64,000 bases of DNA, taken from the NCBI RefSeq assembly GCF_022842145.1, contig NZ_JALHQD010000010.1, forward strand, positions 10,356 to 74,355. The letters are read 5' to 3'. How positions within the stretch are numbered: position 1 is the first letter of the stretch; the number at the start of each line of letters is the position of its first letter. The notes below the pieces were generated by a model that made no database searches, was not told where the DNA came from, and worked only from the letters and a program-made list of their open reading frames with translations. This DNA is from Tabrizicola sp. GTDB lineage: Bacteria > Pseudomonadota > Alphaproteobacteria > Rhodobacterales > Rhodobacteraceae. A program made the translations under genes and the position numbers. This document shows, in pieces, positions 1-64,000 of this stretch.

Positions 1-537
1 GGGGAGGCCGAGGTAAGCGGCCAGCTGCGCGCCGAAGGTGCTGGAGCCGAGGATCCAGATGGGGACATTGGTGCCGGTGCCAGGGATCGCCTGGACCGCG
101 CTGGGGGTGTCGCCGAGGTAGGCGATGAGTTCCTGCACGTCCTGGGGGAAGGTGTCTTCCTGCGCCATGTGGCGGCGAAGGGCGCGGGCAGTTTGCATGT
201 CGGTGCCGGGGGCCCGACCGAGGCCGAGGTCGATCCGGTTCGGGTAGAGGGTCGCGAGGGTGCCGAACTGTTCGGCCACGACGAGGGGCGAGTGGTTCGG
301 CAGCATGACCCCGCCCGCGCCGATGCGCATGGTTTTGGTCTGGCCCGCGACATGGCCGATGACGACGGGCGTTGCAGCGGAGGCGATGCCGGGCATGTTG
401 TGATGCTCGGCCAGCCAATAGCGGTGGAAGCCTGCGCGTTCAGCGGCTTGGGCAAGGTCGACTGTGGATTTCAGCGCCTGGGCGGCGGTCTGGCCTTCGG
501 GGATTGGGGCCAGGTCGAGGTAGGAATAGTGCTGCAT
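1..537 (-). CDS. LLM-class flavin-dependent monooxygenase (luciferase-like), 3'-truncated by window edge
   Basis: Reading the minus strand from an ATG at 537 gives 179 uninterrupted codons running off the left edge. The product begins [16 protein letters not shown] and contains [19 protein letters not shown] and a stretch about an [14 protein letters not shown] core, which are hallmarks of the bacterial luciferase-like (LLM) TIM-barrel FMN enzymes (YwbL/YhbW type). The AEHH segment lines the flavin pocket in this family. A GGAGG ribosome site lies just upstream of the ATG. The C-terminal half is outside the window and the substrate is unknown. Confidence 0.85.
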
Positions 538-620
538 GTGCGGCCTCCGGTTGGGACAGAGGTAAGCATTCGGGACGGTGGGGGGAAGGGGGATGTTGGG
601 CGTGCGGCCCCCCCACCCCA

Positions 621-645
621 TCCCTCCCCCACGGAGGGGGGAGGG
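621..645. repeat. GC-rich intergenic hairpin (C-tract/G-tract)
   Basis: TCCCTCCCCC at 621-630 faces GGGGGGAGGGA at 635-645. A related, inverted copy with a neighbouring GGCGCTT motif sits at about 43507-43530. It lies in the 313-base gap between two minus-strand genes (538-850), which also holds the palindrome at 690-740 and the dispersed repeat at 801-848; I see no gene there. Confidence 0.5.
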
Positions 646-689
646 AGGCGCTTTGCGTTTGGCGTTGGTGTGGGGTGGCTGGCGGCAGC

Positions 690-740
690 GTAGGGTGCGC
701 TACAGCGAACCTTCGGACGGTGCGCTGTAGCGCACCCTAC
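690..740. repeat. Perfect 18-bp inverted repeat, GTAGGGTG palindrome family
   Basis: The arm GTAGGGTGCGCTACAGCG at 690-707 is matched exactly by its reverse complement at 723-740, with a 15-base loop. Two other intergenic palindromes in the window (7437-7460 and 16197-16219) share the GTAGGGTG core followed by G/C, so this looks like one family of short interspersed hairpins. No poly-T tract follows, so it is a weak terminator candidate. Confidence 0.7.
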
Positions 741-800
741 GATGGGGGTGGGTCTCTTGGCTTTGCTTGGGGCGGTGCGCCTCGTGGGACGGGCGGACCG

Positions 801-848
801 GGGGTTTCACACCCCCGGACCCCCGTGGGATATTTGGGGAAGAGAAAG
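801..848. repeat. Dispersed intergenic repeat (GGGATATTTGGG... type), copy 1
   Basis: A small hairpin (GGGGGTTTCACACCCCC) is followed by CCCCCGTGGGATATTTGGGG and AAGAGAAAG. It matches copy 2 at 23966-24016 nearly base for base, and its 3' core matches copies at 12714-12750 and 43281-43320. It lies directly after the 3' end of the ImmA-type gene (minus strand). Elements of this form are common between genes in Rhodobacterales; function unknown. Confidence 0.7.
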
Positions 849-850
849 CC

Positions 851-1399
851 TTATGCGTTCCAACCCCGATCCAATTTCTGGAGCGCGATGTCCATAGTCT
901 TGAGGCTGACGCCGAAGTAGTGCGCTAGCTTCTTGGTATCGCGTCCATGCAGCGAGACCCCTGCCGCCAATGCACCGTCGCCAAAGACTAGGGCCTCGAC
1001 GAAGGCGTTTGCGTCCCGCTCTTCCTCAAGTTCGTCTTCCAAATAGAAGTGCGAAGGCCCCGCTCGGTATTGCTCCGCCGCGAAGGGGTCATGCCTCGGA
1101 TGAATGAGCGCGTGGATCAACTCGTGCAAGACCGTCCAACGTCGAGTTGCCGTGTCGTCGTCCTCGTTAACTTCAATGCGGTAGCCGCTTGAAGCAAATG
1201 CATCTTGGACCAACCGTCCCCGTTGCCCTTTCCGCATCTTGGTCAGCACCACGTCGAAGCCAAGACGACGTGCCAGTTCTAAGACAGACGGGAGCCGCGA
1301 GGCTCCCATCATTCCGAGGTTGAAGCTGCGAAGCTCATGCCGCACTTGACCGTCAGCAGGCAGCCGGAGAAACAACTCTCTGAGTGACTTGATGGTCAT
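851..1399 (-). CDS. ImmA/IrrE-family (COG2856) zinc metallopeptidase
   Basis: A 182-residue protein. HELIHALIH (near residues 92-100) is the HExxH zinc site, and EEERDANAFVEALV about 35 residues later supplies the third ligand region of the ImmA/IrrE (DUF955) fold. A short C-terminal helix-turn-helix-like end (LAHYFGVSLKTM) is normal for the family. The ATG at 1399 has a GAGGGGG ribosome site; a longer reading to 1435 would overlap nrdJ and is less likely. It starts 11 bases after the nrdJ stop, so it is probably cotranscribed. Family members usually cleave an adjacent Xre repressor or antitoxin, but no such partner is present here. Base composition is less GC-rich than its neighbours, hinting at transfer. 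Confidence 0.85.
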   Translation of the reverse strand: MTIKSLRELFLRLPADGQVRHELRSFNLGMMGASRLPSVLELARRLGFDVVLTKMRKGQRGRLVQDAFASSGYRIEVNEDDDTATRRWTVLHELIHALIHPRHDPFAAEQYRAGPSHFYLEDELEEERDANAFVEALVFGDGALAAGVSLHGRDTKKLAHYFGVSLKTMDIALQKLDRGWNA

Positions 1400-1409
1400 G
1401 GCCACCCCC

Positions 1410-4400
1410 TCAGCTACAACCAGTGGTTGCGCCACATGAATTACACTTCAGGCAGGACCCGTTGCGGACCATCGTGTAGTTGCCGCACTCCGAGCAGCTG
1501 TCGCCGGTGTAACCGGAGAGCTTGGCCTTGGTCCGGGCGTCGGTGGTGCCGAGGGCGAAGGTGCTGGTTGATTCCGAGAAGCCGGAGACACGCGTTTCCG
1601 ACAGGACCGCGGTCATCGGGGCGGCCATGTCGGTGCCGGTGGCGAGGCCGCCGAAGGCGGTGACCCCCTGCCCGCCTTGCAGCACGGTGAATTCGTGCGG
1701 CAGGCGTTTCCTCATGTAGCCGGTCGAGGCGACCTGCTTCAGGACCTCCAGCGACTTGGAGGCGGCGGTGTCCGAAGGCTCGGCGATGTTGCGTTTGCCT
1801 TCCTCGTCACCCCGACCGAGGTCGTCGAACGAGGCGCCTTTCGGGGCGACATGGGCGAGGTCGGTGCGGTCGAGGTAGGAGATCGCAAGCTCGCGGAAGA
1901 TGTAGTCGAGGATCGAGGTGGCGTTCTTGACGCTGTCGTTGCCCTGGACCATGCCTGCCGGTTCAAAGCGGGTGAAGGTGAAGGCCTCGACGAATTCCTC
2001 CAGCGGGACGCCGTATTGCAGGCCGACCGAGACGGCGATGGCGAAGTTGTTCATCATCGCGCGGAAGCCGGCACCTTCCTTGTGCATGTCGATGAATATC
2101 TCGCCCAGGGAGCCGTCCTGGTATTCGCCGGTGCGCAGATAGACCTTGTGGCCGCCGACGATGGCTTTCTGGGTATAACCCTTGCGACGCTCGGGGAGTT
2201 TCTCGCGATTGCTGCGGACGATTTCCTTGATGATCACCTTTTCGATGATCTTCTCGGCGATGACCGTGGCTTTCTCCATCAGGGAGCCGTTAGTCAGGGT
2301 TTCCTCGGCGTCCTCGTCGTCGTCGATCAGCGCGGAAGCGAGTGGTTGGGAGAGTTTCGAGCCGTCGCGGTAAAGCGCGTTGGCTTTGATGCCGAGGGAG
2401 TGGGAAAGTTCGTAGGCTGCGAGCGTTTCGGCGATGGTGGCGTTGTTCGGCATGTTGATCGTCTTGGAGATCGCGCCGGAGATGAAGCTTTGGGCGGCGG
2501 CCATCATGGTGATGTGGCTATTCACGGACAGGAACCGCTTGCCGGTCTTGCCGCAGGGGTTGGCGCAGTCGAAGACCTTGTAGTGTTCGGTCTTGAGGTG
2601 CGGCGCGCCTTCGAGGGTCATGGTGCCGCAGACATGGTCGTTGGCGGCGTCGATCTGGGCCTTGGTGAAGCCGAGGTGGCGCAGGAGGTCGAAGGTCGGG
2701 TCGGCAAGGCGTTCGGCGGGGATGCCGAGGGCGCCTTTGCAGAAGTCCTCGCCCAGGGTCCACTGGTTGAAGACGAAGCGGATGTCGAAGGCGGAAGGGA
2801 GGGCGGTTTCGATCTTCTCGATCTCGCGGGGGCCGAAGCCGTGGCCGATCAGCGAAGTGTGGTTGATCGCGGGGGCCTGGCCGAGGGAGCCGTGGCCGAC
2901 GGCGTAGGCGACGATCTCGGCGGCCTGGGAGGTGGAGTAGCCGAGGGTTTCGAGGGCCGCGGGGACCGACTGGTTGATGATCTTGAAGTAGCCGCCGCCG
3001 GCCAGTTTCTTGAACTTGACGAGGGCGAAGTCAGGCTCGATGCCCGTGGTGTCGCAGTCCATCACGAGGCCGATGGTGCCGGTGGGGGCGATGACGGTGG
3101 TCTGGGCATTGCGGTAGCCGTGCTGTTCACCAAGGCGGAGGGCCTCGTCCCAGGCGGATTTGGCAAGCTGCACAAGGGCTTGGTCGGGGCAGTTCGCGTG
3201 GTCAAGGGCGACGGCGGGGACGTTCAGGCCCTCGTAAGCCGTGCCGTGGGCGGCCGCGCGGTGGTTGCGGATGACACGGAGCATGTGGTCGCGGTTGCGG
3301 GCGTAGCCGGAGAAGGGGCCGAGTTCCTTGGCCATCTCCGCGCTGGTCGCATAGGACACACCGGTCATGATCGCGGTCAGGGCTCCACACAGGGCGCGGC
3401 CTTCGTCGCTGTCGTAGCCAAGGCCCATGTTCATCAAAAGCCCGCCGATGTTGGCGTAGCCGAGGCCGAGGGTGCGGAAGTCGTAGCTGAGCTGGGCGAT
3501 TTCCTTCGAGGGGAACTGCGCCATCATCACGCTGATTTCCAGGGTGATGGTCCAGAGCCGCGAGGCGTGGACGTAGGCCTCGGCGTCGAACTTGCCGTTG
3601 TGCTGGAAGGTGAGGAGGTTCATCGACGCGAGGTTACAGGCGGTGTCGTCGAGGAACATGTATTCGGAGCAGGGGTTCGAGCCGCGGATCGCGCCGTCTT
3701 CGGGGCAGGTGTGCCAGGCGTTGACGGTGTCGTGGAACTGGATGCCGGGGTCGGCGCAGGCCCAGGCGGCGTGGCCGATCTGGTCCCAGAGCTCACGCGC
3801 CGAGACGGTCTTGGCGACCTTGCCGTCGGTGCGGCGGATCAGCTCCCACGGCTGGTCGTTCTTGACGGCCTTCAGGAAGGCGTCGGTGACGCGGACCGAG
3901 TTGTTGGAATTCTGGCCGGAGACGGAGATGTAGGCCTCGGAATCCCAGTCGGTGTCGTAGGTGGGGAATTCGATGCTCGTGAAGCCCTGACGCGCGTATT
4001 GCAGGATGCGGTTGGTGTAGGTGTCGGGGATCATCGCCTTCTTGGCGGCCTTGATCGCGGCTTTCAGGGCCGGGTTCAGGGTCGGATCGGTGGCGCCGTC
4101 CATCGAGCCGTCGAAGCTCTTGATCGCGGCGAAGATCTCGTTCAGGCGGGCGGAGTGGACCTTGGAGCCGGCCACCAGCGAGGCGACCTTTTGTTCCTCG
4201 ATCACCTTCCAGTTGATGAAGTCCTCAACATCCGGGTGGTCCATGTCGATGATGACCATCTTGGCGGCGCGGCGGGTGGTGCCGCCGGACTTGATGGCGC
4301 CAGCAGCACGGTCGCCGATCTTGAGGAAGCCCATCAGGCCCGAGGACTTGCCGCCGCCGGACAGCTTTTCCCCTTCGCCGCGGAGGGAGGAGAAGTTGGT

Positions 4401-5096
4401 GCCGGTGCCGGAGCCGTATTTGAAGAGACGCGCTTCGCGGACCCAGAGGTCCATGATGCCGCCGTCACCGACGAGGTCATCCTTGACGGACTGGATGAAG
4501 CAGGCGTGGGGCTGCGGGTGTTCGTAGGCGGAAGCCGACTTGGTCAACACGCCGGTCTTGTGGTCGACGTAGAAATGACCCTGCGACGGGCCGTCGATGC
4601 CGTAGGCCCAATGGAGGCCGGTGTTGAACCACTGGGGAGAGTTCGGCGCGGCCATCTGGCGGGCCAGCATGAAGCGCATCTCGTCGTAGTAGGCGGAGGC
4701 GTCGGCTTCGGTGGTGAAATAGCCACCCTTCCAGCCCCAATAGGCCCAAGCACCGGCGAGGCGGTCGAAGACCTGCTTGGCTGAGGTTTCGCCGACAATG
4801 CGTTGATCTTCCGGGAGTTTCGCCAGCGCGTCCTCATCCGGGACGGACCGCCACAGGAACTCGGGCACGCCCTTTTCCTTGACGCGCTTCAGCACGGCCG
4901 GAACGCCCGCCTTGCGGAAATACTTCTGGGCGAGCACGTCGCTTGCGACCTGGCTCCAGCCCTCGGGGACCTCGACGGCGTCGTTGCGGAAGACGACCTT
5001 GCCGTCCGGGTTGCGGATTTCGGAAACGGTGGTGGTGAAGTCCATCGCGCCATAGGCGCCGGTGGCTTCGGTCGTGAACTTCCGCTCTATCTTCAT
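1410..5096 (-). CDS. nrdJ: Vitamin B12-dependent (class II) ribonucleoside-diphosphate reductase
   Basis: A 1228-residue class II reductase that makes dNDPs using adenosylcobalamin. Visible family motifs are NSPQWFNTG (about 152-160), HACFIQS with the first redox cysteine (about 199), [11 protein letters not shown] with the catalytic Cys/Glu (about 475) and a PTGTIG loop. The C terminus ends in a CSECG...CLKCNSCG zinc-ribbon-like tail. Length is usual for the large alphaproteobacterial NrdJ. The start MKIERKF at 5096 follows AAGGAGA; an in-frame ATG 48 bases further upstream lacks a site. The upstream region has a probable NrdR box (5278-5293). The ImmA-type peptidase gene follows directly. 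Confidence 0.97.
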
Positions 5097-5277
5097 GCCC
5101 CTGATCTCCTTTTTTTTGGCCCAAACGGCCATTGGTTCTGTCAAATTGCCGGAACAAGCCGCATGCCCGTGTCGCAGCGTTCGGCAAAGATTGACCGATC
5201 CTGACGGTGAGCGCCGTCAAGAGGGTCGCATCCGATTTGGATGCCCTTTGTGTGGGTCGACTTGCCTGTCCGCTGCG

Positions 5278-5293
5278 GCACTAGATTTAGTGG
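5278..5293. promoter_or_regulatory. Probable NrdR box upstream of nrdJ
   Basis: GCACTAGATTTAGTGG is a near-palindrome that matches the NrdR consensus ACACTATATATAGTGT at 12 of 16 positions, including the CACTA/TAGTG arms. NrdR boxes usually come as a pair about 31 bp apart; I see only one convincing copy. It lies about 180 bases upstream of nrdJ in the 471-base gap 5097-5567, which otherwise shows only a perfect palindrome at 5228-5244 (GCATCC, 5-base spacer, GGATGC). I saw no cobalamin riboswitch core there. Confidence 0.55.
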
Positions 5294-5567
5294 TTGTCCC
5301 CGCCGCTTTGTCAAAGTGTCGTAATCCGCAGGCTCAATCAACGAGAAAATTTCGCGTCAAAGCAGATTTTCAGCTTGACGTTTTTTCGGCCACATCACGG
5401 CCTTGGCATGATCCGCGGCGCCAGGTTGTGGAGAGGTCTGGGGACAAACTTCGCGCAGTTTGTGAAGAGTGCCGGATTTCCCTGCTGCAAGGCCTGCTTG
5501 GCGGCCGGGGTTGAAAACCGTCCGGGGAGGCCGGGTGCCGGCACAGGCGATTCCGTCCGGTCCGCGC

Positions 5568-6455
5568 CTAGGGGGTGGCGCGGGCAGGCCGGTTGATCAG
5601 GACGATCCCGATGGCCACCAGAATGACCGCAAGGAGAATCGACCATGTGACAGTTTCGCCGAAGACGAGCGCGCCAAGCCCCACCGCAAGGACCGGAGTC
5701 AGGAAGGAAAAGGCCGCCACGGTCGAGCCTGGGTAGACCGAGAGAAGCCAGAGCCAGCCGATGAACCCGCCCGCCACCACGACCGAGGATTGGAAGACAA
5801 GGCCCACTATATGGAGTGGCTGCAGGTCGCGGATCAGCGGGCCGAAGAACGGAGCCGCGAGCAGGAGAAGCGGTGCCGAGACGAGGACCATCCAGAAGAG
5901 CTGCATCTCCGGCCCTTCGGCGCGCATCACCGGGCGGCGCGCAACGTAGGCGGTCAGCGCCCAGCCCCAGGCGGCGGCCAGGGCGCAGAGATCGCCCGCA
6001 AGGCTTGCCTCGCCCGTATCGGGGCGCGACAGGATCGCCGAGGTGCAACCGAGAAAGGCAAAGGCAAGACCGGCGGCTTTCGTGGGCGTGATCCGTTCCC
6101 CCAGCCCGAAATGCGCAAGGAACGCATACCAGACGGGCATCGAATACATGATGAGCGCCGAGCGGCCGACCGAGGTGAGGTCGAGGGCAAGGAAGAGGAA
6201 CAGGAACTCGGCCGCGAAGAGCGTGCCGATCAGGAGCCCGGCACCCAGGCTTGCGCGGTGCAGCTTGGGCGGTCGCCCGCGCCAGACCAGCCAGGCCCAG
6301 ACGAAGCCGATTGCAAGGAGCGAGCGGAGACCGGCAAAGAAGACCGGCTGCAGCCCGGCGTTCACCACCTTGATGATGAGCTGGTTGACGGCAAGCAGCG
6401 CCTGCACCCCGAGAAGCGCGGTCAGGCCGAAGGCATCAAGACGATCTTTGCGCAT
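5568..6455 (-). CDS. DMT-superfamily (EamA) inner-membrane transporter
   Basis: A 295-residue protein of ten hydrophobic segments arranged as two EamA repeats (about residues 10-140 and 155-290). Each repeat ends in the typical GE-x-[IV]T segment (LGERITPTKAAG and FGETVTWS). Such proteins export or exchange amino acids and other metabolites; the substrate cannot be read from sequence. The ATG at 6455 follows AGGGG. It is one of three EamA-type transporters in this first 14 kb (others at 7497 and 12832), but they are not closely alike. Confidence 0.88.
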   Translation of the reverse strand: MRKDRLDAFGLTALLGVQALLAVNQLIIKVVNAGLQPVFFAGLRSLLAIGFVWAWLVWRGRPPKLHRASLGAGLLIGTLFAAEFLFLFLALDLTSVGRSALIMYSMPVWYAFLAHFGLGERITPTKAAGLAFAFLGCTSAILSRPDTGEASLAGDLCALAAAWGWALTAYVARRPVMRAEGPEMQLFWMVLVSAPLLLLAAPFFGPLIRDLQPLHIVGLVFQSSVVVAGGFIGWLWLLSVYPGSTVAAFSFLTPVLAVGLGALVFGETVTWSILLAVILVAIGIVLINRPARATP

Positions 6456-6550
6456 AATTCCCCCTGCTCCGGCATGCCCTTTTGCATTGACCGGTGACAC
6501 GGGGCAAGCAAGCATGTCGCAGGTTTGATCAAGCGGTGAGGGAGAACGAC

Positions 6551-7432
6551 ATGAGCCTGGGCAAGACATTGCTGAAGGTCGCGATCGGTGTAGTGATCGC
6601 GAAAGGCGTGAGCACGCTGGCCAAGGGCGGCGGCTCGACGCCGGAACCGGCTCCTGCCCCCGAGCGCAAGGCCGGTCGCGGGACCCCGTTCGACCCCAAA
6701 GCCTCGGGTCAGGGCGGCGGGCTGGAGGATCTGCTGAAGGATGTGATGGGCAGTGGCAGCCGGTCCAGGCCGGGAACGACGCGGCAGGACACGGCGTCGG
6801 GCAATGGCGGGGGTCTTGGTGACCTGCTGACCCAGATGTCGGGGCAAAAGCGGTCGAACCCGCGGGCTTCGGCGCCGAAGGGCGGGCTGGAGGATATTCT
6901 GGGGCAGTTGACCGGACGCTCGTCTGCGCCCGAGCCGGAGGATACGGGTCTGGTTCTGGGCGGAGCCCGCAGACCAGCCGGCAAGGCGGCGGGCGGTGGG
7001 GTTGGCGATCTTCTGGACCAGGTGCTGGGCGACCGGCGGCCCGGTGCTCCGGTCGAACTGCCGGAACCGCAGCGCGAGGAAGAGCTGTCCTCGGCGCTGA
7101 TGCTGCGGGCGGTGATCCAGGCGGTGAAGTGCGATGGCGAGCTGGACGAGGACGAAAAGGCCCGGCTGATGCAGGCAATGGGCGAGGCGGACGCGCGCGA
7201 GGTGAAGGCCGTGCAGGCGGAGTTGCAGCGCCCCGTGGACGTGAAGGGCCTGGCGCGGGCGGTTCCGGCGGGGCTTGAGCCACAGGTCTATGTGGTGTCG
7301 CTGATGGCGATCAACCTCGATCAGAAGGCCGAGGCGGAGTATCTGCACAAGCTTGCCGGAGAGCTGGACCTGTCGCCGGATCAGGTGAACGCGATCCACG
7401 ACAAGGCGGGGGCGCCGCGGCTGTATCGGTAA
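6551..7432 (+). CDS. TerB-like / DUF533 protein with repeated Gly-Asp-Leu-Leu motifs
   Basis: A 293-residue protein. An N-terminal hydrophobic stretch (LLKVAIGVVIAKGV) is followed by a low-complexity middle (about 25-175) carrying four copies of a GG-[LV]-x-D-[LI]-L-x4-G motif: GGLEDLLKDVMG, GGLGDLLTQMSG, GGLEDILGQLTG and GGVGDLLDQVLG. A C-terminal helical TerB/DUF533-type domain (about 180-290, KCDGELDEDEKARLMQAM) then follows. The DGxLDxxE loop resembles the metal site of TerB-type domains. Start chosen at 6551 after GGGAG. Function is unknown; families of this kind are linked to envelope or stress roles. Confidence 0.75.
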   Translation: MSLGKTLLKVAIGVVIAKGVSTLAKGGGSTPEPAPAPERKAGRGTPFDPKASGQGGGLEDLLKDVMGSGSRSRPGTTRQDTASGNGGGLGDLLTQMSGQKRSNPRASAPKGGLEDILGQLTGRSSAPEPEDTGLVLGGARRPAGKAAGGGVGDLLDQVLGDRRPGAPVELPEPQREEELSSALMLRAVIQAVKCDGELDEDEKARLMQAMGEADAREVKAVQAELQRPVDVKGLARAVPAGLEPQVYVVSLMAINLDQKAEAEYLHKLAGELDLSPDQVNAIHDKAGAPRLYR

Positions 7433-7436
7433 GGGC

Positions 7437-7455
7437 GGTGGGCAGACTGCCCACC
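7437..7455. terminator. Short palindrome after the TerB-like gene (GTAGGGTG family)
   Basis: GGTGGGCAG / CTGCCCACC with a one-base centre, 4 bases after the stop codon and followed by CTAC. With the flank it reads as the reverse of GTAGGGTGGGCAG, so it belongs with the palindromes at 690-740 and 16200-16219. It could act as an mRNA 3'-end hairpin; there is no T-tract. Confidence 0.45.
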
Positions 7456-7496
7456 CTACGCCTTTCCATTCCCAAAGCGTCGGCCTAAGACGGCGC

Positions 7497-8393
7497 ATGG
7501 GAAGCCGTGAGCCGAGAAGCGAGAACCTGACCGGCATCCTTCTGATGCTGGCCGCGATGGCGCTGTTCGCGGTCGAGGACCTGTTCCTGAAACTGGCCGC
7601 CGCCGACCTGCCGATCGGGCAGATCATCCTGATCTCGGGCGCGCTTGGCCTGCCGGTCTTTGTTGGCATGGCCTGGCGGCAGGGGCAGGGAATCCTGGTG
7701 AAGGACGCGCTGCAACCCGCTGTCATCGCGAGAAATCTTGGCGAAATGGTTGCCGCCGCGGCCTATGTCGCGGCGCTTGCCGTCGTGCCTTTGGGAACGG
7801 TGGCGTCGGTCCTGCAGGCCTTGCCGTTGTTCATGACGATGGGGGCTGCGATGGTCTATGGCGAAACGGTCGGCTGGCGGCGCTGGACGGCGATCCTGGT
7901 CGGGTTCGCGGGCGTCCTGCTGGTGATCCAGCCCGGGGCCGAGGGGTTCAGGGTCGAGGCGCTTTTGGTGCTGATCTCGGTCGCGGGGATCGTTGTCCGC
8001 GATCTCGCCTCGCGGGCGATTCCGGCAAGGGTCACGACGGCGCAGGTTTCGGCCTGGGGGCTGATGTCGGTGACCGTCCTGGGGCTGGGGATGATCGCCG
8101 CGACCGGGGATGTCCGGGGCGTGACCGGGACCGAGGCGCTGGTCCTGCTGGGCGCGGTCGTCTTCGGCACGGCGGGCTATTGGGCCGTGACGGCCGCGGC
8201 GCGGACGGGCGAGGTGTCGGTCGTGGCGCCGTTCCGCTATTCGCGGCTGGTGTTCTCGATGGGGATCGGCGTGGTCTTCCTGGCGGAGCGGCCCGATCCT
8301 TTGACGCTGGTGGGTGCGGCGATCATCGTCGGATCGGGGCTTTACGCCTTTGCCCGGGAGCGGGCGCGCAAACGCGCTTCCCAAGGGGTGTGA
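7497..8393 (+). CDS. DMT-superfamily (EamA) transporter
   Basis: A 298-residue, ten-helix membrane protein with two EamA domains (about 12-145 and 150-285). YGETVGWRRW and LAERPDPLTLVG are the conserved segments at the ends of the two repeats. It is a probable metabolite or drug exporter of the inner membrane; substrate unknown. It precedes eno by 51 bases on the same strand but has no functional link to glycolysis that I can see. Confidence 0.87.
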   Translation: MGSREPRSENLTGILLMLAAMALFAVEDLFLKLAAADLPIGQIILISGALGLPVFVGMAWRQGQGILVKDALQPAVIARNLGEMVAAAAYVAALAVVPLGTVASVLQALPLFMTMGAAMVYGETVGWRRWTAILVGFAGVLLVIQPGAEGFRVEALLVLISVAGIVVRDLASRAIPARVTTAQVSAWGLMSVTVLGLGMIAATGDVRGVTGTEALVLLGAVVFGTAGYWAVTAAARTGEVSVVAPFRYSRLVFSMGIGVVFLAERPDPLTLVGAAIIVGSGLYAFARERARKRASQGV

Positions 8394-8435
8394 GCCGGGG
8401 TAAAGGGGCGGTCGAGAGCACCCATTCGGCCTTGA

Positions 8436-9722
<1,287 letters not shown>

Positions 9723-9726
9723 TCGA

Positions 9727-10239
9727 TTGAAACAGGCAGTGGCGGGGGTGCTAGCCGGTTTTCTAGCATTCACAGCAACGCCCGCCGCTGCTTTGGAATG
9801 CGTCTATGGCTCGATCCAACAGGATTTCTGGCGGGTCAAAGAGAGTTCTGAAACTTACACTCTGGCCTACGGAAAGTTTTCGAACCTTCGACTTATCGAG
9901 TCGATCAAGACGAAGGAAACATCGGATGGCTTTCAAGCAGGTCGGCAGGTTTTCATAGCAGATTTCACCGGCTTCAAACCCGCGCGCCGCGCGTTCGACC
10001 AGCCATTCTCGACGCAAGTGAGATTGGTCTTCCCAGACGAAAGTTTCATTGGGGGTGGGTACGATACCTCAGGTGAAGCGGAGCGCTTACCCAACAAAGT
10101 CGGCTTGGTCTGGCTTTTGCATACGGAAGCCGGATACCAGGCTTCTGCAAGCTCGTGCTCCGGAATCATCGATACGGAACCTTCGCATGTAAAGCTGTTG
10201 CTGCGTTGCCTGCGGGGCGGGTATTGCCCCAAAGGCTAA
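9727..10239 (+). CDS. Hypothetical secreted protein, TTG start
   Basis: A 170-residue protein with a clear Sec signal peptide (KQAVAGVLAGFLAFTATPAAA, cleavage about residue 22) and three cysteines in the mature part. I do not recognise the family. The start is TTG at 9727, four bases after the eno stop, with GAAGGGG upstream inside the end of eno. Composition is clearly lower in GC than eno or rluE, and the codon use is untypical of the neighbourhood, so it may be a recent arrival placed at the end of the eno transcript. Confidence 0.6.
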   Translation: MKQAVAGVLAGFLAFTATPAAALECVYGSIQQDFWRVKESSETYTLAYGKFSNLRLIESIKTKETSDGFQAGRQVFIADFTGFKPARRAFDQPFSTQVRLVFPDESFIGGGYDTSGEAERLPNKVGLVWLLHTEAGYQASASSCSGIIDTEPSHVKLLLRCLRGGYCPKG

Positions 10240-10292
10240 AGGTTCCATCGGTCGGCGTTCCAGTTCTCGCTCGGTTGCGATAGTCCTAGGCC

Positions 10293-10823
10293 ATGCTGAT
10301 CCTGCTGAACAAACCCTACGACGTGCTCTGCCAGTTCAGCCGTGAGGGCGACCGGGCGGTGCTGGCGGATTTCGTGCCGGTGAAGGGGGTTTATGCGGCG
10401 GGGCGGCTGGATCGGGACTCGGAGGGGCTTCTGGTCCTGACCGACGACGGGCGCTTGCAGGCGCGGATCGCGGACCCGAAGTTCAAGCTGGAGAAGACCT
10501 ATTTCGCGCAAGTGGAAGGGGTGGTGACCGAGGCCGCGCTGGAGCGGTTGCGGCGGGGGGTGGAGCTGAACGATGGCCCTACCCTGCCAGCGAAGGCGCG
10601 GGGGGTGGCGGAGCCGGGGTGGCTCTGGCCCCGGGTGCCGCCGATCCGGGTGCGCAAGACGGTGCCGGACGGGTGGATCGAACTGACGATCCGCGAGGGG
10701 CGTAACCGGCAGGTGCGGCGGATGTGCGCGGCGGTGGGGCTTCCGTGCCTGCGGCTGATCCGCTGGCGGGTGGGGGACTGGACGCTGGAGGGGTTGGCCC
10801 CGGGCGCGTGGAGGCAGGCATGA
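10293..10823 (+). CDS. rluE: 23S rRNA pseudouridine synthase, RluE-type
   Basis: A 176-residue RsuA-family pseudouridine synthase without an S4 domain, which is the RluE/RluB catalytic core. [14 protein letters not shown] (about 36-49) holds the catalytic aspartate, and [22 protein letters not shown] (split core [12 protein letters not shown]) is the family C-terminal motif. RluE in E. coli modifies U2457 of 23S rRNA; the exact target here is inferred. It overlaps the next gene by four bases (ATGA), so the two are translationally coupled. Confidence 0.9.
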
Positions 10824-11227
10824 GCGCGGACGAGATCATCCGGAAGCTGGAATTGCAGCCGCATCCCGAGGGCGGGTGGTACCGGCAGACCTGGGCCGGG
10901 CCATTGGTCGAGGGCCGGGCGAGCGGGACGGCGATCCTGTTCCTCTTGCAGGCGGGGGAGCGGAGCCATTGGCATCGGGTCGATGCCGATGAGATCTGGC
11001 TGTGGCACGCAGGCGCGCCTTTGGTGCTGTCGCTGGGGGTGGATGCGGCTGCCGACGTGACGCTGGGGCCGGACGTGCTGGGCGGCGAGGCGGTGCAGGC
11101 GGTGGTTCCGGCGGGCTGGTGGCAGGCGGCGCGGTCCACCGGGGACTGGACGCTGGTCTCCTGCACCGTGTCTCCCGGGTTCCGGTTCGAGGGGTTCGAA
11201 CTGGCCCCGCCGGGGTGGAGCCTGTGA
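10820..11227 (+). CDS. Cupin-fold DUF985 protein
   Basis: A 135-residue cupin. The N terminus [16 protein letters not shown] and [17 protein letters not shown] are the signature of the DUF985 family (YML079w-like), with a putative metal or sugar-binding HxH...E cluster. The ATG overlaps the rluE stop, and its own stop overlaps the start of the desaturase gene (TGATG), so three genes form a coupled run. Biochemical role of the family is unsettled. Confidence 0.85.
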
Positions 11228-12129
11228 TGGATCAGAAGGCGTTTCTGGCGGCGGTCCCTGTGGAGTTACGTGAGCGGATGGTGGAGCGGTCGGATGGGCC
11301 GGGGTTGCGGCATCTGGCGGGGCATCTGGGGCTGATTGTCGGTCTGGGGGCGCTGATCGCGGGCGGCGTGCCGGGGTGGTGGCTTCTGCTGCCGGTGCAG
11401 GGGGTGGCGGTCATATCGCTGTTCATGTTGGAGCATGAGGCGACGCACCGGACTCCGTTCCGGACGGTCTGGCTGAACGACGGGGTCGGGCGGCTGTGCG
11501 GGGTGCTGCTGGTGCTGCCCTTCGAATGGTTCCGCGCCTTTCACATGGCGCATCATCGCTGGACCAACCTGGCCGGCAAGGACCCGGAGTTGGCGGGGCC
11601 GAAGCCTGCGACGCGGGGGGCGTGGGTCTGGCATGTCTCGGGTCTGCCGTACTGGATCGCCGAGGTGCGGCTGATGGCGTCGCTGGTCATGGGCCGGGTG
11701 GCGGACGGGTTCGTGGCCGAGGGGGCGAAGGCAAGGGTCGTGGCCGAGGCGAGGGGGATGGCGGTGGTTTACGGGCTGGCCGGGGTGAGCCTGGTCTGGA
11801 CGGATGTGGTCCTGTGGGTCTGGCTGGTGCCGGTGCTGCTGGGGCAACCGTTCCTGCGGCTGTATCTCTTGGCGGAACACGGCGACTGCCCGGAGGTCGC
11901 GAACATGTTCGAGAACACCCGGACGACCTTCACCACTCGGGCGGTCAGGTGGCTGGCCTGGAACATGCCCTACCATGTCGAGCATCACGTCTGGCCGATG
12001 GTGCCCTTCCACCGGCTGCCCGAGGTGCACGGGCTGATGAAGGACCAGCTGAGGGTCACGGCCGAGGGCTATGCGGCCTTTACCAGGGATTATCTGGAGC
12101 GGCGTCCTGCGTGGACAGAAAGCCGATAG
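11227..12129 (+). CDS. Membrane fatty acid desaturase / carotenoid hydroxylase-like di-iron protein
   Basis: A 300-residue integral membrane protein with three histidine boxes: HEATH (about 65), HMAHH (about 101) and HVEHHVW (about 255). These bind a di-iron centre in acyl-lipid desaturases and related hydroxylases. Hydrophobic segments flank the boxes. Start is an ATG sharing bases with the cupin stop. The substrate (acyl chain, sphingolipid-like or carotenoid) cannot be told from sequence; the HxxHH third box followed by PMVPF is typical of desaturases. Confidence 0.85.
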   Translation: MDQKAFLAAVPVELRERMVERSDGPGLRHLAGHLGLIVGLGALIAGGVPGWWLLLPVQGVAVISLFMLEHEATHRTPFRTVWLNDGVGRLCGVLLVLPFEWFRAFHMAHHRWTNLAGKDPELAGPKPATRGAWVWHVSGLPYWIAEVRLMASLVMGRVADGFVAEGAKARVVAEARGMAVVYGLAGVSLVWTDVVLWVWLVPVLLGQPFLRLYLLAEHGDCPEVANMFENTRTTFTTRAVRWLAWNMPYHVEHHVWPMVPFHRLPEVHGLMKDQLRVTAEGYAAFTRDYLERRPAWTESR

Positions 12130-12256
12130 CTTTGGACTCAATGGCTTGCGTGTGGGCGTTCACTTTGCGTCAACCTTGATCCGCGCGTTTATCGGTCCGA
12201 CAAGATGCCCTCTTTCGAGGCTTGCGGCGGGGCGAAACTGGACCCATCTTGACCCC

Positions 12257-12580
12257 ATGATACCCTGGCGCGATGTCATGGCACTCGGCGTGGCGGCTGT
12301 CGCAACGGCGGGGCTCGGGGCGCTGGTGATCATGCCCAACGTCTATCCGGCGCGGGAGCCGTTGGGCTATCTGGCCGGGACGGCCCTGTCCTACGAGTTT
12401 CGGGTAGGCAAGCTTGGCGCACGAGGTCTTCTTGAGGTGCAGTTGGACCGGGGTGAGGTGCTTCGCGTCCGCTCATCCGGCGACGTGGTCCCGGGAGACC
12501 GGGTCTGCGTCCGGGCCGTGCAGCGGGGTGAGGTGACCGAGGGGACGCTGGCCGCGATGAACCACTGTCCACCTGCGTGA
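12257..12580 (+). CDS. Small membrane-anchored hypothetical protein
   Basis: 107 residues: one N-terminal hydrophobic segment (VMALGVAAVATAGLGALVIM, about 7-26), then a compact beta-rich tail in which LEVQLDRGEVLRVRSS and GDRVCVRAVQRGEV resemble an OB-fold/NfeD-like layout. I do not recognise the family. The start ATG at 12257 is chosen because the anchor begins there; upstream in-frame sequence overlaps the desaturase and looks non-coding. Supported mainly by good codon use. Confidence 0.55.
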   Translation: MIPWRDVMALGVAAVATAGLGALVIMPNVYPAREPLGYLAGTALSYEFRVGKLGARGLLEVQLDRGEVLRVRSSGDVVPGDRVCVRAVQRGEVTEGTLAAMNHCPPA

Positions 12581-12713
12581 CCGGCGGCAATTGATCGGAG
12601 CGGCTGGCGCCGCAAGCCTTTCGGGTCGCCTGCGCGGGCCATTGCCCGCTGGTCTGCGTCATCTTGATTGCCGGATTGGGCAGAAGCACAAGCGGAGCGC
12701 GGGTGGCAGATGT

Positions 12714-12750
12714 GGGAGCCTCCGGCGGGAGTATTTGGGCAAAGGGCAAA
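12714..12750. repeat. Dispersed intergenic repeat, copy 3
   Basis: GGGAGCCTCCGGCGGGAGT then ATTTGGGCAAAG. Shares the CCTCCGGCGGG and TTGGGCAAAG parts with copy 4 at 43281-43320 and the ATTTGGG core with copies 1 and 2. It lies in the 251-base gap before rarD, which holds no gene. Confidence 0.65.
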
Positions 12751-12831
12751 TGCGAGGTGCGATGGTCCGGGGATTGTGCGGGGCACAAGATCGGGGTGGT
12801 TGTCGGCGGGGGCTTTCGCTAGGGGTGGGGC

Positions 12832-13764
12832 ATGAGCGACACCCCTGCCCCGCCCCGCCCGACTGCAGCACAGGGTGCCACGACTGGTAACAGTCTGTCC
12901 GGCTTTCTGTACGCGCTGACGGCTTACCTGCTTTGGGGCTTTCTGCCGCTGTACATGAAGGCGCTGGCACATATCCCGCCGGTGGAGGTCATCGCGCATC
13001 GGGTGGTCTGGTCACTGCCCATCGCGCTGGCCGTTCTTTTGTGGATTGGGCGGACGGGGGATCTGAAGACCGCGCTCAAGTCGCCCCGGATGCTGGGGAT
13101 GGGCGCGATGACGGCGGCGCTGATCTCGGTCAACTGGGGGATCTATGTCTGGGCCATCGGGTCGGGACATGCGCTGGATGCGGCCCTTGGGTATTACATC
13201 AATCCGCTGTTTTCGATCTTCCTCGGCGCGGTCCTTCTGGGTGAGCGGATGGGGCGGACGCAAATGGCGGCGATTGCGCTGGCGGTGGTCGCGGTCGGCA
13301 TCCTGACCTGGGAGGCCGGTCGGCTGCCGGTGGTGGCGCTGGGGCTGACGCTGACCTGGGGGTTCTATGCCTATCTCAAGCGGCGGCTGCCGATCGGGCC
13401 GAACCAGGGCTTCACGCTGGAAGTGCTGCTGCTGCTGATCCCGGCGCTGGCCTATATCGGCTGGCTGCAGGCGCAGGGCACCGGGCATTTCCTGCAAGGG
13501 GTTGCTTGGGACAACACGCTGCTTCTGGGCTGCGGGATCGTCACGGCGGTGCCCTTGATGATCTACGCCAACGGAGCCAAGCGGCTGACGCTGTCGACCA
13601 TCGCGATCATGCAGTACATAGCACCAACGCTGATCTTTCTGACTGCGGTCTTCATCTTTGACGAGCCGTTCAGCGGGGTGAAGCTGCTGGCTTTCTCGCT
13701 GATCTGGGTGGCGCTGGTGATCTATTCGCTGCCGATCCTGGCCGAGCGGCTGCGACGCGGCTAG
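12832..13764 (+). CDS. rarD: RarD-type EamA transporter (chloramphenicol-sensitive protein family)
   Basis: A 310-residue ten-helix membrane protein of the RarD branch of EamA exporters. Characteristic stretches are AYLLWGFLPLYMKAL, VIAHRVVWSLP, VNWGIYVWAI, GYYINPLFSIFLG and MQYIAPTLIFL, all near-diagnostic for RarD. The natural substrate is unknown. It converges with anmK, with 26 bases between the stop codons. Confidence 0.93.
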   Translation: MSDTPAPPRPTAAQGATTGNSLSGFLYALTAYLLWGFLPLYMKALAHIPPVEVIAHRVVWSLPIALAVLLWIGRTGDLKTALKSPRMLGMGAMTAALISVNWGIYVWAIGSGHALDAALGYYINPLFSIFLGAVLLGERMGRTQMAAIALAVVAVGILTWEAGRLPVVALGLTLTWGFYAYLKRRLPIGPNQGFTLEVLLLLIPALAYIGWLQAQGTGHFLQGVAWDNTLLLGCGIVTAVPLMIYANGAKRLTLSTIAIMQYIAPTLIFLTAVFIFDEPFSGVKLLAFSLIWVALVIYSLPILAERLRRG

Positions 13765-13790
13765 TCCGGCCCAGTCGGGCCCCGTCTGGT

Positions 13791-14888
13791 CTAGTCCGGA
13801 CGGCTGATCTGGCCGCCGCCGACCAGCGCGGGCGCGCCGGTGGTGTCGGGGCCGGAGGTCGCCATCTTGCGCAACACGCGGACGGCGAGGAAGGCAAAAG
13901 CCTGGGCTTCCAGCATGTCGCCGTCCAGGCCTTCAACCTCGACCGGGTCGATCTGGACGGGGATGCGGCGGCGCAGTTCGGCCATGAGGGTCGGGTTGTG
14001 CCGCCCGCCGCCTGTCACGAGAATACGGGTCACCGGCGCCGGGAAATGGATCTGGGCGGCGGCAACCGAAGCGGCGGCAATCGCGGTCAGGGTCGCGGCG
14101 GCATCGGCGTCGGAGAGCATCTCCAAGCGGTCGAGGAGGCCGTGGAAATCGTTGCGGTCGAGCGACTTTGGCGGAGGATGGTCGAACCAGGGGTCTTTCA
14201 GGACCGAGGCGACGAAACCCTCGTCCACTTCGCCGCTGGCGGCCAGCCTGCCGCCTTCGTCATGAGTATCACCCAGACGGTCGCGCATGAGGTCGTTGAT
14301 CGGCGCGTTGGCCGGGCCGGTGTCGAAGGCGAGAAGCGCGCCGGGGTTTTCCGGGCCGGGGGCGGTCGGGTCGATCCAGGTCAGGTTGCCGACCCCGCCG
14401 AGGTTGAGGAACGCGAGCGGTTGGGTCGCGCCGATGTGTTTGGCGAGCGCGAAGTGGTAGAAGGGCGCAAGGGGGGCCCCCTGCCCGCCGATGGTCACAT
14501 CTGAGGTGCGGAAGTCCCAGACGGTGGGCAGGCCAAGCAGCTGAGCGAACAGCGCGCCGTTTCCGCATTGATGCGTGCCCCGGCCGGACGGGTCATGCGC
14601 GAGGGTCTGGCCGTGGAAGCCCAGCACCTCGGCCCCGGTGAAGCGGGCGAGAATTTCGGCATGAGCGGTTTCGACGACTTCGGCAGCGGCGGCGGTTTCG
14701 GGATCACCGGGCCAGTGGCCGAGGGCGGCGCGCAAGGTGGACTGTTCCTCGGCCGTGTAGGGGCGATAGGTCGAGGGGCCGAAGGCGAAGACGGCATGAC
14801 CATCGGTCTTGATCATCGCGGCATCGACGCCATCAAGCGACGTGCCGGACATCGCCCCCAGCGCCCACAGAGCCCCGTCCTTCCGCAT
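13791..14888 (-). CDS. anmK: Anhydro-N-acetylmuramic acid kinase
   Basis: A 365-residue Anm[15 protein letters not shown] near the N terminus is the ATP-binding signature; GVGNLTWID and [14 protein letters not shown] are further family blocks, and [13 protein letters not shown] lies near the C terminus. It phosphorylates and opens 1,6-anhydroMurNAc released by lytic transglycosylases, feeding peptidoglycan recycling to MurNAc-6-phosphate. It is divergent from tyrS, 55 bases apart. Confidence 0.96.
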
Positions 14889-14943
14889 CTTCCCTTGGAC
14901 CCTCAGCGAAGCTATACCGCGCGCATCCTAGACCGAGGCGGCC

Positions 14944-16194
14944 ATGAACTACCATCCAAAATCTGACTTCATGCGCGTGATGTTCGAGCGCGGCTTTGTT
15001 GCCGATTGCACGGATTATCAGGCGCTTGACGAGGCATTGGTGAAGAATCTGGTGCCGGCGTACATCGGCTACGACGCCACGGCGCCTTCGCTGCACGTGG
15101 GCCACCTGATGAACATCATGGTGCTGCGCTGGCTTCAGAAGACCGGCCACAAACCGATCACGCTGATGGGCGGGGGCACGACCAAGGTCGGCGATCCCTC
15201 CTTCCGCAGCGAAGAGCGGCCCCTGCTGACGCCCGCGGCGATCGACAAGAACATCGACGGGTTGAAGCAGGTTTTCGCGAAGTACCTTTCCTACGGCGAC
15301 GGCAAGACCGACGCGATCATGCTGAACAATGCCGAATGGCTGGACGGGTTGAACTACCTCGACTTCCTGCGCGACATCGGGCGGCATTTCAGCGTCAACC
15401 GGATGCTGTCGTTTGAGAGCGTGAAGTCCCGGCTGGACCGCGAGCAGTCGCTGTCGTTCCTGGAATTCAACTACATGATCCTTCAGGCTTACGACTTCCT
15501 GGAGATCCACCGCCGCTATGGCTGCCTGTTGCAGATGGGCGGGTCGGATCAGTGGGGCAACATCATCAACGGGATCGACCTGACCCGCCGGGTGATCGAT
15601 CAGGAGATTTTCGGCCTCACGACTCCGCTGCTGACGACAAGCGACGGGCGGAAGATGGGAAAGTCGGCGTCGGGCGCGGTCTGGCTGAATGGGGACATGC
15701 TTTCGCCCTACGAGTTCTGGCAGTTCTGGCGCAATACGACGGATGCCGATGTGGGGCGGTTCCTGAAGATCTTCACCGAGCTGCCGGTCGAGGAATGCGA
15801 TCGGCTGGGCGCCCTCGGTGGGTCCGAGATCAACCAGGCCAAGATCCTGCTGGCAAACCTGGCGACCAGCCTTCTGCACGGGGCCGAGGCGGCGACGGCG
15901 GCCGAGGCGACGGCGCGGGAAGTGTTCGAGAAGGGCGGGATCGGGGACGATCTGCCCACCGTCACGCTGGAGGCCGGGGAACTGGCCGAGGGCGTGGGGA
16001 TCGTGCAGTTGTTCGTGAAGGCGGGTCTGGCGGCCAGCGGCAAGGATGCGAAACGGCTGATCCTGGAAGGCGGGGCCAAGGTGAACGACGAGATCGTCAC
16101 CGATACCGCGCTGCGCTACGGGGCAAGCCATCTGGTCGAGCCGATGAAGCTGACCGCAGGCAAGAAGCGGCACGCTTTGGTCGTGCTGGGGTAA
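14944..16194 (+). CDS. tyrS: Tyrosyl-tRNA synthetase
   Basis: A 416-residue class I synthetase charging tRNA-Tyr. HVGHLM (about 51-56) is the HIGH motif, [10 protein letters not shown] the tyrosine pocket, and KMGKSASG (about 237) the KMSKS loop in the KMGKS form. A C-terminal S4 RNA-binding domain occupies about 350-416. Full length and start MNYHPKSDF agree with alphaproteobacterial TyrS. Confidence 0.98.
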
Positions 16195-16199
16195 GGTAG

Positions 16200-16219
16200 G
16201 GTGGGCGATATCGCCCACC
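16200..16219. terminator. Perfect 20-bp palindrome between convergent tyrS and cyclophilin genes
   Basis: GGTGGGCGATATCGCCCACC is fully self-complementary and lies between the tyrS stop (16194) and the cyclophilin stop (16228). Preceded by GTA, it is another GTAGGGTGGGC-type element (see 690-740 and 7437-7455). Its position suits a bidirectional 3'-end hairpin, although neither side has a T-tract. Confidence 0.5.
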
Positions 16220-16227
16220 CCCCGCTG

Positions 16228-16816
<589 letters not shown>

Positions 16817-16830
<14 letters not shown>

Positions 16831-17332
16831 CGGCGGCCACCCTGACAGTGATCATGCGGTCCGGGTTGGCCGGCGGCTCGCCCTTCGTGATCTTGTCGAC
16901 ATGCTCCATCCCCGAGATGACGCGGCCATAGACCGTGTACTGGTTGTTCAGGAAATGGTTGTCCTTGAAGTTGATGAAGAACTGGCTGTTGGCCGAGTTC
17001 GGGTTCTGCGACCGCGCGGCGCCAAGGGTGCCCCGGTCATGCGGGAGCTTCGAAAACTCGGCAGGCAGATCAGGGTATTGCGAGCCACCCGTGCCGGCGC
17101 GGCGCGGGTTGTAGCTGGGGCTTTCCATGTTGGCGTTTTCCACGTCGCCGGTCTGGGCCATGAAGCCGTCGATCACCCGGTGGAAGGCCACATTGTCATA
17201 GGCCTTGTCGCGGGCAAGCTGCTTCATCCGCTCGGCGTGTTTCGGGGCGACGTCGGCGAGAAGCTCGATCACCACTTCGCCGTCCTTCAGCGTCAGGATG
17301 ATGGTGTTCTCCGGGTCCTTGATGTCGGGCAT
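16817..17332 (-). CDS. Peptidyl-prolyl cis-trans isomerase (cyclophilin), cytoplasmic PpiB-like
   Basis: A 171-residue cyclophilin without signal peptide. [18 protein letters not shown] and [13 protein letters not shown] are the active-site blocks. It heads a two-gene operon with the exported paralogue at 16228-16830. The insertion between the two blocks ([20 protein letters not shown]) is a Rhodobacterales form of the loop. GGAGACC lies before the ATG at 17332. Confidence 0.93.
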
Positions 17333-17470
17333 CGGGGTCTCCTTGGTTTTGCATCGGGCAGGACCCTACTGGCGGCTTCCGGCCAAGGGAAGCGCAAAGC
17401 GCCCAAAGCGGTTGACGGGCCCGTGATCGGCGGGGCAATAGCGGGCAGGCTTTCACCGAAGGAGACTGCG

Positions 17471-18661
17471 ATGCCCTGGAAAACGCTGGATGACATGGAC
17501 CTGTCTGGACGCGTGGTGCTGACGCGGGTGGACATCAACGTGCCGATGGAAGCGAGCCGGGTGACAGACATGACCCGGATCGACAAGATCAGGCCCACGG
17601 TCGATGCGATCATCGCCAAGGGCGGCAAGGTGGTGCTTCTGGCGCATTTCGACCGGCCGAAGGGCAAGGTCGTGCCGGAAATGAGCCTGAGCCATGTGGT
17701 CGACGCGGTGGCCGGTTCGCTGGGCCGCAAGGTGGTATTCGGGGCGGATTGCGTGGGCGACGTCGCAGCGGCGGCGATTGCCAAGGCCGGTGCGGCGGAC
17801 GTGGTGCTGCTGGAGAACACCCGCTTTCATCCCGGCGAGGAAAAGAACGATCCCGAGTTGGCCCGGCAGATGGCGGCTTTGGGCCAGGTCTTCGTGAACG
17901 ATGCGTTTTCGGCGGCCCACCGGGCCCATGCCTCCACCGAGGGGTTGGCGCGGTTGCTGCCGGCCGCGGCGGGGCGGCTGATGGAGGCTGAACTGAAGGC
18001 GCTGGAGGCCGCACTGGGCAATCCGGAGCGGCCGGTTGTTGCGGTTGTGGGGGGCGCGAAGGTCTCGACCAAGATCGAGCTTCTGGCGAACCTGGTAACC
18101 AAGGTCGATCATCTGGTGATCGGCGGGGGAATGGCGAACACCTTCCTCGTGGCCGAGGGGATCGAGGTTGGCAAGTCCTTGGCCGAGCGGGAAATGGCGG
18201 AGACCGCGCGGGAAATCCGGCACCGGGCGCAGAAGGCCGGGTGCAAGATCCATCTGCCGGTCGATATCGTGGTCGCGCGGGAGTTCAAGGCTGGGGCGGA
18301 CAGCCAGACGGTGGACGTGCTGAAATGCCCGCCTGATGCGATGATCCTGGACGCGGGGCCGAAGACGGTCGCAGAGCTGGAGGGCGTCTTTGCGGGCGCC
18401 AAGACCCTGATCTGGAACGGTCCCTTGGGGGCATTCGAGATCGAGCCGTTCAACGCGGCCACCAATGCGGCCGCCTTGGCCGCAGCGCGGTTGACGCGTG
18501 AGGGCAAACTGATTTCGGTCGCAGGGGGCGGCGATACCGTGGCCGCGCTGAATGCGGCGGGGGCGGCGGACGACTTCACCTTCATCTCGACCGCGGGGGG
18601 CGCGTTCCTCGAATGGATGGAGGGCAAGGAATTGCCCGGCGTGCAGGCGCTGATGGGTTGA
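17471..18661 (+). CDS. pgk: Phosphoglycerate kinase
   Basis: A 396-residue PGK (1,3-bisphosphoglycerate + ADP to 3-phosphoglycerate + ATP). Motifs: RVDINVPM (about 19-26), [46 protein letters not shown] and [12 protein letters not shown] (about 350). The ATG at 17471 follows AAGGAGA; longer upstream reading is antisense to the cyclophilin gene and not real. fba follows 49 bases on. Confidence 0.98.
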
Positions 18662-18710
18662 GTGGCGGGGCCGTGCGGGCTATGCCTGAACTGACATTTG
18701 GGAGACGGAC

Positions 18711-19595
18711 ATGACGAACGCGAAGATGACCGAACAGGTGCGGGGCGGCCGTGGCTTTATCGCGGCCTTGGACCAGTCTGGCGGATCGACCCCCAAAGCC
18801 TTGAAATTGTACGGCGTTTCGGAAAGTGAATACTCCGGCGAAGTCGAGATGTTCGACCTCATCCACGCCATGCGGGCCCGGATCATCAAGTCGCCCGCCT
18901 TTACCGGCGACAAGGTGGTGGGGGCGATCCTCTTCGAGCAGACGATGGACCGCACCATCGACGGCATTCCGACCGCGACCTACCTGTGGGACAAGCGCGG
19001 CGTGGTGCCGTTTTTGAAGATCGACAAGGGGTTGGAGGCGGAAGCGGACGGTGTCCAGCTGATGAAGCCGATCCCGGGGCTGGACGCGCTGCTGGACCGT
19101 GCCGCGAAGGCCGGGGTTTACGGAACCAAGGAGCGGTCGGTCATCAATGCTGCGAACCGCAAGGGGATCGCGGCCGTGGTGGCGCAGCAGTTCGAGTTGG
19201 GCCGGCAAGTCGCGGCGCATGGGCTGGTGCCGATCCTGGAGCCGGAAGTGACCATTTCCATTGCGGACAAGGTCGAGGCCGAGGCGATCCTGCAGGAAGA
19301 GATTCTGAAGCATCTGGAAGGGCTTGAGGGCCAGGTGATGCTGAAGCTGTCGCTGCCGACGGTTCCGGACTTCTATCAGCCGCTGGTGAAGCATCCGAAG
19401 GTGCTGAAAGTCGTGGCCCTGTCCGGTGGACACAGCCGCGACAAGGCGAACGAGATCCTGGCGCAGAACCACGGGATCATCGCCAGCTTCAGCCGTGCCC
19501 TGAGCGAAGGCCTGTCCGCGCAGCAGTCGGATGCCGAGTTCGATACCGTGCTGAAAGGCGCGGTGGACGGGATCTACGCAGCGTCGATTACCTGA
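18711..19595 (+). CDS. fba: Fructose-bisphosphate aldolase, class I
   Basis: A 294-residue class I (Schiff-base) aldolase of the bacterial type: ALDQSGGSTPKALKLYG near the N terminus, GAILFEQTMDR, LEPEVTI, and VMLKLSLP (about 209-216) with the probable Schiff-base lysine. It cleaves fructose-1,6-bisphosphate to DHAP and G3P. GGGAGACGG precedes the ATG. Placed directly after pgk, giving a glycolytic pair. Confidence 0.95.
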   Translation: MTNAKMTEQVRGGRGFIAALDQSGGSTPKALKLYGVSESEYSGEVEMFDLIHAMRARIIKSPAFTGDKVVGAILFEQTMDRTIDGIPTATYLWDKRGVVPFLKIDKGLEAEADGVQLMKPIPGLDALLDRAAKAGVYGTKERSVINAANRKGIAAVVAQQFELGRQVAAHGLVPILEPEVTISIADKVEAEAILQEEILKHLEGLEGQVMLKLSLPTVPDFYQPLVKHPKVLKVVALSGGHSRDKANEILAQNHGIIASFSRALSEGLSAQQSDAEFDTVLKGAVDGIYAASIT

Positions 19596-19627
19596 GGTTG
19601 TGCCCGGGGGCGGTTTGCCCCGCAATT

Positions 19628-19645
19628 CGCTCAAGTCTTTGAGCG
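19628..19645 (+). terminator. Weak stem-loop downstream of fba
   Basis: CGCTCAA at 19628-19634 pairs with TTGAGCG at 19639-19645 (4-base loop), 33 bases after the fba stop. There is no T-run, so a 3'-end role is only suggested by position before the next gene. Confidence 0.35.
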
Positions 19646-19728
19646 GGATGCATTTTCAGGATTCACAAGCGATTCCTGTTGTGCCATGATTCGGACAGGC
19701 CCCCGACAGAGGGGCCGGAGATGGGCGC

Positions 19729-20031
19729 ATGTCGGCAGTTCACACGCAAAGAGGCATCGGCGGGCTGGTTTACCTGGCCTTCGTCGGCACGCTTGGGGTC
19801 TACTTCACCTTTGCCGCCGTGCAGGGCGACTATGGCATGTTTGCCCGCGTGGCGATCAATGCCGAGGCCGAGGTGCTGACCGTGGAGCGCGACCGGTTGC
19901 AGGCGGAACTGGTCGAGATGCAGAACCTGACGCACCGGCTGTCGGATGATTTCCTGGACCTCGACCTGTTGGACCAGCAAACACGGGACGTTCTGGGCTA
20001 TATGCGGTCGGACGAGATCGCGATCCGCTGA
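19729..20031 (+). CDS. FtsB/DivIC-family septum formation protein
   Basis: A 100-residue bitopic membrane protein: one transmembrane segment (GLVYLAFVGTLGVYFTFAAV, about 12-31), then a coiled coil (about 45-70, LTVERDRLQAELVEMQNLTHR) and a short C-terminal tail (LDLLDQQTRDVLGYM). This is the normal FtsB layout; FtsB joins FtsL and FtsQ in the divisome. In many alphaproteobacteria ftsB lies between eno/fba and pdhA, as here. Confidence 0.85.
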   Translation: MSAVHTQRGIGGLVYLAFVGTLGVYFTFAAVQGDYGMFARVAINAEAEVLTVERDRLQAELVEMQNLTHRLSDDFLDLDLLDQQTRDVLGYMRSDEIAIR

Positions 20032-20234
20032 CGCTTGAGCCGCCTTGTGCGGCGCCTGCGACACCATTCCCCTTCGAGTTGTCCTGTGCGGCCTTGCAAT
20101 TAGCGCATAGGTGCCATGTCGCTTGCCGCAACGGCGGCACCGAAATTCCTTTTGACCCAATAAACGCCGATGCTGTATAGATGGTTTAACACTAAACTAT
20201 TTTCTGCAGCTGCAAACTGCCTGGGAGGAAACCG

Positions 20235-21221
20235 ATGGCGAAGAAGCCTGACGCGAGACCGAACGTCTCGAAGGACGACCTGCTGAAATACTACCGCGAG
20301 ATGCTGCTGATCCGCCGCTTCGAAGAGAAGGCGGGGCAGTTGTACGGGATGGGGCTGATCGGCGGGTTCTGCCACCTGTATATCGGGCAGGAAGCGGTGG
20401 TCGTCGGGTTGGAAGCGGCCACGAAAGAGGGCGACAAGCGCGTCACCAGCTACCGCGACCACGGGCACATGCTGGCCTGCGGGATGGACCCCAAGGGCGT
20501 CATGGCCGAGCTGACCGGGCGGATTGGGGGCTACTCCAAGGGCAAGGGCGGCTCGATGCACATGTTCTCGAAAGAGAAACATTTCTACGGTGGGCACGGG
20601 ATTGTTGGCGCTCAGGTGCCGCTGGGGGCTGGGCTGGCCTTTGCGGACAAGTATCTCGGCAATGACAACGTGACCTTCACCTATTTCGGCGACGGGGCTG
20701 CGAACCAGGGCCAGGTCTACGAGACCTACAACATGGCCGAGCTTTGGCAGCTGCCGGTGATCTTCGTCATTGAAAACAACGGTTATGCGATGGGCACGTC
20801 GGTCAAGCGGTCGACCAAGTCGACCACGTACTTCGGGCGTGGCCTCGCCTACGGTATTCCGGGCGAGCAGGTCGACGGGATGGACGTGCTGGCGGTGAAG
20901 GCGGCGGGCGAAAAGGCCATCGCGCACTGCCGGGCCGGGAACGGGCCTTATATCCTGGAGATGATGACCTATCGCTACCGGGGACACTCGATGTCCGACC
21001 CGGCGAAGTACCGGACGCGGGAAGAGGTCGAGAAGATCAAGACCGAGAAGGACTGCATCGAGCACGTCCGCGACCTGCTGACGCAAGGTGGCCTTGCCTC
21101 CGACGAGGAGCTGAAGGCCATCGACAAGGAGATCAAGGCGATCGTGAACGAGAGCGCCGAGTTCGCCAAGGAAAGCCCGGAGCCGGACCTGTCCGAGCTT
21201 TGGACGGATATCACGGTCTGA
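20235..21221 (+). CDS. pdhA: Pyruvate dehydrogenase E1 component, alpha subunit
   Basis: A 328-residue E1-alpha. [14 protein letters not shown] (about 150-163) and downstream [11 protein letters not shown] form the thiamine-diphosphate and Mg binding fold; [14 protein letters not shown] is the regulatory-loop region. It decarboxylates pyruvate with E1-beta and acetylates E2 lipoyl groups. It is first in pdhA-pdhB-pdhC; spacers are 13 and 9 bases. A 203-base AT-richer region upstream (20032-20234) probably holds the promoter. No E3 gene is in the window. Confidence 0.97.
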
Positions 21222-21234
21222 GGGGGGAATAGAC

Positions 21235-22611
21235 ATGGCAACCGAAATTCTTATGCCCGCGCTCTCCCCCACGATGGAGGAAGGCACGCTGGCCAAATGG
21301 CTGGTGAAAGAGGGCGATACGGTCAAGTCGGGGCAGATCCTGGCGGAGATCGAGACCGACAAGGCCACGATGGAATTCGAGGCGGTCGATGAAGGCGTCG
21401 TCGGCAAGATCCTGGTCGCGGAAGGCACGGCGGGCGTCAAGGTGAACACGCCGATCGCGGTGCTGGTCGAGGAGGGCGAGACGGTATCGGACGCCCCTGC
21501 CCCGGCAGCGGTGGCGGCTGTTGCGGTGGCGGCAGAGGTTCCGGTGGCCTCTCCGGCGGTTGTGGCGGCACCTGCTTCGGCGCCGGTAGCGGCGAAGGGT
21601 TGGCCGCATTCGGACCTGCCCGAGGGGCCGACCAAGACGATGACCGTCCGCGAGGCGTTGCGCGAGGCGATGGCGGAAGAGATGCGGGCCGATCCGACGG
21701 TCTTCCTGATGGGGGAAGAGGTCGGGGAATATCAGGGCGCCTACAAGATTTCCCAAGGTCTGCTCGACGAGTTCGGGCCGCGCCGCGTGGTGGATACGCC
21801 GATCACCGAGATGGGCTTTGCCGGGATCGGGGTCGGAGCCTCTTGGGGCGGGCTGAAGCCGATTGTCGAGTTCATGACCTTCAACTTCTCGATGCAGGCG
21901 ATGGACCACATCATCAACTCGGCGGCCAAGACGCTGTACATGTCGGGGGGCCAGATGGGCAGCCCGATGGTGTTCCGCGGGCCGAACGGGGCTGCGGCGC
22001 GGGTGGGCGCACAGCACAGCCAGGACTTCGCGGCCTGGTATGCGGCCATTCCGGGGATGCGGGTCTGCATGCCCTATTCGGCGGCGGATGCGAAAGGGCT
22101 GTTGAAAACGGCGATCCGCGATCCGAACCCGGTGGTGTTCCTTGAGAACGAGATCCTGTACGGGCGGTCGTTCGAAGTGCCGACGGACCCGGATTTCACG
22201 GTGCCATTCGGCAAGGCGTCGATCCTGCGGGCGGGGTCGGACGTGACCATCGTGTCCTTCGGGATTGGTTGCGCCCATGCTTTGGCGGCGGCGGAAGTGC
22301 TGGCGAAGGAAGGCATCGAGGCCGAGGTCGTGAACCTGCGGACGCTGCGCCCCATCGACTATGACACGGTGCTGGCTTCGGTGATGAAGACCAACCGCTG
22401 CGTCACGGTCGAGGAAGGCTTCCCGGTCGGGTCCATCGGCGACCACATCGCCAGCACGATCATGCAGCGGGCGTTCGACCATCTGGACGCTCCGGTGATC
22501 ACCTGCACGGGCAAGGATGTGCCGATGCCCTATGCGGCCAACCTGGAGAAGTTCGCCCTGATCACGCCCGCCGAGGTCGTGACCGCCGTCAAATCCGTCT
22601 GCTACCGGTGA
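21235..22611 (+). CDS. pdhB: Pyruvate dehydrogenase E1 component, beta subunit, with N-terminal lipoyl domain
   Basis: A 458-residue fusion: lipoyl domain 1-80 (lipoyl Lys44 in ETDKATME), an Ala/Pro-rich linker (about 84-125), then the E1-beta transketolase-type domain ([14 protein letters not shown]..., [43 protein letters not shown]). Lipoylated E1-beta is known in several alphaproteobacteria. The lipoyl domain differs from that of the neighbouring E2 at only three of the first 83 residues, which points to recent duplication or gene conversion. Confidence 0.97.
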
Positions 22612-22620
22612 GGTGAAGCC

Positions 22621-23952
22621 ATGGCTACCGAAATTCTGATGCCCGCGCTCTCCCCGACGATGGAGGAAGGGACGCTGGCGAAGTGGCTGGTCAAGGAAGG
22701 CGATGTGGTCAAGTCCGGCCAGATCCTGGCCGAGATCGAGACCGACAAGGCGACGATGGAGTTCGAGGCCGTTGACGAGGGCGTCGTCGGCAAGATCCTG
22801 ATCGCGGAAGGCACGGCGGGGGTGAAGGTGAACACTCCGATTGCTGTGCTGCTGGAGGAGGGGGAGGACGCTTCGGCGGCTGCGCCCAAGGCGGCCGCTG
22901 TTGCGGCGGCGGCACCGGCTGCGGCCCCAGCCCCTGTAGCGGCGGCTGCGGCCCCTGCCCCGGCGGCGGCACCTGCTGCGGCCCCTGTTGCCTCTTCGGG
23001 TGGAGCGCGGGTGTTCGCCTCGCCTTTGGCGCGGCGGATTGCCAAGGAGAAAGGTCTGGACCTGGGGGCCGTGAAGGGCTCGGGTCCGCATGGCCGGATC
23101 GTTCGGGCGGACGTCGAAGGCGCGCAGCCGGGGGCGGCGAAGCCTGCGGCGGCTCCTGTGGCGGAGGCACCGAAGGCGGCGGCCCCTGCCCCGGCAAAAC
23201 CGGCGGGCGGAATGCCCACGGGCATGTCGGCGGAGACGGTGCTGAAGATGTATGCCGACCGGCCCTTCGAGGAAGTGGCGCTGGACGGGATGCGGCGCAC
23301 GGTGGCGGCCCGTCTGACCGAGGCCAAGCAGACCATCCCGCACTTCTATCTGCGGCGGGACGTCCGGCTGGATGCGCTGATGGCGTTCCGCGAGACGCTG
23401 AACAAGCAGTTGGAAGGGCGTGGGGTGAAGTTGTCGGTCAACGACTTCATCATCAAGGCCTGCGCGATGGCCTTGCAGGCGGTGCCGGCGGCCAACACTG
23501 TCTGGGCCGGCGACCGGATGCTGAGGCTGAAGCCGTCGGATGTGGCGGTGGCGGTGGCGGTGGAGGGTGGCTTGTTCACCCCGGTGCTGCGCGATGCGGA
23601 GAAGAAGTCGCTGTCGGCCCTGTCGGCGGAGATGAAGGACTTGGCCGGTCGGGCCAAGACCAAGAAGCTTGCGCCGCATGAGTATCAGGGCGGGTCGTTC
23701 GCGATCAGTAATCTGGGGATGATGGGGATCGAGAACTTCGACGCGGTGATCAACCCGCCGCATGGCTCGATCCTGGCCGTGGGCGCGGGGATCAAGAAGC
23801 CGGTGGTGCTGGCGGACGGGACGATTGGCGTGGCAACCGTGATGTCGATGACGCTGTCGGTGGATCACCGGGTGATCGACGGGGCCTTGGGGGCGGAGTT
23901 CCTGAAGGCGATCATCGAGGCGCTCGAAAACCCGATGGTGATGCTGGCTTGA
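22621..23952 (+). CDS. pdhC: Pyruvate dehydrogenase E2, dihydrolipoamide acetyltransferase
   Basis: A 443-residue E2 with one lipoyl domain (1-80, Lys44), a long Ala/Pro linker (about 85-135), a peripheral subunit-binding domain ([18 protein letters not shown], about 140-175), a second linker, and the catalytic domain (about 210-443) ending with [15 protein letters not shown], whose His and Asp are catalytic. It forms the core of the complex and makes acetyl-CoA. Nine bases separate it from pdhB. Confidence 0.97.
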
Positions 23953-23965
23953 AGCGTCGGGAGGC

Positions 23966-24016
23966 GGGGGTTTCAAACCCCCGCACCCCCGTGGGATATT
24001 TGTGCAAGGATGAAAG
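23966..24016. repeat. Dispersed intergenic repeat, copy 2
   Basis: GGGGGTTTCAAACCCCC hairpin followed by CCCCCGTGGGATATTTGTG and CAAGGATGAAAG. Almost identical to copy 1 at 801-848. It lies 14 bases after pdhC and 26 bases before the convergent phospholipid gene, where the hairpin could help end transcripts. Confidence 0.7.
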
Positions 24017-24041
24017 GGGGCCGGAAGGTCCCCTTTTTGAC

Positions 24042-24668
24042 TTAGCGCGCCTTGAGTTTGGTGATGAGCGTCGAGGAGCGGCGGAGGATCGTGATAGCCG
24101 CGCCCGCGACGATGATCCAGAGGGTGACGGTCAAGGTCCATTCCGTCGCATAGAGCGCGGCGAGGACGGTGCCAGCGGTCAGGACGGCCATGCGTTGCGG
24201 CTTGGCGAAGGGGCCGGAGAAATCAGGCGGGAAGCCCTCGGCCCGGCCAAGCTCGCGGATGTAGGCGGTGGCGATGGCAAGGGCGGCGGCGAGGAGGCCG
24301 AGGGCGGGATTGCCTGCGGCGAGGCCCGCGCCAGCGAAGAAGAGGAGGTCGGAGACGCGGTCGGGGGCCTCGTTCCAGAACGGGCCGTCCTTGGCGCCCT
24401 TGCCGCCCTCGATGGCGACCAAGCCGTCAATCAGGTTGCAGACGAGGCGGGCCTGGAGGGTGGCGGCGGCGATAAGGAGCGCGAGGAACTGGAGGAAGCC
24501 GGGGGCTTGCGGGGAGAGCCAATAAAGCAGGAACCCCAAGGCCGCGAAACCCATCGAGGCCTGGCTGATCTGGTTCGGGGTGATGCCCTTCAGCACGGCC
24601 CAGGAGGCAAGGCGCGCGGCCCAGGCGGAGTTGCGCGAGGTGAGGGGGCGGCGGTTCTCGTCGCTCAT
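24042..24668 (-). CDS. CDP-alcohol phosphatidyltransferase family membrane protein
   Basis: A 208-residue, roughly six-helix protein. CNLIDGLVAIEGGKGAKDG followed by FWNEAPDRVSD is a variant of the CDP-OH-P-transferase signature (DG...AR...G...D...D), with the metal-binding aspartates kept but the AR pair replaced and the spacing enlarged. It overlaps the CdsA-like gene by four bases and is the last of three phospholipid genes (PlsC-like, CdsA-like, this). It probably transfers a diacylglycerol-phosphate to an alcohol, or acts on another CDP-activated headgroup; the acceptor is unknown. Confidence 0.8.
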   Translation of the reverse strand: MSDENRRPLTSRNSAWAARLASWAVLKGITPNQISQASMGFAALGFLLYWLSPQAPGFLQFLALLIAAATLQARLVCNLIDGLVAIEGGKGAKDGPFWNEAPDRVSDLLFFAGAGLAAGNPALGLLAAALAIATAYIRELGRAEGFPPDFSGPFAKPQRMAVLTAGTVLAALYATEWTLTVTLWIIVAGAAITILRRSSTLITKLKAR

Positions 24669-25609
24669 GTGGTGGACCAGACCCAGCGAGTGATGTGGAA
24701 GAAGATCGGCGCGGCGAAGATCACGCTGTCCAGCCGGTCAAGGAAGCCGCCATGTCCTGCGATGAGGTGGCCCCAGTCCTTGATGCCCCGGTCACGCTTG
24801 ATGGCCGACATGACGAGGCCGCCGAAAAAGCCCATCAGGGTGATGAGGAGGCACATGCCAGCGGCTTCAAGCGGAGAGAACGGGGTCATCCAGTAAAGCG
24901 CCGTGCCAACGGCGGTGGCGGTGAGGGTGCCGCCGACCAACCCCTCCCAGGTCTTGGAGGGTGAGAGGTTCGGCGCGACCTTGGTGCGGCCGAGGAGCTT
25001 GCCCCAGACGTATTGCATGACGTCCGAAAGCTGCACGACGAAGATCAGATATGCGATGAGGATGACGTTGCGGCCCTCAAACCCGGGGATCTGCAGGTAG
25101 AGGAGCGCGGGGACATGGCTGGCGCAGTAGACGCAGATCATCAGCGCCCATTGGGTTTCCGACACGCGGATCAGGAAATCCTTGGTGGAGCCGCGGAGCG
25201 ACGAAATGACCGGCAGCAGGAGGAAGGCGTAGACCGGGATGAAGATCGAATACATCCCGTACCAGTCCCCCGCAAGAAACCAGTACTGCAGCGGCAGGAT
25301 CAGGAAGAAGCACGCGATCAGCGACCAGTGGTCGGCACGGTTGTGAGTGGTCAAGGTAAGGAACTCTCGCAACGCCGCAAAAGAGCAGAGCGCGAAGAGC
25401 AGGACCACCCCGGGCTTGCCCGCCACAAAGGCCAGCGCGAGGCAGATCACCATCACCCACCAGGCGTTGATGCGCGCATTCAGGTTCTCGATGACCGGGT
25501 TCTGTCCGGTGGGCGAGAGACGGGCTCGGAGGATTTCGCCGATGATGGACGCGACGACCAGGATGGTTCCAACGCCGGCAAGGAGCCAAAGGAGATGCGG
25601 GGACGTCAT
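24665..25609 (-). CDS. Phosphatidate cytidylyltransferase (CdsA-like)
   Basis: A 314-residue polytopic protein. The C-terminal KRDRGIKDWGHLIAGHGG with FLDRLDS is an exact CdsA signature (S-x-K-R-x4-K-D-x6-GHGG-x-DR-x-D), preceded by SPSKTWEGLVGG. It would make CDP-diacylglycerol from CTP and phosphatidic acid. It is probably not the sole housekeeping CdsA: this PlsC/CdsA/CDP-OH-PT trio is a separate accessory set found in some bacteria. Overlaps of four bases join it to both neighbours. Confidence 0.88.
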   Translation of the reverse strand: MTSPHLLWLLAGVGTILVVASIIGEILRARLSPTGQNPVIENLNARINAWWVMVICLALAFVAGKPGVVLLFALCSFAALREFLTLTTHNRADHWSLIACFFLILPLQYWFLAGDWYGMYSIFIPVYAFLLLPVISSLRGSTKDFLIRVSETQWALMICVYCASHVPALLYLQIPGFEGRNVILIAYLIFVVQLSDVMQYVWGKLLGRTKVAPNLSPSKTWEGLVGGTLTATAVGTALYWMTPFSPLEAAGMCLLITLMGFFGGLVMSAIKRDRGIKDWGHLIAGHGGFLDRLDSVIFAAPIFFHITRWVWSTT

Positions 25610-26247
25610 GCCTGCCCTTTCAACGCAAGGAGCGCCTGGGTCGCGCGGGCGAGGAAAGCCTCTTTGGTCTCTTGCGCTTCGAGGTGAAGGGGAGTGCCGA
25701 AGGTGAGAGTGCAGATCAGGGGGACGGGAATGACTTCACCCTTCGGCATCACGCGATTGAGGTTGGCAATCCAGACCGGGACAAGGTCGACGGCAGGACG
25801 AGCCTTGGCAAGGTGGTAAAGGCCGGACTTGAAAGGAAGGAGGGCCGCGTCAGAGCTGTTGCGCTGGCCCTCGGGGAAGATGATCAGCGAGGAACCCGTG
25901 TCCAGTGCGGCGACCATCTGGGCCACCGGATCCTCGGTCCTCGCCTCGGGGCGGCGGTCAATGAGGACAGCGTTGAACACCTCGCGCCCGATGAAGGCAC
26001 GAAGGGGCGAGGTCAGCCAGTAGTCCAGTGCGGCAACGGGACGGGTCTGACGGCGAAGGGGGGTGGGAAGTGCGGTCCACAGCAGGACGAAGTCGCCGTT
26101 CGACGAATGGTTGGCGAAGTAGACACGCTGTTTTGGCACCGGTTCGATTCCCTGCCAGATGGCACGGGGAGCGGTCATGAACCGGGCGAAGGTCGAGATG
26201 GCCAGCCCAGTCACGCGAGCTGCAAACACACGGAGCGAGGGGATCAT
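25606..26247 (-). CDS. PlsC-type 1-acyl-glycerol-3-phosphate acyltransferase
   Basis: A 213-residue acyltransferase. NHSSNGDFVLLW is the HxxxxD catalytic block (about 47-58) and FPEGQRNSSDAALLPFKSG is the FPEGxR block with the downstream conserved segment. It acylates a lysophospholipid or lysophosphatidate at the inner membrane. It heads a coupled run with CdsA-like and CDP-alcohol transferase genes, suggesting a dedicated route from acyl-glycerol-phosphate to a phospholipid. Confidence 0.88.
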   Translation of the reverse strand: MIPSLRVFAARVTGLAISTFARFMTAPRAIWQGIEPVPKQRVYFANHSSNGDFVLLWTALPTPLRRQTRPVAALDYWLTSPLRAFIGREVFNAVLIDRRPEARTEDPVAQMVAALDTGSSLIIFPEGQRNSSDAALLPFKSGLYHLAKARPAVDLVPVWIANLNRVMPKGEVIPVPLICTLTFGTPLHLEAQETKEAFLARATQALLALKGQA

Positions 26248-26257
26248 TTCGGAAAGA

Positions 26258-27064
26258 TCATTCCGCCTTCAAAATCTGATCCATGGTCAGCGCGGGCTGG
26301 GCGCAACCGGCCTTGCCGACGACACGCGCCGGGACCCCTGCGACGGTCGTGTTGGGAGGAACGTCTTCCAACACCACTGAACCCGCGGCGATCCGCGAGC
26401 ACTGACCAACACGGATGTTGCCCAGGACCTTTGCCCCGGCGCCAATCAGCACCCCATCCCCGATCTTGGGATGCCGGTCACCGTCTTCCTTGCCTGTCCC
26501 GCCGAGCGTCACGGAATGAAGCATCGAAACGTTGTCGCCGACGACAGCGGTTTCCCCGATGACGATGGAATGAGCATGGTCGATCATGATCCCCTTCCCG
26601 ACGCGGGCCGCGGGATGAATGTCGACGCCGAAGACTTCCGACACCCGCATCTGGATGAAATAGGCCAGATCGATGCGGCCAGATTGCCAGAGCCAGTGAC
26701 CGATGCGGTAAGCCTGAACGGCCTGGTAGCCCTTGAAGAAAAGAAGTGGCTGCAAAAATCGATGGCAGGCCGGGTCGCGTTCGTAGACTGCCATGAGGTC
26801 GGAGCGGGCAGCAGCACCAATTTCCGGCTCGCTGTCGTAAGCCTGATCGGCAATCTCGCGAAGCATCTGCTCGCTCATCTCTCCGGAGGCAAGCTTGAGC
26901 GAGAAGCGGTACGCCAGCGCACGCTCCAGGGTCGAATGATGCAGAAGTCCGGAGTGGATGAGCCCGCCCAGCAGCGGCTCGTTGCGGATTGCCTCGACCG
27001 CTTCTTCGGAAACCCGACGCCATACCGGGTCGATGGCAGTGACTTTGGATTTGGTTTCTAGCAT
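26258..27064 (-). CDS. cysE: Serine O-acetyltransferase
   Basis: A 268-residue CysE (acetyl-CoA + serine to O-acetylserine, cysteine synthesis). The N-terminal helical domain is followed by a left-handed beta-helix of hexapeptide repeats (about 150-245). DHAHSIVIGETAVVGDN and MLHSVTLGGTGKEDGDRHP carry the active-site His/Asp. The ATG at 27064 follows GGAGG; a GTG directly before it could also serve. The GTA remnant lies just upstream on the same strand, and as I recall the GTA locus is next to cysE in other Rhodobacterales. Confidence 0.95.
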   Translation of the reverse strand: MLETKSKVTAIDPVWRRVSEEAVEAIRNEPLLGGLIHSGLLHHSTLERALAYRFSLKLASGEMSEQMLREIADQAYDSEPEIGAAARSDLMAVYERDPACHRFLQPLLFFKGYQAVQAYRIGHWLWQSGRIDLAYFIQMRVSEVFGVDIHPAARVGKGIMIDHAHSIVIGETAVVGDNVSMLHSVTLGGTGKEDGDRHPKIGDGVLIGAGAKVLGNIRVGQCSRIAAGSVVLEDVPPNTTVAGVPARVVGKAGCAQPALTMDQILKAE

Positions 27065-27178
27065 CACACACGCCTCCGGCTGTGGCTCCTAGATACCACA
27101 ACCGGAAGGGCTGGCGACATGCATTTCTGTGAGGCTGGGCATCAATTTCCGGAATGATGCTCAGTGCACAAGGTGCTG

Positions 27179-27620
27179 TCAGGCCACGATGTCGATCTGC
27201 CGAAACGGTCCGGGACCAAAGGCACTCGACACCTGGGCGACCGAGACCTGGAAAGGTCCGACGACGCCGTCTGCTGCTTGCATGGGTGCCGTGTACAGAA
27301 ACTGCAGCTGCGAAACCACGTATTCTGCAACGATTGCGGACGATTGGAGCATCCGGACCATGTAAGCTTCAGCGTCTTCTCCCAGCGGAACCTCTGCTGA
27401 CTGCCATGAGTCACCGTCGATTCTGGTTCGACGCTTCCACGAAACGTGCAGATCTCCGGTCTCCGGGATTCCAAGCAGATGACTTACCGCGTACGGGCGC
27501 AGCCCAATTCCGTCGAACGCCTCGTTCCTGACGGTCACAAGCGGATCATCATAGCCACGCGCTGCCACTCCGATCCGGTAAAAGCGAGCAAGGCCTCGCG
27601 AGGAAATAGGCAGGTCGATC
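27179..27620 (-). pseudogene. 3' remnant of the terminal GTA tail gene (RcGTA gp15-type)
   Basis: An open frame of about 146 codons that begins without a start at the IS edge (27620) and ends at 27179. The residues RGLARFYRIGVAARGYDD, WKRRTRIDGDSW, EVPLGEDAEAYMV, TAPMQAADG and VSSAFGPGPF are what I remember from the C terminus of the large GTA host-specificity/tail protein (gp15), normally about 1300 residues. So only roughly the last tenth remains, and the rest of the gene plus g4-g14 is absent. A protein from the internal GTG/ATG is conceivable but unlikely to be functional. Confidence 0.75.
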
Positions 27621-27658
27621 TGGACCTGTCGCGGTTCTGTTCCGGTCAGGTGCTCATG

Positions 27659-27919
27659 TTAAGCGGCTTTGCGTTCGAAAGCCACGGGGCTTTTCCGGCC
27701 CAAGGCTGAGCGTCTGCGGCGTGGATTGTAGAAGCCGTTGATGTATTCGGAGATGGCAACTTCGACGTCTTGACGGGTCTGCTTGTTCGTGCGCCAGACC
27801 AGTTCTGCCTTGAGGGATTTGAAGAAACTCTCGACGGCGGCGTTATCATAACAATTTCCTTTGCCACTCATTGACGCCACCAGTCGATCGTTGCGCAAGA
27901 TTTTCTGGTAGTCGTAGCA
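27659..27919 (-). pseudogene. IS3 transposase orfB, C-terminal fragment
   Basis: About 86 codons from CYDYQKILR to the stop. MSGKGNCYDNAAVESFFKSL and INGFYNPRRRRSALG are the classical end of the IS3-group DDE transposase, including the glutamate of the DDE triad (AVESFF). The first two aspartates and the whole N-terminal part are deleted. The junction with orfA lies around 27919-27935. Confidence 0.85.
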
Positions 27920-28151
27920 GTTCCCTCTCCTCCTTGAGAATCCGGTTCTCACGCCGAAGCCGCTCATTCTCGCGCAAAAGGTTCTGGTCGGAGTCGGGTG
28001 GCCCTGCCTCGTCAGAAACCATCTTCACCCATTTGTTCAGGGTAGAAAGCCCAACCCCCAAATCAGACGCAACCTGACGCCATGTCAGGCCGCTGGTCTG
28101 TGCGATGCGAACCACATCACGCTTGAACTCGTCGCTGTGTATCGCTGCCAT
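27920..28151 (-). pseudogene. IS3 transposase orfA, 5' part (HTH)
   Basis: Starts MAAIHSDEFKRDVVRIAQTS and carries the IS3 helix-turn-helix (LTWRQVASDLGVGLSTLNKW) and the leucine-zipper start (LLRENERLRRENRILKEERE). It then runs out of family after EERE, where orfB sequence begins in another frame; the open frame continues out of phase to a stop at 27846. Upstream the same frame is open through the IS end into the GTA gene remnant, giving a potential fusion product from 28439. Confidence 0.85.
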
Positions 28152-28214
28152 ATCCGGTCTGCTTGATGGCGAGTATTGATCGCAAAAGACCGGAACGAAA
28201 CCGCGACAGGTCCA

Positions 28215-28439
28215 GACCGTCTCGGCCATCTGCGCCAACAGGAACGCCGCCACACCGTAGACGCCGACCCAGATCCGTTTCTCCAGCCGCTCCAGCGTCG
28301 CTTCGATCAGCCCCAGTCGGTATCCAAGACCGGCCCAGCGCTCTTCTGCGACGCGTTCGTTCGCTTCGATCCGCGCCGCCGCCGCGTCGAAGCTTTCATA
28401 CAGGAAGCGCGAACCTCCTTCGGTCCGACGCGCTGTCAT
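28215..28439 (-). pseudogene. Truncated GTA g3.5-like gene
   Basis: The first 75 codons (MTARRTEGGSRFLYESF..., ending ...LLAQMAETV at the IS edge) survive. There is an amphipathic helix (AAARIEANERVAEERWAGLG) and one transmembrane segment (VGVYGVAAFLLAQMA). Its position directly behind the portal gene (ATGA-type overlap, 28436-28439) matches the small orfg3.5 of the Rhodobacter capsulatus GTA. The frame continues in phase through the IS inverted repeat into orfA. Confidence 0.65.
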
Positions 28440-29614
28440 TCGTCGTCTGCCACCTTAGGCAGTCCCAAAAGCATTCGCTTTTCGGCGACGGACAGGAAAT
28501 CGGCCTGCGCGACCCGCGCCCATTGCTGGTCCCGCTCGGACGCCAGCGCCGGGACCTGATCCAGGTCCGGCTTCAGCTCGACCGCCTCACCCGCAAACCG
28601 CGACAGCCAGTGCGCCAGGTCAGCCATCACCTTTGTCGCCAGCGGCAGCACCGTCAGCCGATAGAAGGCACGGTTGGCCTCCTGGTAATTCGAGTAGGTC
28701 GCGTCGCCGGGAATCCCCAGCAGCATCGGCGGCACGCCGAAGGCAATCGCGATCTCCCGCGCGGCGGCTTCCTTGGTCTTCTGGAACTCCATGTCCGACG
28801 GGCTGAACCCCATCGGCTTCCAATCCAGCCCGCCCTCCAGCAGCATCGGCCGCCCGGCATTCCGCGCGCCCTGATGGTGTGCCTCCATCTCGCTCACCAG
28901 CCGGTCATACTGGTCCGACGACAGCGCGGCGGCCCCATCAGCGCCCTTGTAGACAATCGCCCCTGACGGCCGTGCAGCGTTGTCCAGCAGCGCCTTTGAC
29001 CAGGCCGAGGCGCTGTTGTGGACGTCCACCGCCAAGGCCGCCGCCTGCATCGGCGAGAACCCGTAGTGGTCGTCCTGCGGGTGGAACGTCTTCAGATGGC
29101 AGATCGGGCTCACCTCGCCCGTCACATCGTAACGGTGAGTCCGTCCGCTAACCGTGTAGTCATAAGCCACCGGCCAGCCGTCCGTGCCCGGCACCAGGTT
29201 CATCCGGTCCGACCGGAGCACATGCAACTCGCCCGGCACGGCGCTGACACCCGGCACCGCCTCGACATAGGCGTTCCCGGCCAGAAGAAGGTAGCCATAG
29301 ACCGCCTCCAGAAACTCCGCCCGGCCCTGCGCCCCGTTCGGGCGGCTGATCAGGTCCAGCACCGGATGCGTGTCGAACCGCTGCTCATGCGTCTGGCACA
29401 CCAACGGCAGCGCCGCCGCCGCCTCGGCGATCAGCCGCACCACCCGGAACCCGATCGGGTTGCCTTGAAAGCTGGTCCGCGTCAGGCTGCCCACGTCCCG
29501 CGGGCTCCAGGCCACGCGGCCCGCATTGCCCCAGGCGATCACCCGGCCCACGGCCGAGGCCTTGCGTTCCGGAACCGCCTCTACCGGCGCCTTCCGCAGA
29601 AAATCGAAGACCAT
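28436..29614 (-). CDS. GTA/HK97-family portal protein
   Basis: A 392-residue phage portal protein, full length. AAAALPLVCQTHEQRFDTHPVLDL (core LPLVCQ...HPVLDLISRPN), YGYLLLAGNAYVE, LRSDRMNLVPG, FGFSPMQAAALAVD-like and GVPPMLLGIPGDATYSNYQEA are standard HK97 portal blocks. It would form the DNA-entry ring of the GTA head. It is third in the order TerS-TerL-portal-g3.5 seen in Rhodobacterales GTAs. The capsid genes that should follow are missing, so it can no longer build a particle from this locus. Confidence 0.92.
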   Translation of the reverse strand: MVFDFLRKAPVEAVPERKASAVGRVIAWGNAGRVAWSPRDVGSLTRTSFQGNPIGFRVVRLIAEAAAALPLVCQTHEQRFDTHPVLDLISRPNGAQGRAEFLEAVYGYLLLAGNAYVEAVPGVSAVPGELHVLRSDRMNLVPGTDGWPVAYDYTVSGRTHRYDVTGEVSPICHLKTFHPQDDHYGFSPMQAAALAVDVHNSASAWSKALLDNAARPSGAIVYKGADGAAALSSDQYDRLVSEMEAHHQGARNAGRPMLLEGGLDWKPMGFSPSDMEFQKTKEAAAREIAIAFGVPPMLLGIPGDATYSNYQEANRAFYRLTVLPLATKVMADLAHWLSRFAGEAVELKPDLDQVPALASERDQQWARVAQADFLSVAEKRMLLGLPKVADDE

Positions 29615-29703
29615 CCTCGCACTCCTTCATGCCGCAGGCAGCGCCCGACAATCCGGGCTGCCTGAAGCGCCCGGTCATATGACCTGCCAATTCCCTAGAT
29701 CCG

Positions 29704-31044
29704 CTAAAGCGACCGCACGCTGGGCCGGCCGCCATGCAACGGGGCCAGCATCAGGTCGGTCAGCGCCCAGACCAGCGCATCCAGCCGGTCCGGAGACCCC
29801 GCCCCCTGCCAGCCCACCGCCGTCATCCTGCCCATCTGCTCTTCCAGCGGCCCCAGGCCACGGACATGGGCAACCCGGCCCTGCTCATACAAAGCCGCCA
29901 CCGGCTCGGCCCGCAGCATCTTCGACCGTGTCGCATGGACCGCGCGGAACGGCACCAAGGGATCGATCATCCGCACCAGCTGCTCCACCAGGTCGCCACC
30001 CTGGTTGACCTCGGCCACCAGCCGGTCCGCCCCGTGCCGCTCCATCGCCGCCAGCGCCGCCCGCGCCCAGCCCTCGGGCGAGGCGCCCTTCACCGAGGCA
30101 TCCTCCAGAACCACCGCGCGCCAATCCTTTGGCTCGCCGCGCGTGTCCGCGCCGACGACCACAATGCCGCACTCGTCGCTCGACTTCGTCGATGTCACCG
30201 GTGGGTCAACCGCCACCACGATCCGGTTCACCTGCGGCATCTGGTCCACGCGAGCCGCTTCCAGCATCGCGGATGTCCAAAGCGCCCCGTCCGCCTCCTC
30301 GATGAGCAGACCCTCCAGCTCCTGCCGGCCGAACTTTGTCCCGCCGTACCTCGCCTGCACCTCGGCCAGGAAGCTTTCCGCCAGATAGGCCCGGTTCGCC
30401 TCGGTCGGCGCATGGGTAATCACCGACGACGGGTTCTTCAGGATCGCCTTCAAGACCCCCACATTGCGCGGGGTCGTCGTCACCACCGCCTGCGGGTTCC
30501 GCCCCAGCCGCAGGGCAAACTGCAGCTGGTCCCAGGCCTCGGCTCCCTTCTTCCACTTGCCCAGCTCATCCGCCCAAGCCGCATCGAACTGCGGCCCCCG
30601 CATCGCCTCGAGCTCATGCGCCGAAAACACCTGCGCGACGGCACCGTTCGGCCACAGCAACTGGTGCTTCGACGCCTGCCACTCCGGCTTCCGGTCCGGC
30701 GGCGAGCAAGCCATGATCCCGCTCTCCCCCAACACCATCACATCGCGCGCCTGATCGATGGTCTCGCCCACCAGCGCCACCCGCTTGGCCTTGCCCGGAT
30801 CGGCAGGCCCGGCGCCCTCGACCTGCGCCCGAACCCATTCCGACCCGGCCCGCGTCTTGCCCGCACCCCGACCACCCATGATGACCCAGGTCTTCCAGGC
30901 CCCCCGTGGCGGCAGCTGATGCGGCAGCGCCCAGAACTCGAAGACCCAAGGCAGCGCCAGCAACGCGTTCTGGCTTAAGCCAGACAGGAATTCATCCACT
31001 TCCTCCGGCGCCGCGGAGGCAAGCCAGGCGGCGCCCGATTTCAA
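29704..31044 (-). CDS. GTA terminase large subunit (packaging ATPase/nuclease)
   Basis: About 446 residues from a TTG at 31044, chosen for its GAGG site six bases upstream and because the family protein begins near GAAWLASAAPEEVDEFL; upstream in-frame sequence only overlaps the TerS gene. Walker A GGRGAGKT (about 57-64), Walker B with WADELGKW, and RNase H-like nuclease residues in VVAVDPPVTS, VAEVNQGGDLV and DALVWALTDLML are intact. It packages headfuls of host DNA in a GTA. It overlaps the small-subunit gene by about 50 bases in another frame. Confidence 0.9.
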   Translation of the reverse strand: MKSGAAWLASAAPEEVDEFLSGLSQNALLALPWVFEFWALPHQLPPRGAWKTWVIMGGRGAGKTRAGSEWVRAQVEGAGPADPGKAKRVALVGETIDQARDVMVLGESGIMACSPPDRKPEWQASKHQLLWPNGAVAQVFSAHELEAMRGPQFDAAWADELGKWKKGAEAWDQLQFALRLGRNPQAVVTTTPRNVGVLKAILKNPSSVITHAPTEANRAYLAESFLAEVQARYGGTKFGRQELEGLLIEEADGALWTSAMLEAARVDQMPQVNRIVVAVDPPVTSTKSSDECGIVVVGADTRGEPKDWRAVVLEDASVKGASPEGWARAALAAMERHGADRLVAEVNQGGDLVEQLVRMIDPLVPFRAVHATRSKMLRAEPVAALYEQGRVAHVRGLGPLEEQMGRMTAVGWQGAGSPDRLDALVWALTDLMLAPLHGGRPSVRSL

Positions 31045-31321
31045 CTCGGGCCTCGTCAAGGTCGAGCGCCCCTCCGGCTCCGATGTGGCCGGCGATCTGC
31101 TTGCGGAGTTGGTCAACTTTTCCCCTTTCCCGCAGCACATGCTGCGCCGTCTCGCGAAGATCGCGGATCGCATCCTGTGCCGCCTTCACTTCGTTGAATT
31201 CCCCGGCCTTCAGGGCGGTCATCGTCCGTTCAAGTTCGATGACCGCATCTTCGTAAAGCCGTTCCGTGACCCCCAGGACATCCTCTGGCGCGGGCACGTC
31301 CCCCGTGAACCTCACTGTCAT
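30992..31321 (-). CDS. GTA terminase small subunit (g1-like)
   Basis: A 109-residue helical protein: RLYEDAVIELERTMTALK and AAQDAIRDLRETAQHVLRERGKVDQL form coiled-coil-like helices, followed by a short tail. Placement upstream of and overlapping the large terminase, size and helical make-up match g1 of the R. capsulatus GTA, identified as TerS. It is the first gene of the remnant GTA cluster; its promoter should lie in 31322-31363, next to the mltG terminator. Confidence 0.8.
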   Translation of the reverse strand: MTVRFTGDVPAPEDVLGVTERLYEDAVIELERTMTALKAGEFNEVKAAQDAIRDLRETAQHVLRERGKVDQLRKQIAGHIGAGGALDLDEARVEIGRRLACLRGAGGSG

Positions 31322-31363
31322 CTAGTCCCGTCACCCCTCATGCTGCCCCCGCACGAAGGAAAT

Positions 31364-31400
31364 GAAAAAGCGGCCAACGGGGAGGCACCCCGGGCCGCTT
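31364..31400 (-). terminator. Rho-independent terminator downstream of mltG
   Basis: On the minus strand a long stem (AAGCGGCC at 31393-31400 against GGCCGCTT at 31368-31375, with inner CGGGG/CCCCG pairs) is followed by a TTTTT run. It separates the fabF-mltG transcript from the GTA genes that start at 31321. Confidence 0.85.
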
Positions 31401-31514
31401 CGACACTTCTTCTAGCATGCCAAAAGGTCTACATCAGACCGCGCGGCAAGTCAAGCTAAAAACACAATTAGATCAATGGCTTGACAGGACGCTCCCTTCA
31501 GGAAGCGTTAACCT

Positions 31515-32693
31515 TCATTCGCCCTGCACGCCGGTTTCTTCCGCAGCACCCCGCTCTGCTTCGATTGCACGCCAGCGGGCGACGTTCTCGTTATGCTCGT
31601 CCAGCGTCTGCGCGAAGGCATGGCCGCCGGTGCCATCTGCCACGAAGAAGATGTAATCCGTCGTATCAGGATCCACCGCCGCCCGGATCGAGGCCTCTCC
31701 GGGATTCGCGATGGGGGTCGGTGGCAAACCGTCGATCACATAGGTGTTGTAGGGCGTCTCGCGGCGCAGCTCGCTTTGCCGCAAACCGCGGCCAAGCACC
31801 CCTTCGCCATTGGTGATGCCGTAGATCACCGTCGGATCGGTCTGCAGCCGCATGCCTTGCTGCATGCGGTTGACGAAGACACTGGCCACGCGGCCCCGCT
31901 CCTCGGGAACCGACGTTTCCTTCTCGATGATCGAGGCCATGATCAGCGCCTCTTCCGGAGTGTCATAGGGCAGCCCTTCGGCCCGGCCTGCCCAGGCCTC
32001 GGCCAGGACTGCCGCCTGCCGCTCGGTCATCTCGGCGATGATCGCACCGCGCTCACTGCCGCGCTCCACCTCGTAACCGCCCGGCGCCAGAGACCCTTCC
32101 GGAGGAACCGTCTCCAGCGAACCTTGCAGAAAGTCCGCCTTCTTCAGGGCATCGACAATCTGCCAGCTGGTCACGCCCTCGGCGACCGTCACGCGGAAGA
32201 CCAACGCCGGATCGTCCGAAACCTCCAGATACTCCGGCGGCAAGGGGTCGGTTCCAGCATCGAAGCGGGTGACTTCGGCATAGGAGTTGGTGGTCAGATC
32301 CAGTTCGCTCAGCACGACATCTGCCCGGTTCACGCCGATCCGGAAGTTCAGGTCTCGCCCGCAGGTGGACCTGCCGCTTGCCGTGATCGCGTCCAGCACC
32401 TCGGACATGCTGGCATTGGCGTCGACCATGTAGCTGCCGAACTTCAGGTCATCTGCCCGGTCGGCATATTCTGCACCGATCCGGAAGATGCGCGCGTCGC
32501 TGATCGCGCCCCGCTCTTCCAGGCTGCGGCTCACCGCCGACAGCGAGGCACCCCGCTCCACCTCCAGGCAGATCGGTTGGGCCAGCGGTCCGGGTGCCAC
32601 GAACTCGTTCCGCCCCCAGGCGACCAGGGCCGCCATCGCGACCAGAAGCACGATGAACAGCGTCAGCGCGTTCGAGGCGACCGACCGCCACAT
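31515..32693 (-). CDS. mltG: Endolytic murein transglycosylase MltG (YceG-like)
   Basis: A 392-residue inner-membrane protein: N-terminal anchor (ALTLFIVLLVAMAALVAWG, about 9-27), a LysM-like region (about 40-90), and a YceG catalytic domain. ASIIEKETSVPEERGRVASV holds the catalytic Glu (about 257), and the later YNTYVIDGLPPTPIANPG is a strict family block. It cuts nascent glycan chains. Three bases separate it from fabF; fabF-mltG is a common alphaproteobacterial pair. Confidence 0.95.
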   Translation of the reverse strand: MWRSVASNALTLFIVLLVAMAALVAWGRNEFVAPGPLAQPICLEVERGASLSAVSRSLEERGAISDARIFRIGAEYADRADDLKFGSYMVDANASMSEVLDAITASGRSTCGRDLNFRIGVNRADVVLSELDLTTNSYAEVTRFDAGTDPLPPEYLEVSDDPALVFRVTVAEGVTSWQIVDALKKADFLQGSLETVPPEGSLAPGGYEVERGSERGAIIAEMTERQAAVLAEAWAGRAEGLPYDTPEEALIMASIIEKETSVPEERGRVASVFVNRMQQGMRLQTDPTVIYGITNGEGVLGRGLRQSELRRETPYNTYVIDGLPPTPIANPGEASIRAAVDPDTTDYIFFVADGTGGHAFAQTLDEHNENVARWRAIEAERGAAEETGVQGE

Positions 32694-32696
32694 CCC

Positions 32697-33956
32697 TCAG
32701 CGCACCTTGCCCAGGACAAGGCTCGCATTGGTACCGCCAAAGCCGAAGCTGTTCGACAGCGCCACGTCGATCTTGCGCTTGACCGCCTTGTTCGGCGCCA
32801 GGTCCAGCTTTGGCGTCACCGCCGGATTGTCCAGGTTGATCGTCGGCGGCGCGACCTGGTCGCGGATCGCGAGCACGCAGAAGATCGCCTCAACCGCACC
32901 CGCCGCTCCCAACAGGTGTCCGATCGAGGACTTCGTCGACGACATCGTCACCTGCGGTGCATGGTCGCCCAGAAGCCGCTCCACCGCTCCAAGTTCGATG
33001 GTATCGGCCATCGTCGAGGTCCCGTGGGCGTTGATGTAGTCGATGTCCGACGCCTCCAGCCCCGCCCGCTTCAACGCGGCCGCCATGCTGCGATAGCCAC
33101 CATCCCCGTCCTCGGACGGCGCGGTGATGTGGTAGGCGTCGCCCGAAAGGCCGTAGCCAAGAACCTCGCAGTAGATCTTCGCACCGCGGGCCTTGGCGTG
33201 TTCGTACTCCTCCAGGACGACGATCCCGGCACCCTCGCCCATCACGAACCCGTCGCGGTCGGCGTCATAGGGGCGGCTGGCCGTCTCCGGCGCGTCGGCC
33301 CGCTTCGTGGACAGGGCCTTGCACGCGTTGAACCCGGCGATCCCGATCTCGCTGATCGGGCTTTCCGCCCCACCCGCGACCATCACGTCGGCATCCCCCC
33401 ACATGATCAACCGCGCCGCATCCCCGATGGCATGCGCGCCGGTGGAGCAGGCGGTGACGACGGCATGGTTCGGCCCCTTGAAGCCGAAGCGGATCGAGAC
33501 CTGCCCGGAAACGAGGTTGATCAGCGCGCCCGGAATGAAGAAGGGCGAGACCCGCTTCGGGCCCTTTTCCTTGATCAGGACCGCCGTGGCGGCGATGGAA
33601 TTCAGCCCGCCGATCCCGGACCCGATCATCACGCCGGTCCGGAGCTTCTCCTCCTCCGGGATGTCATCCCAGCCGGCATCGCGGACGGCCTGCACGGCGG
33701 CGGCCATCCCGTAGATGATGAAGTCGTCGACCTTGCGCTGCTCTTTCGGCTCCATCCAGTCGTCGGGATTGAAGGAGCCGTTTGAGCCGTCGCCCATCGG
33801 GATCTCGCAGGCGTACTGGGTCACGACGTTCGAGCTGTCGAACTTGGTGATCGTTCCCGCACCGGACTGGCCGGCGATCAGGCGGGACCAGGTTTCTTCG
33901 ACCCCGCAGGCCAGAGGGGTGACCATTCCAAGACCGGTGACCACGACACGCCGCAT
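32697..33956 (-). CDS. fabF: 3-oxoacyl-ACP synthase II (KAS II)
   Basis: A 419-residue condensing enzyme. Catalytic triad blocks: VTACSTGAHAIGDA (Cys about 170), INAHGTSTMADT (His) and SSIGHLLGAAGAVE (His), with NSFGFGGTNASL at the C terminus. It elongates acyl-ACP with malonyl-ACP. Start MRRVVVTGLG at 33956 follows AGGGAGA; a start 15 bases upstream lacks a site. It is cut off from acpP, its usual upstream neighbour, by two unrelated genes. Confidence 0.97.
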   Translation of the reverse strand: MRRVVVTGLGMVTPLACGVEETWSRLIAGQSGAGTITKFDSSNVVTQYACEIPMGDGSNGSFNPDDWMEPKEQRKVDDFIIYGMAAAVQAVRDAGWDDIPEEEKLRTGVMIGSGIGGLNSIAATAVLIKEKGPKRVSPFFIPGALINLVSGQVSIRFGFKGPNHAVVTACSTGAHAIGDAARLIMWGDADVMVAGGAESPISEIGIAGFNACKALSTKRADAPETASRPYDADRDGFVMGEGAGIVVLEEYEHAKARGAKIYCEVLGYGLSGDAYHITAPSEDGDGGYRSMAAALKRAGLEASDIDYINAHGTSTMADTIELGAVERLLGDHAPQVTMSSTKSSIGHLLGAAGAVEAIFCVLAIRDQVAPPTINLDNPAVTPKLDLAPNKAVKRKIDVALSNSFGFGGTNASLVLGKVR

Positions 33957-34125
33957 TCTGCTCTCCCTCACGGATCAGGCTTTTCCGGGTGATACACGGC
34001 CCCCCGAACCCGCGCAACCTTGGGGCAACGAGATCGGCGGGCCGATGGCTGCGCCACGCGTGGCCGCTATTTCAGGGGCAATGAAATCAACGCCGTGGCT
34101 GCGGACGTTCAGAAAGCCTTAACCA

Positions 34126-35073
34126 TCACCCCTGCCGCGCGACGATGCCCATCACGCCGGCCAGCATCTGCGCCGCCACCGCCGCGCCCTGCCCGTCGAT
34201 GTCGCGGGCGGGCATGAACTCCACCATGTCGAAGCCCACGATCCGGCCCTTCTCCGCCACGCCCGCGATCAGCTCCAGCACCTGCCAGTAGCCAAGGCCC
34301 CCCGCCGTCCGGCCGATCACCGCGGGCATGACAGCTGGGTCCAGCGCGTCAAGGTCGAGGCAGACGATCACCTCGGCCCCTTCGGCGATCAGATCCAGCG
34401 CGCGGCTGATCCCGTAGCGCGCCACCTCGCCCGCAGGCACGAAGCCCACCCCCCAGGTTTCCGCGTCCGTCACGTCCTGCACGCGGGCCGAGCCGATGCC
34501 GCGCTGACCGACCTGGATGATCGCGTCGATGTGGTCCATTTCGGAGGCCCGGCGCATGGTGGAGGACAGGCCCAGCCGTTCGCCCTGCACCTCGTCGCGC
34601 CAGTCGATATGCGCGTCGATCTGCAGGACCGTGTAGCCCCGCCCCCGCGCGCCGTAGGCTTCCAGCATCGGTATCGGCAGGCTGTCGTCGCCCCCGATCA
34701 GCATTGGCACCCCGCCCCGGTCCAAAATCTGACTGACAGCCCCGAAGATCCGCGCGCGGTTGCCTGCGGGGTCGGCGATGTCCTGCGGCAGGTCGCCCGC
34801 ATCCACCGCAGAGACCCCGCCCGGAAAGACCGGCCCGCCGAGATCGAAGTTCATGTGCGCCAGGTTCGCCGCATAGGCCGCCCCCGCCGCGCGGATGGCC
34901 GCCGGACCGCCCGCACAGTAAAATCCGACCGAAGGATAGGGCGTGCAACCATCCGCGCCGATCAGCGCCATCTTCGCCGTGAGGCGCGACAGGTCGCGGC
35001 TGCGGGGCAGACCCATGAAGGTTTCGACATGCGAGGCACCGAACATCATGCCCAATGCGCTATTGCCGGTCAT
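34126..35073 (-). CDS. Agmatinase-like ureohydrolase
   Basis: A 315-residue arginase/agmatinase-fold enzyme. Metal sites: IGGDDSLPIP (position of GGDHS), QIDAHIDWRDE (IDAHxD) and CLDLDALDPAVMP (DxDxxDP). The first metal-ligand histidine of GGDHS is aspartate here, a variant I recall from some alphaproteobacterial agmatinase-like proteins. Likely substrate is a guanidino compound releasing urea. Start at 35073 follows GGAGGGG. It shares its strand and probably its transcript with the small cupin gene upstream. Confidence 0.85.
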   Translation of the reverse strand: MTGNSALGMMFGASHVETFMGLPRSRDLSRLTAKMALIGADGCTPYPSVGFYCAGGPAAIRAAGAAYAANLAHMNFDLGGPVFPGGVSAVDAGDLPQDIADPAGNRARIFGAVSQILDRGGVPMLIGGDDSLPIPMLEAYGARGRGYTVLQIDAHIDWRDEVQGERLGLSSTMRRASEMDHIDAIIQVGQRGIGSARVQDVTDAETWGVGFVPAGEVARYGISRALDLIAEGAEVIVCLDLDALDPAVMPAVIGRTAGGLGYWQVLELIAGVAEKGRIVGFDMVEFMPARDIDGQGAAVAAQMLAGVMGIVARQG

Positions 35074-35178
35074 GATGATCCCCTCCACTTTCCAGGGGGC
35101 CAGAGTGGCCCGCACCGATGATCCTCCGCAAGCCGAGGAAAGGCGGCTCGGCAAGCAAGCGCCGGGGATGCGGTCGCC

Positions 35179-35514
35179 TCAGCTGCGCAGCGGGTAGCGG
35201 TCCGCTTCCTGGAAGACGTCCATGACCCGCGTCCTCGCCTTGATCTGGGCGCCATGCTGGACACCGGCAGGTATGCTGTAGTGGTCGCCCGGTCGATAGA
35301 CCTTGGTCTCATCCCCGATGGTCAAGGTGATCTCGCCCTCGACCACGGTGCCCCATTGCGCGCCATGTGCGTGCATCGGCAAAGCCATGTCGCGGTGGAA
35401 GGTGAAGAAGACGACCAGCCCCGCCTCCGAGCGGACGGCCTGCGAGCTGACCACGTCGTCGGGAAACGGTACATCAAGGGCCGGAAAGGCGGAAAAGAAG
35501 TCTGGAAATGCCAT
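35179..35514 (-). CDS. Small single-domain cupin
   Basis: A 111-residue cupin: MHAHGAQWGTVVEGEITLTI (first cupin motif, HxH...G...E) and YRPGDHYSIPAGVQHGAQI (second motif, PxG...H). All four metal ligands appear present. Start MAFPDFFSAF at 35514 after AGGA. Its position ahead of the agmatinase-like gene suggests a joint role, but the substrate is unknown. Confidence 0.8.
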   Translation of the reverse strand: MAFPDFFSAFPALDVPFPDDVVSSQAVRSEAGLVVFFTFHRDMALPMHAHGAQWGTVVEGEITLTIGDETKVYRPGDHYSIPAGVQHGAQIKARTRVMDVFQEADRYPLRS

Positions 35515-35566
35515 GGCCAGTCCTGTGCGGAGTAAGGATCGCGCCAGTCTATACCCGCTGAAACGC

Positions 35567-35588
35567 AAAAGGCACCCCGAAGGGTGCC
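35567..35588 (-). terminator. Rho-independent terminator after acpP
   Basis: On the minus strand GGCACCC, a TTCG tetraloop, GGGTGCC and then TTTTGCGTTT. It lies 28 bases past the acpP stop and isolates fabD-fabG-acpP from the cupin/agmatinase genes below. Confidence 0.9.
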
Positions 35589-35616
35589 CTGCTGTCCCGC
35601 AAAGGACGGATGCCTT

Positions 35617-35850
35617 TTAGGCGGCTTCCGAGATGAACTTCACCGCGTCGCCGAAGGTCTGGATGGTTTCGGCAGCGTCATCCGGGATCTCGATCCCGAA
35701 CTCTTCTTCGAAAGCCATGACCAGCTCGACCGTATCGAGCGAATCCGCGCCCAGATCGTCGATGAACGAGGCCGATTCAGTGACCTTGTCCGCTTCGACG
35801 CCCAGATGCTCGACGACGATCTTCTTCACGCGATCAGCGATGTCGCTCAT
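35617..35850 (-). CDS. acpP: Acyl carrier protein
   Basis: A 77-residue acidic ACP; Ser37 in [10 protein letters not shown] is the phosphopantetheine site. Sequence is typical of Rhodobacterales. It carries acyl intermediates for FabD, FabG and FabF encoded nearby. Start at 35850 ([10 protein letters not shown]). Own terminator follows at 35567-35588. Confidence 0.98.
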
Positions 35851-35986
35851 GTCTATTCCTCTATCTTGGCGGGGGAAACTCCCGGCCCTTTTCGTTCTGC
35901 CCGTCACCGGGCCTCAATCCTGCGCGCCTATAGCAAGGGTCGCGCCACATGGCAAACGCTTTAACCTGACTTGCGCTGCGGGCGCG

Positions 35987-36724
35987 TCAAACCATGTCCA
36001 TGCCGCCGTTGACGTGCAGTGTCGCACCAGTCACGTAGGCGGCTTCCTGCGACGCGAGGTAAAGGACCGCCGCCGCGATTTCCTGCGGTGTGCCCATCCG
36101 CCCCGCGGGGACCGAAGCGAGGATCGTCGCGCGCTGCGCCTCGTTAAGCTTTTCGGTCATCGGGGTTTCGATGAACCCCGGCGCCACGCAGTTGACGGTG
36201 ATGCCCCGGCTGGCAACCTCTTCGGCCAGCGACTTCGACAGCGCGACAAGCCCGCCCTTGGACGCGGCATAATTCGCCTGACCGGCATTGCCGGCGCGCC
36301 CGACGACCGAGGAGATGTTGATGATCCGGCCCCAGCGCGCCTTCATCATCCCCCGGATCGCGGCGCGGGACAGACGGAAGGGCGCAGTCAGGTTGACATC
36401 GATCACCGATTGCCAGTCGTCGTCCGACATCCGCATCGCGAGGCCATCGCGGGTGATCCCGGCGTTGTTGACCAGGATGTCCACCGCCCCCATCGCTTCG
36501 GCCGCGCGTTTCACCAGGCCTTCCACATCCTCGGGATTGGACAGGTTGCAGGGCAGCACGTGTGCGCGGGCACCAAGTTCGGCGGCCAGCGCCTCCAGGG
36601 GTTCCACGCGGGTGCCCGAAAGGCCCACGGTGGCCCCGGCCGCATGCAGGGCGCGGGCGATATCGGCGCCGATGCCGCCAGAGGCCCCGGTGACAAGAGC
36701 GGATTTGCCGGTCAGGTCGAACAT
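35987..36724 (-). CDS. fabG: 3-oxoacyl-ACP reductase
   Basis: A 245-residue SDR: TGASGGIG cofactor motif (about 12-19), NNAG (about 85), catalytic Ser in INISSVVGRAGNAGQ and YAASKGG (Tyr/Lys, about 151-155), PGFIETPMT. Reduces 3-oxoacyl-ACP with NADPH. AAGGAGA precedes the ATG. It lies 11 bases after fabD and 136 bases before acpP in the classical order. Confidence 0.97.
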   Translation of the reverse strand: MFDLTGKSALVTGASGGIGADIARALHAAGATVGLSGTRVEPLEALAAELGARAHVLPCNLSNPEDVEGLVKRAAEAMGAVDILVNNAGITRDGLAMRMSDDDWQSVIDVNLTAPFRLSRAAIRGMMKARWGRIINISSVVGRAGNAGQANYAASKGGLVALSKSLAEEVASRGITVNCVAPGFIETPMTEKLNEAQRATILASVPAGRMGTPQEIAAAVLYLASQEAAYVTGATLHVNGGMDMV

Positions 36725-36735
36725 TCTGGTCTCCT

Positions 36736-37665
36736 TCACGCCTTGAGGGCGGCGATGTCTTCGGGCGTGCCGATGGCGCGGGTGGTGGCTCCGGCGGAGA
36801 TGCGCTTGATCATCCCCGACAGCGCCTTTCCGGCACCGATTTCCCAGTATTCGGTGACGCCGGCCTTTTCCATCCAGAGGACGCTTTCCCGCCAGCGGAC
36901 CGAGCCGGTGACTTGCGCGATGAGAAGGTCGAGGATGCGATCGGGTTCCATCACCGCTTCGGCGCGGACGTTGACCACGACCGGAACGCGAGGTTTGCCG
37001 ATCGGGACCGCGGCCAGCGCCTCGGCCATGACATGGGCGGCGGGCTGCATCAGGGCGCAGTGGAAGGGGGCGGAGACGGGCAGCAGCAGCGCACGTTTGG
37101 CGCCTTTGGCCTTGGCGATCTCCAGCGCGCGTTCGACGGCCCCCTTGTGGCCCGAGACGACGACCTGCGCGGGGTCATTGTCATTGGCGGCCTGGCAGAC
37201 CTCGCCCTGGGCGGCTTCCTGCGCGACCTGGGTGGCGGTTTCGAAATCGAGGCCCAGAAGGGCGGCCATCGCGCCGATGCCGACGGGCACGGCCTCTTGC
37301 ATGGCCTGGCCCCGGATGCGGAGCAGGCGCGCGGTGTCCGACAGGGTCAGCGACCCGGCGGCGCAGAGGGCGGAGTATTCGCCAAGCGAGTGTCCGGCGA
37401 CGAAGCTGGCCTGATCAAGGCCGAAGCCTTCGCTTTCCAGCGCGCGGAGGGCGGCGATGGAGGTCGCCATCAGCGCGGGCTGGGCGTTCTGGGTCAGGGT
37501 CAGTTCGGCGATGTCGCCGGTCCAGATCAGCTGCGACAGGTTCTCGCCCAGTGCGCTGTCCACCTCGTCGAACACCGCCTTGGCGACCGGATAGGCCTCG
37601 GCCAAGGCGCGGCCCATCCCGATGGTCTGGGCGCCCTGCCCCGGAAAGACGAATGCGCGGCTCAT
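36736..37665 (-). CDS. fabD: Malonyl-CoA:ACP transacylase
   Basis: A 309-residue FabD. FPGQGAQTIGMG near the N terminus and GHSLGEYSALCAAG with the nucleophile Ser (about 92) are diagnostic; SAPFHCALMQPA contains the catalytic His. Loads malonyl onto ACP. Start MSRAFVFPGQG at 37665; a longer frame upstream has no site. First gene of fabD-fabG-acpP. Confidence 0.97.
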   Translation of the reverse strand: MSRAFVFPGQGAQTIGMGRALAEAYPVAKAVFDEVDSALGENLSQLIWTGDIAELTLTQNAQPALMATSIAALRALESEGFGLDQASFVAGHSLGEYSALCAAGSLTLSDTARLLRIRGQAMQEAVPVGIGAMAALLGLDFETATQVAQEAAQGEVCQAANDNDPAQVVVSGHKGAVERALEIAKAKGAKRALLLPVSAPFHCALMQPAAHVMAEALAAVPIGKPRVPVVVNVRAEAVMEPDRILDLLIAQVTGSVRWRESVLWMEKAGVTEYWEIGAGKALSGMIKRISAGATTRAIGTPEDIAALKA

Positions 37666-37722
37666 GTTTCCCCCACGTGTTTTATCCGGGATAGCGCGGG
37701 CGGGCGGTTCATGCAATCGGGC

Positions 37723-38421
37723 TCAGACGCTGCGGGTGATCCCACCGTCGACGCGCAGGTTCTGGCCGGTGATGTAGCCCGCGCCGTCCGAGGCGAGGAA
37801 GGCCACCGTCGCGGCGATCTCTTCGGCGCGACCGTAGCGGCCCATCGGGACGGACTGGCGGCGTTCCTCGGTGGCGGGCAGGCTGTCGATCCAGCCGGGC
37901 AGGATGTTGTTGATGCGGATGCCCTCGGGGGCGTAGGTATCGGCGTAGATCTTGGTGAAGGCTGCAAGCCCCGCCCGCGCGACGGCCGAGGTCGGGAACA
38001 TCGGCGACGGCTCGAAGGCCCAGGCGGTGGAGATGTTGATGATCGAGCCGGACTTCTGCGCCTGCATCAGCGGCGTGACCAGCCGGATCGGGCGGATCGC
38101 GGACAAAAAGTAGACGTCTATCCCGCCCTGCCAGTCTTCGTCCGTGAGGTCGAGAAGCGGCTTCCTTGGCCCATGTCCGGCGCTGTTGACCAGAACGTCC
38201 ACGCGGCCCCACTTCGCCGCCACCGCATCAACGACGCGGGCGACGTCACCGGCGTTCTGGTTCGACCCGGTCACGCCGATGCCGCCCAGTTCCGCTGCCA
38301 GCGCCTCGCCCTTGCCGGAGGACGACAGGATGCCCACGCGGTAGCCATCCGCCGCCAGCCGCCGCGCCGCGGCCGCGCCCATGCCCGAGCCGCCCGCCGT
38401 GATCAGTGCCACCTTGTCCAT
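37723..38421 (-). CDS. SDR-family oxidoreductase
   Basis: A 232-residue short-chain dehydrogenase: TAGGSGMGAAAARRL (glycine-rich NAD(P) motif with Ala in place of the first Gly of GASGG), VNSAG, INISTAWAFEP with the Ser, and a late DGGITRSV end. At the catalytic site the usual YxxxK reads as TSAVARAGL, so the tyrosine and lysine are missing in this stretch, which suggests altered or lost catalysis. Substrate unknown. GGGAGGA precedes the ATG at 38421. Confidence 0.82.
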   Translation of the reverse strand: MDKVALITAGGSGMGAAAARRLAADGYRVGILSSSGKGEALAAELGGIGVTGSNQNAGDVARVVDAVAAKWGRVDVLVNSAGHGPRKPLLDLTDEDWQGGIDVYFLSAIRPIRLVTPLMQAQKSGSIINISTAWAFEPSPMFPTSAVARAGLAAFTKIYADTYAPEGIRINNILPGWIDSLPATEERRQSVPMGRYGRAEEIAATVAFLASDGAGYITGQNLRVDGGITRSV

Positions 38422-38476
38422 CGTGTCCTCCCGCTTTGAGCGCAGGCTTAGCACCTGCGGGCGGGACCGGAAAGGC

Positions 38477-38956
38477 TCAGGCGGCGGGGTAGCTGGTGAA
38501 GACGGTTGTGCTGCCATCGCGGGCGATCAGGTAGACCTCATAGGCCTCGCGCTCGGCTTCGGGGCCCATGCCGGGGGAGCCCCAGGGCATTCCGGGGACG
38601 GAAAGACCCAGCGCGTCGGGCTTTTCGGCCAGCAGGCGGCGGAGGTCGGCGGGGGGCACGTGGCCCTCGATCAGATATCCACCTGCCTCGGCCGTGTGGC
38701 AGGAGACCATCGCCTCGGGAATGCCCTGCGCCAGCTTGAACTCCAAAAGCTGATCGGCGGGCACCATTTCGACCGTGGCGGGGAAACCCTCGGCCTTCAG
38801 GATGTCGATCCAGGCGGTGCAGCAGCCGCAGTCGGGGTCCTTTCGGACATGCACGGCAACCTCGCCCACCGCAGCGCGGCCCGGGCCGGCCAGCAGGGCT
38901 GCAAACGCGCCACCAGCAAGCAGAAGATGGCGGCGGGTCAGTACGGATCGGGTCAT
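38477..38956 (-). CDS. DUF411 exported metal-binding protein
   Basis: A 159-residue protein with a Tat-like leader (TRRHLLLAGGAFAALLAG) and the DUF411 core: KDPDCGCCTAWIDIL (CxCC, about 40-54), SCHTAEAGGYLIEGHVP and GLSVPGMPWGSPGM. Members bind copper or other soft metals in the periplasm and often sit near copper-resistance genes, but none is adjacent here. Confidence 0.88.
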   Translation of the reverse strand: MTRSVLTRRHLLLAGGAFAALLAGPGRAAVGEVAVHVRKDPDCGCCTAWIDILKAEGFPATVEMVPADQLLEFKLAQGIPEAMVSCHTAEAGGYLIEGHVPPADLRRLLAEKPDALGLSVPGMPWGSPGMGPEAEREAYEVYLIARDGSTTVFTSYPAA

Positions 38957-39062
38957 TGTCGCATCCCTTCAGGCGTGATGCGCAGGAGCCTGCCACAGAA
39001 TCCGGCGCGAGTTGATGGCAAGTTCATCACAATGAAGGCACCGGAAACCTTGTCCTGCATGG

Positions 39063-40172
39063 CTAAAGGATCAGGCGGGTGGCCGTTCCGACCCGAACCG
39101 CCTGCCCTTGCCGGCGGGACTGGATCGCCGCGAAAGCCAGCGCAAGACTGTCAAGGTTCTCCTCCGCCCCATTGGCCGGTTCGGTGTCGTCCTCGATGGC
39201 GACCAGGAGCGCCCCCATCGCGCCCCGGAAGCCGTCGTTGAACCAGGTGCCGTCCAGCCTGGGTCGGGCATTCCCCGCGGCGGTGGTGAGGGTCACCGAC
39301 TGCTGGCCCAGGTCAGCGCCATCGCTTTGCAGACTGCCTTTCGTCCCGGCGATGAAGGTCGTGTCCCGCGGGCCGTGCGGCGTGGACCCGTCAAAGACCA
39401 GCGAGGCCTGCCCACCCTCCATCTGCACCAGGCATTGCGCCAGGAGCGGCGCGGCGGCGGTCTGCCCGGTGGCATGGGCGGCGGTGGCGAAGACGGATTG
39501 GGCGCGGGCTCCGATGACGCTGCGCAAGAAGTCGAACCAGTGGATGCCGAAGTCGTAAAGGATCAGGTCCTCGATCTGCTCGAAGGGCGTCCCGGCGATC
39601 CAGCCGTGGTTCCAGTGGATCGAGACATGGGCGCTGATGACGTCGCCGATCAGACCTGCGCGCACGGCCTCACGCATCCAGGCCAGGTGCGGGGCCCAGC
39701 GGCCGTTCTGGTTGACGGCAAGCTTGACGCCATTTTCGCGCGCCAGCGTGACGAGGCCCCGCCCCTGTTCCAGGTCGAGAACGAAGGGTTTCTGCGACAA
39801 CACGTGCTTTCCGGCGCGAAGGGCCGCTTCGAGGATCGGCAGGCGGTCGGCAGGGTGCGGGGTTATGTCCACCACGTCGATGGATGCGTCGTCGAGGACC
39901 TCCTGCCAGCGGTCGGTAACGCGGGCCCGTGGCGCATATTCGGCAGCCTTCGCTTCGGCCTTGGAGAGCGTCCGGTTGCAGATCGCCGCAACCTCCCATC
40001 CCGCCGTGCGGTAGGCGTCAAGGTGGGCGGAAACGATGCCCCCGGCGCCGATCACTCCGATGCGCGGGCGGTAGGCGCGGGGCATGGGCGGCTGGTAGCG
40101 CAGGTCCGGCGCGGCGACTTCCCACACCGCGGCGGACTTAAGGGCATAGGCGTCGACGTCTGGCTCGCTCAT
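39063..40172 (-). CDS. Gfo/Idh/MocA-family oxidoreductase (A)
   Basis: A 369-residue NAD(P)-dependent sugar dehydrogenase-like protein: Rossmann motif GVIGAGGIVSAHL (about 36-48), HPADRLPILEAALRAGKHVLSQKPF with the EKP-equivalent QKP, and NQNGRWAPHL in the substrate domain. It overlaps the second Gfo/Idh/MocA gene by four bases. It is the last gene of the 13-gene minus-strand sugar run. The QKP change (usual EKP) is tolerated in the family. Confidence 0.87.
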   Translation of the reverse strand: MSEPDVDAYALKSAAVWEVAAPDLRYQPPMPRAYRPRIGVIGAGGIVSAHLDAYRTAGWEVAAICNRTLSKAEAKAAEYAPRARVTDRWQEVLDDASIDVVDITPHPADRLPILEAALRAGKHVLSQKPFVLDLEQGRGLVTLARENGVKLAVNQNGRWAPHLAWMREAVRAGLIGDVISAHVSIHWNHGWIAGTPFEQIEDLILYDFGIHWFDFLRSVIGARAQSVFATAAHATGQTAAAPLLAQCLVQMEGGQASLVFDGSTPHGPRDTTFIAGTKGSLQSDGADLGQQSVTLTTAAGNARPRLDGTWFNDGFRGAMGALLVAIEDDTEPANGAEENLDSLALAFAAIQSRRQGQAVRVGTATRLIL

Positions 40173-41242
40173 GGCACCAGCGGCAGGCTGCGCTTTTCGC
40201 GGGCGGATTGGGCCGCGGTGTCGACGATCCGCTGGCCGATGAGGCTGACGGCAGGGTCAAGCGGGCCGGTCAGGGGTTCCCCGCGCGAGATGCAGCCAAG
40301 GACGTATTCGATGGCGTTGCGGCCGCCGGGCGGCAGGGGATCGGCCGGAATCGAATGCGGTTCGGGGTTCGCGCGGGTCTGCACGGTGACGTGGTCGGCA
40401 TAGTCCCAGCTGGCGATGGTCCCTTCCGTTCCGACCAGGATGAACCCGCATTTCGGCTGCGGCTGGATCACCCAAGGGTCGGTGAATGTGCCCCACCGCG
40501 TCTCCATCTTCGACAGGCCCTTGGCATAGCGGCAGACGACGATGGCGTGCTGGTCGACCTCGATGCCCGGGGTTTCATCCGTGACGCAGGTGACTTCCAG
40601 CGGGGCCTCGCCGTTGCGGTACCAGGTGCCGAGCGTCGCCCCATAGCCGAGGTAGTCGAGAAGGCTGCCGCCCCCGGAGGCGCGCTTGTACCACCAGGAG
40701 GAGGGCTTCTGGCGTTCGACCTCCTCTCGGCTGACCTCGATCTTGTCGGCCAAATGGTAAAGCGGGCCCCGGTTGCCGCCGTAGGAGTGGATCTCAATCA
40801 CCTCGCCGATCAGGCCTTCGTCGACCAGACGCTTCGCGGTGACGTGGGATCCGACCCAGCGGAGCGGCCAGTTGATCGCAAGGGTCTTGCCCGAAGGCAT
40901 GGCCTCGATCATCGCGCGGGCGTCGGCGACGGATGACGCAAAGGGTTTCTCGACGAAGACATGGACGCCGTAGGCCGCGAGGCGCTTGGTGTAACCGGCG
41001 TGGTTCGCCGTTGCGGCGCAGAGGATGGCGAGGTCGGGTCTCGTCGCTTTCATGCAGGCGTCGAAATCGGTGAACACCCTGTCTTCGGGAATGCCGAACG
41101 TGTCGACGGCGCGCTGCATGGTGGCGCGGTCTGGATCGAAGATGCCGGCAATCTCGGCATCGAGGTGGTCATGGACGCAGCGCAAGAGGTCGCCCATGTG
41201 CATGTGGTCGAAGCTGATGCCGACGATGCGGAACGGTGCCAT
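40169..41242 (-). CDS. Gfo/Idh/MocA-family oxidoreductase (B)
   Basis: A 357-residue dehydrogenase. GVHVFVEKPFASSVADARAM (EKP motif, about 92-111) and NWPLRWVGSHV are the family blocks; GGSLLDYLGYGATLG carries the substrate-site Asp/Gly region. The N-terminal Rossmann motif (VGISFDHMHMGDLLRC) departs from GxGxxG. Start ATG at 41242; the stop overlaps the next gene. It follows the second permease gene by 11 bases, so it is part of the transport-catabolism operon. Confidence 0.85.
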   Translation of the reverse strand: MAPFRIVGISFDHMHMGDLLRCVHDHLDAEIAGIFDPDRATMQRAVDTFGIPEDRVFTDFDACMKATRPDLAILCAATANHAGYTKRLAAYGVHVFVEKPFASSVADARAMIEAMPSGKTLAINWPLRWVGSHVTAKRLVDEGLIGEVIEIHSYGGNRGPLYHLADKIEVSREEVERQKPSSWWYKRASGGGSLLDYLGYGATLGTWYRNGEAPLEVTCVTDETPGIEVDQHAIVVCRYAKGLSKMETRWGTFTDPWVIQPQPKCGFILVGTEGTIASWDYADHVTVQTRANPEPHSIPADPLPPGGRNAIEYVLGCISRGEPLTGPLDPAVSLIGQRIVDTAAQSAREKRSLPLVP

Positions 41243-41253
41243 GAAAAGCCCTT

Positions 41254-42228
41254 TCAGTTGCGTTCGGTCAGACGGATGAAAAGCGCGGTGACGGCAAGGA
41301 TGATCAGGCCGAAGAGGATGCGGCGGCCGCCCTCGGGGATCTGCATCAGCGTCAGCATCGAGGTGAGGACGGTCAGGATCAGCGCCCCGACGATGGTGCC
41401 GCCGTAGCCGCCGCGCCCGCCGAAGATCGAGGTGCCGCCAATGACCGCTGCGGCGACGGAGGGAAGGTCGAGGGGCAGTGCCAGCGACAGGGACGCGGTC
41501 TTGATCTGGCCGAGGTAGAGAAGGCCGGTGATCCCGGCGATGAGGCTGGAGATCGTGTAGAGCGTCAGGTGGACCTGCCAGACGCGGACTCCGGAGAGTC
41601 GCGCGGCAGCCTCGTTCGCGCCGATGGCGTAAAGGAGCCGCCCGAAGCCGCTGCGGCGCTGCGCCCAGATGATCAGGATGGCGAAGGGGATGAAGAGGGC
41701 GAGGCTGTTCGGCAACCCGAAGGTGCGGCCGGTGCCGAGCCAGAGGAGGGCGTCGGGGATCAGGACCCCCGTGGCGATGACGTAGCGCTGGTAGACGAGG
41801 AGGCAGCCGGTGGCGATCAGCGCGGTGCCAAGCGTCATGATAAGCGGGTGGACGCGGCAGATGGCGATGCCGAAGCCGTTCACCAGGCCGATCAGGACGG
41901 CCGAAGCCAGGGCGATGGCGATGGCGGGCGGGACCCCGATCAGGGGGGCCAGGGTCGCGGTCAGGTAGGCCGAGATGGTGGCGGCGGTGCCGACGGAAAG
42001 GTCGATGCCTCCGGTCAGCATGGTCATGGTCTGGCAGGCCGCCAGCATCGCCAGCGGAATGGCGATCTTCAGCGTGTTCGAGGCCCAGAACATGCTGAGG
42101 ACGCCGGGGTTCAGGATCGCGAGGACGGCAACCAGCACGATCAGAAGGCCGATCAGCGGCAGCAGCGGTCGGTCGACCATCAGGCGGCCAAGGCGGGACA
42201 TCGTGGTGGGGGTGTCGGTCATGGTCAT
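41254..42228 (-). CDS. CUT2 sugar ABC transporter permease (RbsC-like), 2
   Basis: A 324-residue polytopic permease: TMLTGGIDLSVGTAATISAYL (split core GGIDLSVG) and AAAVIGGTSIFGGRGGYGGTIVG-type ending (core GGTSIFGGRGG) are hallmarks of RbsC/XylH permeases. Overlaps the other permease by four bases (ATGA). Together they form the heteromeric membrane channel for the binding protein at 45130-46146. Confidence 0.92.
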   Translation of the reverse strand: MTMTDTPTTMSRLGRLMVDRPLLPLIGLLIVLVAVLAILNPGVLSMFWASNTLKIAIPLAMLAACQTMTMLTGGIDLSVGTAATISAYLTATLAPLIGVPPAIAIALASAVLIGLVNGFGIAICRVHPLIMTLGTALIATGCLLVYQRYVIATGVLIPDALLWLGTGRTFGLPNSLALFIPFAILIIWAQRRSGFGRLLYAIGANEAAARLSGVRVWQVHLTLYTISSLIAGITGLLYLGQIKTASLSLALPLDLPSVAAAVIGGTSIFGGRGGYGGTIVGALILTVLTSMLTLMQIPEGGRRILFGLIILAVTALFIRLTERN

Positions 42229-43178
42229 GTCTTGTGCCCTCGTGTCGCCAGCACCGCGCCGAACATCACCACGGCAACCATGATCGTGCCCTCGATGATC
42301 GCGGCGACGTTGGGGTCGACGGAAAGAAGCGTCAGGTCCATCCGCACCGTGCGCAGGATGAAGACGGCAAGGATGGGGCCAAGGATGCCGCCCCTGCCGC
42401 CGCCCAGCACCACACCACCAAGGACTACGGCGGCAACCGAAGCGAGGAGGTAGGGACCTGGGATCGGCTCGCCGATGCCGGTCGACATGGTGACGCTGAG
42501 GCCGCCGAGGGCAGCGAACAACCCGCAAAGGGCGTATGCGATGATCCGGGTCTGGCCGACGGGCACGCCCGAGCGGAAGGCGGCCAGCGGGTCGGAGCCG
42601 ATGGCGTAGAGCCGGAGGCCCAGTTTGGAGCGGCGGATCGGGACCCAGATCAGGGCGGTGATGATGGCCAGAAAGACCACGGCGCGGGGCAGCCAGTCGA
42701 TCCCTGGGATGCCTCCGGCCGAGAGGGCGCGCAGCCATGGCGCCGCACCGCCTCCCGGCGCGTTCAGGATCAGAAGGGCGACGCCCTGCCAGACGAAGAG
42801 CATGGCAAGGGTCACGACGATGTCGGGCACCTTGGAAACGGTGATGAGCAAACCGTTGATGGCGCCCATCGCGAGACCAAGAAGCAGGACGCCGAGGACG
42901 ATCAGCACCGACTGGCCATCCGACGCACCCTCCATCAGCACGGCCCCGGTCACGCTGGCGACGGCCATCATCGCCGCGATGGAGAGGTCGATGCCGCCGG
43001 CAAGGACAACGATGGCCATGCCCACTGTCGCCAGCGCAAACGGGAGGGCGGCCCGGGCCAGGCTGTCGAGGCCCGAGGCGCCGAAGTCGGGCTGGATCAG
43101 CTTGGTGCTCACGAGGAGGATCGCGAGGAGGACGGCGAGGCCGAGGGTCCAGGTGTTGGCGTCGATCCAGCGCTTCAT
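42225..43178 (-). CDS. CUT2 sugar ABC transporter permease (RbsC-like), 1
   Basis: A 317-residue permease with about nine membrane segments. VVLAGGIDLSIAAMMAVASV and VVLGGVVLGGGRGGILGPIL are the RbsC-type conserved loops. Start MKRWIDANTWTLG at 43178. A 388-base spacer with a strong hairpin and a dispersed repeat separates it from the ATPase gene, which may uncouple their expression. Confidence 0.92.
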   Translation of the reverse strand: MKRWIDANTWTLGLAVLLAILLVSTKLIQPDFGASGLDSLARAALPFALATVGMAIVVLAGGIDLSIAAMMAVASVTGAVLMEGASDGQSVLIVLGVLLLGLAMGAINGLLITVSKVPDIVVTLAMLFVWQGVALLILNAPGGGAAPWLRALSAGGIPGIDWLPRAVVFLAIITALIWVPIRRSKLGLRLYAIGSDPLAAFRSGVPVGQTRIIAYALCGLFAALGGLSVTMSTGIGEPIPGPYLLASVAAVVLGGVVLGGGRGGILGPILAVFILRTVRMDLTLLSVDPNVAAIIEGTIMVAVVMFGAVLATRGHKT

Positions 43179-43250
43179 GGCCTGGCCCCATCGCGTCGGG
43201 GAAGGGCGGCTGTCAGATTGAGCGCCTTGCGGCGCGCGCCTTTTGTCTCG

Positions 43251-43277
43251 CCGCTTTGCGTGAAGGACGCAAAGCGG
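43251..43277. repeat. Perfect 11-bp stem-loop between ATPase and permease genes
   Basis: CCGCTTTGCGT / ACGCAAAGCGG with a 5-base loop, in the 388-base gap 43179-43566 inside the transporter operon. No T-run follows on either strand. The rest of the gap holds the dispersed repeat (43281-43320) and a G/C-tract hairpin near 43507-43530; I see no supported gene. Confidence 0.7.
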
Positions 43278-43280
43278 CTC

Positions 43281-43320
43281 GGAGATGCCTCCGGCGGGGA
43301 TACTTGGGCAAAGATGAAAG
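43281..43320. repeat. Dispersed intergenic repeat, copy 4
   Basis: GGAGATGCCTCCGGCGGGG then ATACTTGGGCAAAGATGAAAG. Shares CCTCCGGCGGG with copy 3 and GATGAAAG with copy 2. It lies immediately beside the stem-loop at 43251-43277. Confidence 0.7.
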
Positions 43321-43566
43321 GATGGTCGGATGGGCGGAATTGCCGGGCGCTGGCCGATGCCGAAAACGCGCGCAAGCGGGCCGACCGCGACCGGAAAGCC
43401 GCCGAGATGTACGGCAGCACCGGGCTCTCCCAAGATCTTCTGCCTTCGGACCGGTTGAGGCAGCGCAAGCCGCTTGGGGTGGGTGTTGCGTGGACCCTTT
43501 GGCGGCGGGCGCTTTCCTTCCCCCGCGGGGGAGAGGGTGTGTGGGCGGGCAGGAGGGACAGGATTG

Positions 43567-45057
43567 TCATGCCGGGGCCTTCTCGGTCAGCCCGTAAGCC
43601 GCGCGCATCAGGGTGGCCTCGTCGGCGTCCTTTGCGTCGATGATGTCCACCACCCGGCCGTTGAAGATCACCACGGCGCGGTCGCAGGCCAGTCGGATCT
43701 CGGCCAGTTCCGAGGTGTAGAAGAGGACCGCCGCACCCTGGTCGGCCAGGTCGCGGACCAGCGCGTAGATCTGCCGCTTGGTGCGGATGTCGATGCCGCG
43801 TGTCGGGTCGAAGAGAAGAAGCGTCTGCACCCCCTTGGCGATCCAGCGGGCGATGGTGACCTTCTGCTGGTTGCCGCCGGAGAGGCGGCGGACCTCGCCT
43901 TGTGCGCGGGTGTCGATCTGCAGCGTCTCGATGGCGGCGTTGACCTTGGTGGCTTCCTCGCCCATCCGGATCGCGCCCCAGTTCCGCATGCGGGCCAGGA
44001 GCGGCACGGCGATGTTCTCGCGGACCGAGCGGGACATCAGAAGCGCATGCGCCCGGTCGCCGGGAACCAGGGTCAGCCCGGCGGCAATGGCGTCGGCGGG
44101 ATGGGTGAAGGACTTGCGGTTGCCGTCGACCTCGACCGCCCCGGCACTGGCCTTGCGGTTGCCGGCGAGGACGTCGAACAGTTCATCCTGGCCCTGCCCT
44201 TCCAGCGCCACGACGCCAAGGACCTCCCCTTTGTGCAGGTCGAAGGAAACGTCGGTCAGCCGCGTGCCGGTCCTCAGGCTTCGCACGCGAAGGCGCGGCG
44301 TCACGGCGGGGACCGGCTTCACCGGGCGTTCTTCGGCGACCGCCGCAGCGACGGCTCCGCCAAGCATCATCTCGACGATGCGGTCCTCGATCCCCGGTTC
44401 GATCTTCACGTCGCCCACGGTGAGGCCATCGCGCAGCACGGTGGCGCGGTCGCAGATCGCGGCGATCTCGTTGAACCGGTGCGAGACATAGATGACGGAC
44501 CGGCCCGCATCGGCCTGAGCACGGACGACCTTCAGCACGCGGTCCACCAGGTCGGTCGGCAGGGCTGCGGTCAGTTCGTCCAGCAAAAGCACATCCGGCT
44601 CCAGCGCCAGCGCGCGGGCGAGGTCGACGATGCGCAGCGATGCCAAGGGCAACGTGCGGATCATCTCGTCCGAGGAGAGGTCGGGCAGGCCAAGCTCGCG
44701 GACCCAATGCCGGAACGGCTCCATCGGGGTGTCGCCAAGGCGCAGGTTTTCGGCGACGGAAAGGTCGGGGATCAGCGAGGGTTCCTGGTAGACCGGCACC
44801 AGCCCCCATTTCCGCGCCCCGGCAGGGTTGGCGACGGTGCTGTCGCGGCCCTTGATCCTGACGTGGCCCGCATCGGGTTTCAGCACCCCGGTCAGGATCT
44901 TGACGAAGGTGGATTTCCCCGCGCCGTTTGCGCCCATCAAGGCGACCACCTGGCCACGTCTGACCTGCAACGAGGCGTTCTTCAGGGCCTGGACCGCGCC
45001 AAAGCGCTTGGCGACACCCGTGGCGTCAAGAACGGCGTCGAAGGCGGCATCCGGCAT
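43567..45057 (-). CDS. CUT2 sugar ABC transporter ATP-binding protein (RbsA/MglA-like), two NBDs
   Basis: A 496-residue tandem ATPase. First NBD: Walker A GANGAGKST (about 42-50), Q-loop YQEPSL, a degenerate signature (LPLASLRIVDLA in place of LSVAxQQ) and Walker B LLLDELTAAL (usual DEPTA). Second NBD: LEGQGQDEL in place of Walker A as normal for this family, a canonical LSGGNQQKV signature and LLFDPTRGID. It powers import by the adjacent permeases. The degenerate first signature is worth noting; overall family placement is firm. Confidence 0.93.
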   Translation of the reverse strand: MPDAAFDAVLDATGVAKRFGAVQALKNASLQVRRGQVVALMGANGAGKSTFVKILTGVLKPDAGHVRIKGRDSTVANPAGARKWGLVPVYQEPSLIPDLSVAENLRLGDTPMEPFRHWVRELGLPDLSSDEMIRTLPLASLRIVDLARALALEPDVLLLDELTAALPTDLVDRVLKVVRAQADAGRSVIYVSHRFNEIAAICDRATVLRDGLTVGDVKIEPGIEDRIVEMMLGGAVAAAVAEERPVKPVPAVTPRLRVRSLRTGTRLTDVSFDLHKGEVLGVVALEGQGQDELFDVLAGNRKASAGAVEVDGNRKSFTHPADAIAAGLTLVPGDRAHALLMSRSVRENIAVPLLARMRNWGAIRMGEEATKVNAAIETLQIDTRAQGEVRRLSGGNQQKVTIARWIAKGVQTLLLFDPTRGIDIRTKRQIYALVRDLADQGAAVLFYTSELAEIRLACDRAVVIFNGRVVDIIDAKDADEATLMRAAYGLTEKAPA

Positions 45058-45084
45058 GGCAGGCTTTCGGACAAGGGAAGGCGA

Positions 45085-45105
45085 CCCCCGGTGCTGGACC
45101 GGGGG
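45085..45105 (-). promoter_or_regulatory. Intercistronic stem-loop after the binding-protein gene
   Basis: CCCCCGGT / ACCGGGGG perfect 8-bp stem with a 5-base loop, between the binding-protein stop (45130) and the ATPase start (45057). Hairpins here commonly protect the binding-protein mRNA or attenuate read-through, giving excess binding protein. Confidence 0.7.
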
Positions 45106-45129
45106 CCGGATTGGATCAGCCGGGCAGGC

Positions 45130-46146
45130 TTACTCGCCCGGGCCCTTGCAGGCGATGATCTGGTCCATCGTGTAGTTGGTCCAGCCCTCGATCGAGACAG
45201 AAACCGGCCATTCGGGCGACAGGTTCGGGTTCGCCGCGGCGGCAAGCTTGGCCTTGCCTTCCTCGGTCACGTTTTCCCACAGAGCCGGGTCGACGAGCAC
45301 GGTCTTCTCGGCCGGCATCTTGCCGTCAAGGATCTGGATCGCCAGCGCGACACCCGCACCACCGACCGAGCCGGGGTTGGTGACGGCAGCACCCTGCAGC
45401 CCTTCGACCGAGGACAGCTGGCCGACGAAGCCCGCGTTGTCGGCACCCACGACCGGCACCATCGGCGCGCCGCTTTCAACCAGCGCATCGACAATCACGT
45501 TGTCGATTCCGCTTGTCCAGATGCCCTGGAACGGGACACCCGCCGCGATGATGTCGTTGATCTGCTGCTTGCCCTGGTCCTGCTGCCAGCCGGTGAAGAC
45601 CTCTTGCGCCACGGTGATTTCCGGGAACTCGGCCATCGCCTTCTTGAAGCCGACGTCGCGGTCGTTGTCGGCGCCCGCGCCGGCGGCACCGCGCATGTAG
45701 ACGACCGCACCCTTGCCGCCCATCTGTTCGAACAGCCACTTGGCGCCCAGATAGGCATATTCGGTCTGGTTGTTCGACAGGATGTAGGCCGAAGGCTCGG
45801 TCACGGCCTGGTCGACGGCGACGACGACGATGCCGGCATCGGTCGCTTCCTTGATCGCCGCGTTGATCCCTTCGGCGTTCGAGGGGTTGACGACGATGGC
45901 GTTGACGCCGGCCTGGATCAGGTTGCGGATGTCCTCAAGCTGGCCCGCGGCGTCGGTGTTGCGGTGGGCGATGTTCAAGCTTTCGACCTTGCCGGAAGCC
46001 AGAGCTTCGGCCTTCATCGCGCAGACCATCTGCTCGCGCCAGCCGTTGCCCTGAACGGTATTCGAGATGCCGATCTTGTAGCCCTCGGCTTGCGCCATTC
46101 CGGCCAGGCCCAGGGCCATCGCGGTTCCAAGAAGCAGTCGTTTCAT
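45130..46146 (-). CDS. Periplasmic sugar-binding protein of the CUT2 transporter
   Basis: A 338-residue type I periplasmic binding protein with a signal peptide (LLLGTAMALGLAGMAQA, cleavage about residue 20). GYKIGISNTVQGNGWREQM, AIVVNPSNAEGINAAIKEA and VVVAVDQAVTEP are typical of the ribose/galactose (Peripla_BP_4) class. It delivers the substrate to the two RbsC-like permeases. Which sugar is bound cannot be read, but the nearby ribokinase-like, dehydrogenase and isomerase genes imply a monosaccharide or polyol. Confidence 0.93.
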   Translation of the reverse strand: MKRLLLGTAMALGLAGMAQAEGYKIGISNTVQGNGWREQMVCAMKAEALASGKVESLNIAHRNTDAAGQLEDIRNLIQAGVNAIVVNPSNAEGINAAIKEATDAGIVVVAVDQAVTEPSAYILSNNQTEYAYLGAKWLFEQMGGKGAVVYMRGAAGAGADNDRDVGFKKAMAEFPEITVAQEVFTGWQQDQGKQQINDIIAAGVPFQGIWTSGIDNVIVDALVESGAPMVPVVGADNAGFVGQLSSVEGLQGAAVTNPGSVGGAGVALAIQILDGKMPAEKTVLVDPALWENVTEEGKAKLAAAANPNLSPEWPVSVSIEGWTNYTMDQIIACKGPGE

Positions 46147-46176
46147 GGTGATCCTCCCAGATCGTTGGTAGTGGTT

Positions 46177-47091
46177 TTACTTGACGTAGGGGCGCAGGAT
46201 GTCCCGAGCCAGCGCGAAGCCGCGTTTGATTTTTTCGTCCGAGCCTTCGAAGTCGCGGTCCTCGTGTTCGATGATGATGGAGCCATCGTAGCCCGCGCGA
46301 TAGAGGGTGGCGAAGAAATCTTGCCAGTCCACTTCGCCAAGGCCGGGCATTCGCGGGATCTGCCAGCCCATCCCCGCCGACAGGATGCCGTGGTCGTAAA
46401 GCCCGTCGCGGTCGATCATCAGGTCCTTGGCGTGGACATGGACCATGCGCGACCCGAATTCCCGGACGAAGCGGCCCGCGTCGATCATCTGCCAGACCAG
46501 GTGGGAGGGGTCGTAGTTCATGCCGACGGCATCGCCCCAGGTGTCGAAGATGCGCCGCCAGATGCGGGGGGCGTAGGCGATGTTGTGCCCGCCCGGCCAT
46601 TCGTCGTGGCTGAATATCATCGGGCAGTTTTCAAACGCCAGCGTCACGCCGCTGGCTTTCGCGTGGGCGACGATGGGCGCGAAGATTTCGGTGGCGCGGG
46701 TCCAGTTCTGGTCCACCGTAAGGCTGCGGTCGCCGCCGACGAAGCTGTTGACAACCTTGACGCCCATCAGGCTGGCCGCCGTGATGACCTTCTTGAGGTG
46801 GCCAATTACCGCCTCGCGGTGGACGGCGTCGGCGTGCAGCGGGTTCGGATAGTAGCCAAGTCCGGAGACGCTCAGGCCCTTGGCGCGGAGCATCCCCATG
46901 ATTTCCGACCCGCGAGAGGCGGACATATCCTCGATCGGCAGGTGCGCGGTCCCGGCGTAGCGGCGCTTTTCGCCGCCGGCTTGCGGCCAGCAGGCGATTT
47001 CCAGCGCCTCGAAACCGGCGCTGGCGGCGTAGTCGGCCACTGCTTCCAGGGGCGTGTCGGCGAAGGGTGCGGTGAGGATACCTAGCTGCAT
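46177..47091 (-). CDS. Sugar phosphate isomerase/epimerase (TIM barrel, IolE/IolI-like) (A)
   Basis: A 304-residue xylose-isomerase-like TIM barrel. Metal ligands are visible as FENCPMIF (Glu), NYDPSHLVW (Asp/His), VHVHAKD (His) and IEHEDRDFEG (Glu). Such proteins isomerise or epimerise keto sugars or dehydrate ketoinositol. It sits between the binding protein and a Gfo/Idh/MocA dehydrogenase, a pairing typical of inositol-like and rare-sugar pathways. Confidence 0.88.
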   Translation of the reverse strand: MQLGILTAPFADTPLEAVADYAASAGFEALEIACWPQAGGEKRRYAGTAHLPIEDMSASRGSEIMGMLRAKGLSVSGLGYYPNPLHADAVHREAVIGHLKKVITAASLMGVKVVNSFVGGDRSLTVDQNWTRATEIFAPIVAHAKASGVTLAFENCPMIFSHDEWPGGHNIAYAPRIWRRIFDTWGDAVGMNYDPSHLVWQMIDAGRFVREFGSRMVHVHAKDLMIDRDGLYDHGILSAGMGWQIPRMPGLGEVDWQDFFATLYRAGYDGSIIIEHEDRDFEGSDEKIKRGFALARDILRPYVK

Positions 47092-47096
47092 CTGTC

Positions 47097-48260
47097 TTAT
47101 CCCACGTTGGCCCAGGTGCCGCTGGCGGCGCTGGCCAGCACCGCATCGCAGAAGAGCATCTCGTAATGGCCGTCGTCAAAGGTGGCCCAGGTGGAGTCCG
47201 CCCCCCTGCCCCCACGTGCGACGTCGCGGTAGACCTGAGTGAAGAAGGCGGCCCAGGTGTCGGCAAAGCCTTCGGGGTGGCCGCCGGGCATGAAGGCGGC
47301 GGCGGCTCCGGTCGGGTTCATCAACGACGGATCGCGCAGAAGGATCTGGTTCGGTGCCTCGCGGTGGCCGATCCACAGGTCCTCGGGGTGCTCGGCGGAC
47401 CAGGCGGCCGAAGCCTTGGAGCCGGAGATGTCCCAGCACAAAAGCCCGCGCCGTCCGTGGCTGATCTGGCTGGTGGACATCATCCCGCGCCCGCCATTGG
47501 CATAGCGCAGAAGGATGGTCGCCGCGTCGTCGGTCTCGATCTTGCGGGTTTCGGTGGGGCCTTTGGTGGCGGTGAAGGTCTCGACCGGGCCAAGCGGCTT
47601 CTGGCGTTCGGGGATGAAGGTCGCAAGGTCGGCCATGATCGACACCGGCTTCTGCCCGGTGACGAAGTTCGTCAGGTCCACCCAATGCGTGCCGATGTCG
47701 CTGACCGAGCGCAGCGGGCCACCCTCTGCCGCCTCCAGCCGCCAGTTCCAGTCGGTGTCCTTGGCCAGCCAGTCCTGATGGAAATGCCCGGTGATCAGGC
47801 GCAGATCACCAAGCTCCCCCGCCTTCATCATCCCGTGGGCGTGCTGGTTCAAAGGATAGAAGCGCGTGTTGTAGCAGACCGCCGCGACCTTGCCCGAGGC
47901 CCGCGCCATTGCCACCATTTCGGCGGACTGGGCCGAGGTCATCGCCAGGGGCTTTTCGCAGATCACGTGTTTGCCCGCCGCAAGGATCGCCTTGACCTGC
48001 GGGTAATGCGCGACGTTGGGCGAGGTGACATGGACCATCTGCACCGCCGGATCGGCGAGAAGTTCATCCAGCGAGCCATAGGCCTTCGCCACCCCCAGCG
48101 CCCGCGCCCGGTCCGCGCCACGTGCGGCGCTGGAGCCAAGGACGCCAACGATGGGGATTCCCAGGCGCCGCAAGGTGGACAGATGCACCGCGCCGATGAA
48201 GCCGGTGCCGACGACAGCCGCGCCGATGGTGGAAAGATCAGACAACGGAATATCCCCCAT
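47097..48260 (-). CDS. Gfo/Idh/MocA-family oxidoreductase (C)
   Basis: About 387 residues. VVGTGFIGAVHLSTLRRLGI is the Rossmann motif, GKHVICEKPLAMTSAQSAEM the EKP motif (about 100), and SDIGTHWVDLTNFVTG the substrate-domain block. The start is uncertain: ATG at 48260 (used here), a further ATG at 48269, or a TTG at 48245 that has a GGGGGA site at the right distance. It overlaps the end of the SDR gene upstream. Third dehydrogenase of this family in the run. Confidence 0.88.
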   Translation of the reverse strand: MGDIPLSDLSTIGAAVVGTGFIGAVHLSTLRRLGIPIVGVLGSSAARGADRARALGVAKAYGSLDELLADPAVQMVHVTSPNVAHYPQVKAILAAGKHVICEKPLAMTSAQSAEMVAMARASGKVAAVCYNTRFYPLNQHAHGMMKAGELGDLRLITGHFHQDWLAKDTDWNWRLEAAEGGPLRSVSDIGTHWVDLTNFVTGQKPVSIMADLATFIPERQKPLGPVETFTATKGPTETRKIETDDAATILLRYANGGRGMMSTSQISHGRRGLLCWDISGSKASAAWSAEHPEDLWIGHREAPNQILLRDPSLMNPTGAAAAFMPGGHPEGFADTWAAFFTQVYRDVARGGRGADSTWATFDDGHYEMLFCDAVLASAASGTWANVG

Positions 48261-48963
48261 CGATGGCAAGGCAGGTGCCCGTCATGAACCCCGCCGCCGA
48301 GGATGCCAGAAACAGCACCGGCCCGGCAATGTCATCAGGCTGGCCCCAGCGGCCCATCGGCGTCCGCAGGTTCACCGCCGCCACATGCGCCGGGTCGGTC
48401 CGGCTGCGCGCCGATTGCTGGGTCACGATGAAACCGGGGGCGACCGCGTTCACCCGGATGCCATCCCCGGCCCAGGCAATCGCGAGCGACTTCGTGAGCT
48501 GCACCACGGCGGCTTTCGACGCGCCATATGCCGGGTTCTTCGGACTGCCAAACATCGCATACATCGAGGCGATGTTGATCAGCGCGCCTTTCGCCGCCTT
48601 CAGCGGGGCGTGAAACGCCTCGGCCATGCGGAAGGTGCCGTGCAGGTTAACGTTGACGACGTGGGCGAAGAACTCCGGTGCCATCTCCTCGCCGCGCGCG
48701 GTGATCGCGGCGCAGTTGACCAGGACATCCACCCGGTCATGCCGCGCAGCAAAGTCCTTCACCGCCGCGCCGTCGGTCACGTCAAGCTGAGTATAGGCGA
48801 AGCGCGCCGCATCCTCGGGTGCGGGTTCCGCCTCGGCCCCGGTGATCCCGACCACCGCGCCCGCATCCTGGAAGGACCGGGCAATCGCGGCACCAATCCC
48901 GCCCCGGCTTGCGCCGACCACCACGACTTCCGCCCCGGCGAAATCGAACCGGCTGTGCATCAT
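48238..48963 (-). CDS. SDR-family oxidoreductase (B)
   Basis: A 241-residue SDR: VVVGASRGGIGAAIARSF (cofactor), NCAAI for the NNAG block, INIASMYAMFGSPKNPAYGASKAAV with Ser, Tyr and Lys of the catalytic set, and APGFIVT. Probably oxidises a sugar or polyol hydroxyl. ATG ATG at its start overlaps the RpiR gene stop. Confidence 0.9.
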   Translation of the reverse strand: MMHSRFDFAGAEVVVVGASRGGIGAAIARSFQDAGAVVGITGAEAEPAPEDAARFAYTQLDVTDGAAVKDFAARHDRVDVLVNCAAITARGEEMAPEFFAHVVNVNLHGTFRMAEAFHAPLKAAKGALINIASMYAMFGSPKNPAYGASKAAVVQLTKSLAIAWAGDGIRVNAVAPGFIVTQQSARSRTDPAHVAAVNLRTPMGRWGQPDDIAGPVLFLASSAAGFMTGTCLAIDGGYSVV

Positions 48964-49877
48964 GTCGTCCTCCCCCCGGACCTGCGACCACCATCCTTGG
49001 CCAGCCGCCGAGTCGATGCAATGGAATTCTCAATTTTCCGGTTTTGAACGGTTTCAACCGATCCCAGCCTGCGTCCCAGCCCGACGATCATCGCCTGTGC
49101 CACGATCATCGCCGGCACCTGGCTGCGGAAATGGCCAAGCCGCGCTTCGTTGACGTAAAGGACATGCGTCGCCAGCCCCGCCACCGGGCTCAGCGCATTG
49201 TCGGTGATGACCAGCACCCGGTTGCCCCGCGCGGCAGCCAGCGTCACGACCTCGACCGTCTCGGGCGTGTAGTCGTCGAAGGTCATCGCCAGAAGCGTGT
49301 CCCCCGGCCCCATCGCCGCCACCTGCATCCCCCGCATCGCGCCAAGGTTGTCCACCAGCTGCGCCCGCCGCCCAATGCTGCCCAGCCCGTAGACCGTATA
49401 GGCCCCCAGACCGAACGCCCCCCGCGCGGCGGCGACATGGACGACCTCGGAAGTCGCCAGCACCTCGACGCAGGCTGCAAGCTGGTCGCGGTCCAGCGCC
49501 TCCTCGATCCGCAAGAGCGACTGCACCGCCGCTTGCACGAAACTGCCGAAGACCGCGCCGGGCTGGTCAAGATCACCGTCGCCCAGCCCGGACAGGCGTT
49601 CCGCATAGGGCAGGCGCGGGCCAAGCAGCCGTTCGCGGAACACCAGCTGCAGGTCGGAAAAGCCCTGGAAACCCAGCTCCTTGGCAAAGCGGGTGATCGT
49701 GGCGGGCGGCACGCAGGCCAGGTCCGCCAGATGCACCAGGGTGGAGACCGCCACCTCTTCGGGGTGGTTCAGGAAGAACTGCGCCACCTGCGCCAGCCGC
49801 TTCGAGAGCCGCCCGGACCGCGCCACCAGCGCCGCCCGCAAGGCCTCGAAATCACGGGGCGGGCTTGCGTCGGTCAT
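48960..49877 (-). CDS. MurR/RpiR-family transcriptional regulator
   Basis: A 305-residue regulator: N-terminal RpiR helix-turn-helix (LADLACVPPATITRFAKEL, about 47-65), and a C-terminal SIS sugar-phosphate-binding domain (about 125-260, VVHVAAARGAFGLGAYTVY, MTFDDYTPETVEVVTLA, LVITDNALSPVAG). It probably senses a phosphorylated intermediate and controls this sugar operon, in which it is embedded with ATGA overlaps on both sides. Its binding site is not evident. Confidence 0.9.
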   Translation of the reverse strand: MTDASPPRDFEALRAALVARSGRLSKRLAQVAQFFLNHPEEVAVSTLVHLADLACVPPATITRFAKELGFQGFSDLQLVFRERLLGPRLPYAERLSGLGDGDLDQPGAVFGSFVQAAVQSLLRIEEALDRDQLAACVEVLATSEVVHVAAARGAFGLGAYTVYGLGSIGRRAQLVDNLGAMRGMQVAAMGPGDTLLAMTFDDYTPETVEVVTLAAARGNRVLVITDNALSPVAGLATHVLYVNEARLGHFRSQVPAMIVAQAMIVGLGRRLGSVETVQNRKIENSIASTRRLAKDGGRRSGGRTT

Positions 49878-50641
49878 CGCGCCCCCGCCACGCGCTGCTC
49901 GAAGTCGATCACGGCGCCGCTGATCGGAACCGAGGCGTCGGACAAAAGGAACAGGGCCAGCCGGGCACATTCTTCTGCCGTGACGAGGCGACCCAGCGGC
50001 TCTGCCGCGGCAACCTGCGCCTCCCACCCTTCGCCCAGAAGTGCGGTCTGGATGCGGTGCTCGGTCTCGGTCGCGACCCAGCCGAGGTTGATGCCGTTGA
50101 CCCGGATGCGGTCGGCCATATGGGCATGGGCCGCATTCTTCGTCAGCGTAAGCATCGCGCCCTTCGATGCCGAATAGACCGCCAGCTCCGGGGTGCCGCA
50201 ATGGGCGTTCATCGACAGGATGTTGACGATTGCGCCCCCTGCCCTGCGCCGCTGCATGTCGGCGATGGCGGCCTGCATCAGAAGAAACCCCGCGCGACCG
50301 TTCACCGCGAAAAGCGCGTCCCAGATCTCGGCCGTCCCTGTGGTGAACGAGCCGCGCGTCGTCAGCCCCGCCGCGTTCACCAGCCCGTCGATCCGCCCGA
50401 ACCGCGCCACCGCCGCCGCCGCGATCTGCGCCGGACCGAAAACCTCGGCCAGATCGGCGACCAGGGTTGCGACCGGGACTGCCGCAAGCTCGGCCGCTAC
50501 CCGGTCCAGCCCCGAGGCGTCCCGGTCGGTCAGAAACAGCCCGCCGACACCCTCGGCCGCAAGCGCGCGGGCGATTGCCGCGCCGATCCCGCTGGCCGCC
50601 CCGGTGACGATCACTGCCGCCTTCTGAAGCCCAAGTTCCAT
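49874..50641 (-). CDS. SDR-family oxidoreductase (C)
   Basis: A 255-residue SDR: VTGAASGIGAAIARAL (cofactor), LVNAAGLTTRG, VNILSMNAHCGTPELAVYSASKGAM with Ser, Tyr and Lys, and INLGWVATETEHR. The start MELGLQKAAVIVTG at 50641 is chosen; a further ATG upstream adds ten residues. Second SDR in the operon, downstream of the ribokinase-like gene. Confidence 0.9.
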   Translation of the reverse strand: MELGLQKAAVIVTGAASGIGAAIARALAAEGVGGLFLTDRDASGLDRVAAELAAVPVATLVADLAEVFGPAQIAAAAVARFGRIDGLVNAAGLTTRGSFTTGTAEIWDALFAVNGRAGFLLMQAAIADMQRRRAGGAIVNILSMNAHCGTPELAVYSASKGAMLTLTKNAAHAHMADRIRVNGINLGWVATETEHRIQTALLGEGWEAQVAAAEPLGRLVTAEECARLALFLLSDASVPISGAVIDFEQRVAGAR

Positions 50642-50739
50642 GCACAAACCCCGACCGGCAGTCGCCGGCACATCGTGGCGGGATGTCTGCCGACTGGAAA
50701 GTCTTTCCGTGCGGCAGACCCCGAAAAACCGCAGGCCGC

Positions 50740-51603
50740 TTAGCCTGACGCGCTGACGTGCAGGGCGGCGGCGTGCGATGCCCCTTGCAGGGCCTCGCGC
50801 AGCGGCACGTCCCGGACCAGTGCTGCGCCCAGTGCACCGATGAATGCGTCCCCCGCGCCGTGGCTGGAGACGACCTTGACGGATTCGGCGGGCAGTTCCA
50901 GCGCCCCGTCCCCGGGCAGGACCGCGGCCAGGCCCAGGCTGCCTGCCGTCACGATGACGGTCGCGAACCGATCCGACAGCCGCCGGGCCGCCGCCGCGGC
51001 GCTGGACAGGGACGAGACAGGGCTCCCGCCCATCATCTCGGCTTCGACCGCGTTGACGACCAGCACGTCGATCAGGGGAAGAAATGCATCCGACAGTTGC
51101 CGTGCCGGGGCGGCGTTCAGAAGCGTGCGGATGCCCCTGCGCCGTGCCTCGGCGGCGGCGGCAAGGTTCAGACTTTCCTCGACCTCGTTCTGCAGGATCA
51201 AAAGCCCGACGTCCTGCCAGAGGGCCGGTTGCCGCAGACCGGCCGGATCGACCAGAAGGTTCGCGCCCGAGACGATGGTCGCCGCATAGTCGCCCGCGGC
51301 ATCCACCAGCGCGACGCTCATCCCCGAGCCGACATTGGTCATCGTCGCCACGAAGGCATCGTCCACCCCCCCGGCTTGCAGCGCACCCCGCAGGAAGGTC
51401 CCGAAATCGTCGGTGCCGACCGCCCCGAACATCCGGCAGGAGGCGCCGGCACGGGCGACCGCAACCGCCTGGTTGCCGCCCTTGCCGCCGAACTTGGGAT
51501 ACCAGCGACTGCCGGTGGCCGTTTCGTCCCGGCGGGGCAGTTGGTCGGCTTCGACCATGATGTCATAGTGCAGGCTGCCGACGACGAGGACGGTGGCGGT
51601 CAC
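50740..51603 (-). CDS. PfkB-family carbohydrate kinase (ribokinase-like)
   Basis: A 287-residue kinase. GGKGGNQAVAVARAGA (about 38-53) is the first PfkB signature and SHGAGDAFIGALGAALV (about 248-264) the second, which usually reads DTTGAGDxF; here the DT pair is SS-H with the catalytic GAGD kept. QNEVEESLN is the ribokinase-type block. It phosphorylates the imported sugar or an intermediate. It lies between the dehydratase gene and the SDR/RpiR group. Confidence 0.88.
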   Translation of the reverse strand: MTATVLVVGSLHYDIMVEADQLPRRDETATGSRWYPKFGGKGGNQAVAVARAGASCRMFGAVGTDDFGTFLRGALQAGGVDDAFVATMTNVGSGMSVALVDAAGDYAATIVSGANLLVDPAGLRQPALWQDVGLLILQNEVEESLNLAAAAEARRRGIRTLLNAAPARQLSDAFLPLIDVLVVNAVEAEMMGGSPVSSLSSAAAAARRLSDRFATVIVTAGSLGLAAVLPGDGALELPAESVKVVSSHGAGDAFIGALGAALVRDVPLREALQGASHAAALHVSASG

Positions 51604-51678
51604 GTCAGGACCTGTGCGGCCCGCATCCGGTCCCGCAGGACCAGCCTTGAAGAACTGCCCAACTTACCCCCTCCCCGG

Positions 51679-53190
51679 CTACATCACCGCGCCGATCTGC
51701 CAGGGCACGAACTCGGCCCCCCCGAAGCCCAGTTCCTCGGACAGCGTCTGTTCGCCCGAAGCGACGGCGATGATCTTGTCCAGAATCTCTGCGCCCTTCG
51801 CCTCGATGCTGGTGCCGTCGATGATGTCACCGCAGTTGATGTCCATGTCCTCGGCCATCCGCTGATACATCTCGGTGTTGGTCGCAAGCTTGATGCAGGG
51901 GCTGGGCTTGTAGCCAGAGACCGACCCGCGCCCGGTGGTGAAGACGATCATCGTGGCGCCGCTGGCGATCTGGCCGGTGACGCTGCAGGGGTCATATCCG
52001 GGGCTGTCCATGTAGACGAAGCCCGGTGCGGTGATCGGTTCTGCGAACTTGTAGACACCGCTGAGAGGGGCCGTGCCGCCCTTGGCCACCGCACCCAACG
52101 ATTTCTCCAGGATCGTCGTCAGCCCGCCGCGCTTGTTGCCGGGGCTGGGGTTGTTGTCCATCTCGCCGCCGTTGATCGCGGTGTAGTTCTCCCACCACCG
52201 GATGCGCTCGATCAGCTTTTCGCCGACCTCCGGGCTGACCGCGCGGCGGGTCAGCAGATGCTCAGCCCCGTAGATCTCGGGCGTTTCCGACAGGATCGTC
52301 GTGCCGCCCATCCGGACCAGAAGGTCGCTGGCATGGCCCAGCGCCGGGTTGGCCGTGATCCCGGAATACCCGTCCGACCCCCCGCATTGCAGCCCGATGA
52401 TCAGCTTCGACACCGGAGCCGGAGCGCGCGCGACCTTCGACGCGACCTCTGCCATCTCGCGCAGGACCTCCAGCCCCTTGGCGATCGTGGCCCGCGTGCC
52501 CCCGGTGCCCTGGATCGTCATGTAGCGGAAGTTGCCATCCGGCCGCAGCCGCCCCTGCCCGACCAGGTCCGGGACCTGCATCACCTCGCAGCCCAGCCCC
52601 ACCAGAAGGATGCCGCCGAAGTTCGCGTTCCGCGCATAGCCCTTCAGCGTGCGCATCAGGGTGTCGTAACCCTCGTTCACCCCCGACATGCCGCAGCCGG
52701 TGTTGTGCACGATGGGGACGAAGCCGTCGATGTTCGGCATCGACGACAAACCTGGGTCCTTCTCGGCCGCCTCGGCGATGAAGCGCGCCACCGAGCCCGA
52801 ACAGTTCACCGAGGTCAGGATGCCGATATAGTTCCGCGTCCCCACCTGGCCGTCCGAACGGTGGTAGCCCATGAACTCCCGCACCGGCAGCGGCTCCAGC
52901 GGCGCCGCCTGCTCGCCGATGGCGTAATCGGAACTGTGCGGGCCCATCCCAAGATTGTGGCTGTGGATATGGCCGCCCTCGGGGATGTCCTCGGTCGCCT
53001 GGCCGATGGACTGGCCGTAGCGCAGGACGATCTCGCCCCTGGCAATGGCCCTGGTCGCCAGCTTGTGGCCGCGTGGCACCGGGCCGGGCAGCGGCACCGT
53101 CACACCCGCCGGGGTCGCCCCCTTCGGCAGGTCGGTCAGCGCGATGACAAGGTTGTCAGTCGCGTGCAATCGGATAGTAGCATCGGCCAT
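51679..53190 (-). CDS. UxaA-family (altronate/galactarate-type) hydro-lyase
   Basis: A 503-residue full-length protein: an N-terminal SAF domain (1-95, with HKLATRAIARGE and HIHSHNL), then the GD_AH core with GTRNYIGILTSVNCSGSV, VPIVHNTGCGM, GLGCEVMQV, IGLQCGGSDGYSGITANPAL, and CSVTGQIASGATMIVFTTGRG. It probably dehydrates an onic acid to a 2-keto-3-deoxy acid using an Fe centre held by the conserved cysteines. It heads the minus-strand run and is divergent from gntR, with an operator-like palindrome between them. Confidence 0.9.
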   Translation of the reverse strand: MADATIRLHATDNLVIALTDLPKGATPAGVTVPLPGPVPRGHKLATRAIARGEIVLRYGQSIGQATEDIPEGGHIHSHNLGMGPHSSDYAIGEQAAPLEPLPVREFMGYHRSDGQVGTRNYIGILTSVNCSGSVARFIAEAAEKDPGLSSMPNIDGFVPIVHNTGCGMSGVNEGYDTLMRTLKGYARNANFGGILLVGLGCEVMQVPDLVGQGRLRPDGNFRYMTIQGTGGTRATIAKGLEVLREMAEVASKVARAPAPVSKLIIGLQCGGSDGYSGITANPALGHASDLLVRMGGTTILSETPEIYGAEHLLTRRAVSPEVGEKLIERIRWWENYTAINGGEMDNNPSPGNKRGGLTTILEKSLGAVAKGGTAPLSGVYKFAEPITAPGFVYMDSPGYDPCSVTGQIASGATMIVFTTGRGSVSGYKPSPCIKLATNTEMYQRMAEDMDINCGDIIDGTSIEAKGAEILDKIIAVASGEQTLSEELGFGGAEFVPWQIGAVM

Positions 53191-53241
53191 CTTGTCACCA
53201 CCACCGCCCGCCCGGCATTCTTGACAGGCGGCCCATCGAGT

Positions 53242-53253
53242 CTAACATGTTAG
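53242..53253. promoter_or_regulatory. GntR-type operator, site 1 (uxaA-like / gntR divergon)
   Basis: CTAACATGTTAG, a perfect 12-bp palindrome ending one base before the gntR start codon. An adjoining palindrome TAGCATGCTA covers 53251-53260, including the ATG. Near-copies occur at 56074-56085 and 62981-62992. The length and dyad fit FadR/GntR operators; autoregulation is the simplest reading. Confidence 0.7.
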
Positions 53254-53254
53254 C

Positions 53255-53995
53255 ATGCTACAACCCCAATCGACCGGATCACAAGACGAGAATGCCGCGG
53301 ACCGGCTTCTGCCGCTGGACCGGTTTCAGGGCTCGCTCGGCCAGCGGGTCTACCATAGCCTGAAACATGCGATCCTGACGCTGGCCTACCGTCCCGGCGA
53401 CATCATCCGCAAACCCGACATCTGCGAGCGTCTGGGCGTCTCCCGCAGCCCGGTGGCCGACGCCGTGGCAAAGCTTGCCTCCGACGGGCTGGTCGATGTC
53501 GTTCCCCAGGCCGGAACCTTCGTCACCCGCCTGTCGATGACCGACATCCGCGAAGGTGCCTTCATCCGCGAGGCCATCGAGGTCGCCGCCGCCGAGCGGG
53601 TCGCCACCATGATCACCGAGGACCAGCTTCGCGAGCTGCGCCGCAACGTCCGGATGCAGGAGGCGCTGGTGGCGGACGGCGACCAGCAGGGCTTCATGGC
53701 GCTGGACGGCCAGTTGCACGAGATGATGCTGTCCTTCACCGGCTTTCCGCGCCTGCCCCAGGTGTCGCAGACGGCCTGGCTTTCCGTCCACCGCGCGCGC
53801 CAGTTGATCCTGCCGGTCGCGGGGCGGCTTCAGGCGACGCTGGACGAACACCGCGCGATCCTGGCCGCCTTCGAGGCGCAGGATCCCGACGCCGCCCGCC
53901 GCGCCATCCAGCACCACCTGCGCCAGCTTCTGACCTACCTTGCGCCGCTGGAACGTGCCCACCCCGAGCTTTTCTCACCGCAAGGACAGTCATGA
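53255..53995 (+). CDS. GntR-family (FCD/FadR-type) transcriptional regulator
   Basis: A 246-residue regulator: winged helix-turn-helix (about 28-95, KPDICERLGVSRSPVADAV and a QAGTFVT wing) and an all-helical FCD ligand domain (about 105-235, IREAIEVAAAERVA, DGQLHEMMLSFTG, EHRAILAAFEAQD, HHLRQLL) with the metal-ligand Asp and His residues. No clear ribosome site precedes the ATG, and the operator palindromes overlap the start. It is translationally coupled (ATGA) to the isomerase gene. Likely controls the sugar island through the sites at 53242, 56074 and 62981. Confidence 0.9.
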   Translation: MLQPQSTGSQDENAADRLLPLDRFQGSLGQRVYHSLKHAILTLAYRPGDIIRKPDICERLGVSRSPVADAVAKLASDGLVDVVPQAGTFVTRLSMTDIREGAFIREAIEVAAAERVATMITEDQLRELRRNVRMQEALVADGDQQGFMALDGQLHEMMLSFTGFPRLPQVSQTAWLSVHRARQLILPVAGRLQATLDEHRAILAAFEAQDPDAARRAIQHHLRQLLTYLAPLERAHPELFSPQGQS

Positions 53996-54957
53996 CCCTT
54001 CCCAATCGCCCGCGCTACGCCACCCGGCTGAACGCGTTCAAGACGAAGGGCGACACCGTGGCCCAGATGATCGCCGCCGCGGGCAAGGTCGGGGGGCTTG
54101 ATGCGGCCGACCTGAATTATCCCGACCACTTCGACCACCATTCTCCGGCCGAGCTGGGGCGTATCCTGGCCGACAACGGAATGGCGCTGAACGGCCTGGC
54201 GATGCGCTACTACACCGACCCCGGTTTTCGGCTCGGGTCCTTCACCCACCCGGAGGCCACCACCCGCCGTGCCGCCATTGAACTGACCAAGCGCGGAATC
54301 GATGCGTTGGCCGAAATGGGCGGACGGCTGATGACGCTGTGGCTGGGGCAGGACGGTTTCGACTATTCGTTCCAGGTCGATTACGCGCGTCAGTGGGACA
54401 ACACCATCGCCGCCATCGCCGAGGTGGCCGACCACAACGCGTCCGTTGACATCGCCATCGAATACAAGCCGAACGAGCCCCGCGCCCATGTCGTCATGCC
54501 CGACATGACCACGACACTGTTGGGTCTGGCCGAGGTCGGGCGCCCGAACACCGGGGTCACGCTGGACTTCTGCCACATGCTTTTTGCCGGCGAGATGCCA
54601 GCCCGCGCGGCGATGCTGGCGGGCCGCCACAGCCGCATCCTGGGGGTCCACCTGAACGACGGCTACGGCAAGCGCGACGACGGGCTGATCGCAGGATCGG
54701 TGCATCCCGTGCAGACGGTGGAACTGTTCGTGGCCCTGGATCGCCTGGGGTATGACGGGGTGATCTACTTCGACACCTTCCCCGACCACGGCGGCACTGA
54801 TCCTGTCGGCGAGGCGCGGGCGAATATCGCCGTGACCGACCGCCTGCGCGCCATTGCCCGCACAATGGCAGGCAATAGGGAACTGGCCGATGCACAAGCG
54901 CGACAGGACGCCGCCGCCGCCACCCGGCTTGTCATGAGCACGCTGTACGGCACCTAG
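53992..54957 (+). CDS. Sugar phosphate isomerase/epimerase (TIM barrel) (B)
   Basis: A 321-residue xylose-isomerase-like TIM barrel. Ligand blocks: IAIEYKPNEPRAHVV (Glu), VTLDFCHMLFAG (Asp/His), GVHLNDGYGKRDDGL (His/Asp) and YFDTFPDHGG. It resembles L-rhamnose/L-fuculose-type isomerase-like proteins in layout (YATRLNAFKTKGD, MITAAG-like start). It is coupled to gntR and convergent with the aldo/keto reductase gene. Substrate unknown. Confidence 0.87.
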   Translation: MTLPNRPRYATRLNAFKTKGDTVAQMIAAAGKVGGLDAADLNYPDHFDHHSPAELGRILADNGMALNGLAMRYYTDPGFRLGSFTHPEATTRRAAIELTKRGIDALAEMGGRLMTLWLGQDGFDYSFQVDYARQWDNTIAAIAEVADHNASVDIAIEYKPNEPRAHVVMPDMTTTLLGLAEVGRPNTGVTLDFCHMLFAGEMPARAAMLAGRHSRILGVHLNDGYGKRDDGLIAGSVHPVQTVELFVALDRLGYDGVIYFDTFPDHGGTDPVGEARANIAVTDRLRAIARTMAGNRELADAQARQDAAAATRLVMSTLYGT

Positions 54958-54960
54958 ACG

Positions 54961-55029
54961 CTCGTCGGTGGACTTCGTCCCTCCTCGCGGGTGCTCCCCG
55001 ACGAGAAGCCGAAGGCGCACGAGGAGGCG
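54961..55029. repeat. Convergent-gene repeat, copy A
   Basis: CTCGTCGG at 54961-54968 pairs with CCGACGAG at 54998-55005, followed by AAGCCGAAGGCGCACGAG and GAGGCG. A 65-75% like copy lies at 60276-60341. Both sit between convergent stop codons, so a bidirectional 3'-end role is likely. Confidence 0.65.
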
Positions 55030-55033
55030 CTTG

Positions 55034-56056
55034 TTAGATCGGCACGTCCTGTCGCAGCAGCCCCTCGGCGCGCAATTCCTGCCACAGCGCCTGCGGGATC
55101 GCGGTCTTTGCAGCCGCCAGGTTCGACGCCATCTCCGCCAGCCCCTGCCCGCCGGGGATGACCGAGACCACGGCCAGATGCCGCAACGGGAACTGGAAGG
55201 CCGCATCGACCAGCCGCACCCCATGCGCCGCACAGAACTGTTGCAGCCGCACCGCCTTGGTCATCACCCAGTCTGGCGCCGGGGCATAGTTCCAATGCGC
55301 CCCCGGCCGTGGCCCCGTGGCAAGGATGCCGGAGTTATACGGACCGCCGACCACGATCCCGACGCCCCGGTCCACGCACATCGGCAGGAAGCTTTCCTGC
55401 GCCTCCTGCTCCAGCAGCGTGTAGCGGCCCGCCAGGAGGAAGATGTCGAAATCCCCCCGCTCCAGAAGCCACTGGCAGGGCTGCCATTCGTTGATCCCCC
55501 CGCCAAAGGCCCGGATCACCCCCTGATCACGAAGGGCCACCAGCGCGCGGTAACCGCCCGCCATGAACTCCTCCAGCCGCGCCTGCATCTCCGCCTGGCC
55601 GCCGTGGGTGAAGATGTCCAGGTCATGGGCGTAAAGGATGTCGATCCGGTCCACCCCCAGCCGTTCCAGCGAGAACTCAAGGCTGCGCATCGTGCCGTCG
55701 TAGCTGTAGTCGAAGGTCTCCTTCCGGGCCGGAACGTCGACCCATTTGCCGATGCCGTCGCGCTGATCCGGAGCCACGGCATGAAGCAGGCGCCCGACTT
55801 TGGACGACAGGACATAGGAGTCCCTTGGTTTGCCGCGCAAGAGCCGGTTCAGCCGCGTCTCGGACAGGCCCAACCCGTAAAGCGGCGCGGTGTCGAAATA
55901 GCGCACGCCTCCGTCCCACGCGGCCGTCAGCACCGCATGCGCCTCGTCGTCCGAAATCGCCTTGAAAAGGTTGCCGACCGGCGCCGCCCCGAAGCCCAGC
56001 TCGGTGAAGGTCAACCCGCCGTTTCCCAGCCGATCCCAGTGCCTTGTTGCCAGCAT
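55034..56056 (-). CDS. Aldo/keto reductase, D-threo-aldose 1-dehydrogenase/pyridoxal dehydrogenase type
   Basis: A 340-residue AKR: FDTAPLYGLGLSETRLNRLL (catalytic Asp and Tyr, about 50-69), VLSSKVGRLL (Lys), ILYAHDLDIFTHGG (His) and a late SVIPGGQGLAEMASNL. The extended YGLGLSE form is typical of L-fucose/D-threo-aldose 1-dehydrogenase and pyridoxal 4-dehydrogenase, which oxidise the sugar C1 to a lactone. GGGAGGA precedes the ATG at 56056, and an operator-like palindrome lies 17 bases upstream of it. Confidence 0.9.
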   Translation of the reverse strand: MLATRHWDRLGNGGLTFTELGFGAAPVGNLFKAISDDEAHAVLTAAWDGGVRYFDTAPLYGLGLSETRLNRLLRGKPRDSYVLSSKVGRLLHAVAPDQRDGIGKWVDVPARKETFDYSYDGTMRSLEFSLERLGVDRIDILYAHDLDIFTHGGQAEMQARLEEFMAGGYRALVALRDQGVIRAFGGGINEWQPCQWLLERGDFDIFLLAGRYTLLEQEAQESFLPMCVDRGVGIVVGGPYNSGILATGPRPGAHWNYAPAPDWVMTKAVRLQQFCAAHGVRLVDAAFQFPLRHLAVVSVIPGGQGLAEMASNLAAAKTAIPQALWQELRAEGLLRQDVPI

Positions 56057-56073
56057 GTGTGTCCTCCCTGACA

Positions 56074-56085
56074 CTGACATGCTAG
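56074..56085. promoter_or_regulatory. GntR-type operator, site 2 (AKR / BtpA divergon)
   Basis: CTGACATGCTAG, matching site 1 (CTAACATGTTAG) at 10 of 12 positions. It lies just upstream of the aldo/keto reductase ribosome site and in the 87-base gap shared with the divergent BtpA-like gene, so it could regulate both. Confidence 0.65.
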
Positions 56086-56143
56086 TATGATCCCGCTTCC
56101 CGTCCAACTTCTTTCACGCTAGCCTGCCCGGCGTGGGAGGATC

Positions 56144-56959
56144 ATGATGTCGCATTTTCAAGCTGTTTTCGGGGACAAGAAGCCGGTCATTGCAATGGTG
56201 CACCTTGGGGCATCGCCCGGCGCGCCGCTTTATGACGACGCCCGCGGGGTCGAGGGAATCCTCGCTGGTGCCCGGGCGGACCTGAAGGCACTTCAGGCAG
56301 CAGGCTTCGACGCGGTGATGTTCGGCAACGAAAATGACCGCCCCTATGAGCTCAAGGTCGACACCGCCACCTCCGCCACGATGGCCTATGTGATCGGCCG
56401 CCTGCGGGACGAGATCACCGTGCCGTTCGGCGTCAACGTCCTTTGGGACCCGATGTCCAGCTTCGCCGTCGCCGCCGCAACCGGGGCCGCCTTCGTGCGC
56501 GAGATCTTCACCGGCACCTATGCCTCGGACATGGGAGTCTGGGCCCCCGACGCCGGTGCTGCCGTCCGCTATGCCCAGCGCCTTGGCGCCGGGAACGTCG
56601 CCCGCCTCTACAACGTCTCAGCCGAGTTCGCCGACAGCCTCGACCGCCGCCCCCTGCCCGACCGGGCGCGGTCGGCCGTTTTCTCCTCGATCCCCGACGC
56701 GGTACTGGTCTCCGGCGCGATCACCGGCGAGGCCGCGCGGATGGAGGACCTCGAAGGCGTCAAGCGCGTCCTGCCCACCACCCCCGTCCTCGCCAATACC
56801 GGCGTCAAGCATACCACCGTCGCCGATGTCCTCGCCGTCGCCGATGGCTGTATCGTCGGTTCGGCGCTGAAGATCGGCGGCGACACCTGGGCCGCCGTCG
56901 ACCCCGACCGCGCCGCCGATTTCATGGCCCGCGCCCGTGCGGCCCGGGGCGGGAAATGA
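56144..56959 (+). CDS. BtpA/SgcQ-family TIM-barrel protein
   Basis: A 271-residue member of the BtpA family: PVIAMVHLGASPGAPLYD near the start, FDAVMFGNENDRPYELKV, FGVNVLWDPMSS, VREIFTGTYASDMGVW, ANTGVKHTTVADVLAVADG and IVGSALKIGGDTW. BtpA was named for photosystem I biogenesis in cyanobacteria, but the SgcQ branch sits in sugar operons. It is followed by an M42 peptidase gene (ATGA overlap), as SgcQ is near SgcX in E. coli. Reaction unknown. Confidence 0.88.
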   Translation: MMSHFQAVFGDKKPVIAMVHLGASPGAPLYDDARGVEGILAGARADLKALQAAGFDAVMFGNENDRPYELKVDTATSATMAYVIGRLRDEITVPFGVNVLWDPMSSFAVAAATGAAFVREIFTGTYASDMGVWAPDAGAAVRYAQRLGAGNVARLYNVSAEFADSLDRRPLPDRARSAVFSSIPDAVLVSGAITGEAARMEDLEGVKRVLPTTPVLANTGVKHTTVADVLAVADGCIVGSALKIGGDTWAAVDPDRAADFMARARAARGGK

Positions 56960-58044
56960 CGCTGCCCTCGGTCGCCGACCTGACGGTCGAACTGATGCTG
57001 CTCCCCGGCCTTGCGGGGTATGAGACCCGCGTCGCCGCCGCCATCGCCGGGCATCTCGACAGCCTCGGCCTTACCCACACCTCCGACCGCCTCGGCAACC
57101 TGACCTGCACGCTTCCCGGCGACCCTGCGCTCCCGCCCGTGATGGTCTTCACCCACATGGACCAGCTTGGCTTTATCGTCCGCAAGGTGGAAGCCACCGG
57201 CCTCATCCGCCTCGAACGCCTCGGCGGTGTCCCGGAACGCGCCTTGCCCGCGCAAGCCGTCCTCCTTTGCGCCGACCAGGGCGACCTCCCCGCCCTCATC
57301 GCCAACAAAAGCCACCACGCCACCACGCCCGACGAGAAGTACAAGGTTCTCCCCTACGCCGACCTCTACGTCGACGCGGGCTTCATGTCCAAAGCGGACG
57401 CCGAATCCGCAGGCGTCCGCATCGGCACCCCCGTCACCTACCTCCCCCGCGCCCTCACCCTGGCGAACGGCCGCATCGCCGGCACCTCGGTCGACGACCG
57501 CGCCGGCTGTGCCGCCCTCCTGAAACTGGCCGAGGCGCGCCAGGGCAAACCCGGCCCCACCCTGCACCTCGTCTGGTCGGTGCAGGAGGAATACAACCTC
57601 CGCGGCGTCCTGCCCGCCGCCACGGCCCTGCAACCCGCCATCGCGCTGCAGATCGACCTCCTCCTCGCCTGCGACACGCCGGACATGACCGCCCGGGGCG
57701 ACGTCACCCTCGGCGGTGGTCCCGGCATTTCACTCTACTCCTTCCACGGCCGCGGCACCCTGAACGGCGTGATCCCGCACCCCGCCCTTGTCCACCTGTT
57801 CGAGGACGCCGCAAACACCGCCAACCTCCCCCTCCAACGCTCCGCCCACACCGGCGCGCTGACCGACCTGTCCTACATCCAGTTCATGGGTCCGGAAGGC
57901 GTCGCCTGCCTCGATGTCGGCTTTCCCATGCGTTACTCCCACTCCGCGCTGGAAGTGGTCGACCCCAAGGACCTTGACGACCTCGTCACCGTCCTTGACA
58001 CCGCCCTGTCCGGCATCACCTCCGATTTCAAGCTGACCCGATGA
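56956..58044 (+). CDS. M42-family metallopeptidase (SgcX/FrvX-like)
   Basis: A 362-residue M42 aminopeptidase-fold protein. Di-metal ligands: VFTHMDQLGFIV (His, Asp), GTSVDDRAGCAAL (bridging Asp), VWSVQEEYNLRGV (catalytic Glu pair), LLLACDTPDM (Asp) and MRYSHSALEVV (His). All are present. SgcX and FrvX are similar proteins in sugar operons of E. coli with unproven substrates, so action on a non-peptide amide or glycosyl-amine is possible. Coupled to both neighbours by ATGA overlaps. Confidence 0.9.
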   Translation: MTLPSVADLTVELMLLPGLAGYETRVAAAIAGHLDSLGLTHTSDRLGNLTCTLPGDPALPPVMVFTHMDQLGFIVRKVEATGLIRLERLGGVPERALPAQAVLLCADQGDLPALIANKSHHATTPDEKYKVLPYADLYVDAGFMSKADAESAGVRIGTPVTYLPRALTLANGRIAGTSVDDRAGCAALLKLAEARQGKPGPTLHLVWSVQEEYNLRGVLPAATALQPAIALQIDLLLACDTPDMTARGDVTLGGGPGISLYSFHGRGTLNGVIPHPALVHLFEDAANTANLPLQRSAHTGALTDLSYIQFMGPEGVACLDVGFPMRYSHSALEVVDPKDLDDLVTVLDTALSGITSDFKLTR

Positions 58045-59531
58045 CCCACACCCGCGGCCCGCATACCCTTGGCATCGACATCGGCACCTTCGAATCCAAG
58101 GGCGTCCTCGTCGATGCCCAGGGCCATATCACCGCCAGCGCCAGCCGACCGCACAAGATGATCGTCCCCCGCGCCGGATGGGCCGAGCACCGGGCCGAGG
58201 AGGACTGGTGGGGCGACTTCGTTTTCATCACCAAGGCCCTTCTCCAGCAGTCCGGCCTTGACCCCAAGGACATCAAAGCCGTCGCCGCCAGCGCCATCGG
58301 CCCCTGCATGTTGCCGGTGGACGCACACGGCAAACCCCTGATGAACGGCGTCCTTTACGGCGTCGACACCCGCGCCACCGACCAGATCGCCGCGCTCAAC
58401 GCCCGGATTGGCGAGGCGACCATCCACCAACGCTGCGGCAATGCGCTGACCTCGCAATCCGTGGGCCCAAAGATCCTGTGGCTCAAGGAAACCCACCCCG
58501 ACCTTTACGCGCAAACGGCGATGGTCCTGACGTCCACCAGCTACCTCACCTGGAAGCTGACCGGCGAATACGTCATCGACCACTACACCGCCGCGAACTT
58601 CTCGCCGCTCTACGACGTGACAACCCAGAACTGGACCGCCGACCTCGCGCCCGAAATCATCCCGCTGGGCAAGCTTCCCCGCCTGATGTGGTCGACCGAG
58701 ATCGCCGGGCACATCACCGCCGCAGCCGCCGCCGAGACCGGCCTTGCACAGGGCACCCCCGTCACCTGCGGGACCATCGACGCAGCGGCCGAGGCGGTCA
58801 GTGTCGGCGTCCAGCACCCCGGCGAGATGATGATGATGTATGGCTCGACCATCTTCATCATCCAGGTCACCGGCCAACCCGTCCGCGACCCGCGCCTGTG
58901 GTATGCGCCCTGGCTTTTCCCCGGCATGCACGCCTCGATGGCGGGGCTGGCGACATCCGGCACGCTGACCCACTGGTTCCGCGACCAGTTGGCCCGAGAC
59001 ACGGATTTCCCTGCTTTGGTGGCGGAAGCAACCGACAGCCCCAAGGGCGCCAAGGGGCTGATCTGCCTGCCCTATTTCTCGGGCGAACGGACCCCAATCC
59101 ACGACCCGCACGCGCGGGGGGCGTTCTTCGGCCTGAACCTCACCCACACCCGCGCCGACATGTTCCGCGCGGTGGTCGAGGGCATCGCCGCCGGAACCGC
59201 CCATGTGCTGGAGACCTATGCCGAAGTGGGCGCATCCCCTGACCGCGTGCTTTCGGTCGGCGGCGGCACGAAGAACGCGCTCTGGCTGCAGGCGACCTCG
59301 GACTTCGGCGGCGTCGCGCAGCATGTCTGCGAAAAGACCATCGGTGCCAGCTACGGCGACGCCTTCCTGGCCGCGCTGGCCATCGGGGCCGCAAAGCCCA
59401 AGGACATCCTGGACTGGAACCCCAACGCGAGCACGGTGACGCCGGAATCCGTCCCCGCCTACGCCACGCAATACCCGCTCTGGAAGCGCCTTTACGCGCA
59501 GACCCAAGACCTGATGCAGGCCCTGCCGTGA
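58041..59531 (+). CDS. FGGY-family carbohydrate kinase
   Basis: A 496-residue kinase: GIDIGTFESKGVLVDAQG (phosphate-1 loop, N-terminal), ASAIGPCMLPVDAHGKPL, GVDTRATDQI, CGTIDAAAEAVSVGV, MMMYGSTIFI, and VLSVGGGTKNALWLQATSD (the second FGGY signature, about 405-423). It phosphorylates a sugar or polyol (xylulokinase/erythritol-kinase class). It is coupled to the M42 gene in front and shares its stop (GTGA) with the creatininase-like gene. Confidence 0.92.
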   Translation: MTHTRGPHTLGIDIGTFESKGVLVDAQGHITASASRPHKMIVPRAGWAEHRAEEDWWGDFVFITKALLQQSGLDPKDIKAVAASAIGPCMLPVDAHGKPLMNGVLYGVDTRATDQIAALNARIGEATIHQRCGNALTSQSVGPKILWLKETHPDLYAQTAMVLTSTSYLTWKLTGEYVIDHYTAANFSPLYDVTTQNWTADLAPEIIPLGKLPRLMWSTEIAGHITAAAAAETGLAQGTPVTCGTIDAAAEAVSVGVQHPGEMMMMYGSTIFIIQVTGQPVRDPRLWYAPWLFPGMHASMAGLATSGTLTHWFRDQLARDTDFPALVAEATDSPKGAKGLICLPYFSGERTPIHDPHARGAFFGLNLTHTRADMFRAVVEGIAAGTAHVLETYAEVGASPDRVLSVGGGTKNALWLQATSDFGGVAQHVCEKTIGASYGDAFLAALAIGAAKPKDILDWNPNASTVTPESVPAYATQYPLWKRLYAQTQDLMQALP

Positions 59532-60265
59532 CCGAGTTCGCCCGCCTCCGCCCGCATCAGTTGCAGGAGGCCATCGCGGCGAACACTCCGGTCGTGCTGC
59601 CGATCGGCGTGATGGAATACCACGGCCAGCACCTCCCCTCCGGCGTGGACCTCCTCGCCGTGACCGAAGTCCTCGACCGGCTGGGAAACCAAATCATCAC
59701 CCTGCCCCCCTTCGCCTATGGCGCGGCCTCGCATGCCGTGGCGGGACCAGAGGGCACCGGGACGCTGCACATCGACGCCGGGGCGATCCTGCCGCTGGCC
59801 GAAGGACTGTTCACCGCGCTTCTGAAGGCAGGTTTCCGCAACATCCGGGGCGTGATCCATCACCAGACCGAGGGCTTCGACCAGGGCATGCCCACGGACC
59901 TTGCCTTCCGGCTGGCGGGGCGCAACGCGATCATGCGGTTCCTGGAGGCCACGCGCGGCCCCGGTTGGTGGGGCGACCGCGGCATGCAGGACTATTACGC
60001 GCAGCAGGCGGAAGGGGCGGACCCGTTCAACTGGGTCCGCATCCATCCGCTGTTTCCCAAGGGCGCGGCCTTTCCCTTCGACCACGCCGGCAAGGGCGAG
60101 ACGGCGCTGATGCAGGCGCTGGCTCCCGACACGGTGGACATGGCCCGCGCCGGGGACGGCGATCATTGGTATACCGAAGATGCCGGGCAAGCCTCTCCCG
60201 AGATGGGAGAACGCGGCGTGCAGATCGCGCTGATCCACCTGAGGCAGGTGCTGGGTCTTCCCTGA
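59528..60265 (+). CDS. Creatininase-family (amidohydrolase-like) protein, GTG start
   Basis: A 245-residue protein of the creatininase fold. LPIGVMEYHGQHLPSGVDLL carries the first metal cluster (E-x-H...H...D, about 27-43). The second cluster, normally NGHGGN-like, is replaced by IHHQTEGFDQG, so the metal site is altered and the substrate is probably not creatinine. The start is a GTG overlapping the FGGY stop. Other members make FAPy deaminases, lactonase-like or amidase enzymes. Last gene of the BtpA operon. Confidence 0.85.
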   Translation: MTEFARLRPHQLQEAIAANTPVVLPIGVMEYHGQHLPSGVDLLAVTEVLDRLGNQIITLPPFAYGAASHAVAGPEGTGTLHIDAGAILPLAEGLFTALLKAGFRNIRGVIHHQTEGFDQGMPTDLAFRLAGRNAIMRFLEATRGPGWWGDRGMQDYYAQQAEGADPFNWVRIHPLFPKGAAFPFDHAGKGETALMQALAPDTVDMARAGDGDHWYTEDAGQASPEMGERGVQIALIHLRQVLGLP

Positions 60266-60275
60266 CGCGCCACCG

Positions 60276-60341
60276 CTCGTCGATGACTTCGTCACTCCTC
60301 GCTGACCCTCCGACGAGAAGCCGAAGGCGCACGAGAAGGCG
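60276..60341. repeat. Convergent-gene repeat, copy B
   Basis: CTCGTCG at 60276-60282 pairs with CGACGAG at 60311-60317; then AAGCCGAAGGCGCACGAGA and AGGCG as in copy A (54961-55029). It lies between the creatininase-like and FucU/RbsD-like stop codons. Confidence 0.65.
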
Positions 60342-60346
60342 TCCAC

Positions 60347-60802
60347 TTACAACTCCGGCAGATCCACCACGCCCTTCTTCAGGATGAAGCATCCGTAGGG
60401 TCCGCTGTCACTGGTCCGGATGATGGCAAAGGACCGCTTTGCGGCTGCATAGAAGTCGAACCGCTCCAGCGCCTGAATGGTTACGGCGCGGCCCTCCGCC
60501 TGATCGACCACCGCCTGCATCCGGTCGAATATCGGGACCTGGCCCTCGGGATTGCTGACAACCTGCATCCGGCTGACGGGCGCAGGGACGAAGGTATCCA
60601 GCGGCATCAGCGTCAGGATCGCCCGGGCGGCGGTCGGGATGTCGCATCCCGCCATGTCGATCAGGCGGCCATAGCTCGTCTCCGCCGCGATGGTCGCCGC
60701 GGGGTGGTTCACGTCACAGATCACCAGATCGTCGCCATGTCCCATCAGCATGAGGACATGAACGATCTCGGCCGACAGCCGCTGGTCGATCCCCTTCAGC
60801 AT
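60347..60802 (-). CDS. RbsD/FucU-family sugar mutarotase
   Basis: A 151-residue RbsD/FucU protein: LKGIDQRLSAEIVHVLMLMGHGDDLVICDVNHPA contains the active-site His and Asp (core MGHGDDLVICD), and the end AIIRTSDSGPYGCFILKKGV is the FucU-type C terminus. It interconverts anomers of L-fucose, ribose or a similar sugar. A terminator-like hairpin lies upstream, so it may have its own promoter in 60803-60872. Confidence 0.9.
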   Translation of the reverse strand: MLKGIDQRLSAEIVHVLMLMGHGDDLVICDVNHPAATIAAETSYGRLIDMAGCDIPTAARAILTLMPLDTFVPAPVSRMQVVSNPEGQVPIFDRMQAVVDQAEGRAVTIQALERFDFYAAAKRSFAIIRTSDSGPYGCFILKKGVVDLPEL

Positions 60803-60872
60803 CGGGTTTTGATCGATGGGAAGGTTGACGAAGTCTGAATGCCCACAGTCAACCCCTTGATTTCATTCAGGC

Positions 60873-60896
60873 AAAAAGCCTGCCCACGCGCGGGCA
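60873..60896 (-). terminator. Terminator-like hairpin after the CUT1 permease genes
   Basis: On the minus strand TGCCC, a 6-base loop, GGGCA, then GGC and TTTTT, starting directly at the permease stop codon. The stem is short (5 bp), so efficiency is uncertain. Confidence 0.5.
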
Positions 60897-61862
60897 CTAC
60901 TTCACCGCCCCTGCGGCCATCCCCTTGATGATGAACCGCTCCAGCACGATCCCGATCACGATCAGGGGCAGGATCGCCGCGAAGGACAGCGCCGCCATCG
61001 ACCACCAGTTGATCCCCTGGCTGCCGGTCTGGCTGGCCACCATCACCGGCAGGGTGTTGGCGTGGGTCGAGGTCAGGAGGGCCGCGAAGAAATACTCGTT
61101 CCAGGTCAGAACCAGCGAAAGGATGAAGGCCGCCACCATCCCCGGCAGCGCGATGGGCACGATGATCGTCAGGAAAGCCCCCCAGATCGACAGCCCGTCG
61201 ACGAGGGCCGCTTCCTCCAACTCGGTCGGGATCGTCTCGAACTGGTCCTTCATGATCCAGATGACGATCGGCAGGACCGAGAGCGTGTAAAGGAGGATGA
61301 GCCCGATCCGGGTGTCGAGCAGCGCCAGCTCCTTGTAGAGAACCAGGAACGGCAGGGCGAGCACCACGGGCGGCAGGATCAACTGCGACAGGAAGAAGAA
61401 CAGGATGTCGTCGTTCTTCATCCAGGCCCATTCGTAGCGGAACCGCGACAGCCCATAGGCCGCCATCGCCCCCAAGACCACCGCCAGGGTCGAGGACACC
61501 AGCGCCACGATGGTCGAGTTCATGAACCGCTTCAGGAACTCGGCCCGGACGGTGCTTTCCTGCTGCAGGGTCTGGGGCGACATCCCGATGGACTCCCACC
61601 CCTTCCACTTCGGCGCGTAGAACAGCGCCTTGGCCCAGTCGCCCTCGGGCGTCCAAGCCTGCGGAAAGGGGACCATCTGGCCTTGCATCACGTTCGGAGC
61701 CATCTTGAAGCTGGTCGTCGCGGTCCAGTAGATCGGGAAGAGGCAGATCACGGCCCAAAGAACGAGGACGCCGTAAATCGCGGTCCGGCTGGCCCACCAT
61801 TTCATGCGGAAACCGCGGTCGGCCTCGCTGTCGCGGAAGATCTGGACGGGGGTATCGGTCAT
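60897..61862 (-). CDS. CUT1 carbohydrate ABC transporter permease (MalG-like)
   Basis: A 321-residue permease with six membrane segments. The EAA loop reads TELEEAALVDGLSIWGAFL with the family pattern EAAxxDG...I, and an unusually long periplasmic loop (about residues 55-110, SFKMAPNVMQGQMVPFPQAW) follows the first helix. It pairs with the MalF-like gene 12 bases upstream. No matching binding protein or ATPase is in the window. Confidence 0.92.
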   Translation of the reverse strand: MTDTPVQIFRDSEADRGFRMKWWASRTAIYGVLVLWAVICLFPIYWTATTSFKMAPNVMQGQMVPFPQAWTPEGDWAKALFYAPKWKGWESIGMSPQTLQQESTVRAEFLKRFMNSTIVALVSSTLAVVLGAMAAYGLSRFRYEWAWMKNDDILFFFLSQLILPPVVLALPFLVLYKELALLDTRIGLILLYTLSVLPIVIWIMKDQFETIPTELEEAALVDGLSIWGAFLTIIVPIALPGMVAAFILSLVLTWNEYFFAALLTSTHANTLPVMVASQTGSQGINWWSMAALSFAAILPLIVIGIVLERFIIKGMAAGAVK

Positions 61863-61874
61863 TTCGGGGTCCCG

Positions 61875-62987
61875 TCAGGTTCTGGGGCGCGTCAGGCGGT
61901 TGGCAAATTTCATCAGGAACGTCATCGCGATGACGATCAGCACGAGGTAGACCATCGCCAGCATGGTCCCGTAGCCGACGTTCGACCTTTCCCGGTATTC
62001 CCGGAAGATGAAGCTGGTGACGGTATCCGTCGCCCCTCCCGGCCCGCCAGAGGTCACGGTGATGACGATGTCGGCCAGCTTCAGCTTGAAGATGATGCGG
62101 ATCAGGATCGCGGTGACCGAGACCGGCAGCATCAGCGGGAAGGTGATCTCCCAGAAGCTTTTCCAGCCGGTGGCACCATCGACGCGGCTGGCCTCCTGCA
62201 GCTCTTTCGGGATCGCCTGCAGGCCCGCCAGAAGCATGATCATCATGAAGGGGATGAAGGTCCAGGCATCCAGCACCATGATGGTCAGCTTGGCCATCCA
62301 GGGGCTTTCGAAGAAGCTTGGATTTTCGATCCCCAGGCTGCGCGCCAGACGAGCAAGCGGGCCGAAGCGCGGCTCCAGCATCGACTTGCCGACCATCCAG
62401 CTGACGGCCACCGGCGACAGCATCAGCGGCAGAAGGAAGGCCACCCGCCAGAACTTCCGGGCGCGGATCTGACCGGCGAGGATCAGGGCCAGCCCAAAGG
62501 CGATGGCGTATTCCACGATGATGGCGAGCACATAGATGACCATGTTGCCCAGAGCGTTCCAGTAGAACGGGTCGCCCCACATCTGGACGAGGTTGTCCAC
62601 CCCGTTGAACTGGCGCCCGTCGAGGCTGGAGAGGTTCCAGCTGGAAAACGCGATGATCAGCCCGAAAAGAAGCGGGAAGACGGTCAGCGAAACGACGAAC
62701 AGCGCCGCCGGCAGGACAAAAAGCGTGCGCTTGCCCTGCTCGCCGCGGGTGATGACCTGCGCCCAGCACAGCGCCGTGGCCCACAGGCAATAAGCATAGA
62801 GTGTGGGCCGCCAGGTATCGAAGCCGAAGTCCAGCCAGCCCATCGATTGCGCCGCCTGCGCCAGAGCAACCAGCGCAAGCAGCGCCGCTGCGCCCCAGAC
62901 GAGGGCTTTTCCAAGCCGGGCCCGGCCCGGGGTGATGTCGTCCGTGGTGACGACGTGCAGCTGATCGGTCCCGCTCATGACTGACAT
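61875..62987 (-). CDS. CUT1 carbohydrate ABC transporter permease (MalF-like)
   Basis: A 370-residue permease. Two extra N-terminal helices (about 30-50 and 62-78) precede the six core helices; the EAA loop is PKELQEASRVDGATGWKSF. The start at 62987 is the ATG inside an operator-like palindrome; a second in-frame ATG at 62978 is possible and neither has a convincing ribosome site. It is the first gene of the two-permease unit and is divergent from the puc promoter region. Confidence 0.9.
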   Translation of the reverse strand: MSVMSGTDQLHVVTTDDITPGRARLGKALVWGAAALLALVALAQAAQSMGWLDFGFDTWRPTLYAYCLWATALCWAQVITRGEQGKRTLFVLPAALFVVSLTVFPLLFGLIIAFSSWNLSSLDGRQFNGVDNLVQMWGDPFYWNALGNMVIYVLAIIVEYAIAFGLALILAGQIRARKFWRVAFLLPLMLSPVAVSWMVGKSMLEPRFGPLARLARSLGIENPSFFESPWMAKLTIMVLDAWTFIPFMMIMLLAGLQAIPKELQEASRVDGATGWKSFWEITFPLMLPVSVTAILIRIIFKLKLADIVITVTSGGPGGATDTVTSFIFREYRERSNVGYGTMLAMVYLVLIVIAMTFLMKFANRLTRPRT

Positions 62988-62992
62988 GTTAG
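62981..62992. promoter_or_regulatory. GntR-type operator, site 3 (CUT1 permease promoter)
   Basis: CTGACATGTTAG, 11 of 12 identical to site 1 at 53242-53253. It covers the ATG of the MalF-like gene on the minus strand, just as site 1 abuts the ATG of gntR. Confidence 0.7.
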
Positions 62993-63134
62993 CCGGGGCT
63001 TGCTGCGCTTGGAAAGCGAATTCTCGGTGGGAATGGCAAGAGAATCACCATCCCCGCCTGACGCCATTGCGTGCGTGTCAAAACGAAGCGCCCAGAAACT
63101 GTGCAACACTGTTGCTACAGACTTTAAAGGGGCT

Positions 63135-63149
63135 GCGACGGGTTGACGC
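63135..63149. promoter_or_regulatory. RegA/PrrA-like site upstream of puc
   Basis: GCGAC-GGGTT-GACGC fits the published Rhodobacter pattern GCGNC-Nx-GNCGC for the redox regulator PrrA/RegA, which activates photosynthesis genes at low oxygen. It lies about 230 bases upstream of pucB. Confidence 0.5.
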
Positions 63150-63211
63150 GGATGGAAAGCAAGCAGGATCAACCATATGCGTCCCAGTATTGCGGGAAGG
63201 CACCACCATTA

Positions 63212-63229
63212 TGTAAACCTGTCGTTACA
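63212..63229. promoter_or_regulatory. PpsR/CrtJ box 1
   Basis: TGT-N12-ACA with exact spacing (TGT at 63212, ACA at 63227). PpsR represses puc and bch/crt genes in oxygen or high light. The second box starts 26 bases downstream, a distance that lets two PpsR units bind cooperatively. Confidence 0.8.
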
Positions 63230-63237
63230 ATTGAAAT

Positions 63238-63255
63238 TGTCAGACAAAAGTGACA
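63238..63255. promoter_or_regulatory. PpsR/CrtJ box 2, overlapping the probable puc promoter
   Basis: TGT at 63238 and ACA at 63253, again TGT-N12-ACA. A TTGTCA element at 63237-63242 within the box could be a -35 hexamer with an AT-rich -10 region around 63262-63270, so binding would block transcription. The remaining gap 62988-63367 shows an unexplained palindrome GCAACA-C-TGTTGC at 63103-63115. Confidence 0.78.
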
Positions 63256-63367
63256 GATTGCGAATTAGAACCGGCTGCCCCGGTCTTTCTGGGTGAGGGT
63301 TCGGACGGGATCAGGTCGTCACCCCGTCAAGCAAGACAGTGATGACGAGGGCACGGAGGAACATCTT

Positions 63368-63523
63368 ATGTCTAACGATCCTGACAAGGTCTGGCCGACA
63401 GGCCTGACGCTTCGGGAAGCCGAAGAAGTACACAGCTATCTGATCGACGGCACGCGGGTCTTCGGGGTCATCGCCCTGATTGCCCACGTCCTGGTTGCCG
63501 TTTCGACACCCTGGCTCGGCTGA
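63368..63523 (+). CDS. pucB: Light-harvesting LH2 beta polypeptide
   Basis: A 51-residue antenna subunit. His22 (EEVHSYL) and His40 (LIAHVLVAV) are the two family histidines 18 residues apart; His40 ligates a B850 bacteriochlorophyll. IDGTRVF supplies the Arg30 that hydrogen-bonds B800, and the chain ends in TPWLG. One transmembrane helix (about 26-47). GGAGGA precedes the ATG. pucA follows after 10 bases with its own site. Confidence 0.97.
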
Positions 63524-63533
63524 GGAGGAAAGC

Positions 63534-63842
63534 ATGAACAACGCGAAAATGTGGCTTGTCGTAAAGCCGACCGTCGGCGTTCCGCTGTTCCTTTCGGCCG
63601 TGGCCGTCGGGTCTTTCGCCGTCCATGTCGCTGTTCTCAGCAACACGACCTGGGTCGCGGATTTCCTTTCGGGCAAGCCGCTTGGTGCCGGGGCAATGTC
63701 CGCAGCGCTGGTGCTGCCCGAGCAGGAGGCCGCGAAGGTGTCCTACACTGCGGGCGGCGCGAACGAGGTCCTGATCATGATGCCGGACGGCACCACAGCA
63801 CGCGCCGTGCTGATGCCCGAAGCGCTGACCTCGCTGAACTGA
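63534..63842 (+). CDS. pucA: Light-harvesting LH2 alpha polypeptide with C-terminal extension
   Basis: A 102-residue antenna subunit. Residues 1-50 align without gaps to known LH2 alpha chains: [10 protein letters not shown], His31 (B850 ligand) and TTW40. Residues 44-45 are Phe-Leu, where LH2 has Tyr-Tyr or Tyr-Trp; Phe-Leu is the pair found in B800-820 (LH3) complexes and in blue-shifted mutants. Residues about 55-102 form an Ala/Glu-rich extension on the periplasmic side, about doubling the usual 50-60 residue length. GGAGGAAAGC precedes the ATG. Confidence 0.95.
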
Positions 63843-63851
63843 CCGAAAGGT

Positions 63852-63875
63852 CCGTGCGGGGGTGATCCCGCGCGG
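63852..63875 (+). terminator. Stem-loop 1 after pucA
   Basis: CCGTGCGGG / CCCGCGCGG (one G-T pair), 6-base loop, 9 bases after the pucA stop. In Rhodobacter, hairpins here stabilise pucBA mRNA and reduce read-through to pucC. Confidence 0.65.
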
Positions 63876-63889
63876 AAAAACAGACGGGC

Positions 63890-63925
63890 ATGAGGTTCCT
63901 CTGTCCTCCGGCAGGGGGACCTCAT
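63890..63925 (+). terminator. Stem-loop 2 after pucA
   Basis: ATGAGGT at 63890-63896 pairs with ACCTCAT at 63919-63925; inner bases add an interrupted CC...GG and CCTC/GAGG-like pairing. No long T-run, so partial termination or mRNA protection is likely. Confidence 0.65.
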
Positions 63926-63974
63926 CTCGCAACGTCCGGTCACAATACGCGTTCAATCGACGGGTGCGCCTGCG

Positions 63975-64000
63975 ATGTTCAACTACAAGCGTTTTGCTCT
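63975..64000 (+). CDS. pucC: Possible start of pucC (cut by window edge)
   Basis: An ATG at 63975 opens a frame reading MFNYKRFA before the window ends. PucC-type antenna-assembly proteins often start with a similar M[LF]xYK segment and lie directly after pucBA. Only eight codons are visible and the ribosome site is weak. Confidence 0.35.

Follow-up and report, generated by a model that had tools for sequence, protein, structure and literature searches.

An event associated with an insertion sequence (IS) has, with high probability, deleted about 10.3 kb from a gene transfer agent (GTA) cluster of the Rhodobacter capsulatus type (RcGTA) in this strain of Tabrizicola sp., very probably leaving the strain unable to make GTA particles. 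The cluster is on the minus strand of the window, which is the whole 64,000-nt stretch of DNA that was analysed; the genome it comes from is labelled G000. Reading along the minus strand, the order is TerS, TerL, portal, the start of g3.5, the IS, the end of g15 and cysE. This order had been given in a preliminary description of the sequence, and its gene order, frames and coordinates hold almost to the base. The GTA head-start genes g1–g3 are in RcGTA order with open frames, and the claim that the TerL and portal frames are open is thus borne out.

Gene g1 (positions 30992–31321, minus strand, as are all features of the locus) encodes 109 aa in an open frame and aligns over its full length with g1 of G008, a relative whose cluster is whole and consists of 17 genes, named g1–g15 by order. 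It has no match in Pfam, PHROG, NCBIfam or PDB, and is identified as the small terminase by position. Gene g2 (29704–31173) is the large terminase, TerL, with an open frame of 489 aa that has the Pfam domains Terminase_6N and 6C and is 93% identical to that of G008. Gene g3 (28436–29614) is the portal, also open, with 392 aa and a match to PF04860; it matches the RcGTA portal Rcc01684 of PDB 6TBA with an E of 3e-187. The g3.5 remnant (28215–28439) consists of the first 75 of 81 codons, as seen by alignment with G008 and by a match to NF048001 (GTA head formation protein) that covers positions 1–67 of 70. Its frame continues into the IS and forms a fused frame of 197 aa. The IS, of the IS3 family, is 594 bp (27621–28214) and separates this remnant from that of g15, the megatron baseplate protein, of which the last 146 codons and the stop codon are present (27179–27620). 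The g15 remnant corresponds to residues 1158–1301 of the 1304 in 6tba_8A, the C-terminal part of the RcGTA chain (E 1e-41), and to positions 1153–1297 of the 1299 in the NCBIfam model GTA_megatron. The latter match scores 124 bits, and as the cut-off of 800 is for the whole protein, a fragment necessarily scores below it. This model matches in 2 of 14 control genomes and exceeds its cut-off in one. The two matches uphold the proposal that the 27179–27620 frame is of the gp15 type. The cluster is flanked downstream by an intact cysE, encoding serine acetyltransferase (26258–27067; PF06426, TIGR01172), and upstream by mltG/yceG (31515–32693; PF02618). Both are syntenic in G008.

Alignment with the G008 cluster places the breakpoints at window positions 28215/28214 and 27621/27620. 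The segment of G008 that has no counterpart at the locus is about 10.3 kb (11983–22318 of L018+L019) and comprises the last codons of g3.5, all of g4–g14, and codons 1–1151 of the 1297 in g15. The same alignment confirms the 75 codons of g3.5 and 146 codons of g15 that had been described as remaining. In an alignment with seven relatives of the same genus, homology runs up to the base adjoining the IS, 28215, and ends there in all seven. It restarts at 27616–27624 in five of them, although the similarity in G016 and G023 is weak, at 65–66% identity. In G011 and G007 homology restarts only near cysE, at 27129 and 27064, respectively, because g15 diverges faster. The junction is well inside a contig of 179,622 bp, near 38 kb. 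The exact GTA junction sequence was also sought in public viral contigs, where it has no match.

The IS at the junction has the ends TGGACC...GGTCCA and terminal inverted repeats of 27 bp, 25 of which are identical. Its coding remains comprise an HTH region of the IS3 type at one end and, at the opposite end, a match to the final 79 positions of the IS3 transposase model; NF033516 matches both ends of the transposase. One further copy was found in the genome. It is full-length, at 1227 bp (G000:C5:187993–189219), and the GTA copy is equal to it less 633 internal bp and with a few substitutions. The IS3 remnant of the preliminary description is therefore of the IS3 family as stated, but it is not ragged: both terminal repeats are preserved and the sequence lost is internal. 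Both copies are devoid of a whole transposase frame, and both are without a target duplication. The target duplication of IS3-family elements is 3–4 bp; the flanks of the GTA copy, GGTC and GATC, differ, as is expected when one side has been deleted. A stretch of 295 bp is identical between the two copies, so that the join at short range depends on the assembler, although the gene order on both sides matches that of the relatives. The C5 copy was considered as a recombination partner and was rejected: its flanks do not pair with those of the GTA copy, and neither copy has target duplications. A search of the genus with the full IS copy found elsewhere diverged relatives only, the best-scoring one having 71% identity, in G020. 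In this same genome, at G020:C19:58672–60286 (in L203), pieces 76–80% identical to the IS abut a second megatron fragment that is outside the GTA cluster; a related IS may have truncated this second megatron gene too.

These features suggest the following course of events. The ancestral strain would have had an intact RcGTA-type head-tail cluster, as found in its nearest relatives. An event at an IS3-family element would then have removed the segment from the end of g3.5 through codon 1151 of g15, with the IS left at the junction. The deletion may have been an IS-adjacent deletion, or a recombination between two direct IS copies. Either route would leave a single IS whose flanks lack matching target duplications, so the two cannot be told apart from the sequence. 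The 633-bp internal deletion of the IS would represent a separate event. TerS, TerL and portal would persist as unused relics. A point against this explanation is that the sole other IS copy found has a broken transposase, and a present source of transposition is not seen. The preliminary description spoke of a recent IS-mediated deletion. The association with the IS stands; the term recent is not borne out, as the event can be placed only somewhere on a terminal branch of approximately 0.1 substitutions per site, and the fibre-like gene described below, which is unlinked to the cluster, has two frameshifts.

The missing genes were sought in the remainder of the genome, a draft of 18 contigs and 4.33 Mb that is scored as 99.99% complete. 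The capsid and g15 were searched at the protein level and g4 and g6–g14 by DNA alone. TerL occurs once. The major capsid gene g5 has no match at E <= 0.001 in the protein-level search of the genome, and there is no second g15, only the remnant being found. The 7.9 kb of core DNA (end of g3.5, g4–g14 and start of g15) gave only one match in the genome, of 31 bp (E 1e-4), with 40 of 200 candidates scored. By this DNA search and the locus itself, the tail and baseplate genes g6–g15 are not present whole, the 146 codons of g15 being all that is left. The absence of g4–g14 that had been proposed is thus confirmed at the locus, where they have no counterpart, and by DNA they are not found elsewhere in the assembly. 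In RcGTA, assembly of particles is impossible without protease, capsid and tail. As genes for the protease, capsid and tail and for a complete baseplate were not found here, GTA particles are probably absent, and GTA production has very probably been lost in the strain. The description of the strain as GTA-negative at this locus is likewise supported, no capsid or g4–g14 having been found in the assembly.

Two dispersed loci outside the cluster were examined as well. An endolysin (GH108) and a GTA holin (PF11351) are found at L235 9214–10316 on G000:C8, and both frames are open. The GTA holin is present in all 23 good genomes of the genus (>= 90% complete, <= 5% contamination), including the two others with gutted clusters discussed below, and in none of 14 controls. 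A DUF2793 gene, whose protein is presumably of the RcGTA tail-fibre type, is found at L245 4335–7461 on G000:C1. It has two frameshifts and is split over three frames. The G008 counterpart is open over 1046 codons; the gene is also open in G009 and G020, and in G042 it runs off the contig end. Further DUF2793 copies in the genus adjoin megatron genes outside the GTA cluster, so that the fibre-like gene is taken as an orthologue on the grounds of its position and its similarity to that of G008. The DUF2793 model matches in 1 of the 14 control genomes. The frameshifts raise the possibility that function was lost first, for instance through the fibre gene, and that the IS deletion removed a cluster that was already dead. 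Two frameshifts occur in the fibre-like gene and none in the approximately 3.5 kb of remaining cluster frames, which speaks for such a history. However, the fibre gene is repetitive and slippage is likelier there, and with so few lesions the events cannot be put in order. This sequence of events is possible but somewhat doubtful. It is compatible with the IS-associated deletion.

A survey of the genus shows that this strain is not the sole one with a disrupted cluster. The set consists of 32 genomes, 23 of them good as defined above, and GTA loci were scored gene by gene in 31; G010, which is 59% complete, yielded none. The capsid gene is present in 20 of the 23 good genomes and, in the full set, in 27 of 32. 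G000, G042 and G020 are the good genomes that lack it. In G042 the cluster stops in portal codon 175 and restarts at g15 codon 1250. TerS and TerL are retained and most of the portal is gone. The two contigs share a terminal sequence of 60 bases, as read inward, that has eight occurrences at <= 3 mismatches, seven of them at contig ends and the eighth on C4. In G020, which has no TerS, TerL or portal, the cluster stops just upstream of g1 and restarts at g15 codon 620. A 28-bp end is shared by the two contigs in inverted orientation, and one of them runs into the frame MGLLNIIRRMHL, which we take to be IS21-like. The joins in G042 and G020 are unassembled, and an IS-mediated deletion in these genomes is inferred from the contig ends. 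A fourth genome, G041 (end of L198, start of L199), has g15 split at codon 729 between two contigs by what is a simple insertion. At their ends these contigs carry an element whose first frame is IS3-like, and by our reading there is a 4-bp duplication, CCGG. The g15 insertion in G041 may represent an initial stage on the way to a deletion of this kind.

Other lesions were noted and not counted as losses. In G007 (L024 near 9616), terL has lost one base in a G run, and G016 (L022+L023) has a TAG at g15 codon 661; each may be real or a sequencing error. Broken or split frames in fragmented or below-quality genomes (e.g., G006, G018, G043, G046) were likewise left out of the count. A repeated stop in g11 is in the stretch of the chosen G008 start and is read as an artefact.

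A phylogenetic tree built on the fabF, mltG and cysE genes of 24 genomes, rooted at the midpoint, joins G000 to G006+G008 (98), G042 to G001 (100) and G020 to G024 (100). When terL and portal are added, G042 joins G001+G021 (100). The core is kept in G001, G008, G021, G024 and G006; the last of these is 80% complete and has a frame change close to the g15 end. The losses in G000, G042 and G020 look independent, as they are on separate branches beside core-keeping genomes and have different mobile-element ends at the break. A shared ancestral deletion in the three gutted genomes was rejected, with branches separate and breakpoints and elements different. The right-hand ends are all in g15, but this gene makes up more than a quarter of the cluster and the ends are biased rightward, so that no statistics are drawn from this.

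The genes that remain in G000 were compared for selection by pairwise Nei-Gojobori analysis, as the mean pN/pS against genomes whose core is intact (the reference is without G000, G020, G041 and G042). Relaxed selection on terL and portal was sought, as the preliminary description had proposed, and was not seen: the mean pN/pS of TerL is third lowest and that of portal second lowest of 22. The value for g1, a short gene that overlaps g2, is the second highest of 22. This counts against the explanation given above, although it may be that the loss occurred late on the branch or that the test is underpowered. TerL and portal may still be made, with the promoter region and leader intact. The open frames, the low pN/pS of TerL and portal and the conserved promoter and leader could all be taken to mean that the TerS-TerL-portal module has been kept for another job, e.g., helping another element to package DNA. 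This is very unlikely, as the three genomes have no retained module in common (G042 has lost most of the portal, and G020 all three genes), the search of the genome yielded no related capsid, and a short time since the loss equally explains the open frames. It is hardly credible that the cluster is intact and that the assembler joined portal to the g15 end through the repeated IS: the IS does occur twice in an 18-contig draft with an identical stretch of 295 bp, yet the missing 10 kb was not found on any contig of this nearly complete genome, the GTA copy has a private internal deletion, and the related G008 locus was recovered whole. An IS-associated deletion thus remains the preferred explanation.

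Upstream of g1 is a conserved leader (31454–31355, minus strand). It begins with a sigma-70-like GTA promoter (31426–31454), TTGACT and TAGACC separated by 17 nt, which was read from the sequence and is seen in relatives. This is followed by CATGCTAGAAGAAGTG and then, before g1, by a hairpin with a T run (31367–31401). The hairpin in the window folds at -25.6 kcal/mol with a z of -4.55. The leader motif is found at <= 6 edits in 58 of 71 related loci, and the exact 28-base core is present in 18 of 30 loci of the genus. Five of 76 loci (L085, L095, L099, L102 and L107) were omitted, two of them as too short upstream and three as having partial or end-of-contig matches. When the window and 46 of the 58 motif loci were aligned, all 47 fold at -22 to -32 kcal/mol. 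Four leaders were compared with 200 shuffles each, and every real fold beats all shuffles. A pass/fail flag for the fold, positive in 28 of 47, failed through the outer pairs and was unused. RNAalifold on the plain alignment gave 11 pairs, 3 of them with changes on both sides, and missed the hairpin owing to differences in loop length; no covariation is therefore claimed. Rfam has no match up to E 1 in window positions 24000–34000. The built-in promoter and terminator scans flag nothing in the leader, the promoter scan using a stricter consensus, and a home-made terminator scan that flagged 30 of 71 leaders was too strict and was dropped.

Passages in PMC11150451 describe Caulobacter GafZ as an anti-terminator, and the authors consider that R. 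capsulatus GafA might have an unrecognised anti-termination activity. The word 'terminator' is absent from the main text of two papers on R. capsulatus GafA (PMC9638019, PMC6363796). Anti-termination by GafA would require a promoter-proximal terminator, and the leader hairpin could be such a terminator. The leader also has, at 31418–31338 (minus strand), a stretch that opens with a short frame, ATG CTN GAA GAR GTG (MLEEV). In 65 rows with the start, which include a few mis-hits, changes at codons 2 and 4 are mostly silent. Five loci are without the start and two without a match, and the length beyond varies from 5 to more than 80 codons. This frame is a possible leader peptide.

GTA loss has already been described. 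That GTAs have been pseudogenised or lost in multiple lineages of Alphaproteobacteria, which possibly represent cheaters, is reported in passages of Kogay and Zhaxybayeva (2024, PMC10883770), where the persistence of costly, suicidal GTA production is treated as an open question in which GTA-negative cheaters are central. Among the matches listed in a literature search, judged by title and the opening of the abstract and with subscription journals mostly outside its scope, none concerned IS-linked GTA loss or the GTAs of Tabrizicola. A recurrent IS-linked route is a modest addition to what is known. With three mapped, apparently independent losses beside core-keeping species, the cost and benefit of GTAs become directly comparable. 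A caution also follows, in that terL and portal by themselves are not evidence of a working GTA. The survival of cysE fits a non-producing recipient, without proving it, in light of what PMC9552610 reports for R. capsulatus. A more speculative and rather improbable proposal for the genus as a whole is that GTAs are lost repeatedly via IS elements, with an insertion in g15, as in G041, as the first step and deletion as the second, and that the losers, which keep cysE and a GTA-type holin, may still import DNA from GTAs and may still respond to the GTA signal by lysis, while producing no particles.

In comparison with known systems, the order g1, g2, g3, g3.5 ... g15, cysE is that of the RcGTA cluster in R. 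capsulatus and its relatives in the Rhodobacterales. Unlike that cluster, the locus described here is missing g4–g14 and 1151 of the 1297 codons of g15, and has an IS at the join. G042, G020 and G041 resemble it in that the GTA is disrupted, with mobile-element-like ends at the break, but the elements and breakpoints are different. The strain is also similar to the cheater lineages as described in passages of PMC10883770: it has a GTA-negative genome in a mostly GTA-positive genus, and the recipient-linked cysE is kept. It goes beyond the lineages described there in that its lesion is mapped at single-base resolution and linked to an IS, and in that the two other losses in the genus end in mobile-element-like sequence.
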